Of a stretch of 64,000 nt of DNA, positions 1 to 64,000 are shown in pieces; the first letter of the stretch is position 1; each line of letters opens with the position of its first letter. Origin of the DNA: Bugulina stolonifera (taxonomy: Eukaryota; Bryozoa; Gymnolaemata; Cheilostomatida; Bugulidae); NCBI GenBank assembly GCA_935421135.1, contig OW285190.1:19416501-19480500 (forward strand). The letters run 5' to 3'. The position numbers and the translations under genes were made by a program. The notes below the pieces were generated by a model. The model saw only the letters and a program-made list of their open reading frames with translations. It ran no database searches and was not told the origin of the DNA.

Positions 1-166
1 TGTACATGTCCCACATACATTTATTATAGTACTGTCCCACATACCTATATTATATATAGTACTGCTCCACATACCTTTATTAATAGTACTGCCCCACATA
101 CCTTTATATGACAATCTTGAGTTGTTGATACTCCTCTACCATCCACAACCCTGTTCCACCATCTAC

Positions 167-270
167 CAGTCAACTTCACCATATCATAGAGTGCACAGTA
201 CCAGTCAACTTCACCATATCATAGAGTGCACAGTACCAGTCTACTACACCATATCATAGAGTGCACAGTT
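167..270. repeat. short tandem repeat, 3 copies of about 33 bp
   Basis: Three near-identical copies of a unit that starts ACCAGTCAACTTCACCATAT and ends in GAGTGCACAGT follow one another. They lie in gene-free DNA at the left edge of the window, and no coding signal is linked to them. Confidence 0.8.
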
Positions 271-3200
271 CCTGCCTACTCGACTGAGAAATTCCTTGAG
301 AACACAAATATTACTGCAATATTCTATTGTAAGTTGATATAAACTCTGTAGGTTGTAAAATGCATACTAATATAAATTATAAAAACATAATATGCGTGTA
401 CAAACATAGCAGAGAGAAGACAACTCCTGTATATATAAAATAAACTCGCCATGACCAACACTACATAGTACAGTGTATATATATACTGTGATGACTTACC
501 CAGTACTGGTAGTGAAGACATCTACATTATAGTACTTACTGGAACCAGTAGATGAACAGGAAATAGTTAGAGAAACAAATAGTTGTAGCTTTTATATTGA
601 AGAGTGAGTCTGCTGTTAGTCACCTATGCCCATTTCCCCTCACAGGTACTTGACTTTGTACTTGAGAGTATTAAAGACATCTGCAATTGTGACTGAAAGC
701 ATTAATACAGAAGTAGAGTATATCATACTATAGTATATATATAGAGAGAAAGAGGTTGCTGTAAATGTACATCCAATATGTGCTAACATACTTCATGCAA
801 TAATCAATGTAAACACTTAACTGCTATCTAAGGCCCACTACTAATTGTAATATTACTATATAGATGGCAGTAAGAGCAGATGGGTAGCTAAGTGTTACCA
901 TTAATGATGTAGCTCACTAATAACTTGTATATGCTATCATTCCTCACTCACTAATTAATCAACGGACTGAGAATATGCTAATAACACAGGCTAAGCTAGA
1001 GAGGTGCACCCAGTGCATGTAATATACAGTGTACAATGACTAGAGCTGTGAGCAGAGTTATTGGCATTAGACACTGAGATTTATCACAGTCAAGTTATGC
1101 ATATATTATAAACTGGAAAATGAGATATATTACCATAATTCACTACTGAGACATGCATTATAGGCTATGTGTTGTATACAGTCCCTATCTGCAGTTATAT
1201 TCAGTCAACCTATATTATTTGACTACTGAAATACATTGTATGAGGTCCAAATGAAACAGATATAAGAGTTAAACAGGTGTAGCAGCTGGTTTAGTAGAGG
1301 CAATGGTGTACTTATATGCTCCACCATCTGCCTATGTAGTGTATACAGTATACAGTAGAGTAGGGTGTAGTGTTACAAATAAGGCGATAGCTTGACAGTC
1401 ATACTGCACCTGTCCCAATTATTAGCAGTTGTCTCTCTTAGAAAGTCAGTACTTGTCCATTTGAACATTATTATATTGTATATTGTATATTGGCATGTTA
1501 CATGACTGTATGTGTGTATGTGTATAATAGATATAGCAGTGTAGATGTAGAAGTAAGAGGGTGGATAGACAAGAGGGTATAACTCCCAACTGTACATACT
1601 TTATGCTACTTGGTATGCTGATGGTGTGTAGAGGATGGATTAGAGGCAGGATACAGGATGTACTCAGGGAGATGCATCCAGCAGCAGCTGCTACTCAATT
1701 TTAATCCCCAATTAGGGCCTCTTAAGGGGCCAGACCAAACGATTAGTTAATTACTGTCTGGGGCCCTGCAATGCAATGCAGTATTATAGTCTGCAGCTGT
1801 TAGTATTACATTATTATATTGCATAGACAGTGTTTGCCACTATAGTTCAGTTTACCAGAATAAGGAGCTATTAAGGCAAATAAATGATTTATAATGGAAG
1901 CTTATAGGTTATAGGTCAAGGTATATAGATACCTCATTACCTGTATAGTCATTCACTGTAAGACATTGGAGTTATCCTTTCCTACCAGTGAAACTGAACA
2001 CCCTGTGGTAGTGTAGACAATTACACAATATACTGAAATAGTACACCCATTATATTTATATTATATATTATATTACTTTTCTATTATTGTGATAATAAGG
2101 CTGGTATTTGTATTATATTATTGTGAATTAGGTGTATGGAATAGCTATAACATGCTATCAAAGGGTAGGCAAACCATTACTAAATATATGTCAGTAGGTC
2201 AGTACATGAACTAGCCTTAGGTTCCTAGTCTCCAACAAAATGGATGGTTATGTTGGCACTCAGAGACACATCTAGCCACTTTTTGAAAGTACAACTAAAG
2301 GCTTGAAATCCAAGCTATACTTGACATAAGATGCATAAGTTAGCATGTACTGTAACTACATGGTGTATTCTATAGCTCTAGTTACTAGGTGCATGTGAGG
2401 CTAATAACTAGCCTGTAAACAGTGCAATGGGAGTGTCTATGTAAAGAGGTAGAGATGTACTCAGTCATATGTTTACTCCACTCCTCCATTTTAATATCAT
2501 CTGATAACGCAATGCTCTTTAGAGAATAAAATCATTTCACAAGCTGATTGTTATGACAGTTAAAACTCTAACCATAGCCTGTGAATCTGTGTACTTATAC
2601 CATAGCCTGTGAATATGTGTACTTATACCATAGAGGCATAGACTGTGAATCTGTGTACTTATACCATAGACTGTGAATCTGTGTACTTCTACCATAGCCT
2701 GTGAATCTGTACCAACTCAATCGCTACTGTACCCCAACCCACAGCTCTCTCAGCCCATACATGATAGGATATATGATTTGATTAATAGCCCAATATCCAC
2801 CCCCTTCCCCGTACTGACACATACATGTATAATGTAGGCAAGCAGTAGCTTGTTCAATGTTTATATTCAGGTTTATATAGCACAGCGTCAAGTGAAACGC
2901 ACCCCAACTACTAGAGATATCACCAGGTTTAGAAGAGGCTTAACTATTTCTCACGGATTAAATAGCTCATTCATAATATTTAATGTTCTAGGAATCATGT
3001 CTATGGGCCGGAACTAAATATTTGTACAGTGAGCCCACAATGATAAGCCAAAGCCACACCGTATCATCCCATTAGAAATTTGAGAAGTATAATAACACTG
3101 ACTCTCCATCACTCTATCATGGTAGCATCACCCTAGTCGGTACGAGTGATAGAAACTGACCTAGATTCAAGCTACAGTAGTTCTCCCTCATTCACTGTAA

Positions 3201-4150
3201 ATTATTTAGACATACATGGAATTCCTTGGTTAGTGATGCATTGCAAATTTCTTCTATTATTTAGAGTTGGTATCTAATTACATAGTTATTCATTTGATGG
3301 GTGGGTGATGGCTTCCCCCTAAAATGGGTAGAATAAATCAGCTGAGAGGCTGAGGCACATGATGAATTCCGCCTGTGGTCAACCAGATCCCAGTGATGAG
3401 CTGAGGAATGTGAACATTGGTTGCCTAGTTCATCTCACAATCACCCATATATTTACCACCATCACACCATTCACTAATGAGCATAGGAAGTTGTCTTCAC
3501 TTAGGCTAAGCTACTTCAACATAAGGGGTGGTTACTGCTACCACCCTGCCTACATACTAACATCTCTACTAAACTCACTGGTTTTGTTAGTAACTGTATT
3601 AGTATGTATATTATTACTCCATGCTACCTGCTCTACATGTACATGTATTATGCAAGTTAGATATCATACTGGTGTATTACTAGGGGCAGTGTGAAATCAC
3701 CACTGTAACAGAGAGCCCTGGTGTCTGACCTATGTTTAAGTAAGACAAGAAAGGAATTTACATGTACATGAAAGTATGTCAAGTGTTGGTATGTTGACAC
3801 AGCAGGTGATGTGTAGAGAGAGCTGACACACTGCTGTCTTGTTTATAGTAACACCAGATGTAAAGACATTCCATGATAGGTAGCAGCCACCCTGGCCCAT
3901 TCCACCACTATATTTAGACTATCTAAACAGTGACTCCTACTAGCACTGTCTATACAACTTCCTCTCAGGGTGTATAACAAGTCACACGTTAGGGATTGCC
4001 TCATGTAATACAATATTTCATACTTTATCATGACAATAAATTATGTGGAACCATGTTAATTCAAACAGTTGACATTTGCAATAGATTTGTGGTTAGGTAG
4101 CTATGCTTTGCTAATGTGACCCATTTTATTGAAGGTGAAACTGCTGGTAC
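271..4150. other. gene-poor AT-rich DNA
   Basis: I see no exon that combines a family match with good splice sites in this stretch. A small tandem repeat lies at about 2,572-2,706: five copies of a unit containing CATAGCCTGTGAATCTGTG. An open frame of 111 codons at 3,359-3,694 has no recognisable domain and no supporting splice or promoter context. The stretch may hold introns of a gene lying to the left, but nothing here shows that. Confidence 0.5.
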
Positions 4151-4159
4151 AGTTAGTTT

Positions 4160-4700
4160 CTCTACCTAACCTTACACTACATGTACATACTACATACATG
4201 TACATACTACATACATGCACATACAGCACTACATGAACATACTACATACATGTACATACTACATACATGTACATACTACATACATGCACATACAGCACTA
4301 CATGAACATACTACATACATGTACATACTACATACATGTACATACTACATACATGCACATACAGCACTACATGTACATACTACATACATGTACATACTAC
4401 ATACATGTACATACTACATACATGTACATACAGCACTACATGAACATACTACATACATGTACATACTACATACATGTACATACTACATACATGCACATAC
4501 AGCACTACATGAACATACTACATACATGTACATACTACATACATGTACATACTACATACATGCACATACAGCACTACATGTACATACTACATACATGTAC
4601 ATACTACATACATGTACATACTACATACATGTACATACTACATACATGTACATACTACATGCATATACTACAGTACTACATGCATACACTACACACTACA
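4160..4700. repeat. minisatellite, 17-bp ACATGTACATACTACAT unit
   Basis: About 30 units of a 17-bp repeat lie head to tail, with variant units (ACAGCACTACATGAACATA, CATGCACATACAGC) that recur at regular spacing. The regular spacing shows a higher-order repeat made of several 17-bp units. The open frames rich in His, Tyr and Thr across it are products of the repeat, not genes. Confidence 0.95.
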
Positions 4701-4749
4701 TGTATATACTACATTGTACAAAACGTATGTATACAGTGAACTGGTAATA

Positions 4750-7700
4750 TAATATTACACTGATATCACACTAGACATGTAAATTTATCATCATGTATAT
4801 ATGTATATAAACAACTAACTCAATACTGCACGGTATTACATGGATTACATTTATTATTACTGTTGATCTGGAGTTGTCTCCCTTTGACGAGAGAGAGGAT
4901 AACTCCCGTTGACCTGGTTTAAGACGCTATACCAATAGCATAGACTGTGATAATTGTATCAAGTACATGTAGAAGAGTAATGCTGTACTTTCATTATTTG
5001 GCCAGTAAATCTTAATCCTTGCCGCCCAATCAATAGCCAGCTGGGAGGCATCACAGAGGCAGCAGTAGCAGCCTTATATCAATATGATATACACTATAAG
5101 CAATTAATCTCTATAGAAATAGTAATTTACAAACCATTTTGCTGATAAGAACTAAGCTAGCATTAGTCTCGGCATAAAACAGCTGTAATACACACTAATT
5201 GCCTACAATTATGCCCCCCAATGGCAGAAAATCAATGTAGGGTTAAGTATTGCTCCTTGTACTATGCCTGGGCTGTCCTGTGTCTAGTCTAGCCAGGAAG
5301 TGAGTTACTTGCAGGTACAATATTGTCTAGTGTTATGTTAGAGTAACAGCTGCCTACTATATGCTATATGTATATAATTATACTGGCTGGTTAGTGGATA
5401 TTAGTCAGGTACATGACTGTGTTTAGGTTTAAATACACTTTCACTATCAGCTAGAATGGTAGACACAGACAGACACCTGCCCTAAACTGCCATCTACCAC
5501 CTTATTGTACATAAATCCCATCTGCTCTTCAACATTATAGAATAACATAACCATGTAGACAATGTTAGACAGAGGGAGTAGTGCCCTCATGCCTGGTCAG
5601 AGTCAATTACTAAAACATCTACTGGAGGTGAAATATGATGGTAGGATGTGTACCTTGGTATGGAGGGGTGAGCTATATGGATCTGGTGTTTCTTGGTTTC
5701 CTTTTCCGGTGGTAGTGGTAGTCTTGGTGGTCATGGTGGTAGTGGTGGTCATGGTGGTCATGGTGGTCTTGGTGGTCATGCTGGTGGTACATCTACCATC
5801 TGCATACCAGCCAGTTTTCTCCCTAGAAGCAGAGAGCACAGAGCTGTAGACCTCTGCACTGTTGACACACTTGTGACGTGACCCTACACTCATCTGTCAT
5901 ATGAGATGTATGGGTTGTCATGTGATCAGTGAATCAAGCGAGAAGTATGCATGGGAATGTTATTGTTGGTATCAGTTTACCCATCCTCTGCTATGTAGTA
6001 TAGTGTACTGTATATTGTATAACACTCTACACCTACTTCCTCCGGAATTAACAATTATATCTAGGTTGACCTTTGACCTATGATTGTCACCAGATTTTGA
6101 CAGGGAGATGTACATTGTACACAAGATAGAAGGAACTAAACATCTTTTGCCCAACACTGTGTTGTAGTGTAGTCTCATCATCTATTATCTATATGACCAA
6201 CAATGAATGAGTGTAGCATGTCCAGATAAACAGGGTGTAGTTCTAGTATTATAGTGTAATATTCTGATAAGATATTGATTGACCGCTCACTTCCCCCTTA
6301 CCACTAAACAAACTAAGTTATATAAAATATTGTCATAACATACAGTAGGTCATATAAAACCCTGCGACTGGCATCCTATACTATATATATCTACATTATA
6401 ACTTATAACAAAAGCTAACTTAGATAATATAGGACAGATGTGAGTAATATAGCTCACATCGTATACTATTGAGTAGCTGTGTAGACTAATATACATTATA
6501 ATACATACATCATCACCGTCCTGATTACATGCATATTTGGAATATTTGTAGTTAAATCCTTTCAGGAACTGGTGAATCAGTCAAAAATACCTCAACCGTT
6601 AAATATGTTTTGTGGCAGATTACATCACCTCTAGTCATCAAAAACAATCATAATCAAAGTGATAACCAATCAGATCATGTGATAATTGAATATTAATATT
6701 TTAGCATCTAAAATAATAAGCTCTTGCGATTTTTAGTACAGGGAAAATACATAAAATACCGTTTACTACATAACAATATTATAATACATGTAGATACAGA
6801 TGGCTGGATAAAGTGATTATACATGATACATGCATACAGACATAGTAAGTATAAACTGCAGTGTGACGGCAGAAAATAAGATAGCAAACCTAAGCTGAGG
6901 CCCATAGAGGAAATAGAAGTTGTTTATATATTATAATATTAACAGCTTACCTAGAAACTAACTGCTCAGGTGGTGACCACTGTCCACTTCAAACTCTAGG
7001 CCATTGCACTGTGTGAGCACGATCAGCTGATTACTGGATAACACAGTGAAAGGAGAGTTAGCATACAGTAGGTTACTAACTATTAGGAGATCTGCTGCTA
7101 AAGTCGTGGGAATAGTTGTGTGAATGTCTAAACTAGGTCGCAATGCAGACATAAGTTATCTAAATCACGCCTACTTAGAGAGCTGAACTGCCCTCCGATT
7201 GGTAGACATATGCAATCATGTGCACAGTGATTGGCTAGTGAATGATCGAGCTAATGTACATGCATTCCTAGCATACCTTCGGCTATTCAGAGCACGGCTA
7301 TGTGAATGATGAATGAAAAGTCTATTTACATGCCTCAGTAGGCTCAATAGCAGTCAAGTATATGAATGTACTGAATAGAGTCAGGCAATTGTGGGAAAAA
7401 TAATAACTAGCAAATAATTATAATTGTTATTACAAACTGGAACACAGTAACTGCCCAGTTTCAGCTAACTTTCAGTGCAGTGCAATGATCTGAATAAATA
7501 ATGGGCTTGAGGTCCCTATTTCTCTATTTGCACTGTCCTGTGCTAGTGAGTTGTGACATAAGCATGTATGTATAGTAGCTAAAGCTGTACTTGAAGGCCA
7601 GTAGAGCTAGAGCTAGGGGTACAACCACTAACATGTATTCATATAGAGCAGCTGGTATAATCCCATTGCAAGAGACTGACTGTGATTGATGACTGGTGTC

Positions 7701-8262
7701 ACCTGTGATCTGTATCAGTCTGACTTACACTGCTGATAGCTGACTGCCATGCTGGGTGCTTGTGGCTCATCTCAGAGGGATTAGGCCCGGCCCTTCTCAC
7801 TCTTAAGTGGCCTCAATCAGCTAAATCAGATAGAGTGACCCACATTGCAGTAGTTTACATCCTTCATCACTAGCACTCCAGTAGTCTACACATTGCACAT
7901 ACATTGTACATATACATGTGCATGCATATGCGTATGTATATTCATGTATAATATTGGCAATGAAATGTACATACCCTACTCATGGCCTGTCTGCATGTAA
8001 AATATAATAGTCTAGATTTCAAGCTCAGCAAACGCCAAATGGGTAGAGAGCCATTTAATCAAACATTGTTCAAAGTATTGTAGACTCCTGCTAATATGTT
8101 GGAAGGCCATTTCTACATAGCAGACTCAAGGTTTTAGAGACCTATGCTGAACCAAACCTAGAATTTGCTTTTAGACTAAGAGGTGAGTAATAGCCTGAGA
8201 TCATATGACAGTGACCGTCATGCAGTCTGTAAAAATAAACACTATAACTTGCACTGGAACTA
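4750..8262. other. non-coding DNA with few landmarks
   Basis: Apart from the possible first exon at 6,951-7,152 and a short GGTGGTCATGGT repeat at about 5,705-5,790, I find nothing assignable. A motif pair GAGTTGTCTCCC / GAGGATAACTCCC at 4,871-4,915 forms an imperfect inverted repeat of a type that recurs through the window. No tRNA, rRNA or recognisable transposon end was seen. Confidence 0.5.
6951..7152 (-). CDS. possible first exon of an unrecognised gene
   Basis: A 64-codon open frame starts at an ATG at 7,152 (minus) and reads MSALRPSLDIHTTIPTTLAA at its start, a normal-looking amino-acid mix that repeats do not explain. Two CCAAT boxes (ATTGG on the plus strand, at about 7,197-7,202 and 7,231-7,236) lie 50-90 bp upstream of the ATG, as in a promoter. 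A good donor, TAG|GTAAGC, follows at about 6,950. However, an in-frame TAG precedes that donor, so the frame either ends here as a very short protein or is not translated this way. I do not recognise the protein and found no matching downstream exons. Confidence 0.25.
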
Positions 8263-8335
8263 TTATAATAAGTATATACATATAGCCACAGGTCCTGCAA
8301 ACAAGTAGCCTGAGATACAATTTACAGTCTTAGTC

Positions 8336-9753
8336 ACTATACTGTGGTAGGTAACAGTCACCATACTGTGGTAGGTAACAGTCACCATACTGTGGTAGGT
8401 AACAGTCACCATACTGTGGTAGGTAACAGTCACCATACTGTGGTAGGTAACAGTCACCATACTGTGGTAGGTAACAGTCACCATACTGTGGTAGGTAACA
8501 GTCACCATACTGTGGTAGGTAACAGTCACCATACTGTGGTAGGTAACAGTCACCATACTGTGGTAGGTAACAGTCACCATACTGTGGTAGGTAACAGTCA
8601 CCATACTGTGGTAGGTAACAGTCACCATACTGTGGTAGGTAACAGTCACCATACTGTGGTAGGTAACAGTCACCATACTGTGGTAGGTAACAGTCACCAT
8701 ACTGTGGTAGGTAACAGTCACCATACTGTGGTAGGTAACAGTCACCATACTGTGGTAGGTAACAGTCACCATACTGTGGTAGGTAACAGTCACCATACTG
8801 TGGTAGGTAACAGTCACCATACTGTGGTAGGTAACAGTCACCATACTGTGGTAGGTAACAGTCACCATACTGTGGTAGGTAACAGTCACCATACTGTGGT
8901 AGGTAACAGTCACCATACTGTGGTAGGTAACAGTCACCATACTGTGGTAGGTAACAGTCACCATACTGTGGTAGGTAACAGTCACCATACTGTGGTAGGT
9001 AACAGTCACCATACTGTGGTAGGTAACAGTCACCATACTGTGGTAGGTAACAGTCACCATACTGTGGTAGGTAACAGTCACCATACTGTGGTAGGTAACA
9101 GTCACCATACTGTGGTAGGTAACAGTCACCATACTGTGGTAGGTAACAGTCACCATACTGTGGTAGGTAACAGTCACCATACTGTGGTAGGTAACAGTCA
9201 CCATACTGTGGTAGGTAACAGTCACCATACTGTGGTAGGTAACAGTCACCATACTGTGGTAGGTAACGGTCACCATACTGTGGTAGGTAACGGTCACCAT
9301 ACTGTGGTAGGTAACGGTCACCATACTGTGGTAGGTAACAGTCACCATACTGTGGTAGGTAACAGTCACCATACTGTGGTAGGTAACAGTCACCATACTG
9401 TGGTAGGTAACAGTCACCATACTGTGGTAGGTAACAGTCACCATACTGTGGTAGGTAACAGTCACCATACTGTGGTAGGTAACAGTCACCATACTGTGGT
9501 AGGTAACAGTCACCATACTGTGGTAGGTAACAGTCACCATACTGTGGTAGGTAACAGTCACCATACTGTGGTAGGTAACGGTCACCATACTGTGGTAGGT
9601 AACGGTCACCATACTGTGGTAGGTAACGGTCACCATACTGTGGTAGGTAATAGTCACCATACTGTGGTAGATAACAGTCACCATACTGTGGTAGGTAACA
9701 GTCACCATACTGTGGTAGGTAACAGTCACCATACTGTGGTAGGTAACAGTCAC
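8336..9753. repeat. 24-bp tandem array, about 59 nearly identical units
   Basis: The unit GTAGGTAACAGTCACCATAC plus TGTG repeats about 59 times with almost no change. Because 24 is a multiple of 3 and no frame holds a stop, three different frames stay open for nearly 500 codons; these are not genes. Rare variants (AACGGT for AACAGT) occur as blocks of three adjacent units at about 9,265-9,315 and 9,577-9,627. The blocks are 312 bp (13 units) apart, which shows a larger segment was duplicated. The array lies downstream of the SLC39A11 3' end. Confidence 0.97.
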
Positions 9754-9759
9754 AGACAT

Positions 9760-10440
9760 AAAACAAGGGAGAAAAACTTCAAATTATGGCTGACATTACA
9801 TGACAGTTGGCAGCTAATTGGTGATGATAAGATTGTCCTCTAAAGCGAGAAGGCAGATCATCAATTAGTAACCACATATCCTTAAGAGCAGACAACTTCC
9901 ATCCTATCTGAGAGCAAGCTGAAAAGTGCAAAGTAGATGTATCATAGTTCTACAATCTAAGAATTGTTTACCAATATTCCAGGAACTGGTATATTGGTGA
10001 ATACCTAGAAAGGGTGCAATCATTGCTATTTTACATTCTTGTGTCTATTTGTCATGTACTAGACATGTGGCCAAGTAGTATTGTATAAGTACATGGTAGA
10101 TACATTACCGTACAGATTCTCTTGTAAACAGTCAATCAACCATTACTAGTATTCAGTTTGTGGTGGAACTGAGACAAGGACTTATACTCATACTAAGGTG
10201 GCTGACATATAAATAAAGGGTTGGGGTCACTCACTGGTAAGATCTGTAGCATTTACTGTCCCTTTAAAGTTACCACTGTGTGCAACCTCTTTAAATGAAC
10301 TGTAATAGAAGATAAAACACACTATTGGTGAGTAATGTATACACAGATGTACCTACATGATAACAACCATACCAATCATAAATTTATCACGGGTACCCAT
10401 ATACAACAGTTACTTGTTACTTATTACTCTTCTTCTTCCT
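9760..10440. other. intergenic DNA, nothing identified
   Basis: This stretch separates the 24-bp array from a small TIR element. I see no exon, RNA gene or transposon end in it. It probably lies 3' of SLC39A11. Confidence 0.4.
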
Positions 10441-10450
10441 TTCAATCTAT

Positions 10451-10721
10451 AGGTGTCTTCGCGACCTCTTGGACGGACCCGGGTCGCAAATAAAATTTAC
10501 AAGATGGCCGTCCGACCAAGGCCAGAAGGGCTATTGGCCTAGGATTTTGCTTGGCCGGACGAAACCATCCCTAGCTCATCGGCACACCTGATTTCTTCGC
10601 GCGGAAATGAGGATTTTGCTTTTGGCCCAGGCCGGTGTGTTCGCGACCCTGTGCTGGATGTGTGCCGGAAAATATTTTTGTAAATCGGCCTGGGTCTGAA
10701 GTTCAGGTCGCGAAGACACCT
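10451..10721. mobile_element. MITE-like element with TIR AGGTGTCTTCGCGACCT
   Basis: The left end AGGTGTCTTCGCGACCT is repeated in inverse at the right end as AGGTCGCGAAGACACCT. The element is 271 bp and clearly more GC-rich than its surroundings. The flanks read TAT on both sides, a possible 3-bp target duplication. It has no coding capacity. A diverged relative in opposite orientation lies at about 51,996-52,239 inside RARS2, sharing the termini and internal blocks such as GGATTTTGCTTTTGGCC. The superfamily is not certain; a 3-bp duplication would suit the PIF/Harbinger type. Confidence 0.75.
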
Positions 10722-10734
10722 TATGTCACTCACT

Positions 10735-10850
10735 CTGCACTGTGTGTAGCCTGGGTTCCCTCACTCTGTGCTTTGTGTAGCCTGGGTTCCCCCACTCTGT
10801 TCTGTGTGTAGCCTGGGTTCCTTCACTCTATGCTGTGTGTAGCCTGGATG
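10735..10850. repeat. about 31-bp repeat, 4-5 copies
   Basis: Copies of GTGTAGCCTGGGTTCC followed by CACTCTGTGCTG-type sequence lie in tandem right after the TIR element. Confidence 0.8.
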
Positions 10851-11546
10851 CACATATATGTTATTATATAACACAGATACTATCCCTCCCCCAAGAGATG
10901 CTACTACAGTACATGTATAGGTTCAAAATCAACAAAAGAAAAGCAGGCGAATCATGTCTTGGCAAATTTTATTATCAATTTGCCACAAAAAATATTCTTT
11001 ATAATTCATAAATAATCTTCATCATTAGAGGAATAATTTGTAGCCTACATACATAACCAATTAGTAAAATATAACTTCACTATAAAACAATAATAAAACA
11101 ATTCAAATATGCACATGTACAGTCATGTAACACACTAATTTGCTACCAAAGTGAATTCAATTGCATAGTAGAGGCCAAACAAGGAATTACCAAACAATTA
11201 TATGCAGATACCAACTCAGTAGGTAAATTATTTGACTATTTTAATATAATAATAATCAAGTTTAGTGAACGCCTGGCATACTGGATAGACTATGTTATAC
11301 AGGGGAGATAATATAGTTATAGTACCTTAGTATCATTGATAGAGATCCAAAGCTGATAGCCTACATACATGTAGAGGAAAGACAACTAATGCATAGAAAG
11401 AGATTTATAAATTTCTGTATAAAATTTCGTACAACTACAGCTCAGTCAGTAGCCAGACTTGACTAGAAATGTTTATACATTGTATAGTAGAAGTATACGA
11501 TCTATAGCTGAGAATCCAACAGTTTGCAGCCTAGCCTGAGGGTCAA
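10851..11546. other. 3' flank of SLC39A11
   Basis: AT-rich DNA downstream of the SLC39A11 stop on the minus strand. It should contain the 3' UTR and polyadenylation region of that gene. I could not single out one polyadenylation site with confidence. Confidence 0.4.
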
Positions 11547-14500
11547 CTAGCCTAGCCCGACATCCAAACACATCATCACAAGGAATCCGACTATACAGCC
11601 TGCACTGGCTAGTCTCCCATTTCCACTAAAAGAAGCAAATACGATATCTATAACGGTATTATATAATAATAACTGACAGTAACACACACTAAATAATGAT
11701 ATTACACAGTATAAAGTATTGCACTACCATCAATCAAATACCAACCAACCATCAAATATGAGGAAACTGCAGGGCTCAAAGTTTGACCCAATTCTCACAA
11801 ATAGCAGAGTGCGTCAGTAAAACCTTACATAAATAAATCATACCACTAGCTTCAGACCACAGTCCCTGTTAACAGGGGTGACCGGTGAACCAGTAGGTCA
11901 CCACTGACACTAGTTTACTGGGTCACCACTGGTTTACCGGCTCACCACTGGTTTACTGGGTTACCACTGGTTTATTGGTTTACCACTGGTTTACTGGGTT
12001 ACCACCGGTTTACTGAGTTACCATTGGTTTACTGGGTTACCACTGGTTTACTGGTTTACCACTGGTTTACTGGGTTACCACTGGTTTACTGGTTTACCAC
12101 CGGTTTACTGGGTTACCACCAGTTTACTGAGTTACCATTGGTTTACTGGGTTACCACTGGTTTACTGGTTTACCACTGGTTTACTGAGTTACCACTGGTT
12201 TACTGGGTTACCACCGGTTTACTGGGTTACCACCAGTTTACTGGGTTACCACTGGTTTACTGGTTTACCACCGATTTACTGGGTTACCACCAGTTTACTG
12301 AGTTACCATTGGTTTACTGGGTTACCACTGGTTTACTGGTTTACCACTGGTTTACTGAGTTACCACTGGTTTACTGGGTTACCACCGGTTTACTGGGTTA
12401 CCACCAGTTTACTGGGTTACCACTGGCTTTTAAATCGGAGAACATTGGTTAGACAACATCACAACAACCTTACTTCCCCTCTTCCCTTTCTTTACTTCAC
12501 CTCTTCTCTCTGCCCCCTCCCTGACTTTCTATGTCATTAATTAGTAAACTAGTACATGGGTGGGGGTAGGAGCGGCTAACAGGTACAGCTATTACCAGTG
12601 ATAACACAGGTACAACTATTACCAGTGATAACACAGGTATAACTACTACCAGTGGTAACATAAGTATTACACATGTAGGTGTATGCTATTTACAGAAGTA
12701 GAGGCAGTGGGAGATGAATCCCTTGTCTTGCACTCACCAAGTCTGTGCCTCAGGAATGACATCATCAACAACTACAAATATCATAGCACCAGCAGCGAAT
12801 GAGAGGGCGTACGGCAGCAGAGGTTCAGCCAATGAGACGGCGAGACATCCCAGAATTCCAGCTATCGGTTCTACCATTCCACTTAACTGTCCGTACCTAG
12901 AAGATGAGTCAATTGTGAGTCACCACCAGTACTACAATTCGTACGATGTGCAGTCATTTTGATTTACTGATGAACGGCTGCATTTGATGTGATTGACCTT
13001 TGACCTCTCCTTGAACACTTTTAGTTTATACTTGATGCTATAATGCTCTAGACTGTGATCCAACAAATTTCAGGCCATTGGCAAGGCCATGGTAGAGGAG
13101 TAGCTGGTGAGGTATGCATACAAGTGGCAATGAATTACTATGTGGTACAGAAACACTTGAGAATTTAGAGAAGGTGGAATGCTGCAGGCAGGAGGTGGGT
13201 AAGCGGTGAGTTGGATCAGGTAGAGGGAACTCATTGGCTGAGAGGGTAAAGTATGTACTGGATAGAGAATATACATGTACATTGTATAATATACATGTAT
13301 ATAATCCAACCAGTCAGTAGCATATTATATACAAATCTACTAGTTACTAGTATAATATGATTTATTACACTGTAGATAATAGAATCTATGTCATGTACAC
13401 TATAGACTAGAGTGTCTAATATTCACACATTACATAGAGACTAAACAGTGTAGTATAGCTGTGCAGCTATTTAGATCAGAAGAATTTTTATTTGATAGAC
13501 AAAAAATTCGACATGGCATCGCCTCAGTGAAAATATTTTAAATTAAATGCAACTCTGATCCTATTAGGAGGGGGGGGGGTATGAGCCCACCACACATAGT
13601 TTGAAAGGAAGATATACCTAAGGTCATGATACTTGAGGTGTCAGTCTATTTCCAGCTGATAGTTGACCTTCATTCTGCTATCAGCTGTGAATGGTATCTA
13701 TATGTACTTTCACTATGCAGTCCTACATATATACCATTACATATACATATATTATATGATACCACAATTTAGTCAAAATATCAATTAATATTCATGTGTT
13801 TGATTGCTTGAACTATTGTCTATATTACTCCTTTATTTTATTACTATGTATTATTATCTTTATGGATTTAGTAGTGGAACTAAATATACAAGCTTTCAGA
13901 GAGGATAACTCTAGTGTACAGACAGACATGAAGACGGATGGACAGACGGACAGACAGAGAGACGGACGGACAGACAGACATATGGCACCTAACAGAGATA
14001 TCGACTAGACCTGACCAGTGATCATATATTAGACTACTATAAAGTTGTGATTAGTAAAAGTGGCTCTACTATTACTATACACATGTACATACACTGTATT
14101 ATAATGTGTGTCATACTAGTATTATAGTAACAGGTCTCGCCTACCAAACTGTATTTATGTAATGCATATTTTACATGCCTGTATAATCAAACCAAGCCAT
14201 TAATTATACAAGGCTGACAAAATATAATGACTTTGGCCACAGATACCCACAGGTACCCACACGCACCCAGTTCTCACCCTGTGAATGCTTACAACATTCA
14301 AACAATATACAATGTTTTGACATTAGTATTCACCCACTAGAGTCAGGTATTCTGAGCTGGTGAAAAGATGGAGAATGTTGAAAGCATTCCTCACCCACCA
14401 AAGAGTTATTTGATGATGGATGATAGAAGTGACTCATGACTAACAGGTGCTGACAGCTGAATATAATATTGCTATACACAGTGTAATGTACATATTAACA

Positions 14501-17500
14501 CTAATATCTGATAACTAAATACCTACCAATATATTATACCAATGTATTATAAACATGTATATGATTAAAATAAAAACTTGCTTCCAGTGTCTTTATTATA
14601 ATATACACAACACAACACAACACAACACAACACAACACAACACAACACAACACAACACAACACAACACAACACAACACAACACAACACAACATATTACAT
14701 GTACATTATTTTAAGTATAATCTTATTTCAAACTCACCAGAAACTTTTTAAAGGAGAGAATCCAGCGGCTCGTAAAGGAAGACTAACAGCCAGACCTTCT
14801 GGAAAGTTCTGTATACCAATTCCTAGAGCGAGATTCCTTTAACAAAACCAACTAGTTAGGCAAAGGAGAGTAGGATATTTTGCATGGAAACAAGGCTAAT
14901 AATAGATATACTAAACACTGGCTATCTTACAAGACCTGTACTGTATAGCTAGTCGAGCAGTTGGTAGTTGTTACTACTTACTAGTACTGTATAGCTAGTC
15001 GAGCAGTCGGTAGTTGTTACTACTTACTAGTACTGTATAGCTAGTCGAGCAGTTGGTAGAAGTTACTAGTACTGTATAGTTAGTAGAGGAGTTGGTAGTA
15101 GTTACTAGTACTGTATAGCTAGTCGAGCAGTTGGTAGAAGTTACTAGTACTGTATAGCTAGTCGAGCAGTTGGTAGTAGTTACTAGTACTGTATAGCTAG
15201 TCGAGCAGTTGGTAGAAATAGAGATAAAAAGCTTCCTTCACAGTTGTTGAAGCTCTTGATATACATGTAAATATTGGCCAATTCAAAGTGGAGGGAAAAC
15301 AACTCCAAACTGATGACACATGATTTTGGTGAGAGAGAATAATCCAGCAAGGGCCGTTAATGTAGAGTAACACATGTGACTCACCTAGCATTAGCAAATG
15401 TAGCAGATGTAGAGTAACACATGTGACTCACCTAGCATTAGCGAACGTAGCAGTTGAACTTTTTCCAATTGCTCCAAACCCAACTCCCACAGCTAGACCC
15501 TCTGTTAATATAATTACATAGCTTTAGGAGTTGTCTTCTAATGCACAAAGAGAAGACAGGGGCAGCCAACTCCTAATTAACTGCAGAGTTTAGACAACAC
15601 AGTAATGGAATAGGATTTGAAGAGTCAGACACAGTGTATTGTTTATTCCATCTGATACTAAGGGATAACTATAAATGGATGCAGAAGAGTAGCTGCTTTG
15701 ATCATCTAAACACAATACTAGGAGATAAAATACTAGTACAGTCTGTGTCTACCTGGTCAAGTGTGTAAGTTATTGTTGACTGACTCCACGTACACTTGAG
15801 TGATCTTAATTGTATTCATAGCATATACTTACAGTGTAACATATCAGGTTGACTTAGGAATTACCAACACTCAAACTATACCTAGTGAAACAGGTGTATA
15901 TACAATGTACAGGTACCTGGTATATTGTGTACTGTAATAGCAATGATAAGCAGAAGAATTCTCTGCCAGCTAGCCTGACGCCTTCTTTTATCATCTTCAT
16001 CATCAAGGGTGGGTGTACGGCCAACCTCACTCTCCGTGTCCGAAGCAGTGGACCCTTTCCTTAGTCTTCTAGTAAGCTGTTGTTTATCTATCCATGGGTA
16101 ATATACATGTGCAGTAAAGATATGCACAAGTAAAGCAACCAATCATAGGAGAGACGAGACACTTGTCTTATATTCATATTTGTAAGTCATCTATGTAGTT
16201 ATTGTGTGTGTTATTTTAATCCAATATTCCACAATGAAATAAATGCTAAATGTTCATTGATATGACCTACAGCATGGTACTTTGGTGGCAATATATCGGT
16301 AAGATCATATACGAGTACACAATATATACACACTATATACACACTATATACACACTATATACACACTATATACACACTGTATACACACTATATACACACT
16401 ATATACACACTATATACACACTATATACACACTATATACCCATTATATACACACTATATACACACTATATACACACTATATACACACTATACACACACTG
16501 TATACACACTATATACCCACTATATACACACTATATACACACTGTATACACACTATATACACACTATATACACACTATATACCCACTATATACACACTAT
16601 ATACACACTATATACACACTATATACACACTATATACACACTATATACACACTATATACACACTATATACACACTATATACACACTATATACCCACTATA
16701 TACACACTATATACACACTATATACACACTATATACACACTATACACACACTGTACACACACTATATACCCACTATATACACACTATATACACACTGTAT
16801 ACACACTATATACACACTATATACACACTATATACCCACTATATACACACTATATACACACTATATACCCACTATATACACACTATATACACACTATATA
16901 CACACTGTATACACACTATATACACACTATATACCCACTATATACACACTATATACACACTATATACACACTATATACACACTATATACACACTATATAC
17001 CCACTATATACACACTATATACACACTATATACACACTATATACACACTATATACCCACTATATACACACTATATACACACTATATACACACTATATACA
17101 CACTGTACACACACTGTATACACACTATACACACACTGTATACACACTATATACACACTATATACACACTATATACACACTATATACACACTATATACAC
17201 ACTATATACCCACTATATACCCACTATATACACACTATATACACACTATATACACACTATATACACACTATATACACACTATATACACACTATATAGTGT
17301 ATATAGTGTGTATATAGTGTGTATATAGTGGGTATATAGTGTGTATATAGTGTGTATATAGTGTGTATACAGTGTGTATATAGTGTGTATATAGTGGGTA
17401 TATAGTGTGTGTACAGTGTGTGTATAGTGTGTATATAGTGTGTATATAGTGTGTATATAGTGTGTATATAGTGGGTATATAGTGTGTATATAGTGTGTAT

Positions 17501-20500
17501 ATAGTGTGTATATAGTGTGTATATAGTGTGTATACAGTGTGTATATAGTGTGTATGTAGTGTGTATATAGTGTGTATATAGTGTGTATATATTGTGTATA
17601 TAGTGTGTATATAGTGTGTATATAGTGGGTATATAGTGTGTATATAGTGTGTATACACACTATATACACACTATATACACACTATATACCCACTATATAC
17701 ACACTATATACACACTATATACACAATATATACACACTATATACACACTATATACACACTATATACACACTACATACACACTATATACACACTGTATACA
17801 CACTATATACACACTATATACACACTATATACACACTATATACACACTATATACCCACTATATACACACTATATACACACTATATACACACTATATACAC
17901 ACTATACACACACTGTACACACACTATATACCCACTATATACACACTATATACACACTGTATACACACTATATACACACTATATACACACTATATACCCA
18001 CTATATACACACTATATACACACTATATACACACTATATACACACTATATACACACTATATACCCACTATATACCCACTATATACACACTATATACACAC
18101 TGTATACACACTATATACACACTATATACACACTATATACACACTGTATACACACTTACTTTCACAAGAAGTAGATGGGATTAGAGTATCGTTGTCATCT
18201 CCTGTAGGAGCGCCGTTATCATATGACTCAGACTCCGACTGCATGGCCAATGAGATTGCAGGATCACCCTGTGAAAAGTACGGTCTATAATACAGTACAC
18301 AATAATACAGTAATACACTATACTATAATACAGTACGGTCTATAATACAGTAATACACTATACTATAATACAGTACGGTCTATAATACAGTACGGTATAT
18401 AATACAGTACACTATAATACAGTAATACCCTATAGTATAATACGGTACACTATAATGCAATAGAGTAAATAGTAATACAACAAGTTTAATACGTACTGCT
18501 GTAGAATAATAAATAAACTAATTTCTGATCCTTTTGGAGCCACAATTTGGTAGTTCCAATCATGTGAATATTTTGATTGAAGTTGTCACCCCTTTTTCAG
18601 CTACAAGGGCAACAACTCCAGTCAGAGAGTTTACATGACTAGATACCATATTTAGTGTGATTGTCTTCTGTGGAGTATGAATGCTACATGCATGTTGATT
18701 ATAAAGAATCAATGAACACTGTCTACAATATGGCCAAAGAGAAAGTACAAACCAAGTGTGGGAGGAGCTGATCAGCACCCCAAACAAACAGAGCTCCAAG
18801 GAGAAACCCAAAAGCTACGGGAATGAAAGCCCATTCACCCGAGTCACCATATACACCAGAGAGTTCCGCCATCTCTATAGCTGGTGCTAGCAGTGACCAA
18901 TAGGAAGCAGCCGTCATTACCTGGTAACATGAGTACATTATGGTAAGTGCATACATGCATTATTGCTGGGTAACACAAGTATGCCCTAAATTAGCACGGG
19001 TGTATTTATAGTTGCTAGGTAACAAATTCAGCACACCATGTGAGGTTAACTGAAAAACACCCCTGGCATGCTCACTTTCCCAAGATATGATATTAACTTT
19101 TGTAGCCACTCAAGTTTTGACCTGATTGAACTGTAGTCCAATTATATATCGTCATTGAAAGCTTGTTATTTGAAGGTACAGTATATTATTAACTTGAGGG
19201 GAACATAGTTATAATGAGTCATATACCGAACCTGCCACTATCTTAGCAGCAGAGTAGTGACTTACCCCAGCTGCAAAACCCAGACTCCCATCCAGTACTT
19301 CTCTCTAAAAATATACAAATACGATGGATGAGAATAATGCTAAGGTTAATCCAGCTACACCAAAAGTCTCCAGTCAGCCCAATCACCAATATGAAGCTCT
19401 CTAGCCTTCAATATAACATAAGCCATGTCAAAGAATGATGGTCTTTGACCTTCCTGAGGCGCTTACTCTAAATTATGTTAATTGAAGACAAGACAACTCT
19501 AATGTTAAAAAACTGATGATGATTTGATTATAACTGAAAGAAAATTCTTGGTCATAGAGCATGGCAAGGAAGTCTGACTAGTTTCTGGACTAGTCGTACA
19601 TGTAGATAACTGACTGTAAAAAGTGTTACCAAAATCTATACAGCTTCAACTTGTTTCCTGTTGTCCTTATGCAGATGAAGTTAGTGAATTCAACCAATTA
19701 GGGCTCACAGCCTTGTCTTTGGTGTTGAGATAGCAATCTTTGGATTTCGAAATATGTATTCATTGACTGGTTACTATGTATTTTAGCATCTTATTAACTA
19801 AGCAAGTTATGACGCATTGGCCTGTACACAGTGGGATAGGATCTATCACCTTTTGTAACATTGGGCTAGATTAATCAGCATTGGTGCATTGATATCATTT
19901 GTGCCTGGGACTGTCCAAAGTTAGACGAGAGGCCGTGAGCTTCCACAGAACAGTTTCATTGTTTGTCGGCACGGCTCTATAAGCAATGTACAATGTACAG
20001 TACCAGCTAACCAGTGGCATCAATCAACATCCAGCCAATAATCAAAACTGATTTTTAGTGTTATATAATTGGAGCCGTTGTAACTAACATCAACAAATCC
20101 CACCATTTCTCCGTGACGCCGGGGACTAAAAAGACCAACATGTTGGTCTTTGCATAGGTGAACAAACGGTTTGCTCTAATATGAGATTCCGTAGGCCAAA
20201 AGTGAACAAGTGGCCCCTCGCATAGCCAATACTATGCAGTTTCAATACCCCTTCAAAGGAGATGGTGAGGCAGGCCATAGCAATAAGATAATGTGGCATT
20301 GAAAGCACCCAGCACAGAGATTGATGGGAATACTGAAGTGAACCAGTAGTTAGTTCTTTAGCTTTGTCTACAGCAGAAGTAATAGCCTTAGGGCCAACTT
20401 TGAGAGAGGCTACACTAGATTGTTCGCTTAAATGAATGCGCTTGAGTTATTCCCAAAATTTTTGTCAGCTGAACCACTCTCTGCAAATCTGAGTCAACAC

Positions 20501-22813
20501 AGTTAGTTTTGCTGTAGTTGCTAGGGCAGGTTTGTTCTCTGTTAAGGCTAAACTGAACTCTTTCTTTTTTAACGTGTCTAAGACCAGAACATTGCCTCGG
20601 AGTGGTATAAAAGCTATATAACACAATTGTGAGTGCTTCACATGAATAATACAATGCAGATAATGCAAGGAACATATATATATAGATGTATATAATTTTT
20701 ATATAGGCGCATGAAGGCTATATATACAGTGGTGTTCTTTGAAATGAGACCGCTCCTATATGAAATGATAGAGAAAACTCAGGAGAATATTATTATCATC
20801 ATGAGCCTCTCTGTTTAGAAGTATTTTTAAGCATATTCATCAGATGGTAGCGAGATGTTATTATGCCAACATCCACCGAAATCAAGTTACTTGGAACGAT
20901 GGCTATAAAACAATAATAAATTGTGCTGACATTGTGTAATCCCACTGTTCCATTGTGTGATTATATGGCATGTGATTTGATGCCTTTTTTCTGCTGTTTG
21001 AGCCTGGGTTTGATTAAACTTAAACCACTATTCCAAATCACTTAGCTGAACATGAATCATTATCTACCTATACAAGGAAAGGAGGGCTCTACAAAAGACT
21101 TCAGAAGCAACCAGGTGTACTCAAACTTGTGTTTTAACTACAATAAGGATCTGGAAAATCAAGATGTCAAGAAAAGAGATAAAGAAGTAAACACTGCCTA
21201 GTGAACCAAGGAGTTCATTGTGCCATAGTTCATCTCTCACTCACTGACCGTAAGCTGACCAGTAAAGAGTTGAGAGAGAGCATGTAGGCTATACATATAG
21301 GCCTATATGCTGTAGCGTAACCTGCAATATACAATTGACAATCTATTCCTAGCCTACTACGATCCTGGAACAATGAAACTTCACACCTATATAAGAGGTC
21401 TGACTGGCATTACATGAACATTGAATTCATAATTACTTTTATTGAATGCCTATATACTTGTCTTTATCTACATGTCTATAACTACTAAGCTACATTACAC
21501 TTTTGTACATTGACTATTGCACTCCTTTTTCTCTACTAGGACTACAATCATATTCTTGGTGATGCCTTTTTGACAATACATCCTTATCAGGTACCATATT
21601 TTGCAGCACTTAAATTACTGCATAACTTCGATAATGCTCCGAGATCATCTTTACACTTATATTTGTAACATGGACCTTTCCTAGTCTGAATTCAATTCAT
21701 GATAGATAGGAAATCTTTCATCACGGAAAAGAAGCATTTTAGTATAGGCCTATAAATAGTGCATTTTTCACTTCTAGCTCCAGTAGCTTGTGGATGACCA
21801 ATAAAGGAACAGCTTATTCTATGTAGCGGCCTCATACTAAACAGTGTATGTACAAGTATCTGTCTGGACTTGGAATCTCCAGGACTGTAACTAGGGCCGT
21901 TCCTACTGTAGTGAGGCATTCGTCTTTGGACCCATGCCTCTGACAGCCTAGCATCGGAGTCGTACCCACAGCAGCCTGTTGTAAAATTCTGCCTCTACTC
22001 CCTATATGGTGCCGAAGACTACCTCCCCCACCTGCAGCCCAAGCGTCAGAATGGGTTATAAGGGCAAGTAGCTAGTGTCTGCCTGGTTAGCTTTGCTAGG
22101 TGGCGCTCTTGTCATGTGTTGAACAGCTGTGCCTGTCCTTGCAACCCAGCCGGACACAACAATACTATTTACATGTATAATAATAAATTATAATGTATGT
22201 ATGTATGCATATGTATATGGATGCTGTGGCTCAGGCCACAACAGCATATTTATACTACACTTTATTATTTATTTATTAGAACAAAATAAATAAAAAGCAC
22301 GTGTGAAGCTTTATTAATTATACCCATAATTAAAAATTAAAAAACAATGTGAAAATCAAAATTTAATTTATAGTGCAATTATCGATTCATTATTAGAATT
22401 AATTTACAAATTTAATTATACTATTGATCAATAAAACATACTAAGTAAAAATTCATTACTTATATTATATTTAATATTAGTGTATAAAAAATATAATAAA
22501 ATTAATAATATAAATGTAAATACAAAAGTAAAATTAACTTTAACAAATTTAAAATTGTAATATTAAATATAATATTGTCATATTTATATAACAATACTCT
22601 ATTTAACAGTGTAATTTTGAATTTATTGAAATTAACAAGCTAATTTTAAAGAAAATTTTATTATTTAAAAGTTTAGTTTAGAGTCATAGATTAATTAAAA
22701 GTTACCTTTCCACTGTGAAACACGAATACTAATGCAGAGCCTAACGCAGTGAGTCCCCAAGTGAAAAATGTGCCTAGAGTGGCTTGCAAAAAAGGACTAG
22801 TCCCTGCAATCAT
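11547..22813 (-). CDS. SLC39A11: zinc transporter ZIP11 (SLC39A11), 9 exons
   Basis: This encodes a ZIP-family (SLC39) metal importer of the ZIP11/GufA branch, which moves zinc across membranes. Coding exons in transcription order: 22706-22813, 19266-19304, 18753-18920, 18160-18268, 15917-16087, 15432-15501, 14738-14836, 12738-12896, 11547-11625. All junctions are GT-AG and all phases agree, giving 1,002 nt and 333 residues; human ZIP11 is about 342. The first exon carries the family N-terminus ([20 protein letters not shown]). Exon 3 has [16 protein letters not shown]. Exons 5-6 give the metal-site motif [12 protein letters not shown] (about 195-206), and exon 7 gives [15 protein letters not shown]. 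Exon 8 has [11 protein letters not shown] and DDVIPEAQ, and exon 9 ends in LDVGLG. The loop after exon 3 is acidic and Ser-rich, as in the intracellular loop of the family. Nearly every intron is loaded with tandem repeats, and exon 4's donor lies directly against the 11-bp satellite. Confidence 0.95.
11880..12430. repeat. 19-bp minisatellite TGGTTTACTGGGTTACCAC
   Basis: About 28 units of a 19-bp repeat (with GGTTTAC / GGGTTAC / GAGTTAC variants) fill most of the last SLC39A11 intron. The order of variants from about 12,116 repeats from about 12,288, so a block of roughly nine units was itself duplicated. Confidence 0.95.
12897..14737. other. SLC39A11 intron 7 with simple repeats
   Basis: The intron holds a poly-G run at about 13,567-13,577, a CAGA/GACG-rich stretch at about 13,916-13,985 and a CACAA pentanucleotide array at about 14,608-14,692 (17 copies). 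The pentanucleotide array ends some 45 bp from the exon 7 donor. Confidence 0.8.
14937..15220. repeat. about 39-bp minisatellite TAGCTAGTCGAGCAGTTGGT
   Basis: Seven copies of a unit containing TACTGTATAGCTAGTCGAGC lie in the intron between exons 6 and 7 of SLC39A11. Copies differ by small indels around GTTACTACTTACTAG. Confidence 0.92.
15359..15453 (-). repeat. 47-bp duplication of the SLC39A11 exon 6 donor
   Basis: The last 22 or so bases of exon 6 with their donor (GCTAATGCTAG|GTGAGTCAC) are repeated once, directly downstream in the intron. The intronic copy (15,359-15,405) keeps both the exon-like sequence and a perfect donor. Using it would add 47 nt and shift the frame, so it is a decoy site as far as the protein goes. 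Confidence 0.9.
16318..18155. repeat. 11-bp satellite CACTATATACA with an inverted block
   Basis: About 165 units of the 11-bp repeat CACTATATACA fill the intron between exons 4 and 5 of SLC39A11. From about 17,296 to 17,651 the strand is reversed (TGTATATAGTG), so the array reads forward, inverse, forward, with two palindromic switch points. On the minus strand the array starts inside the exon 4 donor region (GTAAGTGTGTATACAGTGTG). The long Tyr/Thr/His-rich frames in it are artefacts. Confidence 0.97.
18285..18440. repeat. short repeats of CTATAATACAGTA
   Basis: About ten irregular copies of TATAATACAGTA-like sequence lie just upstream (minus strand) of the SLC39A11 exon 4 acceptor. Confidence 0.8.
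19305..22254. other. SLC39A11 intron 1, degraded inserted DNA suspected
   Basis: Open frames on the minus strand at 20,126-20,675 and 21,692-21,919 have ordinary amino-acid composition but lack starts, splice context or a domain I recognise. The stretch around 21,900-22,150 is more GC-rich than its surroundings. This looks like remnants of inserted elements, but I could not name a family. Confidence 0.35.
22255..22700. other. extremely AT-rich block
   Basis: Around 440 bp consist almost only of A and T, built from TTAATTA and AAATTTA-like words, and lie right beside the donor of SLC39A11 exon 1. It is likely an ordinary AT-rich intron segment; a matrix-attachment role is possible but not shown. 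Confidence 0.6.
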
Positions 22814-23404
22814 AATGAGAATATCTGTTGAAATTTAGACCAAAATGCAATAAATCAAACAAACTCAAACTATTGATACTGAAACAAAAATTCTGTTAGG
22901 AAAACCACAGCAATCAACACGTTAGCATTAGCCTTTAATCTGATAGAATGTTTACATATTGGCATTCTGAGTGGTATTGCAGAACCCCCATCTTGTTTTA
23001 AACAACAAAGTAAAACCTAGTCTACAATTGAAGAAGAAGGAGATATTTATGATAATGTTATAATCATAGAGTTATCTCCTCTATGTTACCTCTATGGTTA
23101 TAATGTACCAAATACTTTTCTAATCTTCACAAAAGATGAGAGTTCTCTTCCCTTCATTTTGTAAGTTGTCCGCTCTTACCCCCAGACCCAACACACGTAA
23201 TTATCTAGACGTTTGCTATCAGCGATACGCTGTATTATTGACCTTTTCACTGTAGCACACTGTTAGTAATGAGGCATTCAACTTGCACAATTTGTGATAA
23301 TAGAATGTTCTATCAACGACGAGTGAGTAACGACGAGTGAGTATCACATATTTAGCATTTAGCAACTACTGTTACAGCAATTCCTGTCTGATGTGAGCAG
23401 AATA

Positions 23405-23522
23405 TCGTGGGCACTAACAAGCTAAAGCTATTGGTCATAATTGGAAGTTGTCCTCTCCCAATTTAGATAAATTAGAAGAGGACAACTACTAATTATGATC
23501 AATAGCTTATAGTGCCCATGTA
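23405..23522. repeat. about 118-bp imperfect foldback
   Basis: The left arm reads GTGGGCACTAACAAGC, GGTCATAATT, GGAAGTTGTCCTCTCC. The right arm carries the inverse: GAGGACAACT, AATTATGATC and GCTTATAGTGCCCAT. The arms are roughly 50 nt with several mismatches, a compact MITE-like hairpin without coding capacity. Confidence 0.8.
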
Positions 23523-23989
23523 GCAAATAGTTGCTACCTGGAACGGAATTGAGTTCTCCTGCTCTACATCCAAACAGACTCCAGAGGCAGAGCTTAAAAA
23601 CACTTAACTACACAGTCTACAATCATGATCATAATGGTGTGTGGAAACCATACAAATATAACATGCACACCAAACCTGGGTATAGTTGCATTATGGTACC
23701 ATTTTGAAGACATAGATATGTCAGAAGCGTTCCAACTGATACCTATGCTATCTTCTTGAGTCGAATTAATAACAAAGTACAATTGACACAATAATATACA
23801 TGATGTGTAGTTGTGTACTGCAAACCAGTATTAACGGCTAACAGTACTCAAACAGTGTATTAATGTTGCTCATTGTAGACGATAACAATGTGGTATGGTA
23901 GTGTTGAGCCTATTTCTGTTGTACTATGATCAAAGTTCCTACATATAAGTTTATCCAGTAAGCGATGCGCATAGTAATATGCCGTGGTC

Positions 23990-24282
23990 CTCTCAACAAA
24001 GTTGCCGGTACGCTTCTCGTCGGGCCTAAGTTCCTAGATTATCAGAACTTCTTTCTACACTCCTTTGGAGTATAAAGTCTACAGATCTACGTCGACCCTG
24101 GGCTCTTAGATGAGTCTCAGCATCGGCCTACGTCAAGATACATAATTACAAGAGCACTAACTAACTGTTCACTCTTTATGTAATGTGTGGAAGGTCACTT
24201 GGTCGTCCTCTACCAACCTCCAAGCCCTTCCCATACTCGTGTCATATCGGCACTTGTATGTAACACAGCTCAAAACATTACA
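23990..24282 (-). mobile_element. LTR-type element fragment
   Basis: About 250 bp here match the segment at 34,800-35,050: shared blocks CTACACTCCTTTGGAGTATA, TCGGCCTACGTC, ACTGTTCACTCTTTATGTAA and the same terminus AAAACATTACA. Strand is given so that the element starts TGTAATGTTTTG. It lacks the other end and all coding sequence, so it is a truncated copy. Confidence 0.6.
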
Positions 24283-24804
24283 ATATGGCTACTTTGGTAG
24301 CTATGAGTAGATGTACCAGTGTGGATAAAGATAGAATAGATATTTATCATTATACCAGCAACTTGTACACTCTGATCATAGCTGTTTACTTCATCACAAT
24401 AGTAGTTCAAATTATGTCATTACTATATTGCTGAGGATAAAACCTCCAGTACTCCAATAATTGCAAGTGTTGACCTATTTATCTGGTCTAATTATTTTGT
24501 ACTTTGTAAAATTGTCTGTATAGTAATGTAGTATTTTGGATAATTATGTTTGTTATAATATTAGGTTACGGCTTGAAGTGATAGAAAGAAACAAAATATA
24601 ACCTAGCCCTTTGGCACATTGTTGATAAGGAGGCATCTCAGCACAATTATGCACACAATCATAATTCTATTGCTTATAATGCAAAGTTGTCCTCTCCTGT
24701 TATTATTTCAACTAAAGAGAAATAGAAACTTAGAAATGAGACAAGGGGCCAGCAGGGGTGTACTCTCATTTTAATAGCTAGTTTTCCCTATACAGTCACT
24801 GTGG

Positions 24805-24868
24805 ACCCGAAAGTGTAGTGGTAGAGTGCTTGACTATCATTCATAGGGACATGGGTTCAAATAATTTA
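24805..24868 (+). other. tRNA-like sequence, tRNA relic or SINE head
   Basis: GTGTAGTGGTAGAGTGCTTG resembles a Pol III A box and D arm, and about 33 bases on GACATGGGTTCAAATA resembles a B box and T arm. The stems do not pair well and the B box lacks its final CC, so this is not a functional tRNA. It may be the 5' part of a tRNA-derived SINE. Confidence 0.3.
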
Positions 24869-25117
24869 TTTCATTTTAGTAATTCACTAATTTCTTAGCT
24901 ACTATAAGATTAAGTGGATAGCTATACAATATTAATCTGTAAGAGTGCATGTACAGCGTATCCACCTCATTTGTTTCAATTTGAACACTGTGTGCATCCA
25001 TTACTGTTTCGAGTTCTGACTGTCATTATTATGACCAATGAGTTGTTCATTATATACATGTATATACAATGATTTCACTATACAAAACCAGCTCTTGAGT
25101 TCATCTAGAAAATGTGT

Positions 25118-25310
25118 GTATATGATAATTATATAATATATTATTGAGTACATTACATTACTAAATTGTGTATATGATAATTACATAATATAATATCGAG
25201 TACATTACATTACTAAATTGTGTATATGATAATTATATAATATATTATTGAGTACATTACATTACTAAGTTGTGTATATGATAATTATATAATATATTAT
25301 TACATTACTA
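25118..25310. repeat. about 57-bp tandem repeat, 3-4 copies
   Basis: Units run from GTGTATATGATAATTATATA to GTACATTACATTACTAAATT; the last copy is shortened. Confidence 0.9.
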
Positions 25311-25544
25311 AGTTGTGATTAAAAGAAACAGCTACTAAATATCAATTAGTAGATACAAATGTCTGAATTAATGTCTTCAAAAACAACTCAAAGTTTCACA
25401 CTGCATAATAATAACAGATGCTGTTTACTGAGCATGTGAAACTATATAAGAATAGAGTAGGCAACTCCAGCATATTATAGAAAATGGAAATCTAACCATA
25501 CAGGTACAGGCAGGTCAACAATGTATTAACTATTAATAGTGCGT

Positions 25545-26345
25545 AGTAGGTGACTATACTGTAGCATACACTATACTGTACTGTGGCATACACTATACTG
25601 TAGCATACACTATACTGTAGCATACGCTATACTGTAGCATACACTATACTGTAGCATACACTATACTGTAGCATGCACTATACTGTACTGTAGCATAGAC
25701 TACACTGCACTGTAGCATACACTATACTGTAGCATGCACTATACTGTACTGTAGCATAGACTACACTGCACTGTAGCATACACTATACTGTACTGTAGTA
25801 TAGACTACACTGCACTGTAGCATACACTATACTGTACTGTAGCATACACTATACTGTACCGTAGCATACACTATACTGTACTGTAGCATACACTATACTG
25901 TACTGTAGCATACACTATACTATACTGTAGCATACACTATACTGTAGCATACACTGTACTGTAGCATACACTATACTGTAGCATACATTATACTGTACTG
26001 TAGCATAGACTACACTGCACTGTAGCATAGACTATACTATACTGTAGCATACATTATACTGTACTGTAGCATACACTATACTATACTGTAGCATACACTA
26101 TACTGTACTGTAGCATACACTATACTGTACTGTAGCATACACTATACTATACCGTAGCATACATTATACTGTACTGTAGCATAGACTACACTGCACTGTA
26201 GCATACACTATACTGTACTGTAGCATACATTATACTGTACTGTAGCATAGACTACACTGCACTGTAGCATACACTATACTATACTGTAGCATAGGCTATA
26301 CTATACTGTAGCATACACTATACTATACTGTAGCATACACTATAG
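25545..26345. repeat. minisatellite of GTAGCATACACTATACT
   Basis: About 40 units of 15-23 bp (CATACACTATACTGTA, some with an extra CTGTA, some as CATAGACTACACTGCA) lie directly 3' of the TRIM-like gene stop codon. They are probably in or just beyond its 3' UTR. Variant runs repeat in the same order, which shows block duplication. Confidence 0.95.
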
Positions 26346-26367
26346 AGTATAATACTGCATACTCTAC

Positions 26368-29300
26368 TCAGTGGTTCATTGGGAACTTTAACAGTCCGTG
26401 ATCTCTAGCAGCTGCCCACAGTACACCATCTCTGATACACATGCCTTGGATATTATCACCACCAGTAATATCGGTGAACTTGGAATGTTTTAACTCCTGC
26501 TTCACTTCTCCTGTAACACAATATTATTGCATAATTATACAATATATGGTATACACAGTATATTATATTCATATTATACTACATATATGTGTAAGCATCA
26601 CATGATTCACATACCATAATGTATACTATATATTATTATACAGTGTATCTACTACAGTATAATATATACGTGTATGTCTAACCTACAACATGCATATCAC
26701 ATAATTATGATGTAAGAAATAAATGTCTGTATTGTCATTACCATATTACTGGGTAACATGACAGCGTAATTACAATTAAATAGCATATAGCAGAGCTGGG
26801 TCCAAGTCATAGATTTGACTTGACTTGCCAAGTCAAGTCACAAGTCGACTTGACTTGGACTTTCCAACTTGCTGACTTGACTTGACTTTGACTTGCTCAT
26901 CAATGTGACTTGACTTGACTTGACTTGGACACATGAATGACTTGTGATTTTGACTTGTCTATATATTTCACACACAATGCTGCTTATCTTACAAGTCAGG
27001 ACATTCATCATATAACTAAAGACGAAACGGTCTACAGTTTACGGTCTGCGGTCTGCCATCCTCCAATCAGATTTGGGGTCGAGAATTGGGACGATTCATA
27101 TATGTTGCAATGCTGCCGGTCAGGATCTCGGCTCCGGGTGGCGCTACGACCCTGGGACCGGGTTCCCCTGCATCGCTGCCGGGGTGGGTCTCTAGCCTGA
27201 GGCCCTCGGACCCGACCTAGGGTAGGGTGGGTGCTCGACCCAGCCCACCTGCAGATTACGTGTTAGAACTCGGGCTATACCGGGAGCAGAGATCCTCTTA
27301 GACACTTGATTTATATATGTTACAATGCTGCCTGTGAGGATCTTGGTTCCGGGTGGTGTTAGGACTTTGGGACCGGGTCCCCAGGCATCGCCGTAGCCTT
27401 AGGCTTTCACCCCTGACCAAGGGCGGGGTGGATGCCTGACCCACCCCACCCGACTCTTTGGTGTTGGAACTCGGGCTATAGACTTGGAGTTGTCTTCTTA
27501 ATGCAAGAGAGCGCAACTCCTTATGGAATCACTGTAACATACCTGCGCCACCAGAGGTCATGCACATGCATGACCACAGCACATGAACACAAGCCATCAT
27601 TACACGCGAGCGAAGCGAGCAACTAATGCAGTGAGACTTGCGTCGCAGACCAAGCACGAAGTGCTTGTTATACAATATTTGGTATATGCTGTATAATTAT
27701 TATAGTCATATTTTACTGTGTGTAAGCATGACATATAAATATAGAGCATATATTACAATGTATACAATGTATACAATGTATATAATATAACAGTTTGTAG
27801 ATCGATCTATAGGCTACAACAATGTCACATACAACATAAGAAATATATGCCTATATTGTCACCAGGTAATATCATATTCCTGTGTAACATTACTACATAA
27901 TTGTAATAATATAGCAGGACATATCATTATAATATATTATACCAGGGAAGCCCAAATGTGTCCCTAAGGGACACAGTGTCCCTTTGCATGGATTTTGGTG
28001 TCCCTTCACCACTTCTCAAATTTTACATGCAAACATGTCTTTTTGTGGCTAAGTAGTGAAAGCAATTAAACTGCTCAAGTCACAGTCAAAAGTACATCAC
28101 AATGTCAAAAAAATCCCCACATTTGGAAATCCCAAAATATTTATAGCTAACAGAGACTTAGATTTCAGTCAAAGATTTAAAACCTACAGAAAATTGATGG
28201 CCTGATTGACCTAATCACAGTGCCAAGAGCTGAAGACAGAGTAAAGTGGAAAGAGTAGCTATCCCAAACTATCTAAAATTGCTGTCAAACTGGTAGCACA
28301 TTCTTGTGTGAGAGTTTGTTGAGTCACCTGAACTATATTAAAAGCAAAAATCAGACAAGATTGGCTTACAAACATACCAGACAGCTACTAAAAAAGACAT
28401 AAACTTTAGATACAAAAGAAAGGACAATTCCATGTCGCCCACTAATAGTTGTGTTCACAGGTGAATCATGTAACATGCATAAAAGATTCATTACAATTTT
28501 TATTTAATTTGCTGACATAAATTCTTCTAATCTTAAGGCCGAATCTGACTAGCGAATATTTTCACCGCGTTTCCACCACTTTTGCCATCGTGACAACTTT
28601 TTTCCCACTGAACAACACACGAGCAATGTTTCTTCCATGCACGCAATTTCTAGTCTGAGCATGTGTGCCAATGCAGGTAATTATTTTTATGTCTCCTATG
28701 TGGACACTCACATTATATTCAATTTTGAATTTTTTTTTTACAGACGGAAGTGAGGAATGGAGTCGGTAAACACTTTGCTGGCCAATCAGAAGCCAGCGTT
28801 ATTGAAAGTGAAACATGAAATATTAAACATAGCATGCCTGATATTTAGAGAACAAGGCATGTTCGCTCAATTTTGTGACGGCCTGTCGCTCCACCGTCAA
28901 TTCGCGGCGAATAACAGCGCAAAATTCGCCCAGTCTGTTTCTACCTTTATTTTTTTCGTGTACTCCAAAAAGTATGACTATCGCTGTTATACTTTGGTTG
29001 AAACAAACTCAATGAATACATGTATTATAACTATAAAATAACTCGTATTGTATCATGATCAAATTTTCTTTTTAATAACTGTATAAATACAGCAGCATAA
29101 CTAGGTGTCCCTTCACCTAGTGCACTTTTAGAATTTGTCCCTTTCCACCAAAAAGTTTGGGCATCCCTGATATATACACTGGAGTCTATATTGTATTGCG
29201 TAATAATATACCATGTACGCTGTTATTGATCTAATGCTAATGTATAATATGCTACTATGAACTACATACATGTGCATATTATATACATACATGTAACATA

Positions 29301-32300
29301 ATATACAGTTACAGTATATATTATTATCAATGTATAATAATTATATTATGTATTGTATAATGTAGATATACTGACCTGTATCTGAGTGAAGTATCATAAT
29401 AGATTTGGACTGTCTACTCCATACCCATACCTCATCATTATAACAGTATACACCTCTAGGGTCCTTTACTGCAGTAGAGGTCCATGTGAACTCCCTCATG
29501 TTATCTCCCCGTGTGTTGACTCTGTACACTCTATTAGCCCCAAAGTCTGATATGAGTAGGTGGTGAGGTGGACAGATACGGAGGTGTACTGGTCTACGAA
29601 ATGTAGAGTGTTTGATAGGAGGAAGTAGAGTACCATTTGTAGAGTAAGCTACTACCTGCTTGTTGTCAGGGTCAGGTACACAAACCTTGCTGTCCACTAC
29701 AGCTATATTTGATATAAACCCATAGTCTGGTACAGACCATCTATTCACTTCATTATACTGAGTATCAAACACAATGACATGTCTCTTAGTACTTGGTTTA
29801 GGTGATGCACACAAAGTATAGATATGATTATCATACTGCTGTATTGAGACTATGCCACCAGTATCTGATGTGTCTACTCCCCTTACAGCAGGGGTGCCAC
29901 CAAATGCAGTATGAATTTTACTGAATTTTACTACATCAAACCCTCCACCCCTACCCACCAGTATCCGTCCTTCTCCAACAGCTACATCATAGCAACACTT
30001 AGATAGTATAACAGAGTGTACACCTAGACTAGTAGTACCTGTATAATACATATATATATATAGTATAACAGAGTGTACACCTAGACTAGTAGTACCTGTA
30101 TAATACATATATATATAGTATAACAGAGTGTACACCTAGACTAGTAGTACCTGTATAATACACATATATACATATATATAGTATAACAGAGTGTACACAT
30201 AGACTAGTAGTACCTGTATAATATATATATATATAGTATAACAGAGTGTACACCTAGACTAGTAGTACCTGTATAATACACATATATATAGTATAACAGA
30301 GTGTACACCTAGACTAGTAGTACCTGTATAATACACATATATACATATATATAGTATAACAGAGTGTACACATAGACTAGTAGTACCTGTATAATATATA
30401 TATATATATAGTATAACAGAGTGTACACCTAGACTAGTAGTACCTGTATAATACATATATATATATAGTATAACAGAGTGTACACCTAGACTAGTAGTAC
30501 CTGTATAATACATATATATATATAGTATAACAGAGTGTACACCTAGACTAGTAGTACCTGTATAACACACACATATATATAGTATAACAGAGTGTACACC
30601 TAGACTAGTAGTACCTGTATAACACACACATATATATAGTATAACAGAGTGTACACCTAGACTAGTAGTACCTGTATAATACACATATATATAGTATAAC
30701 AGAGTGTACACCTAGACTAGTAGTACCTGTATAATACACATATATACATATATATAGTATAACAGAGTGTACACATAGACTAGTAGTACCTGTATAATAT
30801 ATATATATATATAGTATAACAGAGTGTACACCTAGACTAGTAGTACCTGTATAATACATATATATATATAGTATAACAGAGTGTACACCTAGACTAGTAG
30901 TACCTGTATAATACATATATATATATAGTATAACAGAGTGTACACCTAGACTAGTAGTACCTGTATAACACACACATATATATAGTATAACAGAGTGTAC
31001 ACCTAGACTAGTAGTACCTGTATAACACACACATATATATAGTATAACAGAGTGTACACCTAGACTAGTAGTACCTGTGTAATACATATATATATATATA
31101 TATAGTATAACAGAGTGTACACCTAGACTAGTAGTACCTGTATAATACACATATATATAGTATAACAAGAGTGTACACCTAGACTAGTAGTACCTGTATA
31201 ATGCATATATATATATATAGTATAACAGAGTGTACACCTAGACTAGTAGTACCTGTATAATACACATATATATAGTATAACAAGAGTGTACACCTAAACT
31301 AGTAGTACCTGTATAATACATATATATATATAGTATAACAGAGTGTACACCTAGACTAGTAGTACCTGTATAATACACATATATATAGTATAACAGAGTG
31401 TACACATAGACTAGTAGTACCTGTATAATATATATATACATGTATATAGTATAACAGAGTGTACACCTAGACTAGTAGTACCTGTATAATACATATATAT
31501 ATATAGTATAACAGAGTGTACACCTAGACTAGTAGTACCTGTATAACACACACATATATATAGTATAACAGAGTGTACACATAGACTAGTAGTACCTGTA
31601 TAATACACACATATATATAGTATAACAGAGTGTACACCTAGACTGGTAGTACCTGTATAATATATATATATATATAGTATAACAGAGTGTACACCTAGAC
31701 TAGTAGTACCTGTATAATACATATATATATATAGTATAACAGAGTGTACACCTAGACTAGTAGTACCTGTATAATACACACATATATATAGTATAACAGA
31801 GTGTACACCTAGACTGGTAGTACCTGTATAATATATATATATATATATAGTATAACAGAGTGTACACCTAGACTAGTAGTACCTGTATAATACATATATA
31901 TATATAGTATAACAGAGTGTATACCTAGACTAGTAGTACCTGTATAACACACACATATATATAGTATAACAGAGTGTACACCTAGACTAGTAGTACCTGT
32001 ATAATACACACATATATATAGTATAACAGAGTGTACACCTAGACTGGTAGTACCTGTATAATATATATATATATATAGTATAACAGAGTGTACACCTAGA
32101 CTGGTAGTACCTGTATAATATATATATATATATATAGTATAACAGAGTGTACACCTAGACTAGTAGTACCTGTGTAATACATATATATATATATATATAT
32201 AGTATAACAGAGTGTACACCTAGACTAGTAGTACCTGTATAATACATATATATATATATAGTATAACAGAGTGTACACCTAGACTAGTAGTACCTGTATA

Positions 32301-35300
32301 ATACACATATATATAGTATAACAGAGTGTACACCTAGACTAGTAGTACCTGTATAATACACATATATATAGTATAACAGAGTGTACACCTAGACTAGTAG
32401 TACCTGTATAATACACATATATATAGTATAACAGAGTGTACACCTAGACTAGTAGTACCTGTATAATACATATATATGTATAGTATAACAGAGTGTACAC
32501 CTAGACTAGTAGTACCTGTATAACACACACATATATATATATAGTATAACAGAGTGTACACCTAGACTAGTAGTACCTGTATAATACATATATATGTATA
32601 GTATAACAGAGTGTACACCTAGACTAGTAGTACCTGTATAATACACATATATACATATATATAGTATAACAGAGTGTACACATAGACTAGTAGTACCTGT
32701 ATAATATATATATATATAGTATAACAGAGTGTACACCTAGACTAGTAGTACCTGTATAATACATATATATATATAGTATAACAGAGTGTACACCTAGACT
32801 AGTAGTACCTGTATAACACACACATATATATAGTATAACAGAGTGTACACCTAGACTAGTAGTACCTGTATAATACACACATATATATAGTATAACAGAG
32901 TGTACACCTAGACTAGTAGTACCTGTATAATACATATATATATATAGTATAACAGAGTGTACACCTAGACTAGTAGTACCTGTATAACACGCACATATAT
33001 ATAGTATAACAGAGTGTACACCTAGACTAGTAGTACCTGTATAATACACATATATATAGTATAACAGAGTGTACACCTAGACTAGTAGTACCTGTATAAT
33101 ACATATATATATATAGTATAACAGAGTGTACACCTAGACTAGTAGTACCTGTATAATACATATATATGTATAGTATAACAGAGTGTACACCTAGACTAGT
33201 AGTACCTGTATAATACATATATATAGTATAACAGAGTGTACACCTAGACTAGTAGTACCTGTATAATACATATATATATATAGTATAACAGAGTGTACAC
33301 CTAGACTAGTAGTACCTGTATAACACACACATATATATAGTATAACAGAGTGTACACCTAGACTAGTAGTACCTGTATAATACACACATATATATAGTAT
33401 AACAGAGTGTACACATAGATTAGTAGTACCTGTATAATGCATATATACATGTATATACATGTATATAGTATAACAGAGTGTACACCTAGACTAGTAGTAC
33501 CTGTATAATACACATATATATAGTATAACAAGAGTGTACACCTAGACTAGTAGTACCTGTATAATACATATATATATATATATATATAGTATAACAGAGT
33601 GTACATCTAGACTAGTAGTACCTGTATAATACAACATGTATATATAGTATAACAGACTGATACACCTAGCCCTACTCCTACACCATAACAAATAAAATGT
33701 AAATATAACCATTCATACCATATCAATATTATTACTTACCTGTGTGACTGTGGGTAGCAGGTGCTTGGACAGATTCTCGTGCAGGTGCTTGCACCTGTTT
33801 GTTTACTTGTCTAGATTTAGCAGGCATATGCTGACTCCCAGGCACCTCCTTATCTGTATAAAACATACATTGTATAGTAAGAGGTACACCAGATGTTTCA
33901 TACACTTGTTCAGACCTACAAAACTATCACACCATTAGTATGTGCGTGTGTGGAGATGTACAATCAATACTATGATATACCCAGCACTCATAACGTAGAT
34001 AGTTTGGTATTGTGATAAAACCGCCGGTCCACAGCACCCCCAGGATCACATACGCAGATGCCGTTAAGAAGGCCCTGGTACCCATGTACCAAATGTTATC
34101 CCTCCTGGACAGCTCTAAGAGAATCGTAACAGCTAGCCTCCCTTGGCTAGTCACTTAACAATGTTATTAGCTGACATTCAATATCTTATCCATGCATTGT
34201 TTATCCATATTATCCATGCATTCATTACCTTATTATCCACTGCGTGTCTTATATACATGTCTGTACTAGCAATCAAGCCTTGGAATTACATTCTATTGCA
34301 ACTTGGTTTTTCCCACATTTATACTTATGTAGTAATTGTCTATTCTTACTTGATTGTGAATTATTAGTCTTTTTGCCACTTTATATTGTAACCACGTGGC
34401 CGACCTTATGGATTTAGCTCATATTTACAGACGACATGCTTCTACCTATTGTAAGCACATTTTGTGCAATGGCCGACCTTTTCATATGGCCGAGTCGGGC
34501 GGAACCAGACATATTGTTGCGTAAGTTCCGGAGCCGACTCCATGTCGGTTAACCGACACCATGTCGTCCCTTTTTTGCCGGAAGTTTGTTATGTATATAA
34601 AGCAGTGCATTTTCTATTGTGAATCAGTCGTTGATTGCGCTTGAATAAAGCAACATCTCCTAACTCAACCTACAGAGGCTTACTCTTTAGGCGGGTAGTT
34701 CTCCCTGAGAATCCTTTGGGTTCAGTACGGTTCAAACTCACCTCATCCTAGGCTAAGCACACCTATCCACCCCTTAGGCCGATCCCGGGTTCTAATGAAC
34801 CTAGCGTCGGACTTAGGCTCTTAAGGTTAGATACTCTTTCTCTACACTCCCTTGGAGTATAAACCCTGCATGACCTACGTCGGTCCTGAGCTCCAATGAG
34901 TCTCGGCATCGGCCTACGTCTGATATAATATACAATCTACACTATAAAGAGCACCCATAACTGTTCACTCTTTTATGTAATGAGCAGAAGGTACACTTGC
35001 ATACCTGTAGCCCTCGGCTCTCGTATGCAATAGTACTCCAAAACATTACAGTATAATGTTGCAGGAATAATATGGTAAAACAATATAGTAGGAATTGTAA
35101 CTTTCTTTGAAACCAAAAGAAGGCATCCGTTGAATGTTGTCCGGCCATCCAAATAAATTTGTCATTCGAATAAAAATGATGCTTGTACAGTATTATCATT
35201 ACCACCATTAGAACTGGTGTGGTATCCTATAACCCAAAGAGGTATATACACCCCATTGTCTATGACCTAATTCACTCACTCGATCACAATGATCATGTGA

Positions 35301-38300
35301 CCATACCATAATCATACAACAGGGGGTGATAACTTCTACTTCTGTATTATACTTATTAGTTCCCATACTGATAACACTTACCCAAAGACAGTTTATCTAC
35401 CAGTCTTATATACTCTCTGTCTGATATGTTACTCATACTCTTCTCATACTCCCCCAACACTGATCTCTGTTCTGCCAACTGTTTACTCAATCTCTGAATC
35501 TCTCTATTCATCTGGTTCACTTCTTCTAGAACCTTCTGAATGTCAGTAGCTGAGGCTCTACTCATTTTATCCTTTATATCAGATACCAGAGCAGTTTGCT
35601 GTAATAACATACACATAGACATATACAGGCACACATAGACATACTAAACATAGACATATATATACATTGTACACTTTATATTAATACAATACAATTGTAC
35701 GTACAGGTTGAGGGTGCGTGGCTATAGGCTACCTACCTCTTATCTAGTCTAAAAGGAGATAGAACACACGCTTACCTTCTTCTTCGTGGTTTCTATGACT
35801 CCCTGTTTGAATACTTTCCAACTCTCAAATCTAGCTCTATACAGTTGTATGAACTCATCGTTGTATACTTCAGTTTTATGTGTTTCTCTCTTCACACATT
35901 TACTCTCTCTGCTACATCTACAATGATATTCATAGGCTAGCATGATTTTCTCAAATATTCTATTAAAATATTCCATAAAAAGTGAAGGTTCCTTAGAGAA
36001 TGTTCACCTGTTCAAATGTGAATCAGAAAACAAATATTTAGTAATAGAAAAGTTTCAAAATAGACATTTAGCAACAACAACATGTACATGCTTATAATGC
36101 GATATATAATCCGTGCATGGTTTACGAAATTCAGTACAGTTGTACTGTACAGTCAATATAGTATTAGGTATAATATAGCTGATAACATAATATGGCTCAA
36201 CCTCTTACCTGAAGCAGAGGAATAAGTTACACAAAGTACAGTAGAGATCAATGTGTCTGCTGCACTCAGCTGATTCACACAACTCATTCTTATCTACAGA
36301 ATAACAATTGGTAGTTAGAGATCATGTATTCAGTTACCATATTCTGATTGGTGGTATTTGAATTACCAAAATAATTATACAATATATGTATAAATATCAC
36401 AAACAATAGGTCTACCTGTGAGATGATAGTTCTGCAGGGCAGCAGATAACTGTTGTATTTCATTCTGTAGATCTGACGCTAATCTACACACAGGATATGA
36501 TGTCATACGTGTCTCTGTGAGCCTGTCCTTACAGAAGGAACACACCTTACTAGGACCTTTTAGTATTGTACATGTATCTGTAAGTAACATGTGTTACACT
36601 TTACACTCACTACACTGTATATATAGTACAGTTAGTAGATAGACTAAGTTCTATTATACTCACTACACTGTATATATAGTACAGTTAGTAGATAGACTAA
36701 GTTCTATTATACTCACTACACTGTATATATAGTACAGTTAGTAGATAGACTAAGTTCTATTATACTCACTGCACTGTATATATAGTACAGTTAGTAGATA
36801 GACTAAGTTCTATTATAATCTCACTACGCTGTATATATAGTATAGTTAGTAGATAGACTAAGTTCTATTATACTCACTACACTGTATATATAGTACAGTT
36901 AGTAGATAGACTAAGTTCTATTATACTCACTACACTGTATATATAGTAGAGTTAGTAGATAGGCTAAGTTCTATTATACTCACTACACTGTATATATAGT
37001 ACAGTTAGTAGATAGACTAAGTTCTATTATACTCACTACACTGTATATATAGTACAGTTAGTAGATAGGCTAAGTTCTATTATACTAACTACACTGTATA
37101 TATAGTACAGTTAGTAGATAGACTAAGTTCTATTATACTCACTACACTGTATATATAAGTAGTATAGTCAGTGCACTTCTATACAGACACGCACTCATTG
37201 ACCCCTGTTTTCAACCAATCACAAGCCGGTATTTCCGATTTCAACCAATCACAGAAGAGCACAAAAATTTTGCACACGACCTTGCCAAGGTCACCCCAAA
37301 ATCCCCCTTCTGATTGGTCGAAAAAACATTTGCACACTTGACCCCGAACCCGGCCACGACCCCTTCCCTCCCTCCTTCCCACCCTCCTCCCCTCCCCCAC
37401 CCCCCACTCCTCCCTCCTCCCCCGCCACCGCTCTCGTCCCGTCCGCACCGCCGCCGCCACCACCACCCTCACCACCGCCACCGCCACCACCACCACCACC
37501 GCCTCCACCACCGCCGCCGCCATCACCGTCATCACCGCCACCCCTCCTCCACCGCCGCCCACCCTTTCCCCGCAACCCCCACTCACCCGAACGACCGATC
37601 GTTTGAGGCGGTCAAGCCGCGTCCGCCCACGTTGCGTGCGGCGCCGACCGTACACGTGGAGGCGACGCCAGTGCCCCGTATCCACCGGGCCAAGCGACTA
37701 GGCCGCGGCCCGCCGCCCATCCCGAGTTACACCGGGGCGGGATTGTAAAGATAAGCTGGTCTGATGGTGGTATTAATGCGAGGAAGGTTCGGTTCTATGA
37801 TATACATTGTATTGATGATAAAGGATGAATGAATAAAAGGTTGTGTGCAAGTGTTAGATTTTGCCTGCCAATAGAGTTTAGTAGGAGTAGGAGTTTAGGT
37901 ACTTATTACTCATCTTCATCAGAAGTTGTAGGAGCTATAATGTTTACGACTTCGGTCTCGGCATACTCTAATTGATAAGCTCCAGCTCCAAACTCTTGAC
38001 ACAGTCTTACCTACAAGATGATTTTAGTTTTTACTCAGACGAATATCACTCAAGGTGGTCAAAGCAAGAAATCTATCCTTCTTTATGTTGTTGGTACCTT
38101 AGCATATCCGGTGATTTGTAGAGGTGAGCTAGTTGTTGAGGGGTTTCACTTTTGTAGTTACGAACTTCAGAATCAGCTCCCAATCTTAGACATAAATGTA
38201 GACATTCGTAGCCTTCATTCTCTATGGCAATGTGAGATGGGGCGTATCCATCTCCCATTCGCTATAATATCAAACAAGGGAATTGAATTAAACTCCCCAT

Positions 38301-41300
38301 CTAACTTATCAATTCGATCTACTCTACTTTTATTTCACTGTAATGTATTCACTTACCCTCATATCTAAGTCAGCCCGAGTATTTTCTTTTAGTACCTTTA
38401 GTGCCTCTCTATGCTTGCTGCTATGCGCTGTTTCAACAATGAGGTGGACTACACTCCTTCCATCATGATTGTAGCTCTGTACATTGTCTTGGGGAAGTGA
38501 TTTGTAAGGAACTCTGAAGTATGGATGCTTTACTTCTGCTCTGGTCAAACTTGTGGTTAGAGCATGAATAACCTTAGCTCTACCCAGGCGTGCAGCAATG
38601 TGAAGGGGGGTGTCACCTTCCAAATAAACATTAGCAATATAGATAAGTACCGAATTGTTACGAGTTTTGCAACATTAAATTTTTTCACAAGCGATGCATG
38701 CAAACATTGGTGCTATAAAACACTAACCCCAAGCATCGGCTATTGCTCCATCCGCTCCCCTTGTGATGATGAGGCGAATTAGTGAATCCGAACAATAAGA
38801 CTGTACAGTTAGGTGAAGTAACGTCTGCCGATTCGCATTTTTTGTATTCAGTTGTTTGTGACTCCTCGCAACAAATACCGCGAGTGCAACGGCTCTCTCA
38901 TCTCTATCTCGGGCTGCTTCTAGAACCTCACTACATCATTTAACATGATATTTGTTTTTCACATAGTTGAGAGGAAGTTATATGAGAAATTTGCATTGAA
39001 CCACTTCAGTTTTGTCTATCATATTTTATTTTGATCATAAAAAACAATACGAAAAAAAAAAAAAAAAAAAAATAGTTGGAAGTATGTATAACTTACAACT
39101 CTTCATCCTTTCCATCTTGCTCCCAAAAGATAGAACGAATTTCTTCTAGTAACTGTGTGCTAAGCTTATTGCGAATATTGGTTACAGGATCCCATTTCTG
39201 CCAGTCTAGAGGTAAGCTTTTTTGGAGAAAGAGCTCAGATTCCCCCTCAAATAAGTCTTTATTCTCATACTCGCTTTGTTCTGTACAACTTTCCACTGTT
39301 AACTTCATCAGCTCTTGGTTTATAGGAGTCATTAGCTTGTTGCTATACTCGCTTGATCCATATCCACTTTCCATGCTATTTGTGTGCTAACCTTTAATTT
39401 TTATTAAGAACAGACTGGAGCTAGAAAGAGTTAACTAAACTATTGTTTCCATCTCTCTTTATATAGTGAATAAAAAGATACAAATAAAGCTGATTGGCTA
39501 ACAATATATACATTGGAGCGCATTGGAAACACATCGGGATAGATTGAAAACACATAGGGGAACATCGAAACACATCGGGAGAGGTCGAAAACACATCGGG
39601 AGAGGTCGAAAACACATCGGGAGAGGTCGAAAACACATCGGGGCACATCGAATCACATCGGGGGAGGTCGAAAACACATCGGGACACATCGAATCACATC
39701 GGGGGAGGTCGAAAACACATCGGGACACATCGAATCACATCGGGGGAGGTCGAAAACACATCGGGTTACATCGGGTTACATCGGGGGAGGTCGAAAACAC
39801 ATCGGGTCACATCGAATCACATCGGGGGAGGTCGAAAACACATCGGGTCACATCGAATCACATCGGGGAAGGTCGAAAACACATCGGGACACATCGAATC
39901 ACATCGGGGGAGGTCGAAAACACATCGGGTTACATCGGGGGAGGTCGAAAACACATCGGGACACATCGAATCACATCGGGGGAGGTCGAAAACACATCGG
40001 GTTACATCGGAAACACATCGGGTTACATCGGGATACATCGAATCACATCGGGATGTAATAAATCAGACTAAAAAAAGGCACATCACTTCTGATTGGACAG
40101 AGACTTCCATAAAAGCAAGCATGAGAGAGGATTTTTATCATTACCACTCAACCACCTAGTAAAGACTTGCAACTCTGTGGATATTTACTAATTTCTCTGA
40201 ATAAACATCACTCAACAACTAATATGGTGAGTAAACTTATTTTAATATGTATTTTAATATGAATTTACTCATTTGAGTTAACATTGGGACTAATTCTATT
40301 TTAGTAGTGATATAATACTCCTTTGGTATGACCAGGGCCTAGAAACTTTGTAAGCTTATATATTAAACTGTTTTGATTCTCAACATGAGAGCAAGTATGT
40401 AGATATCTGATCTGTCTATACTACAATTTGTGTGACCAGAGCTTAGAAACTTTATAAGTGGTGAGATATATTTTCAATATGAGTAGTTATATCACTAGTA
40501 GTGTAATAAGTATCAAAACAAGTTTATTACCACTTGTACTGGCTATACTAATACATCCTAGCTATTTTAATATGTATTTTAATATGAATTCACTCATTTG
40601 AGTTAACATTGGGACTAATTCTATTTTAGTAGTGATAATATTTCTCCTTTGGTATGTCCAGGGCTTAGAAACTTTGTAAGCTTATATATTAAACTGTTTT
40701 GATTCTCAACATGAAAGCATGTGTGTAGAGATCTGATCTGTCTATACTACAATCTGTGTGACCAGAGCTTAGAAACTTTATAAGTGGTGAGATATATTTT
40801 CAATATGAGTAGTTATATCACTAGTAGTGTAATAAGTATCAAAACAAGTTTATTACCACTTGTACTGGCTATACTAATACATCCTAGCTATTTTAATATG
40901 TATTTTAATATGAATTCACTCATTTGAGTTAACATTGGGACTAATTCTATTTTAGTAGTGATAATATTTCTCCTTTGGTATGTCCAGGGCTTAGAAACTT
41001 TGTAAGCTTATATATTAAACTGTTTTGATTCTCAACATGAAAGCATGTGTGTAGAGATCTGCTCTGTCTATACTACAATTAGTGTGACCATAGCTTAGAA
41101 ACTTTATAAGTGGTGAGATTTATTTTCAATATGAGTAGTTATACCACTAGTAGGGTAATAAGTATCAAAACAGTTTATTACCACTTGTACTGACTATACT
41201 TGTACATCCTAGCAAAGAAGTATATTATCAAGTGTAGCCTATACTCTACATCCAAGACTATACTGTACTAAAGTGGCCTATCACAATACTTGGGGTGGAC

Positions 41301-44300
41301 TTGCTGCTAAAAAGATTAACTGGATAATTCTAATGAATAGGTCTGCACTAAAGTGATTTATTACACTACTTGGGATGAACCTGTTGCTAAAAAGATTAAC
41401 TGAATAATTCTAATAAATAGATCTGCACTAACACAAGAGTAATTTATCTCTCTGTTTGGGAGGAGCTTACCATCAGAAAGACTCAATTGGTTAAAAAACA
41501 CATAAAAAGTAAGGGGTGGTATTTTTGGTTTTTTTTCTGTCTTATACTGATTATTCACTTCAAAATTAATTCTTGCTAACACATGTTCTGTTTATCTGTT
41601 CTTGTTTCTATTCCCCAGTGACTATGGTGAGTTGGTGGTTTTATCCACACAGTTAAGGCTTTAGTATATATTATTACTTGTTATTTTACTTGCCTATGCT
41701 ATTCATTCTAAAAGTAGTTGTTATCAGTATTCTTATTCTCTTGCTCAATAACTATAGGGATTAGTATTTTTGTATACTTGACTTGTACACTACCACTATG
41801 CTCATGTTTCCTATATATTTTTATTCATTCTTATTTTCTTTGTTTAGTAACTATGTTGCATTAGTAGTTCCGTTTACTTGACTTATGCTTTGGTATATGT
41901 TTATTACTCTACATATACTTACAGGCTTCTACATCTAAACAAGCAAGAAAGAAATATATAAGAAAAATATAAACAACAAAAAAAGGTACGAAATACATGA
42001 TAACCTACAATTCGGAGGACAAAAGAATCTCAAGGAAAAGAATCCCATCTCCAGAAATGGTTAGTCTATTATCTTATTTGTTCACACATGCACTACAACT
42101 TCCATCCACTATGCTGTTGGGTTTCTACACCTCATCACATTATTTCTAAGATGTCAAAGGAGATTACTGACATTTCTTCAGAAGAACATGTTAGTTACAC
42201 ATAGTATGATAATGTACTTTTTCATACTATAAGCCTCTTACCATGTCTAGAATGTCAAAAGAGACTACTTCCTTTTTAAAACCAGATGTTAATTAGCCAT
42301 AGTATGATTTTCTCTAATTCTATAAGTCTCTTACCATGTCTAAGATGTTAAAGATTAGTTATATTTTTATTATAAGTATTGCACTTTCTTTCTTATGTAT
42401 TATTTCTATCAATAAGACACTTTTTTTTTCTTTTCTTATGTGAAAAAATAAAACATAAATTACAACTGGTTTTCTCATGTTAATGGTATATTTCTCTTTA
42501 TGTGAGAAAATAGACAGACTTTAGTAGACTTGCTTAGTACTTAGAGTGCTAGTTTTTTCATCAAATTCCTCAAAAACCATATATTACAAATGACTATGTT
42601 AATGTAGTTTGTTAATTAGTCTCTGCACATTTTATTTACATTATAGAATGAAAAAGAAACAGAACTAGGTGAAGAAGAAATTGCTTTATTTGAGGACTGT
42701 GGGGGAGTAGATGGGATAGAGATAGGTAAGAATGATCTGCTATCTATTTGTCTATTTAGAATCTTTTTGATTTACAAGTAAGTCATATGTCCTCTCTCAC
42801 TTATTCTTGTTTTTTTTTTTTTTTTTAGGACTCAGAACAAAGCCGATGAGTAAGGGGGGTCTAAGATTCTATGTCTTTGTTAGTGATGAGGCAAAAAGAA
42901 GACTGGAGATGTCACTAGCAAAGCCATTTGAATCGGACGACCCCTGCTTTTTATGTAACAAGAATGTTGGACGTCGACGAGGCGTCCATATTCAACAACA
43001 TTTTTTGCTGAGAATCTGTTTTTGCTATCACATAACAGTAGATGATGAGGGGATGAATAGACACTACAACTTTCCATCTAATCATTGTATTGATGGAAAG
43101 CCCTGTCACCGCCACATCTCATTCAACACTCGCTTTCTAACTGATATCTACTCATTAAAAAAGACCATATCCTTTTTGCAAAGGCTCACTGGTCACTCTC
43201 CACCTTCCAAAATACTCATCCCCGCATACACTCCAACAACTGTTGGTGGGGTAGTATACCCTCCCTTCTTTAAGGGGATGTCTACTACTCCATTCTCTTT
43301 AAAGTCTGGGGTGTGCTCTTCACAATTTCCTCTCCCTTCTCACCATCATTTTAATTCAGATGCTTCTTCCATCAGTAACTCTCTTACTAATGGAGACATT
43401 ACCACCTCTACTTCTTCTCCTACAACTACTACTATTGCTACTATCATTACTACTACTCCTTCTACTACTTCTTTTCCTCCACTCTTTTCTTCACATTCAC
43501 CCTCTCATTCTCCTGAAAGATCTGATGATACAGTTACCACTGTTTCGATACCTACTTCTACTCCCACCTCTTCACCTGCTCCACTCTTTTTCTTAGATTC
43601 ACCCTCTTTTTCTCTTGAAAGATCTAATAATACAATTACTAGTCTTTCAATACCTACTCTTATTGCTACTTCTACTAGCACTACTACTACTACTTCTACT
43701 ACTATCACTTCTTCCTTTTCTTTAGCTTCACACTCTCTTTCTTTTGAAAGAGAGCTACTTAGCTTGCAGTCTCCTTCTTGTTCTTCTGAACTCAATCTTA
43801 ATACCCCCACCACTATTACCCCCATAGAAGAGGAGACTGTCAGTGAACTAGTTGATCGAAGCAGACTCCCCCAATCTTTTTTCTCTGGAGCAGTTGAGTA
43901 TTACCGCTCTGCCATTTTTCATCTCAAGAAGAATGGGTATCACAGAGAGGTAATAGCACAAGCTGAAGCTTACCTTCGAGTCAGTGAAGAAAAGCTCTAA
44001 TCATCTTTTCTTTGGTTTTTTTCTTTTTTCTCCCACTCTCTCTCTGTAGTGTCTCATTCCCTCTGCATTTACTTTTATGTGATAGCGAAGCAGTGAAGAT
44101 TTTTTTTAAATTATTTTTTAAATTATTATATAATGGTATTCTAACACTTATACACATCCTTTTATACATTCTATTGCTACTATTGTAAAAAGTTTATTTA
44201 ATGTATTATATGCGCTGACTTAACACATGCACACAGCTGTTTCTTGCTATAACAGCTATGACAAATACTCCTTTACATATGTAGCTTTTTTTTTTTTTTT

Positions 44301-47300
44301 TTAACTATTATATAATGATATTTTACATGTGTACACATTTATTCATTCTATTGCTAGTATTGTAAAGTGTATTTAATGTATTACATAATGCTGACTTAAC
44401 ACATACACACAACCTTTTATTTATTCTATTGCTACTATTGTGAAAAGTTTATCTAATGTATAATATACGCTGTCTTAACACATGCACACAGACTTTCTTG
44501 CTAATAATTGCTATGTCATACTCCTTTAAATATGTGTCTTTTATTCTTTCAATTGTGTTTTAACATGTGTACACAATCTTTTATTTATTCTATTGCTACT
44601 ATTGTGAAAAGTTTATCTAATGTACTACATAAAGCTGGCTTAAGACATACACACAACCTTTCATCTATTCTATTGTCACCATTGTGAAAAGTTTATTTAA
44701 TGTATATCATAGAACCAACCCTTCTTCCCATCAGTATATTTATAGCCAATACTTTACACGTTTCTTTATTAATGATGCAATGCACATCATAAACCAAGCC
44801 TTCCCATTGTCAATACAATGTATATCATAGAACCGAACCTTCCTCGCATTAATACCACCATCAGACCAGCTTATCTTTACAATCCCGCCCCGGTGTAACT
44901 CGGGATGGGCGGCGGGCCGCGGCCTAGTCGCTTGGCCCGGTGGATACGGGGCACTGGCGTCGCCTCCACGTGTACGGTCGGCGCCGCACGCAACGTGGGC
45001 GGACGCGGCTTGACCGCCTCAAACGATCGGTCGTTCGGGTGAGTGGGGGTTGCGGGGGGAGGGTGGGCGGCGGTGGAGGAGGGGTGGCGGTGATGACGGT
45101 GATGGCGGCGGTGGTGGTGGTGGTGAGGGTGGTGGTGGCGGCGGCAGCGGCGGTGCGGACGGGACGAGGGCGGTGGCGGGGGACTAAGTTCTATTATACT
45201 CACTACACTGTATATATAGTATAGTTAGTAGATAGACTAAGTTCTATTATACTCACTGCACTGTATATATAGTACAGTTAGTAGATAGGCTAAGTTCTAT
45301 TATACTAACTACACTGTATATATAGTATAGTTAGTAGATAGACTAAGTTCTATTATACTCACTACACTGTATATATAGTACAGTTAGTAGATAGACTAAG
45401 TTCTATTATACTCACTACACTGTATATATAGTATAGTTAGTAGATAGACTAAGTTCTATTATACTCACTACACTGTATATGTAGTATAGTTAGTAGATAG
45501 ACTAAGTTCTATTATACTCACTACACTGTATATAAAGTATAGTTAGTAGATAGACTAAGTTCTATTATACTCACTACACTGTATATATAGTATAGTTAGT
45601 AGATAGGCTAAGTTCTATTATACTCACTACACTGTATATATAGTATAGTTAGTAGATAGACTAAGTTCTATTATACTCACTACACTGTATATATAGTATA
45701 GTTAGTAGATAGACTAAGTTCTATTATACTCACTACACTGTATATATAGTACAGTTAGTAGATAGACTAAGTTCTATTATACTCACTACACTGTATATAT
45801 AGTATAGTTAGTAGATAGACTAAGTTCTATTATACTCACTACACTGTATATATAGTATAGTTAGTAGATAGACTAAGTTCTATTATACTCACTACACTGT
45901 ATATAGTACAGTTAGTAGATAGACTAAGTTCTATTATACTCACTACACTGTATATAGTACAGTTAGTAGATAGACTAAGTTCTATTATACTCACTACACT
46001 GTATATATAGTATAGTTAGTAGATAGACTAAGTTCTATTATACTCACTACACTGTATATGTAGTATAGTTAGTAGATAGACTAAGTTCTATTATACTCAC
46101 TACACTGTATATGTAGTATAGTTAGTAGATAGACTAAGTTCTATTATAATCTCACTACACTGTATATATAGTACAGTTAGTAGATAGACTAAGTTCTATT
46201 ATACTCACTACACTGTATATGTAGTATAGTTAGTAGATAGACTAAGTTCTATTATACTCACTACACTGTATATATAGTATAGTTAGTAGATAGACTAAGT
46301 TCTATTATCCTCACTACACTGTATATATAGTACAGTTAGTAGATAGACTAAGTTCTACTATACTCACTACACTGTATATATAGTATAGTTAGTAGATAGA
46401 CTAAGTTCTATTATAATACATTCAATAACTTACCCAGACACTCTCCACACATCATGTGTTGACACGGCAGCATACGTAACTTTCTCACATTTGTACAGAT
46501 ACCACACTCTATTGTCAGCTGAAAAGCCTCCTCTACCAAATTGGCAGCTGATGCCATATTGTTCTACAAACATAATATTATATAAAGATGAAGTACAGGC
46601 TGTACTGCTCCCTCCCCATCGTTATATACTTGAAGGTAGCTGTGCTACAAGCCATATCAGAATGCTAGGTATATGTATAGTGGACCAGGCACCAGTTCTA
46701 CAAGTATATTATACTCAGATATAGTCTAGGTTCTAGAATATGATTAGATTCATTTTTATCTGGAATTAGGCAGATGAGATATGAAGGGGGTGCATTGTTA
46801 CTAGATATCTACTGACAGTGCATTGTCATCATCATATCAAAGATGATGGATACAGATTCCATAGCTTATCTACAGTTGATGGTACATTGTACATAGAGGT
46901 ACATTGTAGGATATATTAGTGAGATGTTAATCATAATACAGAAATGTACAATAAATAATACTATATAAATTTTATTTACTTTACATCTTCATCAAACTTA
47001 GTAAGATTATGAGAACTCTAAAGTCATAAGATTGTGGAGGGATTTAGATTGAAATATTCCTGAAGAACTAAATTAGTGGAGCAGATATTCAGGTCATTAT
47101 ACACTATACAAAACAGAAATACATGAATACAATCATGTCTGTCGTCTAACTATGTAACTATATTATAGTATCTGTATAGGCTGTATGTTATTAAATGGGT
47201 AGAAGATACAGGACACTGTGCCATGTATGGACAGCAGGAATATACAAATATATTTTACTACAGCTGAAGAAACGAAGTAGAAGACATGACATGCTACAAG

Positions 47301-48918
47301 TCATAGTATTCTATTCAACTTACCAGATGTACAGTGTAGAGGTATTACTTGTAGTGCTAACAATGGTATTACCTGTTAGATGTCAGTGTATATGTAGAGA
47401 TGTGTAGATGTCTGTGTACGTAGAGATGTGTAGATGTCTGTGTACGTAGAGATGTGTAGATGTCAGTGTACGTAGAGATGTGTAGATGTCTGTGTATATG
47501 TAGAGGTATCTCTGTATGCTAATGGACTCTCTCTCTCCACGTCACTGTAATATAGACTGGGTTATTACAGAACTATATGTATCTCTTATCTAAATCATAT
47601 CTGTGACACCCATTAGGTATTCATGGTACAAAGTCTTAACATACGCATCATAAGTGTAAGCCGAGCCAGAGGGTGTGTAAATATTAAGTTCGCATGACCC
47701 AGTACAGTGTTAACTGGGGGGGGGGGGGGGGGGGAGGGGAGTCACTACCCTTCCCCACCAGAAATTTAGAATAGATAAGATAAGGTATACCCAGGTACTG
47801 TTCATAAGGCAGTGTTGGGTTATAGCCCAGGTTCCTACTGAGCCTTCAATATTGTTGAAATTTGTGTATAAGCATAATATCTGTCCCATCTAGTCCAACA
47901 TAACCCCATGCAGTAAGAAATAGTAGCATACAAAGTATGTTAAATCCAGCATCAGTATAAGCAATAGAAGTACATAGAAAAAACAACAGTTGATCCTTTT
48001 ATACATATATATGTTTATAGAATGTCTGTGTCTCAGTGTCAATAGAAAATAAAGACACTTTCTGATGGCATTATTTGTCTAATATATTTTAATATTCTGA
48101 ATACTTTCTTCGTCATATAATTGTATTAGGTTACGGTTACCAGAAATAGACCAATATTTACACAACCTAACCTAGCCTGTTAGCACATTGGTAGACAGGA
48201 GGAATCTCAGCACACCTCGTTACGTACATACATGCCTATATATTACTAATAGTGTAGATTAGGTGGCATAGATGCTCCAGGATCTAACTCCAGCCAGTCA
48301 CGGTATTTTCATGGATGTGAAATTGAGTCCTTGACTGCTCAAATGGTAAATTCAATCCTAGCATAAACTAGCATCACATATGAAAAAAAAGGCCAACACC
48401 CCATATACATGTACGTATATGAATTGTCTCTGAGTCAACTACGTTAAAGTGTGGGCAGGCTACAACAACATTTACGCTATAGCCATATTAATCTACCTTG
48501 CCCATTAAATCACTCTCTTATTCTTTCAGTTTAACTGTTGGGTATCGTAAGCCCTACCTCTTACATACCTGTATATTACAATGTAGTACCTGTGAGATGA
48601 TAACTGTTGTATTTCATTCTGTAGATCTGAGGCTAATCTACACACAGGATGTCATGTCACAACACTCTCACATTTGCACTCTATTGTCAACTGAAAAGCC
48701 TCCTCTACCAAACTGGCAGCTGATGCCATACTGTTCTACAAACATACATCGTATATTATACAAAGATGAAGTACTGGTTTGTACTGCTTAAAATGAATAT
48801 AGATTGAAGGAGATATTCAATTTCCACCTGTTGTTAGTCAGTAGGAATCCAATGAGAACATGTTAACCATTACCTTGGGAAAGTCTTGGATGCTACATGT
48901 AAGTGTTGGCTTAGCCAT
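26368..48918 (-). CDS. TRIM/NHL-like RING, B-box, coiled-coil, beta-propeller protein
   Basis: Probably a RING-type E3 ubiquitin ligase of the TRIM-NHL kind. Coding exons in order: 48874-48918, 46434-46563, 36416-36577, 36209-36293, 35776-35917, 35382-35598, 33740-33853, 29376-30038, 26368-26510. Phases all agree, giving 1,701 nt and 566 residues. The RING spans exons 2-3: CGIC (35-38), CQH (49-51), C54, GEC, then CSFC (71-74). A B-box type zinc finger (HIDLYCTLC, then CSRESKC, about 115-155) lies in exons 4-5. A coiled coil (EEVNQMNREIQRLSKQLAEQ) fills exon 6 at about 195-250. Exons 8-9 hold propeller blades (VGRGGGFDV, LLISDFGANRVYRVNTRG, about 305-566). The first exon (MAKPTLTCSIQDFPK) is inferred from its donor and phase; without it translation could begin at the ATG at 46,557. 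Introns 2, 7 and 8 hold large insertions. The substrate is unknown. Confidence 0.87.
26790..26945. repeat. AAGTC/GACTT pentamer-rich repeat
   Basis: GACTTGACTTGACTTGGAC and its inverse AAGTCAAGTCACAAGTC alternate, giving a self-complementary low-complexity block in the last intron of the TRIM-like gene. Confidence 0.85.
27100..27480. repeat. GC-rich about 210-bp tandem duplication
   Basis: Two diverged copies begin near 27,103 and 27,318. Both contain TCCGGGTGG, GGGACCGGG, CATCGC, ACCCACCC-like runs and end in GAACTCGGGCTATA. The GC content stands out from the AT-rich surroundings, suggesting inserted foreign or element DNA. No coding frame is convincing. Confidence 0.75.
27943..29169. mobile_element. 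hAT-like non-autonomous DNA transposon
   Basis: The ends are CAGGGAAGCCCAAA on the left and TTTGGGCATCCCTG on the right, a 14-bp terminal inverted repeat with one mismatch that begins CAGGG as in many hAT elements. Subterminal blocks GGTGTCCCTTCACC lie near both ends, and GTCCCT-rich words recur. The flanks TATTATAC and ATATATAC agree at 5 of 8 positions, an eroded 8-bp target duplication at best. The element is about 1.2 kb in intron 8 of the TRIM-like gene. A 94-codon plus-strand frame (28,757-29,041) is too short for a transposase and I do not recognise it. Confidence 0.7.
30039..33655 (-). repeat. about 56-bp satellite made from the TRIM exon 8 acceptor
   Basis: About 64 units run in tandem. 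On the minus strand each unit carries an alternating TA tract, then TGTATTATACAG followed by GTACTACTAGTCTAGGTGTA and CACTCTGTTATACTA. That is exactly the 3' splice site and the first 35 or so bases of exon 8, which begins at 30,038. Every unit therefore has an intact AG acceptor and exon start. Units of 57 bp stay in frame and read TGTTSLGVHSVIL, which explains the many open frames here. The array fills almost all of intron 7. Confidence 0.97.
34387..35050. mobile_element. probable solo LTR of a retrotransposon
   Basis: The segment starts TGTAACCACGTGG and ends AAAACATTACA, giving a TGTAA/TTACA inverted end typical of LTRs. It contains a TATA box (GTATATAAAGC, about 34,593) and, about 60 bp on, a polyadenylation signal (TTGAATAAAGC, about 34,643). 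No coding region or second LTR is nearby, so it is a solo LTR or fragment, in intron 6 of the TRIM-like gene. The flanking bases (TATAT and GTATA) do not give an exact target duplication. Its 3' third matches 24,040-24,282. Confidence 0.6.
36598..37175. repeat. 53-bp minisatellite, left block
   Basis: About 10 units of a 53-bp repeat (GTTCTATTATACTCACTACA then CTGTATATATAGTACAGTTA) lie in intron 2 of the TRIM-like gene. The last unit degrades near 37,160-37,175 where the inserted segment begins. The same repeat resumes at 45,183. Confidence 0.95.
37418..37815. repeat. left GC-rich inverted arm
   Basis: Inverse of 44,810-45,182. It contains CCGCCACC-rich triplet-like sequence followed by a conserved unique part (GAACGACCGATCGTTTGAGG, CGGGCCAAGCGACTAGGCCG) ending in GATATACATTGTATTGA. 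The GC content is far above the surroundings. Frames through it are rich in Gly, Arg, Pro or His and are not credible genes. Confidence 0.93.
37906..39374 (-). CDS. I-kappa-B-like ankyrin-repeat protein, 5 exons
   Basis: Proposed NF-kappa-B inhibitor-like protein. Exons: 39097-39374, 38728-38930, 38357-38616, 38098-38261, 37906-38005. Phases agree, giving 1,005 nt and 334 residues, near the usual size of I-kappa-B-alpha. The N-terminus starts MESGYGSSEY; ESGYGS (2-7) fits the DSGxxS phosphodegron read by IKK and beta-TrCP, with Glu for Asp. Ankyrin signatures follow: TLLHLTVQSYCSD, GDTPLHIAARLGRAKVIHAL, RSVVHLIVETAHSSKHREAL and YAPSHIAIENEGYECLHLCL. The tail is acidic (TTSDEDE), as in I-kappa-B proteins. 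If the last intron is retained, a TAG at 38,073-38,075 ends the protein about 8 residues after the final ankyrin repeat; the exon 5 acceptor (GGTAAG|ACTG) is the weakest junction. TATA (ACTATATAAAG) and CCAAT boxes lie at about 39,458-39,498. The gene sits inside the inverted-repeat insert, which is unusual for such a host gene. Confidence 0.72.
39458..39498 (-). promoter_or_regulatory. CCAAT and TATA boxes of the I-kappa-B-like gene
   Basis: On the minus strand TTAGCCAATCAGC is followed about 30 bp later by ACTATATAAAGAGAG, some 85 bp upstream of the ATG at 39,374. Spacing and order are those of a classical TATA promoter. Confidence 0.6.
39525..40060. repeat. CACATCGGG / GGGAGGTCGAAAA array between divergent promoters
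   Basis: About 35 copies of ACATCGGG or ACATCGAAT words alternate with GGGGGAGGTCGAAAAC, forming composite units of about 20-40 bp. The array fills the space between the CCAAT/TATA boxes of the two divergent genes in the insert. No known factor site is assigned. Confidence 0.93.
40086..40226 (+). promoter_or_regulatory. promoter and first exon of the unrecognised plus-strand gene
   Basis: CTGATTGGACAG (an inverted CCAAT box, about 40,089) and a TATA-like CCATAAAAGC (about 40,110) precede a likely first exon ending ACTAATATG|GTGAGT at 40,226. Promoter order mirrors that of the I-kappa-B-like gene on the other side of the array. Confidence 0.5.
40237..41215. repeat. three tandem copies of about 326 bp
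   Basis: Copies start near 40,237, 40,563 and 40,889, each opening with TTTTAATATGTATTTTAATA and containing GGGCTTAGAAACTTTGTAAG and GAGTAGTTATATCACTAGTA. Together they form most of the first intron of the plus-strand gene in the insert. Confidence 0.95.
41997..44000 (+). CDS. unrecognised protein with Cys/His-rich head and Ser/Thr-rich tail
   Basis: I do not recognise this protein. Coding exons 41997-42059, 42647-42725 and 42829-44000 join in phase to give 437 residues; the last intron ends in a long T tract and AG. The N-terminus is basic then acidic (SRKRIPSPEM, then ELGEEEIALFEDCGG). Residues of about 60-160 contain DDPCFLCNKNVGRRRGVHIQ, RICFCYH and NHCIDGKPCHRH, Cys and His spaced as if to bind zinc. 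A long Ser/Thr/Pro-rich stretch follows and the end is helical (FFSGAVEYYRSAIFHLKKNG). Upstream exon ends at 40,226, 41,627 and 42,059 all finish in ATG|GT, so the true start is uncertain. The frame continues upstream of the chosen ATG to a TAA at about 41,970. A 39-nt in-frame cassette at 42,151-42,189 may be an extra exon. Confidence 0.5.
44060..44809. repeat. subterminal repeats of the insert
   Basis: Four to five diverged copies of about 120 bp share TTCTATTGCTACTATTGT, AGTTTATTTAATGTATTA, GCTGACTTAACACATGCACA and ATATAATGGTATT words. Shorter words (ATGTATATCATAGAACC) repeat next to the right inverted arm. They lie 3' of the unrecognised gene and may include its 3' UTR. Confidence 0.85.
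44810..45182. repeat. right GC-rich inverted arm
   Basis: Inverse copy of the left arm. The inner edge reads TCAATACAATGTATATCATA; the outer edge stops within GGTGGCGGGGGA, directly against the 53-bp minisatellite. It is shorter than the left side by about 240 bp. Confidence 0.93.
45183..46412. repeat. 53-bp minisatellite, right block
   Basis: About 23 units of the same 53-bp repeat found at 36,598-37,175, with single-base variants (GTACAG/GTATAG, TATATA/TATGTA). It ends about 20 bp before the donor of the RING exon of the TRIM-like gene. Confidence 0.96.
46564..48582. other. TRIM intron 1 region
   Basis: Contains a 27-bp repeat of GTAGATGTCTGTGTACGTAG at about 47,395-47,500 (4 copies) and a run of about 20 G at 47,717-47,737. 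No exon other than those of the TRIM-like gene is evident. Confidence 0.6.
48583..48790 (-). pseudogene. broken copy of TRIM exons 2 and 3
   Basis: On the minus strand TTTGTAG|AACAGTATGGCATC repeats the acceptor and start of the RING exon, encoding MASAASLVEEAFQLTIEC. After a deletion it jumps into the end of exon 3 (HPVCRLASDLQNEIQQL), with a TGA between the two parts. The RING cysteines and the long intron between exons 2 and 3 are missing. The copy lies between the first exon (48,874-48,918) and the true exon 2, so it offers a decoy acceptor with an early stop. Confidence 0.85.
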
Positions 48919-49494
48919 CACCTTCTCATCAGCCACACCAGATACAACATAGGTGACTGTAAACACACTGATCACACAAATACCTTTTGTCTTAGAACCA
49001 ATAGTTAGAATGCTAAGACCTCAGTGTCCTTGCTTTACTAAATATACACTAACTGAACCATTTTATTGGCTCTCACGTTTGTTTAATGTCTTTTAATAAA
49101 TATTTATTTCTCCCCATGGAGTCTCAGAATTTGAGAAATTAATAATATTTAAAATGTATAACTAATTGTGCAAAATGAAACTTTTAATAATTTCAAGATC
49201 AGAATCAGGAAGGAGCTAATACTAGTTCAATTACAGTTAACTTCTTTCTATACAGTATGTTTCAGTAAACAACACACTCTGCACTGGCTGGGCGTCACCC
49301 TCAACTTTTATGGGTGACTGTAGAATCCAAGAAATATGAAAGGTTTCTTCAAGTAAACTTGGCTTTAGGTTGTATAACATAGATATCATATAGGCCTACA
49401 TGTAAAACATAGATATCATATAGGCCTACATGTAAAACAGAGATATTAGAACATGGTTTAGCTATATAAGGAAGTTACACACTAGGCGTATTCG

Positions 49495-49738
49495 GAAACT
49501 GGTACTGGTTCATATAGCACTGGTCTAACTATCCGAATACAACTTGAGCGTTCAGGCGTGACTAGTGCTTGCTCTGAAGGGAAATCCCCTCGCTAAGTGA
49601 ACATACTTTATTATTATTATTATTGCCAGGCACGGCTTGCCTTGCGTTATAGCTAGCGCTATATTATTGAATAAAATATATTGTTATTGCCGCATATTGC
49701 TATTTATAAGCTTGCACGGTGCAATATCCGAATACGCC
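49495..49738. mobile_element. MITE with TIR GGCGTATTCGGA and TA target duplication
   Basis: TA-GGCGTATTCGGA at the left end is mirrored by TCCGAATACGCC-TA at the right end; the element is 244 bp and has no gene. The TA duplication suits a Tc1/mariner-type element. Its edge lies only about 25 bp beyond the RARS2 stop codon. It contains, on the minus strand, an AATAATAATAAAG stretch that could serve as the RARS2 polyadenylation signal. Confidence 0.85.
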
Positions 49739-49762
49739 TAATATATACATGTATATAAGTAG

Positions 49763-52700
49763 TTACACAGATGTGAGGGGCTCCACACCCAACAGTAGGA
49801 GACCATTAGATAGTGTCAGCCTAGCACAGTGAAACATGTACAGTCTGCACTCAGCTACAGTCAACACCTCATCCTTTACAGTCAACTTCTTAAACGCAGC
49901 ATTAGACAGATGACTAGAAATATAATAATATACCTACATGTATATGAGTATATATTTCAGCACAGTACCTACATGTATATGAGTATATATTTCAGTACAG
50001 TAGCAGATGTAATATCTTGCAGGCTTACCAAGGCTCTGGGTTCTGTAAGAAACTCATATTTTAAACTGAACTTTGGTACCCCACCCAAACTGGACACTCC
50101 CACTCAAACTGGACACTCGCACCCCACCCAAACTGGACACTCCCACCCCACCCCAACCCAAATGCCGAGTGGCCCTGATCTTTATTACCAGAAAAACTTG
50201 GCAACAATCTGCCTTATTTAACAATATAAAATGTTTCAGGACTGAGAGTTACTAGAAAACATTCTCCAAGATAATAAATAATATTACACAGACAAAGTAT
50301 TACCATAACCAGTGTACAGTACAGCTACAGCTATAACCATGACAATCAGTGTACAGTACAACTACAGCTATAACCAGGATGCCAGAATTAGAATAGAATT
50401 GTACAAATATAACTGTAGACTTACCACAAATCAAATAAGTATCGTAAGAGGATGTGTGACTCCATTTGTAATATGGATTTTCTGACTGCTTCGTCATATC
50501 TGTACGGTTAGAGAAAACATTGGTGTAAGTACTACTATTACACACACTATATATCTAGTATATCATGTACTGTTATATGTATAACCCTGTATATACATAG
50601 TTGGTGTAGTTGGTGGACATGCAGCGACACAAATCATCTGTACATTATTACATCTATCAAAGTATTTACATGTATATTCTAATCCCATCTTTATGGTAAG
50701 TATAGCATGAGTAAATTTCTGCATTCCATTAAATAATACATGTAGGTCGATGAAGTGTGAACACTTTATAGACTATTACGTATTTAGACTTGCCAACTAG
50801 TTGTTACATGCTGGTCACTTACTACATTTATATAATGGTCTGCATACTAGATATATAGTAAAGTGGAGGACGTACCTAGCTAAGTGTGTAATCAGTCTAA
50901 TAGCCTCAGTCTCCACCAGATGCTTCAAATCAGGGGACGGGTTCAGCTCCAGCCCACAGTTTTTCTCCAAGCTAAATCAAAAGATGCAAATAACATCATA
51001 TCCATGATAAAAGTAGATGCATGTACTTGTAGGATCTAACAAACTAGATGGTAGCATAAAAGATGGTGAAGATGAACAAAGGATTACAAGATGTAGATAT
51101 AATGTACAAATTCTATCATCTACATGTCTTATACTCTATATCTACACTTACCTACACAACCTAGAGTGGGTTATCTGTAAAAATGGCCCAGTATCAGCCC
51201 CTAGACTGAGGACCTTCTCCCAGTCAAATGTATAATCTTTAAGTCTAGATAGCCTTAGGTCATATACTATAACAGCACTACTACTGAGACTCTCTGCCAC
51301 CTCACCCAATTTATCACCAGTGGCTCTTGTTGCTACAATAGAGAAACTGGTCTATATAGTGAATAACAGCAATGTTGAACATCATACTATGCATTCATAC
51401 GTAGGTCTACATGTGATGTAGTGTACAGACCTAGAATACTTATACTGGATTGAACTATTAACAAATCTATTATATTATAAGTTGATACTGGGAGGATCCC
51501 ACACCAAATATACAATCAGCAACTCTCCCTGCCTGTCTACTCATGATAACAAGGTGTCACTAGTATTGGCACATAGGAGTTGTCTTCCCTTCAATTGAGC
51601 ATGAGTTGTGTTATAGGCCACACATAAAGTAGACAATAATACAATCATAGTAAAAGATACATTATAAAATATTACATAAGGGGAATTGTCTTCCCTTCAA
51701 ATAAGCATGATTTTTATTCTTCATTATTATTCCTAGGCATGACTTATATTCCACTGTAGACTGGATAACAGTTGACATGAATGAGCAGTCCTAGAAAGAG
51801 TTGCCTTGATTGCTGACGTCTTACGTGTCAAGGTTTACTTACTGTGTGTATTCCTCATCTTCTCTATCATTCTATGTTTAGCTTCATCTAGAATATCAGC
51901 CAATAAGACGGAAGTTCCTTTACGAGTACTCATCCCATGAACTCTACCGAATTTAACATGCTGTATCCTACAAATAAAAGTGGAATAATCTTGATGTTGT
52001 GTCTTCGGACCTAGATTTTAGGTACATGCCAATTTGCTCAAGACTGGTCCACTTCCGTCAGGGCCAAAAGCAAAATCCTCATTTGCGTGCGAGAAACCTG
52101 GGTGTGTCAATGAGCTAGGGATAGTTTCCTCCGACCAAGCAAGATCCCTGGTCATTATTCTTTTCGGTCTAGCTCGACTGGCCATCTTAGGAATTTCATT
52201 TGTGACCTAGGCCGGTCAAAGAGGTCGCAAAAACACCAACAGTTCCTGGTCTTAACATATTGTCCAAGTCTCAGTGAATTTCATATCACAAGAAGTTAGC
52301 TCCAGGAAAACTTGCAAATGATATACAACACCTGAGACTGTGACAGCTCAACACGAATATATCAAATACAGAATAACCTGCCTGCTACAGATAATTATTT
52401 AGTGTAGAGTTCACTTGTTAGATTCGAGAGTACTCACAGAGCATAGAATCATAGAATTCATATTTTAATTGAAGAACAAGTTACATTCAATTTCACTGAA
52501 TGACTTTTGGCATCTTCAAACTATTTTAACTCACTGAGTGATATTGAGAACTTCACCACAGTCATGACTATTATCAGTTTCAGTTGGAAGAATTAATTTG
52601 AATCTTTGAGGAGAGGAATTAGTAGTATACAATACTTACAGAGAGGAGGCTGTAGCAGCAGGGGTAGTATCCCTCATTAGATGCAAATCATCCACGATAT

Positions 52701-53089
52701 TACCAATCTTAGCTATGTGACTAGACTGACCATTGTCCACCTGTGATAATAACAACATGTAAGTAGTAACAGCCACAACAGTAGAAGTGCCAGTAGTAAT
52801 AGTAGTAGTAGCAGTACTGGTAGTGGTAGCAGAAGCAACAGTAGTACACTGTAGTGGAGTAGTAGTAGTAGTAGTAGTAGTAGCAGTAGGAGCAGTAGTA
52901 GTGGTAGAAGTAGCAGCAGCAGTAGTACACGGTAGTAGTAGCAGTAGTAGTAGTAGTAGTAGTAGTAGCAGCAGCAGTAGTAGTAGCAGAAGTAGTATTG
53001 CTCCTAGTAATAGTACTAGCAGTAGTAGCAGTAGGATCAGTAGCAGCAGCAGCAGTAGTAGTAGTAGCAGTAGCAGTAGTAGTAGTAGC

Positions 53090-53145
<56 letters not shown>

Positions 53146-56100
53146 CAGTAGTAGTAGCAGTAGTAGTAGTAATAGCAGTAGTAGTAGCAGCAGTAGTAGT
53201 AGTAGCAGCAGTAGCAGTAGTAGTAGTAGTAGTAGTAGTAGCAGTAGTAGTAGCAGTAGTAGTAGTAATAGCAGTAGTAGTAGTAGCAGCAGTAGTAGTA
53301 GTAGTAGCAGCAGTAGCAGTAGTAGTAGTAATAGTAGCAGCAGTAGTACTGTAGTAGTAGTAGCAGTAGCAGTAGTAGTAGCAGAAGTAGTATTGCTCCT
53401 AATAATAGTACTAGTAGTAGTAGCAGTAGTAGGAGTAGTAGTAATAATAACAGTAGCACCATCACACTAACTCACCACGTAGAGTATATGATCAAACTTG
53501 TACTTCTTATATCTTGAGATGAAGGCTGCAATGTCTCTATAAATATGTATAATATAACTTACATGTACATTGTATATATCTATATGAATGTGCATACTAC
53601 ACGCTGTGTATATTCCATGTACATGTATATACATGTACATTGTAGGTATAACAATACTAGTTGACAATACTAGCTCTGAATCGGTAACTATACATGTGTA
53701 AATGTAGGTGCCTGTAATTGACCAGAATTTAGCCATAAATAATATGGCCGCTCAGATGGGACTGAAGATGCCACTGGCTTACGGTTAAGCTTGACCAAAT
53801 AAAACCACTCCTAGACAGTTGTCATACTACAGTTCTGGATGAGAATTGGCCTACTGCCATGCATTCAAGACACCCACGGCAGAACTTGCTAGAAAGTTCC
53901 AGGCAGAAAGGCACCTATTTCTACTAACTTGCATGGATTTTAATGGAGTAGGAAACATCATAGTAATGACTGACCAAAGTACATGTATAGTTTGCAAATA
54001 AATATGTACATTTATGTATACCATACCTACTGATATACAGTGTAGAGCCATTACTCTTGAGTAGCACCACTTTATTACCTTGACCTTTGTTCCCGGGTAA
54101 AACAGCCTGATATGCTCCATCTCTATAAAATATATATTTACATGATAAATAGTTCAGTAGTTTACCCTGTTCTATCAGTATACTACATACTTACATATAC
54201 CCTAGTTTACCCTGTTCTATCAGTATACTATATACTTACATATACTCTAGTTTGCCCTGTTCTATCAGTGAATCACACAACCGTCTAGCCGTCACATGAT
54301 GCTCTGATTCCCACTCATAACAGTCAAATCTCACTCCTAACCTCTGCAGGTATAATACAGTATGTGTTGGTAAACTATGTGATAACTGAAACCTATCACA
54401 TGCATCTACCTACTAACGGATAAATGAGGCGTATCTCTAACTGTGTCCAAGCTTCGTAGTTAATCTCAGTAAGTGTATACCAGAGCTATATACATGCAGT
54501 TCACCAAGTTGGCTATAAATTATTTTCTACTGAAACTGTACATAGAGTATATTCACCTTGTATATTTTATTATTATTCTCTACAGTGGCTTCCCGGATCA
54601 TCTTCCACAAGCTGTGTACGTCCTCTTTCTCTGAAATAGTGCACACATCCTTGAACTATAGAAATACTGAAAGGTCGGTCACTCAGACACTCTACCCTAG
54701 GATCTAGAGCAGTGGAGTGAAAGCTTGGGCTATACTATACCACAGATACATCATCACATATCACGGATATATCATCACATATCACAGATATATCATCACA
54801 TATCACAGATATATCATCACATATCACAGATATATCATCACATATCACAGATATATCATCACATATCACAGATATATCATCACATATCACAGATATATCA
54901 TCACATATCACAGATATATCATCACATATCACAGATACATCATCACATATCACAGATATATCATCACATATCACAGATACATCATCACATATCACAGATA
55001 TATCATCACATATCACAGATACATCATCACATATCACAGATATATCATCACATATCACAGATATATCATCACATATCACAGATATATCATCACATATCAC
55101 AGATATATCATCACATATCACAGATATATCATCACATATCACAGATATATCATCACATATCACAGATATATCATCACATATCACAGATATATCATCACAT
55201 ATCACAGATATATCATCACATATCACAGATACATCATCACATATCACAGATATATCATCACATATCACAGACATATCATCACATATCACAGATACATCAT
55301 CACATTTCACAGATACATCATCACATATCACAGATATATCATCACAGATATATCATCACATATCACATACTGCATATATACATGTACATGTATACTTGTA
55401 TATGTTTTCAGATACCTTGATCCAGATCTGTACATGCTCTTTCAGCCTCTAAAGCTATCTCTGGGTTTGTGTCTTTTAACTGATTCATTTTAATGTAAAG
55501 CTCAAGTAAATGTTGTATTGCATTCTCTTTCAACTGTGTTCTGTCTCCAAACAGACGGTATCCAGCTGTGATGAGACCTGTATGTAATATGCACAATGTA
55601 GATACTCACCCTATAGCTAACCTACTACACGTACATGTATATATAAGCCTATATACAGAAGTGGAGTAACAAGGTACTCAGTAAAGCTACAATGTATATA
55701 CTCACCAAACTGAGTACCCCAGTCCCCGAGGTAATTTATTTTAGTGACAGTATCACCCAGGGCTGAGTACATGGTAGAGAGATAGTTTCCTATAAGTGTA
55801 GATCTCAAGTGTCCTGCGTGAAACGGCTTGGCTATATTAGGAGAACTACAGTAAAAGGACAGTATGGAACGGCTTGGCTATATTAGTGGATTTACAGTAA
55901 AAAGAGAATTTAGTACACATTGGTAGACTTGGTATCATGAGATGAAGCAGAACTAAAGAGAAGAGGGTGAGTCACTGTAGCAGTGAACATAGGATGACAC
56001 AGGAACAGTGAGGCTATATGTTGAGCTACATGAACCCATAAGTAATGACAGTGGCAGTCAGCAGGTCAATAGCAGGGTGTAGTTTCAGGCTATAGTTGTC

Positions 56101-57377
56101 ATACCTGCACGCTGGGGGCACACCAGTGTGTCACCAGAGGATGGTGATTGAAAGAACAGCGCATAGATTTAGACAACAGAAATAATCATCTAGCTCTAGC
56201 CAACCACAGTCCGTGCTGAAACGGCCAAGCAAAGAGGTTCAACAACTCCAAACTGCTAGTCTAGCTCTAATACATGTAGATGGACTTGGCAGAGTAATTG
56301 GTTGAAGCAATAGCCAACATGCAGCAAGATGTTTGTTAGTGGTGATATGATTGGTTTATCCAGCAGATATGTCGGATTGCTCTTAGCCAATAGCAGCGGA
56401 CTACTAACCTGAAGTCAATAACTATGTTCCTGGGTTGTCTTCTGCTTAAATCCCCATTGCTCTCTATACTCCAAGCATGAATGTCACTATTTACACCATG
56501 AGCACCGTGTTTAGAGATCACTGTGTTGAGAACGCATGACTTAAACGTGTTGATATCTAAATAGAAGTCCGACATAACAGATTTCTTGGAGCACGTTGTC
56601 CGTATATTCTGTATTAGAGGATCTGTAGCTTTATATCCAGACTGCTCAGCGAGAACATTGAGGGAGGAGCTTATATCAACACTTTGTTTGGGATGAAGTA
56701 GCCTGAGGCTGACCTGTCCATTATCTCTTCCCCTAAAACCGTGTACAATGAGTATGTAATAGCCATCTAAATAATATACTGTTTAGGGCAAGCCATAAGA
56801 AGGAGCAGATACAGCCTTAGGACTTACCTAGTCTGTTTATTCGGAAGCTGGAAGGAGAGAAGGTGAGCAAACTTCTCAGCTAAGCAGTGATCTCTGCATA
56901 TCTAGAATGATATAGGCCTATACATGTACTGTGTATATACTAGAGGTGCTACATCTGTTATACTGACATATACAGCGAAAAGTACATGTATCTCATCCGA
57001 CTAGAAATGCTTGCTGTTAGACTGGTTGGCTGTTACAATGTTGGCTAGATTCTCTTACATAATCCTGTACTTACCTCGTATGTAACAGCTTTACGACTTA
57101 CCCCGTATGTAACAGCTTTACGACTTACCTCGTATGTAACAGCTTTACGACTTACCCCGTATGTAACAGCTTTACGACTTACCCCGTATGTAATAGCTTT
57201 ACGACTTACCCCGTATGTAATAGCTTTACGACTTACGTCGTATGTAATAGTTTTACGACTTACCTCGTATGTAATAGTTTTACGACTTACCTCGTATGTA
57301 ATAGTTTTACGACTTACCTCATATGTAGCAGCTTTACGTAGTGAGTGAATATCAGTTATCCTCGTTGATATTCTCAT
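49763..57377 (-). CDS. RARS2: mitochondrial arginyl-tRNA synthetase, 15 exons
   Basis: A class I enzyme that joins arginine to tRNA-Arg, here of the mitochondrial type. Exons: 57318-57377, 56828-56901, 56409-56732, 55706-55845, 55416-55577, 54557-54630, 54240-54343, 54027-54122, 53476-53536, 52640-52740, 51843-51967, 51152-51332, 50876-50971, 50425-50499, 49763-49913. All phases agree, giving 1,824 nt and 607 residues; human RARS2 has 578. The N-terminus [20 protein letters not shown] is basic, as in a mitochondrial presequence. [16 protein letters not shown] (154-169) has the HIGH-type motif HAGH at 162-165, followed by [21 protein letters not shown] carries the KMSKS equivalent (411-415), and the anticodon-binding end has LQITHSRL and [20 protein letters not shown]. 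The C-terminal end LTSV replaces the RM common in the family. Introns carry a 27-bp donor minisatellite, a 21-bp satellite, a triplet array and an old MITE. Confidence 0.95.
50085..50160. repeat. CCAAACTGGACACTC repeats
   Basis: Four copies of ACCCAAACTGGACACTC-like units lie in the last RARS2 intron. Confidence 0.85.
51996..52239. mobile_element. diverged second copy of the AGGTGTCTTCGCGACC MITE
   Basis: Ends GTTGTGTCTTCGGACCT and AGGTCGCAAAAACACCAAC match those of 10,451-10,721 with several changes. Internal words GGCCAAAAGCAAAATCCTCA and GAGCTAGGGATAGTTTCC match the other copy in reverse orientation. It lies in the RARS2 intron between exons 10 and 11. Confidence 0.75.
52787..53460. repeat. 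AGT/AGC trinucleotide array
   Basis: About 670 bp of mixed GTA and GCA triplets (AGTAGTAGCAGTAGT) fill the intron between RARS2 exons 9 and 10. Runs of Ser, Val or Tyr in the open frames here are artefacts. Long blocks recur with the same order of AGC and AAT variants. Confidence 0.96.
54150..54270 (-). repeat. three copies of the RARS2 exon 7 donor region
   Basis: About 45-bp units containing TTACCCTGTTCTATCAGTAT and ACTTACATATAC lie in tandem, and the third contains the true 3' end of exon 7 (donor GAGTATAT|GTAAGTATA at 54,240). The two downstream copies keep GTAAGTATA donor-like sequence. Confidence 0.85.
54735..55370. repeat. 21-bp satellite ATATATCATCACATATCACAG
   Basis: About 30 nearly identical 21-bp units fill most of the intron between RARS2 exons 5 and 6. 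Being a multiple of 3 without stops, the array keeps three frames open. A few units read ACATCATC in place of ATATCATC. Confidence 0.97.
55810..55895 (-). repeat. partial duplication of the RARS2 exon 4 acceptor
   Basis: GAACGGCTTGGCTATATTAG followed by a TTACAGT-like end occurs again directly upstream of the true exon 4 start at 55,845. The copy includes about 20 bases of exon 4, CCAAGCCGTT on the minus strand. Confidence 0.75.
57065..57340 (-). repeat. 27-bp repeat of the RARS2 exon 1 donor, about 10 copies
   Basis: On the minus strand each 27-bp unit reads GTAAGTCGTAAAACTATTAC then ATACGAG, i.e. a strong donor followed by the last bases of exon 1. The true exon 1 ends ACATATGAG|GTAAGTCG at 57,318. 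Every unit is in phase, so use of a later donor would only add [13 protein letters not shown] blocks of nine residues. Confidence 0.93.
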
Positions 57378-57848
57378 CTCTCAACCCTTGGGTAGAAATT
57401 CAACTTTGGTGAACGTGTTTGACTAGCATATAAATCCAGAGATGAGTCTAAAAAAGGAACGATATGTAGGTCTACGGTAGATTCCAAACCTAAAGCAGTA
57501 AGTAAATGTAGGCATACCCTACAGCATTACAGACAGTCAAGATGGATTTCACCTAGAAAATATATAAAATTGGTGACACGAAGAAATGTTTACTCTTGTC
57601 CACTGTCTAGTAAATATTAGCAATATCAAATATAGAACTGATCATCTACATCTACATCAGACTGCTTATTAGGGCAAATGGGTTGAACGATAATAATCTA
57701 TAATGATAGAATTAAAATAATAATAAATTTATATTTTAAAAAAGAGGACAAAACATACAATGTATACATTCACATTGTCATTGTCATTGTAAATATGGTA
57801 AAAAAATTAGGTACTGCATTCCATTCTGTATCTTCAAAAACCTCCTGG

Positions 57849-58089
57849 TGCAGTCAAGATGCATGCAGCCTGCATGCATTTTGACTGCAGGCAAATTAAC
57901 AGAGGCCTGCAACTATATTATTGCAGGCCTCTGTTAATTTGCTTACTACTCTACTAGTCGTCCATCCCAGTCAGAGCCCTGATGTCCTTGATTGGATGGT
58001 TCTAGGAAGAAATAGACCTAGACTCTAGGTCTATTTCTTCTATTTGTTCTATCACAGCTCTATGATTGATAGAGCTGTGATAGAACAAA
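57849..58089. repeat. cluster of four near-perfect hairpins
   Basis: Four inverted repeats lie one after another. First, 57,849-57,868 with 57,870-57,889: 20 bp, one mismatch, 1-nt loop. Second, 57,891-57,912 with 57,921-57,942: 22 bp perfect, 8-nt loop. Third, 58,006-58,022 with 58,024-58,040: 17 bp perfect, 1-nt loop. Fourth, 58,043-58,063 with 58,069-58,089: 21 bp perfect, 5-nt loop. The arms do not resemble each other. The cluster lies upstream of RARS2 in the divergent spacer. Confidence 0.95.
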
Positions 58090-58379
58090 CATATTCATAT
58101 TCGATATTGATATTATTAAATTATTACTAAATTATTGAGTTTATTAGTTAGTAAAGTATTAGTTACTAATGATATGGGAAGACCCAAAAAGCTCGAAAGT
58201 GCTAACATAAATGTACATTACATGAAATTTATTTGCATTACTGCTGCTACTCTATTATGACAGTGTAAATGGAGATAACATCCAGATCCAGCTCATCTCC
58301 ACTATCTGACTATCATGCTAATTTAAACAAGCACATGAACATTTTCCTTCCTCCCACAAGAGTAGAGAAACAGGAAGTC

Positions 58380-58560
58380 CGCGACAATTGGTTAGATTGC
58401 TAAATACTGATAAACTATTGGTCGAAAAAAGTACACTACCATTGGCTACTTTTCTGTTGCCTAGGAATTGAGTGGTGTTCGTGGCTAGCCGGCTCGGCTT
58501 TAGTATACCCGCATTTAAAAGTGAATATAGTGGTAGATTTTGCACTACAAAAAGGCTAAG
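58380..58560. promoter_or_regulatory. CCAAT cluster, probable peroxiredoxin promoter
   Basis: Three ATTGG motifs occur at about 58,387 (CAATTGGTTAG), 58,423 (CTATTGGTCG) and 58,441 (CCATTGGCTAC), followed by more GC-rich DNA with GTGGCTAGCCGGC. The next coding sequence on the plus strand is the peroxiredoxin at 59,520, whose coding exon is preceded by a 3' splice site (TTTTAG|ACAGTGAG). A non-coding first exon near here is therefore likely. A shared role with RARS2 is possible. Confidence 0.4.
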
Positions 58561-59519
58561 AAAGCTGGAGATTGTACATTGTCGCCTTTGCTTTCAGCTT
58601 CTGTTATTTGAGAAGTGAGCTGCGGTCGTAGGATTACCTTGCCCACGAGTACAATTTTATTTCACACATCGATAGTGATATTATAATGTGTTTGTTTAGA
58701 TGTTATATAGCTGGCAGTGTTACTGGTTTAATTTAGCCATTCTACCATTGATTGATTACTACTTGATTGGGATTTCGACATTTTTATTTTTATTTAATTT
58801 AGTGATTTACATTTGATCACTTGATTTTATGTTAATTTTTGTTTTCATTTTAAGTTCCGACACCAGTTACACAGACCAGCACCTTCTCAGTGAATAAATA
58901 ACTAAGAGTTAGATTGGAATGTTACCCATTCAATTTACATTATATCTTATATGATTATTATTATAATTATTATTATTATAATAATACAATGATAATCACA
59001 AAAACATAAATCATATCATTTCATCAAGTCTGAGACTGTATGATGCTTTGAGCCTGTATGTGTATTCATCTTTATTGACCTTTTTTAAAATGATTTTTAC
59101 AGATTCTGGTGAAGTATATAATATAATTAAATACAGCACTAACGCAGGGCGCACCCAGGGTTAAAAATGATTTTTATTTTCATCTCACTCTAGGGATGTC
59201 ACCAACAGTATAATATCATATTGGTATTGCTGAAATTGAACTTGATGTTCCAGATTTTTGAATCTAAAAAGTACCTTGCCAGTTACATACAAATATTTGT
59301 GATGTTGATATTGTACTTGTAAATAGAGCATAAATGCAGTAGTATGTATATTGTGTACAATAGTAAAAATATAGCAGTCACCATAATGGGGATGCATGGA
59401 TTGAACTGGTATGCATGTAGTTATTCGATATTCTAATCCACATGTTGCAAAAAAACATCATTCAACAACACATCTTATGATTTATGTTTTAGACAGTGAG
59501 AAGTAGACCTTCAGGCAGA

Positions 59520-62500
59520 ATGACAGCACCTATCGGACAACTAGCCCTCACAAAACCGGCTCCAGATTTTTGTGGTACTGCTGTGGTCAACGCAGACTTT
59601 AAAACAATTAAACTAAGTGATTACAAAGGGAAATATCTTGTCTTTTTCTTCTATCCACTTGATTTGTAAGTTATCTCAATTTTTACTATTAATCAAGGCT
59701 AACAGGCAAATAAGCGCATTGTGTGGTACAACTGCCTGTGTGTGCTTACATGTACATGTATAATAGTTTATAATGTTGATTTATACTTGAGCATTTACGG
59801 AGCTGGTAAAACATATCCTGTGAACAAACTACATGCATATTCACCTTGCACAGTAAATATCCAACAGCCATGTGCTCGAAGGGTGGCCGATGCTATAATA
59901 CACTAACAATATACTGTGCAGGTGGTGTCATGGCCACACATATCTCTGACATGCTTTTCTTTTGCTTCCAGCACATTTGTATGCCCCACTGAAATTATTG
60001 CATTCAGCGACAGGTCTGAGGAGTTCCGAGCAATCAACTGCGAGGTGAGTGATGTCAGTTCTTGTCCAGAGCAACTCTCATTTTCTATATTGGTACTAAA
60101 CATTACATGTTTATTTTGTGCGGTCTGCTTACACCATTTTTTGGAACTATGACATTGCCAAACTACCGCATGATGAAAAATTGGTATAGCAAGTTTGAAA
60201 AGCCACAGACGTTTTATTGGTACAAGTTTTAAAGGAAACAATTAGCCTGTTACGATGATGTTTTGAATAACTACTAAGATAAGCATGCACTCTTAGCCCT
60301 TTGACATTACTCTTTTCACATTTGACCGTGTAAGACTGACTACAGTGTATGCCCGCACCAAAGGCTGCATTTTCAACAACAACAGCAAATTCTGTTGTTT
60401 ATTAACCACAGTGCTGTATAATGATTACATACAACATTGGAGATTTGTAGTTGTCTAGCTATTTTTCTGCATCTTCCGCATGTTAATCAGTCACCTGTCT
60501 GCTATGGGTAGTTCAATGTACCTAGAAGAAATCTACTACAATATTATTCACTTTAGAGTCTAGGTAATATTGATCATACACTCGTTTTAATTTAATATTC
60601 TTTCAGCTGTACATTACTGCCTCAGAATGCTAATTACCTCTCAGCTGTTTTAATTAGACTAGTCTAAGTAATTAAATAAATAGATATGGTTCTCATAGTT
60701 TATACCAACATAATCAAGTTCGGCCATGGGTAGCATACATCCCACAACGATACAGTGCACTGAAGTAGCAATAGGGCCAACCTTGCACTACTACAAAGCT
60801 TACAAGAATGGCCCACAGGTCTGACCTGTTGCTTATCATGTGTACTTATGACAAGCGCATTGGTACAACCTCTGCACTAGGTCCGAGTCTGTTCTGCTTG
60901 TCCTGAACTATCCTAGCTGCTCCAGGCTGCCAGTTCCGCTGGGAACTAGGCGTGGGGATCCCCAGGATAGCCTGAAGAATCACTATTGATTGTAAGTAGA
61001 GATATGCCTTTATAGGAAAAAGTGCGGCGTCTTTTATATCAAATCTACTTTTACCGAGAGATCTGGGGGCCCGATTACATTACTACAGGTTATTCAGAAT
61101 TGGTCAACCATGAAATGGGCATACATGGAGCGAAATGGGCATACATGGAGCGAAATGGGCATACATGGAGCTCATCTATTTACAACTCATGCATGCAATG
61201 TTAATAATTTAATGTTCGTGTTATAGAGATTGTCTTGCTCAGTTCTCTACTGTGCATAATATAGATGTTCATAATATACTAGGACTCTCAGGCTAAGTTT
61301 TGCTTGGATCTACGTGACTGAGATTTTAAGTCCCACTTGGTGCATATTGAGCAGCTTTGTTAACTGATCATATGATAATTAGCATGCACACTGCTGACTC
61401 AATATATGTTTATTACTGTAGGAAGCAGAATGGTCAGTAATTGAATAGCTAGGAATTTGATTTTGGTATTAGTATCTGAACAAATAGACAAGTTGATGTC
61501 TCCGATATTAGTTCCTAACACTCTAACATTAGTTCTAATATTTTGTAGGCATATGTGTAGAAAGTACATGTGGTGTATTACGGGTAAAGGGACATTTGAA
61601 AAATGTCAGTTAGAAACAGGATGTTCTAAAAATGCTTGTGTGTAGTTGGGGGTCGGGGTTTGAACGATTTCGGAACGTCCTGTTCCAAATTGAAATTTTC
61701 AAACAGTCGCCAATTCTGTATTATGGTGATTTGTGTAAACTTGTAGGTAGTAGCATGTTCTACAGACTCGGAGTTCAGTCATTTAGCCTGGATAAATACC
61801 CCTCGTAAACAGGGAGGACTCGGAAACATGAGTATCCCTCTGCTAGCTGATAAAACCTGTGAAATAGCCAAGAGATACGGAGTGTACAAAGAAGACCAGG
61901 GTCAGTTTCTAACATGCATTACATAATATTAGGCCTATATGGTTGTCTATCTAAGGATTTTACCCCGTGAAAGATGTCCATGCAATCTTTATCCAAAGCA
62001 TACATACGAGTATACTGTGATTTTTCAAACATACTGCATTTCCAAATCATTTTTATTTACATGTATATCTGCTAAAAATAGCTGTCAAGGGATTGCCTCC
62101 ATGTTTGTACACAGATACGAGTAGTTCTTCTAACTTCTGTTTTCGAAGTTGTCGTCTCTGCAAGTGTTGAAACAGCAGCAGTAGACAACTCTAAAATCAA
62201 TGCTGTATAGCTTATTGAACAATGCTGTCACTTGTTTGATGACAGTTATTCACACTGTTACTGAACAGCCATAACATAATACTTGTAAATATGCACATTT
62301 AATGGTTTTAGGTGTTGCATTCAGAGGTCTCTTCATTATAGACGACAACGGAAATCTTCGTCAGATGACCATCAATGATTTACCAGTAGGCAGGTCTGTA
62401 GATGAAACACTTCGTCTTGTCCAGGCCTTCCAGTTTACAGACAAGCATGGTGAGGTGTGTCCAGCTGGCTGGAAGCCAGGAAAGGACACCATTAAGCCTG

Positions 62501-62538
62501 ATCCCAAAGGCAGCAAATCATTTTTCCAGAAGAAGTAA
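59520..62538 (+). CDS. PRDX1: typical 2-Cys peroxiredoxin (PRDX1/2 type), 4 coding exons
   Basis: A thiol peroxidase that reduces hydrogen peroxide using thioredoxin, cytosolic since no signal peptide is seen. Exons 59520-59665, 59972-60044, 61747-61900 and 62312-62538 join in phase to give 600 nt and 199 residues, exactly the PRDX1/PRDX2 length. The peroxidatic Cys is C53 in DFTFVCPTE and the resolving Cys is C174 in [30 protein letters not shown] contains the GGLG motif of overoxidation-sensitive enzymes. The C-terminal end is SKSFFQKK, with FF where YF is usual. Start: the first ATG after a 5' UTR acceptor at 59,491, followed by the family N-terminus ([13 protein letters not shown]). It is divergent from RARS2, about 2.1 kb away. 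Whether it is PRDX1, PRDX2 or their joint ortholog cannot be told. Confidence 0.96.
60045..61746. other. peroxiredoxin intron 2
   Basis: A 1.7 kb intron. At about 61,117-61,170 there are three copies of a 20-bp unit GAAATGGGCATACATGGAGC. No other structure was identified. Confidence 0.7.
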
Positions 62539-62628
62539 TCATACCTGACTTTGTAGTTATAAACAATAATATTGTGTTTGTAAATATTCAAGTTGTCCAT
62601 TCTGCTACGCAACAACGGAGAATGTATA

Positions 62629-62720
62629 GTTTAGAATGTAAAACTACTAGGCTGGGTGAAGATAGCAAATCCTGCTGTGGTAACATTCCTTCTCCCTTAC
62701 CTTGGTTTTACATTCTAAAC
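62629..62720 (+). repeat. 16-bp perfect inverted repeat in the peroxiredoxin 3' UTR
   Basis: GTTTAGAATGTAAAAC (62,629-62,644) and its exact inverse GTTTTACATTCTAAAC (62,705-62,720) are separated by 60 nt, about 90 nt after the stop codon. The transcript could form a stable stem-loop here. Confidence 0.9.
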
Positions 62721-63060
62721 CACACCTCTCTCATAGCTGCAATGGTGGTTTCCCTAGGGTGGGCTTTCCCACTGACAATTAAATTCCAACAATGCCTTTA
62801 CCATGGGTACCCTACTCCTACATTTAACAGTTTTAGATATTCATTAGTGGAAACTTACTAACTATAAGTAGAACAAAGTTTGCAATTGTTTGTTGTACCA
62901 CTGTCCAGTTTTACTAATTCAGTTTACTTTTTGTACAAGCTAGATCTCAACTTTTCTGTAATCTCAAACCCACTTTTTCATTGTATTTATTACTAACCAG
63001 CTAACTGGTCTACCTGCTGTGATATTGTTGTGCTAATCTTGTATTCTATTTTGTGATATT

Positions 63061-63066
63061 AATAAA
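63061..63066 (+). terminator. polyadenylation signal AATAAA
   Basis: AATAAA within GATATTAATAAATCTC lies about 520 nt after the peroxiredoxin stop codon and is followed by TG-rich DNA (GTTGTGTATGG). It is the best candidate for the 3' end signal of that gene. Confidence 0.6.
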
Positions 63067-63119
63067 TCTCAAGGAAGTTGTGTATGGAATCCATGTTCTT
63101 CTCAGTGCAAACCTTCCGA

Positions 63120-64000
63120 GTGGGGGAGGGAATCTTTTGTTTGGACTACAGTTTATATGGGGTTTTGAACAGTGGAAAAGGATGAATGTGTCCAGTTTAT
63201 GAGAGTCAATGTTTTTGTAAAAGGTTTAGTTATAATGATTGCCGAACTGCGTAGCCAATTCTCAGAAGCTTGTATGAGCTCTGGAGTTAACCAAACTAGC
63301 CATAAACTCTCCTACATACAGAAAATCCTAGACAAATCAAGGATGGAGCCTACAGCACACAAAGACATGGGAGAAAGCCAGTAGTTGATATCAAGAGGTT
63401 TCAAAGAAGCCACTATATCTAGGCTGTGGACAACATGACAAATTTAGTCACCACTGTAACAGTGGGGGAACAAATCCCAACAGACTAGGCTGTGACTGTA
63501 TAAGAAATTTAGTCACCACTGTAACAGTGGGGGAACAAATCCCAACAGACAAGGCTGTGACAGGTTGACCAGACATCAGGCTCAGTTAGACCCACCCACA
63601 ACTACCGGTATGGTAGGGAGGCCCTGTGAAAAGCCAATGCACTCCTTTAGCATTACATGTAGTAGTCGTTTAGTATGAGCAGCCAGCCCATCACTGAACC
63701 TGGTGAGCCTGATGCCTCCTAAGCTGGATGCTATTACGAATATGAGAGTGTCACCACTGTACCAGTGGGGGAACAATTCCCAACAGACTAGCGCTGTGAC
63801 CAAACTGAACCAACCCCACCAGAAAGTATATTATTATTCAGTAGAAAATTTGTTGGAATCCCAAATCAAGACCAGTAGTAGGGTTATGAATGATTGTGGT
63901 AATTTATATAATGGATTCACAAATTTCTGGTGAAGTTGTTAATCATAAATCACTTGCCTGAAATTGATTCACTCTTCTACTAAACGCTGCTACAGGTAGC
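63120..64000. other. right edge, three dispersed copies of a 40-bp repeat
   Basis: The words GTCACCACTGTAACAGTGGG plus GGAACAAATCCCAACAGAC occur at about 63,447 and 63,512, and a variant (CTGTACCAGTGGG, AATTCCC) at about 63,750. The core CCACTGTAACAGTGG is nearly palindromic. No gene is recognised in the last 900 bp. Confidence 0.7.

What the first reader, a model, noticed from the sequence alone, without database searches (positions are those of the whole stretch)
37176..45182. Inverted-repeat-bounded 8-kb insert carrying an I-kappa-B-like gene and an orphan gene
A minisatellite is interrupted by 8 kb flanked by nearly identical 370-400 bp GC-rich inverted arms, with subterminal repeats and two intron-containing divergent genes. 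It sits in intron 2 of a TRIM-like gene. No transposase is visible, so it is either a large non-autonomous element that captured genes, a new family whose enzyme is the orphan protein, or a segment moved by recombination.
Basis: partly seen in the sequence, partly recalled or inferred. Interest (0 to 1): 0.8.

Follow-up and report, generated by a model that had tools for sequence, protein, structure and literature searches.

The report
Accessory element of a three-part Maverick
The 8-kb insert is one of more than a hundred near-identical virus-like mobile elements in this genome; it carries an immune-inhibitor-like gene but no machinery of its own, and seems to depend on two abundant partner elements that together hold genes typical of a Maverick DNA virus.

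Summary
The insert is real. It is a mobile element (type A; window 37158-45183) with a ~658-bp left terminal inverted repeat (TIR) and a truncated right one; about 155 copies are indicated. All 8 type A copies with both flanks held have a perfect 6-bp target duplication, and ends begin AGTAGTATAG, a Maverick/Polinton signature. A has no integrase, polymerase or capsid gene; it carries a spliced ankyrin-repeat (IkB-like) gene and an orphan. Two partner families exist. Type B (~200 candidates; [quoted passage not shown] Type P (~280 candidates, 9.3-9.9 kb) carries a family-B polymerase (PolB) in the loci that could be checked. In 45 TIRs, A and B are not separable. The one P end read matches A/B in 30 of its first 33 bases, and A, B and P carry a CATCGG array scarcely present in host DNA or other Maverick pieces examined. 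Best reading: A is mobilised in trans by B's and P's enzymes. Bold reading: a segmented, tripartite Maverick whose third segment carries a candidate NF-kappaB inhibitor. Movement, particles, co-packaging and NF-kappaB inhibition are not shown.

The parts
37158..45183 (.). Type A element (right end truncated)
   Evidence: Left terminus AGTAGTATAG at 37158, the same terminus as copies with 6-bp target duplications; right arm ends in GC-rich repeat at ~45183
37158..37815 (+). Left terminal inverted repeat, ~658 bp, GC-rich triplet core
   Evidence: 40 places scored of 821 candidates
44810..45183 (-). Right terminal inverted repeat, outer ~260-310 bp missing
37906..39374 (-). Ankyrin-repeat, IkB-like gene, five proposed exons (codons 39099-39374, 38729-38929, 38357-38614, 38100-38261, 37906-38004)
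   Evidence: Open exon pieces and splice-like sites read; Pfam Ank in exon 3; exon 3 in 150 scored places of 179 candidates, a stop in 2 of 150
39526..40022 (.). CATCGG-type minisatellite also found in types B, C, D and P
   Evidence: TRF; motif counts
40238..41213 (.). Three 326-bp tandem copies upstream of the orphan main exon
   Evidence: TRF
42831..44000 (+). Main exon of the orphan gene: Cys/His-rich N-terminal part, Ser/Thr-rich middle, C-terminal part
   Evidence: Open frame; no Pfam hit; no homologue at E<=0.001 among 7985 scored candidates
44102..44705 (.). Right subterminal ~80-bp repeats, also in L011 and L027/L028
36601..37157 (.). Left part of the host 53-bp minisatellite, the target
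45182..46415 (.). Right part of the host 53-bp minisatellite

Best explanation
The insert is a non-autonomous Maverick/Polinton-type element (type A). It moves in trans, using the integrase and probably the capsid, packaging ATPase and protease of type B elements, and is copied by the family-B polymerase of type P elements, which would recognise the shared AGTAGTATAGTCAGTGCA terminus. Its contribution is a spliced ankyrin (IkB-like) gene, most likely captured from a cellular genome, which would damp host NF-kappaB signalling, plus an orphan Cys/His-rich protein. Shown: copies, TIRs and target duplications of A and B, gene contents of A and B, sharing of TIR variants between A and B, PolB at a fixed place in the P loci that could be checked. 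Inferred: trans-mobilisation, protein priming, packaging, immune damping.
For: A copy number: 153 first-look candidates for the orphan exon, 156 and 160 for two IkB stretches. Target duplications: 12 of 13 two-ended elements perfect 6 bp (A 8 of 8, B 3 of 4, gene-poor 1 of 1). (AGT)2 ends and 6-bp duplications are given for vertebrate Mavericks in PMC8097293 (passages). B genes: Pox_A32 1.3e-6, rve 2e-11, Chromo 1.2e-6; capsid model pLDDT 82.5 with Foldseek hits to PBCV-1, Sputnik and mavirus capsids. Seven B products are 33-49% identical to those of a 17.3-kb PolB-bearing Maverick in the same genome. TIRs: nearest neighbour of the other type in 24 of 45, against 22.8 (sd 4.2) for shuffled labels; shared variants. 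P: a PolB Pfam hit inside a 9.88-kb TIR pair; PolB at a consistent offset in 7 further loci; terminus 30 of 33 identical. CATCGG array in A, B, C, D and P against 5 motifs in 54 kb of host. pN/pS between A subfamilies 0.33 (IkB) and 0.32 (orphan N domain), Fisher P 0.007 and 0.008.
Against: A, B and P are not shown to move or replicate together. P and A/B TIRs align only over the first 33 bases, in the one P end read. P target duplications were not read. The Pfam PolB hit in P is weak (24.3 bits, 26.1 with its neighbours, cut-off 25.8). Other PolB-bearing lineages exist (rows at 81%, 48-50% and 40% identity), so P is not the only possible polymerase source. One of 13 pairs (L018/L019) has no duplication. 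Pooled over all A pieces, pN/pS is 0.71 for IkB exon 1 and 1.19 for exon 4; among 9 A1 copies the orphan exon has 1.39; the orphan C-terminus between subfamilies has 2.53 on about two changes. Single copies are damaged: IkB stops in L020 and L025, an indel in L009; orphan indels in L009, L010, L021 and an extra stop in L009 and L013. The protease is weak (0.14). IkB identity rests on ankyrin repeats. Many TIRs were first chosen by TIR similarity.
Confidence: 0.7

Rival explanations
1. A is a pure parasite (satellite) of B and P: it kept their ends, and its two genes are passengers without function.
For: No enzyme of its own; gene-poor derivatives with the same ends exist (L011, L027/L028); pooled pN/pS near or above 1 for some exons and several damaged copies.
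Against: Between subfamilies synonymous changes per site exceed non-synonymous in IkB and the orphan N domain; 2 of 150 scored IkB exon 3 places carry a stop, though recency alone could explain that; both genes are kept in both subfamilies (two A2 copies).
Confidence: 0.3
2. B and P are independent mobile families; the shared end motif reflects common Maverick descent and P does not serve A or B.
For: TIR similarity between P and A/B stops after 33 bases; the 17-kb Maverick also starts AGTAGTAT at both ends; other PolB-bearing lineages are present.
Against: Bases 12-33 are largely shared by A, B and the P end read but not by the 17-kb Maverick; CATCGG arrays occur in A, B and P but hardly in the Maverick pieces; one B copy and P share 1,045 alignment columns at 87.7%, part of it the array; no integrase, ATPase or capsid match was found in the 6 kb of P held, and no polymerase frame in B.
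Confidence: 0.3
3. Segmental duplication or a recombination-mediated insertion into the minisatellite.
For: The window copy sits in a minisatellite and has a damaged right end.
Against: Forty scored places with one fixed end and 6-bp duplications in 12 of 13 two-ended elements.
Confidence: 0.01

Closest known systems
Maverick/Polinton elements (vertebrate Mavericks, PMC8097293, passages read)
   Same: 6-bp target duplications, (AGT)2 end motif, long TIRs; B has the order integrase - ORF7 - ORF8 - capsid - protease-like, matching int - minor capsid - PW - major capsid - protease (ORF7 and ORF8 by position and by likeness to the 17-kb Maverick)
   Different: Genes are divided over separate TIR-bearing elements of about 7-10 kb; A has none of the core genes
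Polinton-like viruses, including Tlr1 (PMC11071308, passages read)
   Same: Relatives without pPolB are known; Tlr1 keeps the retroviral-type integrase
   Different: Those encode other replication proteins on the same genome; none was recognised in B
Bidnaviridae (PMC4061559, passages read)
   Same: Two linear segments with conserved termini and polintovirus-derived PolB; the second segment is thought to have arisen by gene replacement; genes include a potential antiviral-defence modulator
   Different: Single-stranded DNA, parvovirus-derived capsid, not integrated proviruses; here the capsid is double jelly-roll and an integrase is present
Transpovirons with virophage and giant virus (PMC7031253, passages read)
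   Same: DNA of about 7.6 kb with 380-520-nt TIRs that depends on partners for spread
   Different: Associated with viruses of amoebae; here the elements are integrated in a nuclear genome in many copies
Polydnavirus vankyrins (PMC3757122, passages read)
   Same: IkB-like ankyrin proteins on segmented virus-derived DNA that block NF-kappaB
   Different: Vankyrins lack the regulatory termini; here the gene is spliced and has an N-terminal exon ahead of the repeats, and the carrier is Maverick-like

Membership tests
Maverick/Polinton (type A, the window element) | 6-bp target duplication | tested here: met
   8 of 8 A1 copies with both flanks held; not readable in the window copy
Maverick/Polinton (type A, the window element) | Long TIR with (AGT)2 end motif | tested here: met
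   ~658-bp TIR starting AGTAGTATAG
Maverick/Polinton (type A, the window element) | Encodes PolB, integrase, ATPase, capsid, protease | tested here: not met
   Only the ankyrin gene and the orphan found
Maverick/Polinton (type B) | Retroviral-type integrase and A32-type ATPase | tested here: met
Maverick/Polinton (type B) | Double jelly-roll major capsid protein | tested here: met
   Model and fold searches
Maverick/Polinton (type B) | Adenovirus-type protease | tested here: inconclusive
   Pfam Peptidase_C5 E 0.14, PDB S273R E 0.14; 39% over 123 aa to a product of the 17-kb Maverick
Maverick/Polinton (type B) | Protein-primed PolB | tested here: not met
   No polymerase-sized frame in the B copies read; none of the 11 Pfam PolB matches lies in a B locus held here
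Maverick/Polinton (type P) | PolB between Maverick-like TIRs | tested here: met
   One TIR pair with a weak Pfam hit and 7 loci with PolB at a consistent offset; the PolB DNA of P itself was not fetched
Maverick/Polinton (type P) | 6-bp target duplication | not tested
Multipartite virus | Complementary genes on segments with common termini | tested here: met
   between P and A/B the common part is about 33 bases
Multipartite virus | Segments packaged and transmitted together | not testable with these tools
   No particle or expression data
IkB | Ankyrin repeat domain | tested here: met
   Pfam Ank 25.8 bits against cut-off 21.1 in exon 3; exon 4 below cut-off
IkB | N-terminal DSGxxS-type degron | tested here: inconclusive
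   Exon 1 begins MESGYGSS; the consensus is recalled and no call tested it

The most novel reading that the evidence does not exclude
A segmented (tripartite) Maverick DNA virus resident in this genome: segment B carries integration and virion genes, segment P the polymerase, segment A a candidate NF-kappaB antagonist plus an orphan. Each is a TIR-bounded provirus of about 7-10 kb in roughly 150-280 copies, held together by a common ~33-base terminus and a CATCGG array that could be a packaging signal.
Probability: 0.4. Interest if true: 0.93.

Novelty: new variant of a known kind. Interest (0 to 1): 0.86.

Why it matters
Mavericks are described as single genomes carrying polymerase, integrase and capsid genes together. 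Here much the same gene set appears split over two similar-sized, abundant elements, with a third that carries an immune-inhibitor-like gene. If the parts work together, this is a natural route from a one-piece to a multi-piece integrating DNA virus, preserved in hundreds of recent copies in one genome, and it makes ideas about multipartite genomes, satellites and gene capture testable. In nine full-text searches of the held library none of the listed titles or abstract openings reported a divided Maverick; I saw listings only, capped at 7-20 rows, and most subscription papers are not in that library.

Tried and rejected
Rejected: (1) the orphan as the enzyme of the family: no Pfam hit, no homologue, fold model useless (pLDDT 32). 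(2) A lone captured segment: many copies. (3) L027/L028 (about 16.7 kb between TIRs) as the polymerase segment: no polymerase-sized frame in the lists. (4) The C1:22080281 Maverick as a carrier of A/B TIRs: ends share only 8-11 bases. For the C1:4277000 / C2:16257500 / C1:12828897 lineage no A/B-like DNA was found in the pieces held, but its ends were not reached. Led nowhere: viral contig scans, Rfam on the window, ORF1 homologues, phage collection (weak partial matches). The host organism was not identified; that it is an animal is a guess.
Full report
OBSERVATION. The inverted arms are real (349 nt, 97% complementary) and interrupt a 53-bp minisatellite. Searching the genome (235 Mb, 27 contigs, unnamed) with the outer 401 bases of the left arm gave 821 first-look candidates; 40 were scored, the rows covering all 401 bases at 92-100% identity. 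The inner arm gave 722 candidates, 40 scored. The true left end is 37158; the arm is about 658 bp. The window's right arm stops in its GC-rich core, so this copy is damaged.

IT IS MOBILE. Of 13 elements with both flanks held, 12 have perfect 6-bp target duplications and 1 (L018/L019, type B) has none. By type: A 8 of 8, B 3 of 4, gene-poor 1 of 1. Left out because a flank or end was cut or missing: window, L016, L027/L028, L029, L030, the nested copy in L022/L023, and the single-ended pieces L031-L050. AGT repeated twice at the end and a 6-bp duplication are given for vertebrate Mavericks in PMC8097293 (passages).

CONTENT OF TYPE A. A spliced ankyrin gene on the minus strand (five proposed exons; Pfam Ank) and an orphan with a Cys/His-rich N-terminal part on the plus strand. 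A1 copies (window type) with both ends span 7.3-8.8 kb, except L020/L021 (13.6 kb, with an inserted stretch; coordinates). A second subfamily, A2, was read in two copies (L029, L030), both with both genes. IkB exon 3 as protein: 179 candidates, 150 scored, 2 with a stop; 137 of the 150 rows are 98-100% identical over the matched part, so the spread is recent. Between A1 (9-10 copies) and A2 (1-2 copies), pN/pS is 0.33 for IkB and 0.32 for the orphan N domain; Fisher P 0.007, 0.008 and 0.00017 together, on rounded averaged counts that treat the groups as one comparison. Against this: pooled over all A pieces, IkB exons range from 0.03 to 1.19, and among 9 A1 copies the orphan exon has 1.39; the orphan C-terminus has 2.53 on about two changes. 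Pieces below the coverage limits (90%, 70%) were dropped. Several copies carry stops or indels. That the ankyrin protein inhibits NF-kappaB is inference.

TYPE B. Other elements with the same TIRs carry about ten adjacent open frames: ATPase (Pox_A32 1.3e-6), integrase (rve 2e-11, chromodomain 1.2e-6), a weak C5 protease (0.14), and a 461-aa protein with 23 database relatives, one 99% identical and the rest 22-51%. Its model (pLDDT 82.5) matches double jelly-roll capsid proteins (PBCV-1 E 1.3e-17, Sputnik 9.5e-15, mavirus 2.0e-14; adomavirus and one adintovirus entry). Three copies span 9.2-9.8 kb (L012, L016, L017; L012 lacks part of ORF7/ORF8); L018/L019 spans 12.0 kb and L022-L024 20.1 kb through inserted DNA. 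First-look candidates: 201 for the capsid stretch, 200 for ORF1. pN/pS among 6 copies: capsid 0.17, ORF7 0.19, integrase 0.21, ORF8 0.26, ORF4 0.28, ORF1 0.51, ORF2 0.66, ATPase 0.71, ORF10 0.80, ORF5 0.97; single stops occur in L012, L016, L017 and L018 (whether each is a real break was not examined). No polymerase-sized frame is present.

A AND B SHARE TERMINI. Linked TIR variants occur on both types: one set on A1 copies L009, L014, L015, L025 and B copies L012, L018/L019 and the left end of L022 (its right end, L024, differs at one site); a second on A1 L020/L021, L026 and B L016, L017, L041, L048; a third on A2 copies L029, L031, L033, L034, L035 and B copies L023, L043, L046, L047, L049, L050. 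The window, L010 and L013 have further variants seen only on A1, and other A2 copies differ at single sites. On full TIRs (47 extracted; 45 used, 2 gene-poor left out; 19 A and 15 B elements) the nearest neighbour outside the own element is of the other type in 24 of 45 cases; shuffled labels give 22.8 (sd 4.2). For TIRs of copies chosen by their inside (L029-L050) it is 11 of 19, counted by hand. Matches of 100 bp or more between the inside of A and the type B loci lie only in the minisatellite, so the sharing suggests repeated exchange of ends.

TYPE P. The Pfam PolB model has 11 matches (14 candidates, all scored; 0 of 14 control genomes). One, weak (24.3 bits, 26.1 with neighbours, cut-off 25.8), lies in an element at C10:9726101-9735977 whose left end matches A/B in 30 of the first 33 bases. 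Its TIR has 678 candidates, 40 scored; a stretch near its right end has 278, 40 scored. Nine TIR pairs among the listed rows span 9.31-9.88 kb and 8 of 9 hold that stretch. A PolB query (302 aa) from the 17-kb Maverick gave 817 candidates, 130 scored. I compared 67 of those places with the listed P marks: 9 lie nearby, and 7 sit at mutually consistent offsets (6.44-6.59 kb from the right-end stretch, 1.43-1.45 kb from the left TIR, or 7.67 kb before the right TIR), with frames of 478-1531 aa; the other 2 do not fit. All 7 are among the 48 places with frames of 394 aa or more, none among the 19 with 251-283 aa. The P marks listed are 40 of 678 and 40 of 278, so low overlap is expected. Queries for five A/B proteins gave no match in the 6 kb of P held. 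About 5 kb of that P copy was not read; PolB would fill 3.8-4.6 kb of it, leaving little room for a capsid/integrase module.

COMMON ORIGIN. A 17.3-kb Maverick in the same genome (C1:22072416-22089691, duplication GCAGTG on both sides) has PolB together with integrase, capsid, ATPase and protease-like products. These are 40% (integrase), 33% (capsid), 37% (ATPase, partial), 35% (ORF7), 45% (ORF4), 49% (ORF8) and 39% (protease-like, partial) identical to B. Its PolB is 49-51% identical to the class that includes P over about 185 residues. B and P thus look like two halves of such a genome; other PolB lineages in the same search (81%, 48-50%, 40%) mean that P is not the only possible source. CATCGG motifs number 28-61 in the inside sequences of A, B, C, D and P examined, except the left piece of one B copy (L018, 1; its right piece L019 has 60); 5 in 54 kb of host; 1, 0 and 0 in three pieces (11.7 kb) of the 17-kb Maverick and 3 in 10 kb of another. 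One B copy and P share 1,045 alignment columns at 87.7%, part of it array.

MECHANISM (inferred). Terminal AGTAGT is the kind of short repeat used in jumping-back initiation by protein-primed polymerases (recalled from adenovirus, no call). P polymerase would copy A, B and P from their common ends; B integrase would join them with a 6-bp stagger; B capsid may carry them; A's ankyrin protein would restrain the host response.

KNOWN RELATIVES. Polinton-like viruses mostly lack pPolB and retroviral-type integrase and use other replication proteins; Tlr1 keeps the integrase (PMC11071308, passages). So loss of PolB has precedent; a PolB kept on a separate, equally abundant element with related ends was not seen in the listings or passages I read.

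LIMITS. Copy numbers are first-look candidates. The organism is unknown. P target duplications and the PolB DNA of P were not read. Particles, transcription and movement are untested.

Noticed in passing
L020/L021 (C10:6897000-6912000): A type A copy is interrupted by a stretch with a 1474-aa open frame, possibly a retroelement.
   Followed up: no
L022-L024 (C9:4818000-4840000): A B element appears nested in ORF1 of another B element; its left TIR is cut in the GC-rich core, like the window's right arm.
   Followed up: partly
L061:182-1031: The CATCGG array in P is a near-perfect palindrome of two 422-nt arms (98% complementary).
   Followed up: no
L060:2188-2201: A second copy of the terminal motif AGTAGTATAGTCAG lies on the minus strand, its end 57 bp beyond the part of the P TIR matched on the other side; unexplained.
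   Followed up: partly
G000: Many PolB matches with frames of only 251-283 aa and nearly identical scores form a second abundant PolB class not tied to P marks.
   Followed up: no
L027/L028 (C9:3771200-3788000) and L011: Gene-poor derivatives with type A right subterminal repeats, one about 16.7 kb long with unrelated DNA inside.
   Followed up: partly
window 51148-52017 (-): Pieces of an arginyl-tRNA synthetase-like gene (tRNA-synt_1d 2.3e-7 and 0.0017).
   Followed up: no
C4:3668345-3679270: A P element probably ends about 0.5 kb (estimated) before a type A copy (L015); possible clustering of insertions.
   Followed up: no
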